In this document: piece by piece, positions 1 to 6,359 of the stretch | Layout of the letters: each line of letters starts with the position of its first letter | Numbering within the stretch: position 1 is the stretch's first letter | Assembly (NCBI GenBank): GCA_903904545.1 | Contig: CAIVDB010000004.1 | Coordinates: 1 to 6,359, forward strand | Direction: 5' to 3' | Source of the DNA: an uncultured bacterium | GTDB taxonomy: Bacteria; Patescibacteria; JAEDAM01; Absconditabacterales; Absconditicoccaceae | Length of the DNA: 6,359 bases | Position numbers and translations under genes: made by a program | Notes under the pieces: model-generated | Database searches by the model: none | What the model was told of the DNA's origin: nothing | Seen by the model: only the letters and a program-made list of their open reading frames with translations

Positions 1-160
1 AGGAGTTTTTTTTGAAGAGAATTTTAAATTTTGAATGCTTAATGTTTAATGAAGGAGTTTTTTTTGAAGAGAATTTTAAATTTTGAATGCTTAATGTTTA
101 ATGAAGGAGTCTTTTTTTGAAGAGAATTTTGAATGCTTAATGTTTAATGAAGGATTTTTT
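1..160. repeat. Tandem 52-bp repeat array (three copies plus a partial fourth)
   Basis: Copies at 1-52 and 53-104 are identical. The copy at 105-150 is 46 bp: it has lost 7 bp of the AATTTTA/AATTTTG part and gained one base (GGAGTC instead of GGAGT). A fourth copy starts at 151 and breaks down after AGGATTTTTT. Inside each full unit the plus strand reads as five heptamers that all begin AAT (20-26 AATTTTA, 27-33 AATTTTG, 34-40 AATGCTT, 41-47 AATGTTT, 48-54 AATGAAG), followed by GGAG and a T-tract. The array may continue to the left of the window. No coding potential was seen. Confidence 0.95.
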
Positions 161-167
161 TGTTTTT

Positions 168-246
168 ATTGAGACCGTCATGTTATCCAGCTGCGCAGGA
201 CTTCCTCGCTTTGCTCGGTGCCACTACACCAACGCCCCTTATTGAA
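168..246. other. GC-rich intergenic island, unidentified
   Basis: This stretch of about 75 bp is clearly richer in G+C than the A/T-rich DNA on both sides. On the minus strand it contains ATAAGGGG, GGTG-TAGTGG-CACC (a possible 4-bp stem), CCGAGCAAAGCGAGGA and TGCGCAGCTGGATAAC. The words ATAAGGGG, CCGAGCAA and CGAGGA occur in the same order in the GC-rich spacer at 4222-4262. I see no ORF and cannot close a tRNA cloverleaf. It could be a small non-autonomous element, a structured RNA or a remnant. Confidence 0.5.
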
Positions 247-250
247 AGGA

Positions 251-278
251 ATTATAAATTATAGATTATAGATTATAA
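251..278. repeat. Heptamer array containing four TATAAT hexamers (minus strand)
   Basis: On the plus strand four heptamers follow one another: ATTATAA (251-257), ATTATAG (258-264), ATTATAG (265-271) and ATTATAA (272-278). On the minus strand each holds a perfect TATAAT at a 7-bp pitch. GAAGGAGTTTTG, a variant of the GGAGTC/T-tract motif, follows at 283-294. The array lies just downstream of the gene ending at 298 and could act as a promoter for a gene left of the window. It may equally be a by-product of an A/T-rich 7-bp repeat. Confidence 0.9.
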
Positions 279-297
279 ATTTGAAGGAGTTTTGTTT

Positions 298-1158
298 TTA
301 TTTGGTGAGGAGTTTGAGTGTTCAATTTTTTATTTGCTCGATGACTTCCTCTTTGCCCTGTGGAGGGATTTCTGGATTGTTGCTAATGAACTCAATAAGC
401 TGTGTCTTTGTTTCTTGAGCGAGGTCATATTTAGGGATTTTCTCTATGTTTTCAATAGCTTTGTAATACTCAGCAAAATTATTGAGGAGTTCATAATCGT
501 TACTACTGATTTGGTAAACAATCCCGTCTGTGCTTGGTTGTGTACTTGTGGAAATAAATATTCCTTCTTTTGCTAAAGATTCTTTTATTCTGTTCAATTC
601 CTGTTCGTATTTGATAAACTGTCCGAACAAAGGAAGATGCACTTTGATACTATTCAGATTATTATTTTTTATTTCAAACTTTCCGTAGACAAGTACTAGG
701 CCAAAAAGAAAAGATAGAGACTGGTCTCTCGTCTCTGTTGGTGTGCTATCTCCTTGGACTATATATCCTTTTTCGGTATCTTGTATGTGTGTGGAACTTT
801 CTAATTTGAAAAGGTGTTCATTGAGGAGGGATTTGTCTTTCTCACTATATCTAGGGAGAAAATAGTAGACTTCTCCTGTGGTTTCGTTGAATCCTTGGAA
901 GAGATAGAGTGCTTGCATACATGCATCTTTATCAAAAGCTTCTTTGATTTCAGGTCTTTCTGCAATGTATATTACACTCATAGTATTTCCTAGATTTTTG
1001 ATATTTACTATCTTGAGTTCCTTTTTGTGAAGAACAATAATTCCTTTGTCATAACTAGAAAATTGATATCCACTCGCCTCATACGTATATTCTTTGAGTT
1101 GAGGAATATTGGGATTTTCTATAACGAGAAGATGGTTTGTATCGAAGATGATTTTCAT
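298..1158 (-). CDS. Hypothetical protein with a LAGLIDADG-like C-terminal fold pattern
   Basis: This 286-residue protein is not recognised as a named family. The frame runs from ATG at 1158 to TAA at 300-298 and includes one UGA (324-322, residue 279) read as glycine; the standard code would stop eight codons early. No signal peptide or membrane segment is evident. Residues 1-135 look like a mixed alpha/beta domain. Residues 146-238 follow the order helix (LFGLVLVYG, 151-159), strand (KFEIKN), strand (SIKVHLPLF), helix (181-199), two strands (201-206, 212-218) and helix (221-238), which resembles a LAGLIDADG fold. The position normally held by the catalytic Asp/Glu is Tyr158, so endonuclease activity is unlikely. 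A DNA- or RNA-binding role is inference only. No Shine-Dalgarno precedes the ATG; the leader is CT-rich. It is the last gene seen in the series and lies 104 bp after ftsW. Confidence 0.85.
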
Positions 1159-1178
1159 GGGAGAAGAGAGTGAAGAGT

Positions 1179-1214
1179 TAATAGTTTATAGTTAATAGTG
1201 TAGGAGTCTTTTTT
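1179..1214. repeat. Heptamer array plus GGAGTC/T-tract motif
   Basis: The plus strand reads TAATAGT (1179-1185), TTATAGT (1186-1192), TAATAGT (1193-1199), GTAGGAG (1200-1206), then TCTTTTTT (1207-1214). It lies in the leader of the gene starting at 1158, with GGAGTC 45 bp upstream of the ATG. The same layout of array followed by GGAGTCTTTTTT occurs at 4121-4170, also just upstream of a gene. On the minus strand the motif reads AAAAAAGACTCC. Confidence 0.9.
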
Positions 1215-1233
1215 ATGAAAGATCCGACGCTAT

Positions 1234-1261
1234 TCACTGTTAGTTGTTAGTTTTTAACTAT
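1234..1261. repeat. 28-bp heptamer block shared with 3181-3208
   Basis: Four consecutive 7-bp units on the plus strand read TCACTGT, TAGTTGT, TAGTTTT and TAACTAT. The same block occurs at 3181-3208 with one difference out of 28 (A at 1242, C at 3189). Here it lies one base past the ftsW stop codon in the direction of transcription. No hairpin followed by a U-tract is apparent, so I do not call it a terminator. Confidence 0.9.
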
Positions 1262-1262
1262 T

Positions 1263-2399
1263 TTATTTGTTTTTTATGATTTTGTAGAGGATAATTATTT
1301 CCATAAGGTTTACCATTAGTGCTGTTCCTCCATAACTTAGAAAGGGTAATGTTAGTCAGGTATTGGGTAATATCTTGATATTTACGCCGATATTTACAAA
1401 GACTTGGACGAGAATCAGTGAGATGATACCTACTCCAATCATTTTATTGTATTCGTCTCTTACTTTGTGCAAACGAGAAAGAAAATAATATGCAAGATAA
1501 AAATAGAGTCCTAATATAGCGATATTTCCTACAAAGCCTATTTCTTCTGCAAGTGCTGAGAAAACGAAATCGCTTTGTGCTTCTGGTATATATCCAAACT
1601 TTTGCAGTCCCTTTCCATATCCTTTTCCTAAAAGTCCTCCTCCACCAATAGCGAGTAATGCTTGCTGATTTTGTCGTCAGATTTGTCTTGCTTGAGGATC
1701 TACACTTGAACTAATAAAGTAGGTTAACCTTTTTTGGATATAACTAAATCTGTCACTTACCATCCCTGCAATTCCTCCAACAGCAATCATCGCTATGAGT
1801 CCACCAAAGACAATTCGCAGGATGTATTTGATTTTTGCTCCTGCATATCGACACATGATGAGTCACACAATTCCCATAATCATCAAGGTTCCTAGATCGG
1901 GAATCAAAAGAAATACAAAGAAAAGTAATGCATTTACTACCAAAAAAGAAACAAAGAATTCTTTCTCGTTTACTTTATTGCGTTTTCTCAAAAGCCATCA
2001 TCCAAGAAAGAGAACATATCCTAGTTTGAAGAATTCTGCTGGCTGGATACTTGGTAAAAATGGGATATCAATCCATCCTCTTGCTCCATTGAGGGTTATT
2101 CCTATTCCTGGAATAAATACCGATAATTGGAGTGCCATGAGAATGACTGCAATGATTAAGATATTCTTTTCTTTCTGAAAGAATTTCATAGGAATATAAT
2201 AGATTAGTCCTGAGGAAACGATCGCCATCCCAATATTTCTCAATTGCCTGAAAAAGTAGAAATAATTAGATGGATCTCAGCTAAGTTTTCCCTTCGCAAT
2301 CATAGATACTGTGAGCGTAAATGATTCATAAATACTTACACTATAAATGGCAAGTGTTCCTATGATAGTCAAAAGTATTCCTATAATGATAATCGGCAT
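1263..2399 (-). CDS. ftsW: FtsW-type SEDS peptidoglycan glycosyltransferase
   Basis: This 378-residue polytopic membrane protein of the SEDS family polymerises lipid II into glycan strands, normally with a class B PBP; FtsW acts at the septum. Family signatures appear in order: a first membrane segment at 2-19 (PIIIIGILL), GDPSNYFYFFRQ (about 41-52), NGARGWIDIPFLPSIQPAEFFKL (about 95-120), PDLGT, a loop with VDP whose Asp234 matches the catalytic Asp of SEDS proteins, AIGGGGLLGKG, QKFGYIPEAQSDFVFSALAEEIGFVG and PNTGLTLPFLSYGG near the C terminus. GLTLPF and QKxxYxPE favour FtsW over RodA. Five UGA codons (residues 41, 134, 179, 241, 348) read as Gly; residue 348 is the near-invariant Gly of TGLTLPF. 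The length is normal for the family. The first in-frame ATG after an upstream TAA was taken as the start. It follows the VTT gene by 54 bp, so the two may be co-transcribed. Confidence 0.93.
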
Positions 2400-2400
2400 T

Positions 2401-2406
2401 TCCTTT
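2401..2406 (-). promoter_or_regulatory. Shine-Dalgarno-like AAAGGA of ftsW, very short spacing
   Basis: The minus strand reads AAAGGA, one base, then ATG at 2399. A spacing of one base is shorter than the usual 5-9, so either the site is weakly used or initiation is mostly leaderless or SD-independent. No other in-frame ATG exists upstream before TAA at 2417-2415. Confidence 0.45.
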
Positions 2407-2413
2407 CAGGAAT

Positions 2414-2441
2414 GTTAAATGATAAATTATAAATTATAAAT
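2414..2441. repeat. Heptamer array in the ftsW leader
   Basis: The plus strand reads GTTAAAT, GATAAAT, TATAAAT, TATAAAT, four exact 7-bp units. On the minus strand this creates two TATAAT hexamers (2431-2426 and 2438-2433), 27 and 34 bp upstream of the ftsW ATG, which could serve as -10 elements. No convincing -35 element was seen. Confidence 0.88.
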
Positions 2442-2453
2442 GTGGTATATTCG

Positions 2454-3131
2454 TTATTGGGTATTTGAGTTCTTACTACTTACGGGTTTGTTACTTGTAA
2501 TTTTTTTGTAATGTAATACAAATAAGATTCCTCCGATTAAAGTTACTAATGATAATATTATAAATAATGGTTCTTTGAATGATTGTATTCCATTTCCAAT
2601 ATAAGCCAAACTTAGACTTCCACTAATATGTCCAATTGCCATTAATGGCAAGAAAACTTTAGGCCTCATGGTAGATAATCCAGCAAGATAAGAAAGTTCA
2701 TCGTCAGGGAATATAGGTAAAAAATATGCTAGAAACAATAATGCTGTGCCTTTTTCAAAATAATGATCATATTTTTTAATGGTAGTTTCCTTTACAAAAT
2801 GTTTAATTAATTTCCTTCATATGTATCTTCCTAGATAGAAAGCAATTGCAGTTCAGATGACTCTTCCAATCCAATTTAATATGAATCCCTCTCCTATTCA
2901 AAAAATAAATCCTCAGGCCAGGGAAACTGAATAATGGCTCAGAGGAGTAATCACAACTTGTACGATTTGTAACATAACAAATGCCAGTGGTGCAAATATC
3001 CCAAATTGGCTAACAAATTCTCTTATTGTTTCTTGATTTCCAAAAAATGATGAAGGAAAAATATATCAAAGAATCAATAAAATTATGGGAATTATCGTTA
3101 ACATATACCATATAATTTTAGCTTTCTTCAT
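2454..3131 (-). CDS. VTT-domain membrane protein (DedA/TVP38/TMEM64 family)
   Basis: This 225-residue integral membrane protein has a VTT (SNARE-associated) domain. Members of the wider DedA superfamily translocate lipids, including the undecaprenyl phosphate carrier; the substrate here is not established. A hydrophobic segment lies at 5-24. The core (about 66-100) reads LSHYSVSLAGGFIFG, then GFILNWIGRVIG and AFYLGRYIGRK, the typical small-residue re-entrant region followed by the Arg-containing FxxGR element. YFLPIFPDDELSYLAGLSTM (about 128-150) matches the second signature, of the PDD variety seen in TVP38-like proteins. The last helix (about 190-207) is followed by a short basic and polar tail. 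Five UGA codons (residues 22, 73, 78, 93, 105) are read as Gly; 73 and 78 are in LAGGFIFG. No clear Shine-Dalgarno precedes the ATG; the upstream frame is closed by TAG at 3167-3165. It sits 62 bp after the metallopeptidase and 54 bp before ftsW. Confidence 0.9.
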
Positions 3132-3150
3132 TCAAAAGAACGTTTGGTTA

Positions 3151-3208
3151 CTAAAAACTAAAAACTAAAAACTAAACTTTTCACTGTTCGTTGTTAGTTT
3201 TTAACTAT
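3151..3208. repeat. Heptamer arrays overlapping the metallopeptidase 3' end
   Basis: The plus strand reads CTAAAAA three times (3151-3171), CTAAACT (3172-3178), TT, then the 28-bp block TCACTGT, TCGTTGT, TAGTTTT, TAACTAT (3181-3208). The second block overlaps the coding sequence: the final residues Ile-Val-Lys-Asn and the TAA stop of the metallopeptidase are encoded inside it. A near-identical block lies just past the ftsW stop at 1234-1261. Confidence 0.92.
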
Positions 3209-4108
3209 TCTGGTGGTGTCTCGTGGTCTTCGATTGGTATTGTTTTGAACAAACATAGCATCGCTTTTTTTCTGGTTGATATAGATGCCATCAAAGAGGC
3301 TTGCTATTTTATTGTATTTTTTTCCCATGATAGTGTTTTTTCTTGCCATAAGTCTAAAGAGTTGATTATGATTGAGGTAGAGATTGAGACATTCTGCAAA
3401 ATCTTCAAAAGGATCGCTCATGCCATATCCACTACAAAAATCTTTTTTTGCACTTTCTGCTTTTCTGATAAATTCACTTTCTCGTGAGACTGCATAGAAC
3501 AACAGAGATATGTCATCTCTGCCAAATACTTTTCTTCCAAACTCTGTAAAATTCTGATCCTTATTTTTGTCTCTTCCCTGGAGCATCCCTAAATCAAGGG
3601 TATGTCCTATTTCATGGCAAAGTAAGTCAAAGAATTCGTTTTTGTCGATTACTGTTGCTATATTTAGTACTATCGAATCTCGATTTGCATATCCTCTTTT
3701 TCCTGATGTTTTGGATATCGTTACTTGTTTGAGTGAATCTTCTAAAGTTTGTTTCGTTACGAGTGTCTCGTTTATAAATCATCCTATTTTATTGAGATGT
3801 GCTAGATAATCTCCTTCTTCTTTTTCTGTAAACTCTCCTATAAAATTTATTACTGAACAAAGTTTTTCGTTATCACATGTTGTAGTCTGTTCTGCCGCAC
3901 CGTGAATTTGTGGTAGTGTATTGTCGGTTCAGGTCTGTATTGTACTCTCATTAGTTCGTAATTGCCCTGTTTGATAAAGATATTCCTGTGTTGGAGGAAA
4001 TAGAGTATCTCCTACGTGGAAGGTGTTGCTTGCGAGAAAAATATAGAATACAAGTGTAGCTCCTATAAATTTGATAACTGTGTTTCTCTGTAAGCGTATT
4101 CTTTTCAT
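3194..4108 (-). CDS. Putative secreted or membrane-anchored HExxH zinc metallopeptidase
   Basis: This 304-residue protein has a basic N terminus (MKRIRLQRN) and a hydrophobic stretch at about 10-27, consistent with a signal peptide or anchor, so the rest should be outside the membrane. The motif HEIGHTLDLG places the zinc-binding histidines at His165 and His169 and the catalytic Glu at 166. About 70 residues on, EDFAECLNLYL offers Glu239 as a third ligand, a gluzincin pattern reminiscent of lethal-factor-like peptidases (xxFAE). Cys occurs at 78, 84, 164, 225 and 240. Two UGA codons (residues 60 and 110) read as Gly; the standard code would leave only the part after residue 110. The ATG at 4108 has a good Shine-Dalgarno. 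The substrate is unknown; context next to VTT and FtsW genes suggests an envelope role. The family-level call is secure for metallopeptidase, uncertain beyond that. Confidence 0.85.
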
Positions 4109-4112
4109 AGAT

Positions 4113-4117
4113 TCCTT
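4113..4117 (-). promoter_or_regulatory. Shine-Dalgarno AAGGA of the metallopeptidase gene
   Basis: The minus strand reads AAGGA, ATCT, ATG, giving 4 bp of spacing to the start at 4108. This is the clearest ribosome binding site in the window and supports the chosen start, which also places a signal-like hydrophobic segment right after a basic N terminus. Confidence 0.7.
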
Positions 4118-4120
4118 GAA

Positions 4121-4170
4121 TATAAATTTTAAATTTTAAATTTTGAATTTTAAATGTTGGAGTCTTTTTT
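4121..4170. repeat. Five-unit heptamer array plus GGAGTC/T-tract motif
   Basis: The plus strand reads TATAAAT, TTTAAAT, TTTAAAT, TTTGAAT, TTTAAAT (4121-4155), then GTTGGAG (4156-4162) and TCTTTTTT (4163-4170). It lies in the metallopeptidase leader, with GGAGTC 51 bp upstream of the ATG. The layout repeats that of 1179-1214, although the heptamer sequence differs. Confidence 0.92.
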
Positions 4171-4180
4171 GTCTTTTTGG

Positions 4181-4325
4181 AGTGATTTTTATTTGGGGTA
4201 ATATCGTTGGATGTCTTGCAAACCCCCTTGTCCTCGGCGTTGCTCGGACATTCCCCCTTATCTGGGGGAAATCAAGAGGCTTAGTGTTTTTTTTATTTGG
4301 GATAATATCGTTGGATGTCTTGCAA
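4181..4325. repeat. Direct repeat pair: duplicated 3' end of the exonuclease gene around a GC-rich spacer
   Basis: Copies at 4186-4221 and 4290-4325 match over 36 bp with one difference (G at 4198, A at 4302). A short AGTG lies outside each copy at 4181-4184 and 4283-4286, with small indels in the T-tract. The right copy is the real gene end, coding LQDIQRYYPK and the TAA stop. The left copy keeps the same ten codons and stop with one synonymous change (TAT to TAC), but lies beyond the stop and in another frame (offset 104 bp). The 68-bp spacer is GC-rich and contains a hairpin. The arrangement suggests insertion of a small element with duplication of flanking DNA, or a partial tandem duplication. 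Confidence 0.9.
4251..4270. other. Perfect 7-bp inverted repeat (hairpin)
   Basis: TTCCCCC (4251-4257) and GGGGGAA (4264-4270) flank a 6-base loop. It lies 23 bp past the exonuclease stop codon in the direction of transcription. The stem is strong but no U-tract follows it on the minus strand, so it is not a standard intrinsic terminator. It could still protect the transcript end or pause polymerase, or be part of the inserted element. Confidence 0.75.
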
Positions 4326-6359
4326 TATAGCTTGTTCGCTTCCTCATTTGCTATTGAAGAGGATAACTTCATCTATAGTGATATTGTTTGCATAGAGGAA
4401 GAGAAGAAAGCTATTCCCTCCTATGATAATTTTCTTTCCAGTTCCTGCAGCTTTAAAAATATTCTTTCCAACACCTCAAGTAATATTTTCTACCAAAATG
4501 AGTGCTTCTTTGTGTATATCTTTTTCACAGATTTGTTCAAATATTTTTTTAGATTCTTCTTTCTTTGGAGAAAAGATGAATATATTTTTCCCTTCTTGCT
4601 CGGGTTTGCTAATTTCTTGGATGATGGCATCTATCCTTTCTAGGTTTCGCGTTGGGATTTTGGTTGCTGTATAACTAGATTCGTTTTCTATTGTGATATG
4701 TTGATATTCTTTATTACTATTGGAGAGAAAATAAATATTTGTTGGGAAGATATCTACAAACTCTTTCCAGTCTGTATATCTTTGTGCCTCTGCATATACG
4801 AAATAGAAATCAGATTGATTATACATTTTTTTGTTGATGTTCACGATGCCGTTTAATATCTTGTCGAGATGAAGGAGCTGTTTGATCAAAAATTTCTTTT
4901 CATCATCATCGAGATATATTTCTAATGTTTCCTGTTGCTCTTTGCATTGCTGTCGAAGCAGGTTGGACTGATGGAAACTTGGATGCTCTACAATAGGATC
5001 TATGACCATATAGGAATTACTTGTATTGATGAATATTTTTGTTGTCTCGCTAGACAATACTCCTACAAAGATTTGGAATATTTGATAAAAACTATTGAGC
5101 TTCTCTGTCTTCTCTTGCTCTGTAACTACTTCTCCTTTGGCCTCTTGAATCTCTTTTTTGAGTTGTTGCTTGTATATCAGTCCCTCTATTGCATTGAGCG
5201 TATAATGCATGTCGTACGGTCTTGAGAGGAAAAAATTGTAGGTCTTGTACCATCGTTCGGTATCGAAGAAAAAGATTTCATACTGATTGTAGATTTGTTG
5301 TTCCTCTTCAATCATCGTATAAATGCCTGCATGGGTGGCAAGTACGATAGGATATTTTATTTTTTCTCTACTGTCTTTGATAGCTTGATAAATTTTGTAG
5401 TCGGTTGGAGTATTGAGGTCAAGCATCCCATATCCCTTTTGTAATTGGGAAAGATATTTGGCAATAAAAAGAAATTCATCTTCATTGAAATGTCCTTTAT
5501 TCAAAAAATCTTTGAACATCGTCTCATTGATTGTCTGTTCTTCTTTGATAAATCATATATTTTTTATGCCTATGTCATTGAGGATTTTCTTTGCAATATC
5601 TAATTTTTGGATATTTTGGAAGACTAAGATACATTCTTTATTCCCTGCTAAATGGCTCAATATTGCTTTGATAGAACTATTACCTATATAATATCTTTTT
5701 TGATTTTCCCGATTGATTTCTTGCATGTCTTTTTCCAAAGAAATATGCGCAGGTGCTAATTTACTGAGACTTGGGAATTGAATACTTGTCTTGACTACGT
5801 CTTGTGCAGGGAATATTTTAGCAAAGATCCCTTCGCTTTGTTGTCTAATCCTTGCAAATGCAGGATACTTGTCTTGTGTTTGTTCGATGGTTTGTGCTAG
5901 GAAGACAAATAAAGCTAGACTTTCTTTGGTATCATAGAGCGCATCGTGTGATTTGTCGCTACTGTGTGCTTCTCCCGTAAATGAAGTGAGTAGAGGCAAA
6001 AAATTTGGTTCTTTGGTAGACAGGTGTTGCATGAGTACTTCGAGTGCATAACTGGGTGCATAATGTACAAGTGCTTGAGAATGTCTATAGGTGTCTATGC
6101 TCGTTGCATATTCTATTTCTGGAAAAAATTTCTCCAAAAAATTAATATCAAAGCCAATATTGTGTCCGATGATGATGGTGTTGGGTCCAAAAAATTCTTG
6201 TATTTGTGGCAAAATTTCTTCTCTAGACGGAGCAGTTTCTAAATCTTGAATAGACAATCCTGTGATGAAGCCAACGATCTGTTTGAGTTCTTCAGTCTTC
6301 TTTTGTGTTTTGATAAGTGATTGAAACTCTTTGATAGGTTTCCCGGTAGGATCCATTTC
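4293..6359 (-). CDS. DEDDh exonuclease fused to a degenerate DinG-like helicase (5' end missing)
   Basis: Only the last 688 residues are in the window; numbering starts at the first visible codon. The exonuclease domain (1 to about 160) shows exo II in GHNIGFD (65-71) and exo III in HDALYD (His138, Asp143), so it belongs to the DEDDh class. The DxE of exo I should lie within the missing N terminus. The rest resembles DinG: IGNSSIKA (225-232) sits where Walker A is expected but lacks GxGK[ST]; KYPIVLATHAG is followed by FFFDTERW (Asp366) in place of DEAH; and the C-terminal region (GKNIFIFSPKK, IIIGGNSFLLFL, DEVILFNSKG) fits the DinG C-terminal helicase lobe. No four-Cys iron-sulfur cluster is seen. 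It is probably a nuclease with a non-helicase ATP-binding relic, as reported for Staphylococcus aureus DinG. UGA codons at 269, 628 and 672 read as Gly. The stop is TAA at 4295-4293. Confidence 0.88.

Follow-up and report, generated by a model that had tools for sequence, protein, structure and literature searches.

Heptamer repeats termed STRRs are familiar from cyanobacteria, and elements of the MITE and Correia types are dispersed intergenic units of around 100 bp that possess inverted arms and are present in some relatives and absent from others. Heptanucleotide long simple sequence repeats (LSSRs) of bacteria, together with the idea that slippage reflects a polymerase contact of around 7 nt, are credited to Mrazek 2007 (as cited in PMC4679880 and PMC4692102). 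TAACTGA repeats occur in Beggiatoaceae, Cyanobacteria, and Bacteroidetes and show 7-nt indels between strains (MacGregor 2015, PMC4679880), while Xanthomonas carries intergenic arrays of GGGAATC, most commonly of four units, some of which are paired in inverted orientation (Rehm 2015, PMC4692102). As these two papers relate, heptamer repeats turn up in bacteria that are not related to each other, no cause for them is generally agreed, and slippage was the standing guess.

The window analysed here is a 6,359-nucleotide stretch of DNA from an uncultured member of the Absconditabacterales; its reading in genetic code 25 is backed by long open frames in which TGA encodes glycine and by FtsW homologues named Absconditabacterales/SR1. 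The elements proposed for this clade, of around 100 bp, resemble MITE and Correia-type elements in being dispersed, intergenic, inverted in their arms, and variably present between relatives; however, the arms are variable heptamer arrays, and six transposase families went undetected in three of four carriers. The arrays share with LSSRs and STRRs a 7-bp unit, a mainly intergenic location (in the window and in relatives), and a patchy distribution across lineages, but differ in their mirrored polarity, arms of around five units, many heptamers per genome, and facing pairs around a conserved core. Like TAACTGA repeats, they lie near start codons; unlike that system, in which one heptamer is fixed and related ones are rare (PMC4679880), many different heptamers occur per genome here and arrays also follow stop codons. 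The Xanthomonas repeats form a single G-rich, quadruplex-prone family (PMC4692102), whereas those described here are A/T-rich and variable in sequence. The features of the window are as follows (start codons and distances are approximate, as gene calling followed a greedy longest-ORF rule):

1-161, unstranded: 52-bp tandem of three units, the last one 7 bp shorter; every unit combines a heptamer arm with an AAGGAGT(C)T-run (Tandem Repeats Finder: period 52, 3.2 copies)
250-281, unstranded: single arm of 4.6 heptamers (AATTATA/GATTATA); ORF 298-1158 starts 16 nt away
1176-1262, unstranded: short-core inverted-repeat element that fills gap 1159-1262, with arms 1176-1199 and 1234-1262 facing each other across core 1200-1233
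1200-1206, plus strand: inner motif GTAGGAG (GTNGGA type), beside arm 1176-1199
1222-1228, plus strand: facing inner motif ATCCGAC (ATCCNAC type)
2411-2442, unstranded: single arm of 4.6 heptamers (AATTATA type); ORF 1263-2399 starts 11 nt away
3150-3176, unstranded: heptamer arm ACTAAAA, 3.9 units (Tandem Repeats Finder)
3181-3209, unstranded: facing arm, the same as 1234-1262 at 28 of 29 positions by sequence comparison
4123-4155, unstranded: single arm of 4.7 heptamers (TTTAAAT); ORF 3194-4108 starts 14 nt away
4156-4162, plus strand: inner motif GTTGGAG, adjoining arm 4123-4155

The window holds a short-core version of the proposed element (1176-1262), in which both arrays of the gap oppose each other as an inverted repeat, a near-coreless facing pair (3150-3209), and single arms. 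Arm 3181-3209 overlaps the 3′ end of ORF 3194-4108 by 16 nt, and its 29-nt sequence recurs with one mismatch in genome G011 and with three in G049, being absent from the other 47 genomes. Within the tandem, the first two 52-bp units are identical; the preliminary description held that the third had lost exactly 7 bp, and the loss (AATTTTA) is indeed exact, but one C has been gained besides.

The same description reported 7-bp periods in eight stretches, all of which were borne out when the letters of the window were re-read. Lag-7 matches number 20/28 (20-54), 19/21 (251-278), 12/14 (1179-1199), 14/21 (1234-1261), 19/21 (2414-2441), 19/21 (3151-3178), 14/21 (3181-3208), and 25/28 (4121-4155), against a best match among lags 5, 6, 8, and 9 of 33%–66% in each stretch. 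Over the five gaps, including the 52-bp tandem, the autocorrelation values for lags 7 and 14 are 0.414 and 0.404, compared with 0.285–0.297 at lags 6, 8, and 9, and lag-7 autocorrelation in coding DNA is 0.278. Of the eight rows that Tandem Repeats Finder gave for the window, six have a period of 7 and the other two have periods of 52 and 13; 3181-3208 is not among them. At a score of at least 12, the five gaps minus the tandem contain five arrays at lag 7 and four at the harmonic lag 14, with none at lags 4–6 and 8–13; in 2000 dinucleotide shuffles of these gaps, lag-7 arrays averaged 0.0165 with a maximum of 1, and none of the 2000 reached five.

The preliminary description had staked its claim on a genome-wide excess at lag 7, and this excess is present in relatives: G012 has 44 arrays at lag 7 vs 2 at lag 6 and G010 52 vs 6, the 52 arrays of G010 lying in 50 kb of intergenic DNA compared with 20 in 425 kb of coding DNA. 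Nor is the pattern confined to code-25 organisms: heptamer arrays also turn up, patchily, among standard-code Patescibacteria (genes called in code 25, or in code 11 for other Patescibacteria according to ORF coverage). Among unrelated Patescibacteria, heptamers are the prevailing unit, in a wide variety of sequences. The statement that the period does not vary is true of the window, but the clade also has octamer arrays that look alike, and these outnumber heptamers in G028. Absence of arrays in many relatives carries little weight, because each was sampled with just 1.4–6 kb of intergenic DNA. A 20-genome sample was taken by handle number, all its genomes being without a match to CATTATT, and one of them (L238) reads as N.

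Within the clade, 82 of 115 arrays lie less than 12 nt from a gene, vs 38.8 expected, and lengths in G012 and G010 together peak at 32–38 nt, or around five units. Whatever the gene directions, the two sides of a gap are mirror images in G/C polarity: on the left 43 arrays are G-rich and 13 C-rich, on the right 12 and 44 (p = 6e-9). In four other Patescibacteria this mirror rule fell short of significance. Where arrays occupy both ends of a gap, complementarity gave p = 0.065 (n = 17), and arrays flanking one gene gave no pairing signal (z = 0.5, n = 49). Gap ends were more complementary to their own partners than to permuted ones in G012 (z 3.7) and G010 (z 4.9), but this was not used as evidence since the heptamer-poor relatives G003 (z 2.5), G005 (z 2.4), and nearly G004 (z 1.9) show the same signal; a half-gap version of the test gave weak differences. 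Enriched 8-mers in co-directional gaps, read by eye, were mostly promoter- and terminator-like words.

One related family possesses a conserved dyad core, ACTATNGTA nnn TACNATAGT, and an inner heptamer GTNGGAT ... ATCCNAC; the dyad reads ACTATNGTAnnnTACNATAGT. Its carriers G012, G001, G011, and G014 hold 25, 23, 8, and 8 copies, respectively, with one each in four genomes and none in 41, and a reversed control gave 0–1. Copies for core analyses were chosen by up to three mismatches to the dyad, and the set took 20/23 of G001, 4/8 of G014, and 4/8 of G011, plus one in L142, rather than all copies. Arms flank both sides of the core with lag-7 identities of 0.605 and 0.607, and 58 of 98 detected arms end 50–56 nt from it. 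Minority arm types, defined after looking, are alike in both arms 8 times vs 1.2 expected, and base-by-base complementarity between the two arms of one element is no higher than with arms of other elements (z = -0.4). A test for clustering of cores by arm type gave p = 0.009 for one type, a value to which an orthologous pair contributed, and p = 0.33 for the other. Among the 59 pairs of the dyad that have changed, of which 32 fall at a single position, one change is compensatory, which suggests that the dyad is read as sequence and not as an RNA stem. In these four genomes the family is short, dispersed, and multicopy with inverted arms, as MITEs are. As to movers, Y1_Tnp, present in 15 of 49 genomes searched, was undetected in G012, G001, and G014, and among these four carriers the transposase expected of REP/RAYT elements was seen as one Y1_Tnp, in G011; IS1595, DDE_Tnp_1, rve, Transposase_mut, and Transposase_20 were also undetected in G012, G001, and G014, and RVT_1 (reverse transcriptase) in these and G011, these six profiles having been searched in 12 genomes.

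On balance, the arrays are best read as arms of inverted-repeat elements that are short (around 60–130 bp), dispersed, and non-autonomous and that occupy intergenic gaps which would otherwise be minimal, an interpretation that we consider somewhat probable. A full element would run from a gene end through around five heptamers, a core, and around five reverse-complemented heptamers to the next gene end. Relatives show the arm size, the mirrored polarity, the location beside gene ends, the dispersal, the variable presence from one species to another, and the agreement of arm type within elements, and by its anatomy the window may be read likewise. Among the pairs listed, orthologous gaps are often empty of arrays and others share insertions; orthologues of gap 1159-1262 in at least ten relatives are -1 to 64 bp long and array-free. 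The near-identical arms at 1234-1262 and 3181-3209 also count in favour. Against it count the absence of the relatives' dyad core from the window, the many single arrays without a facing partner, and the scarcity of the inner motif beside arrays (9/44 in G012, 5/66 in G010, and 0/20 in G013 and G009), as do the movers undetected in three carriers, the lack of base-by-base arm pairing, the gap-end complementarity of heptamer-poor relatives, the ordinary folding of six of eight elements, and the mirror rule's lack of significance in four other Patescibacteria. A factor would copy whole elements into gaps, reading the dyad or the symmetry more than arm sequence; arm sequence would then drift, slippage in 7-bp steps could alter unit number, and facing arms might exchange and so stay of one type. 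The host effect is probably neutral to mildly regulatory, which is a guess.

Polymerase slippage with a 7-nt preference, whereby chance two-copy non-coding seeds expand through a polymerase contact of around 7 nt and palindromic seeds yield the mirror symmetry, appears unlikely as the origin, although it would suit the dominance of varied heptamers in unrelated Patescibacteria, the 7 bp lost from the third tandem unit, and a 21-bp higher-order array in L060. The excess of seeds and short arrays that slippage predicts for LSSRs and STRRs was not found in G010 and G012, where lone two-copy repeats at lags 6, 7, and 8 number 40, 27, and 20 (array mask built on lag 7 only), heptamers thus lying on the trend; four other Patescibacteria gave 5, 3, and 4. 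Orthologous arms are, moreover, stable between species (judged by eye), and octamer arrays look alike. A variant in which expansion needs three or more copies may yet apply. The origins floated in the preliminary description (slippage, switch, or footprint of a repeat-generating process) are supported in part: plain slippage is disfavoured because two-copy heptamers follow the lag 6–8 trend and lengths peak near five units, but later change in 7-bp steps stands, as in the tandem and L060.

Transcribed hairpins, in which the RNA of facing arms would fold into structures (terminator, processing, or leader) under regulatory selection, are improbable. Arrays do lie near stop and start codons, and, of eight elements folded as single-strand DNA, two clearly surpass their shuffles (z = -3.25 for window gap 1159-1262 and -2.69 for L077), but the other six fold no better, the gap rather than transcription sets polarity, convergent gaps are not favoured (3/31 in G010, 4/21 in G012), compensatory change in the dyad is near absent, and Rfam gave no match in the window or in the 10 tested of 54 core-element loci.

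Templated or reiterative writing, in which blocks of around five units are added by short-template copying, somewhat as at telomeres, such that at either gene end the strand carrying G would point outward from the gene, is more doubtful still: blocks without short intermediates, outward polarity, one type in both arms, and a unit held at 7 or 8 while sequence varies all suit it, but a candidate enzyme is lacking, reverse transcriptase being undetected in the four carriers, and the conserved core between arms suggests copying of whole elements. Two known systems were set aside: integron attC sites, whose motif order RYYYAAC ... GTTRRRY is opposite to the inner motif order here (read by eye), and omega-type heptad operators, given that the heptamers vary.

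For this clade, the preferred size, mirror symmetry, gene-end placement, and lack of a two-copy excess make the question of why seven testable. Should the inverted-repeat element reading be true, a recurrent element class fills many gaps of otherwise compact genomes. As a long shot, Patescibacteria may carry a class of intergenic inverted-repeat elements that is recognised not by the sequence of its arms but by architecture, with two arms of around five units of 7 or 8 nt, both arms being written or rewritten at once as whole blocks. We know of no bacterium with such a block-writing activity for short repeats; were it real, cyanobacterial and Beggiatoaceae heptamers may be other products of it.

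The window carries five genes, all on the minus strand, read with TGA as glycine (code 25):

298-1158, minus strand, ORF for a protein of no assigned family
1263-2399, minus strand, FtsW/RodA (Pfam match)
2454-3131, minus strand, VTT-domain protein (Pfam match)
3194-4108, minus strand, Peptidase_Mx match, under the Pfam cut-off
4293-6359, minus strand, RNase_T exonuclease (Pfam match)

Those FtsW homologues that bear names belong to Absconditabacterales/SR1. The period-7 arrays claimed for the gaps by the preliminary description are real: once the 52-bp tandem is removed, the gaps hold five lag-7 arrays and four at the harmonic lag 14 (score ≥12) and none with a score of 12 at lags 4-6 and 8-13, against a mean of 0.0165 and a maximum of one lag-7 array in 2000 shuffles. 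With the tandem included, autocorrelation in the five gaps is 0.414 at lag 7, 0.404 at lag 14, and 0.285-0.297 at lags 6, 8, and 9; lag-7 autocorrelation in coding DNA is 0.278. Tandem Repeats Finder returned period 7 in six rows and periods 52 and 13 in one each.

Genome-wide results come from relatives: stretches (L-handles; L003, L006, and L009 among them) of 27 of 49 Absconditabacterales genomes (G-handles), of which 26 were scored with the window and G048 was excluded for unusable gaps. Genome-wide intergenic enrichment of period 7 over lags 6 and 8 and over shuffles (0-0.6 lag-7 arrays on average) is found in these relatives, as in G012 (2/44/9 arrays at lags 6/7/8 in 28 kb intergenic) and G010 (6/52/10 in 50 kb). 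Smaller counts come from G013 (0/10/5), G009 and G005 (0/7/1 each), G002 (0/3/0), G028 (0/3/8), G014 (1/2/3), G003 and G047 (0/2/0 each), and G011 (0/2/1), with zero lag-7 arrays in the remaining 15 (G001, G004, and 13 more), many sampled on little sequence. Autocorrelation at lag 7 is clearly raised in G012 (z 10.1), G010 (6.7), the window (6.0), G013 (5.8), and G009 (3.9); G028 (2.1) shows a weak excess, and all others stay at z ≤1.3. Arrays per base are rarer in coding DNA (20 lag-7 arrays in 425 kb of G010). Heptamer arrays are real and general.

Nor are they limited to code-25 organisms. A CATTATT-type array (≤2 mismatches) is present in 26 of 286 Patescibacteria, and four standard-code genomes picked by such matches, with good standard-code ORF coverage, gave 0/8/1, 0/9/3, 0/14/3, and 0/6/0 arrays at lags 6/7/8, their heptamers diverse and including TTTAGGG and CCCTCAA. 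Twenty further Patescibacteria, all without a CATTATT match and one of them masked, held 0, 0, 9, 0, 2, 1, and 0 arrays at lags 5-11 (shuffles 0-0.2), the nine lag-7 arrays being confined to four genomes. In the standard-code Patescibacterium G197, an array of TTTAGGG, the plant-telomere heptamer, lies between two genes (L227 9000-9055).

Placement and polarity were examined in 115 arrays from G012, G010, G013, G009, and the window, in gaps of 60-500 bp. Array ends lie <12 nt from a gene in 82 of 115, where placing the arrays at random within these gaps would give 38.8; in the four picked genomes the raw count, made without a placement control, is 28 of 40 within 12 nt. Left-side arrays have G > C in 43 and C > G in 13, right-side arrays in 12 and 44, respectively, so that polarity is mirrored about the gap (Fisher p = 6e-9; three ties), with the same direction in co-directional, divergent, and convergent gaps (13 convergent arrays). 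Gap ends generally show a weak skew (-0.10 to 0.19), identical in sign at start-codon ends. The polarity rule is not significant in the four picked genomes (p 0.52-1.0), where array lengths are also broad; length peaks at 32-38 nt in G012 and G010 (46 of 132, threshold 10) and at 29-35 in G013, G009, and G005 (34 arrays).

The constant period described for the window holds there but not among relatives, since octamer arrays outnumber heptamer arrays eight to three in G028. Two of the 24 lag-8 arrays of G010 (10), G012 (9), and G013 (5) overlap heptamer arrays and some are simple A/T runs; others (CTAAAGCG/TTTAGTCG and GGTTAAAA) are clear octamers. Examples are as follows:

G028, octamer arrays: L116 7581-7625, L117 4862-4918, L119 19147-19190
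G012, octamer arrays: L108 1679-1759, L103 2835-2902

Octamer arrays look like heptamer ones, and part of them form facing pairs (CTAAAGCG / TTTAGTCG). G028 also has long intergenic facing heptamer arms of TAGTCNN type (L116 8877-9010, L119 11976-12100; 125-134 bp in total).

The heptamer tandem repeats look like arms of dispersed inverted-repeat elements, each an arm, a core or spacer, and a facing reverse-complement arm. The window contains:

1-161, triplicated arm
250-281 and 2411-2442, single arms
1176-1262, short-core element, inner motif GTAGGAG ... ATCCGAC
3150-3209, facing pair, core almost nil
4123-4162, single arm with GTTGGAG

Window arms 1234-1262 and 3181-3209 are identical at 28 of 29 positions, and this 29-nt sequence recurs, among 49 genomes, in G011 (one mismatch) and G049 (three), which favours copying over independent slippage as the more fitting origin of these two arms. 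GC-rich, part-palindromic stretches at 175-240 and 4200-4275, REP-like by eye, adjoin arrays inside the A/T-rich gaps.

The spacers of G012 have a common dyad, ACTATTGTAnnnTACAATAGT, whose copies (≤2 mismatches) number 25 in G012, 23 in G001, and eight each in G011 and G014, with single copies in G010, G026, G027, and G048 and none in 41 genomes; the reversed control gave 0-1. We read 54 copies, and the statistics also cover 54, one cut copy being dropped and one from L142 added. In the dyad ACTATTGTA, changes at position six are nearly all one-sided (54 copies: L172-L211, L142, and G012 loci). Lag-7 identity in the arms is 0.605 and 0.607 (0.35-0.38 at lags 6 and 8); 98 of 108 possible arms were detected, 58 ending 50-56 nt from the core, and the inner motif (loose pattern) accompanies the left arm in 31 and the right arm in 29 of the 54 copies. 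Most arms are of AATGAAT type. Minority types—defined after reading—match between both arms eight times against 1.2 expected (p < 5e-5), orthologous copies being two of the eight; base by base, the two arms of one element are no better matched than arms taken from different elements. Eight of nine dyad pairs keep the consensus in 46-54 of the 54 copies and the sixth in 22, and only one of 59 changed pairs is compensatory; in this it looks more like a dyad read as sequence than like the stem of an RNA. In DNA folding, the window element (z -3.25) and L077 (z -2.7) do better than their shuffles, and the other six of eight elements do not.

Since the dyad core is absent from the window, layout and inner motif are what link the window's elements to this family. 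That motif (GTNGGAT ... ATCCNAC type) stands beside two of three arrays tested in the window, 9 of 44 in G012 (control 3 %), 5 of 66 in G010 (4 %), 0 of 20 in G013 and G009, and 0 of 10 in G005, G003, and G004. With so few arrays bearing it, more than one family, or decayed families, must be involved.

The ortholog of gap 1159-1262 is array-free, at -1 to 64 bp, in at least 10 relatives among the matches listed (G012, G001, G011, G002, G008, G036, G047, G026, G029, and G027), one of the two flanking genes often being only 27-50 % identical; G028 carries a different heptamer array there. Among 301 conserved neighbour pairs, an array is present in both genomes in 26, in one in 102, and in none in 173. 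Some core elements occur at one locus in two or three species. By eye, the arms there are conserved to about the same degree as the flanking sequence, and the lengths at these shared loci do not differ by clean multiples of 7 (14 + 2 nt in L142, for example). Arrays are accordingly neither fixed nor hypervariable.

Slippage, offered by the preliminary description, fares better for later change than for origin. Later changes in steps of seven do occur: the third 52-bp unit of the window has lost exactly one heptamer (and gained one C), and a higher-order array of 21-bp period in G012 (L060 12114-12189; CATTATT CATTATT CATCGTT) points to growth by whole sets of heptamers. Expansion that starts only from three or more copies is possible. 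Plain slippage as the origin is disfavoured, as lone two-copy repeats at lags 6/7/8 follow the trend without a heptamer excess (40/27/20 in G010 and G012, with 83 heptamer pairs inside arrays; 5/3/4 and 44 in the four picked genomes) and, together with the length peak, make arrays look like blocks.

As for a mover, Y1_Tnp occurs in 15 of 49 genomes (one in G011); among 12 genomes searched, IS1595 and Transposase_20 occur in none, DDE_Tnp_1 and Transposase_mut in one each (G008), rve in two (G008; G013 under cut-off), and RVT_1 in four (G010, G013, G002, and G004). All seven families are undetected in G012, G001, and G014. The mover may be another enzyme, be lost, or be encoded in missing genome parts. 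G008 contigs C42 and C151, with several transposase matches, some in TGA-free frames, are possibly foreign; sampled G008 gaps are array-free.

Heptamer over-representation was already known (Mrazek 2007, as cited in PMC4679880 and PMC4692102), as were TAACTGA arrays near start codons (MacGregor 2015, PMC4679880) and GGGAATC arrays, some as inverted pairs (Rehm 2015, PMC4692102). Titles and abstract openings in the open-licence literature yielded no description of heptamer arrays or elements in Absconditabacteria, Patescibacteria, or the candidate phyla radiation. The arrays are more organised than was first supposed: heptamer tandem repeats as such are known, and here they probably form the arms of dispersed inverted-repeat elements.
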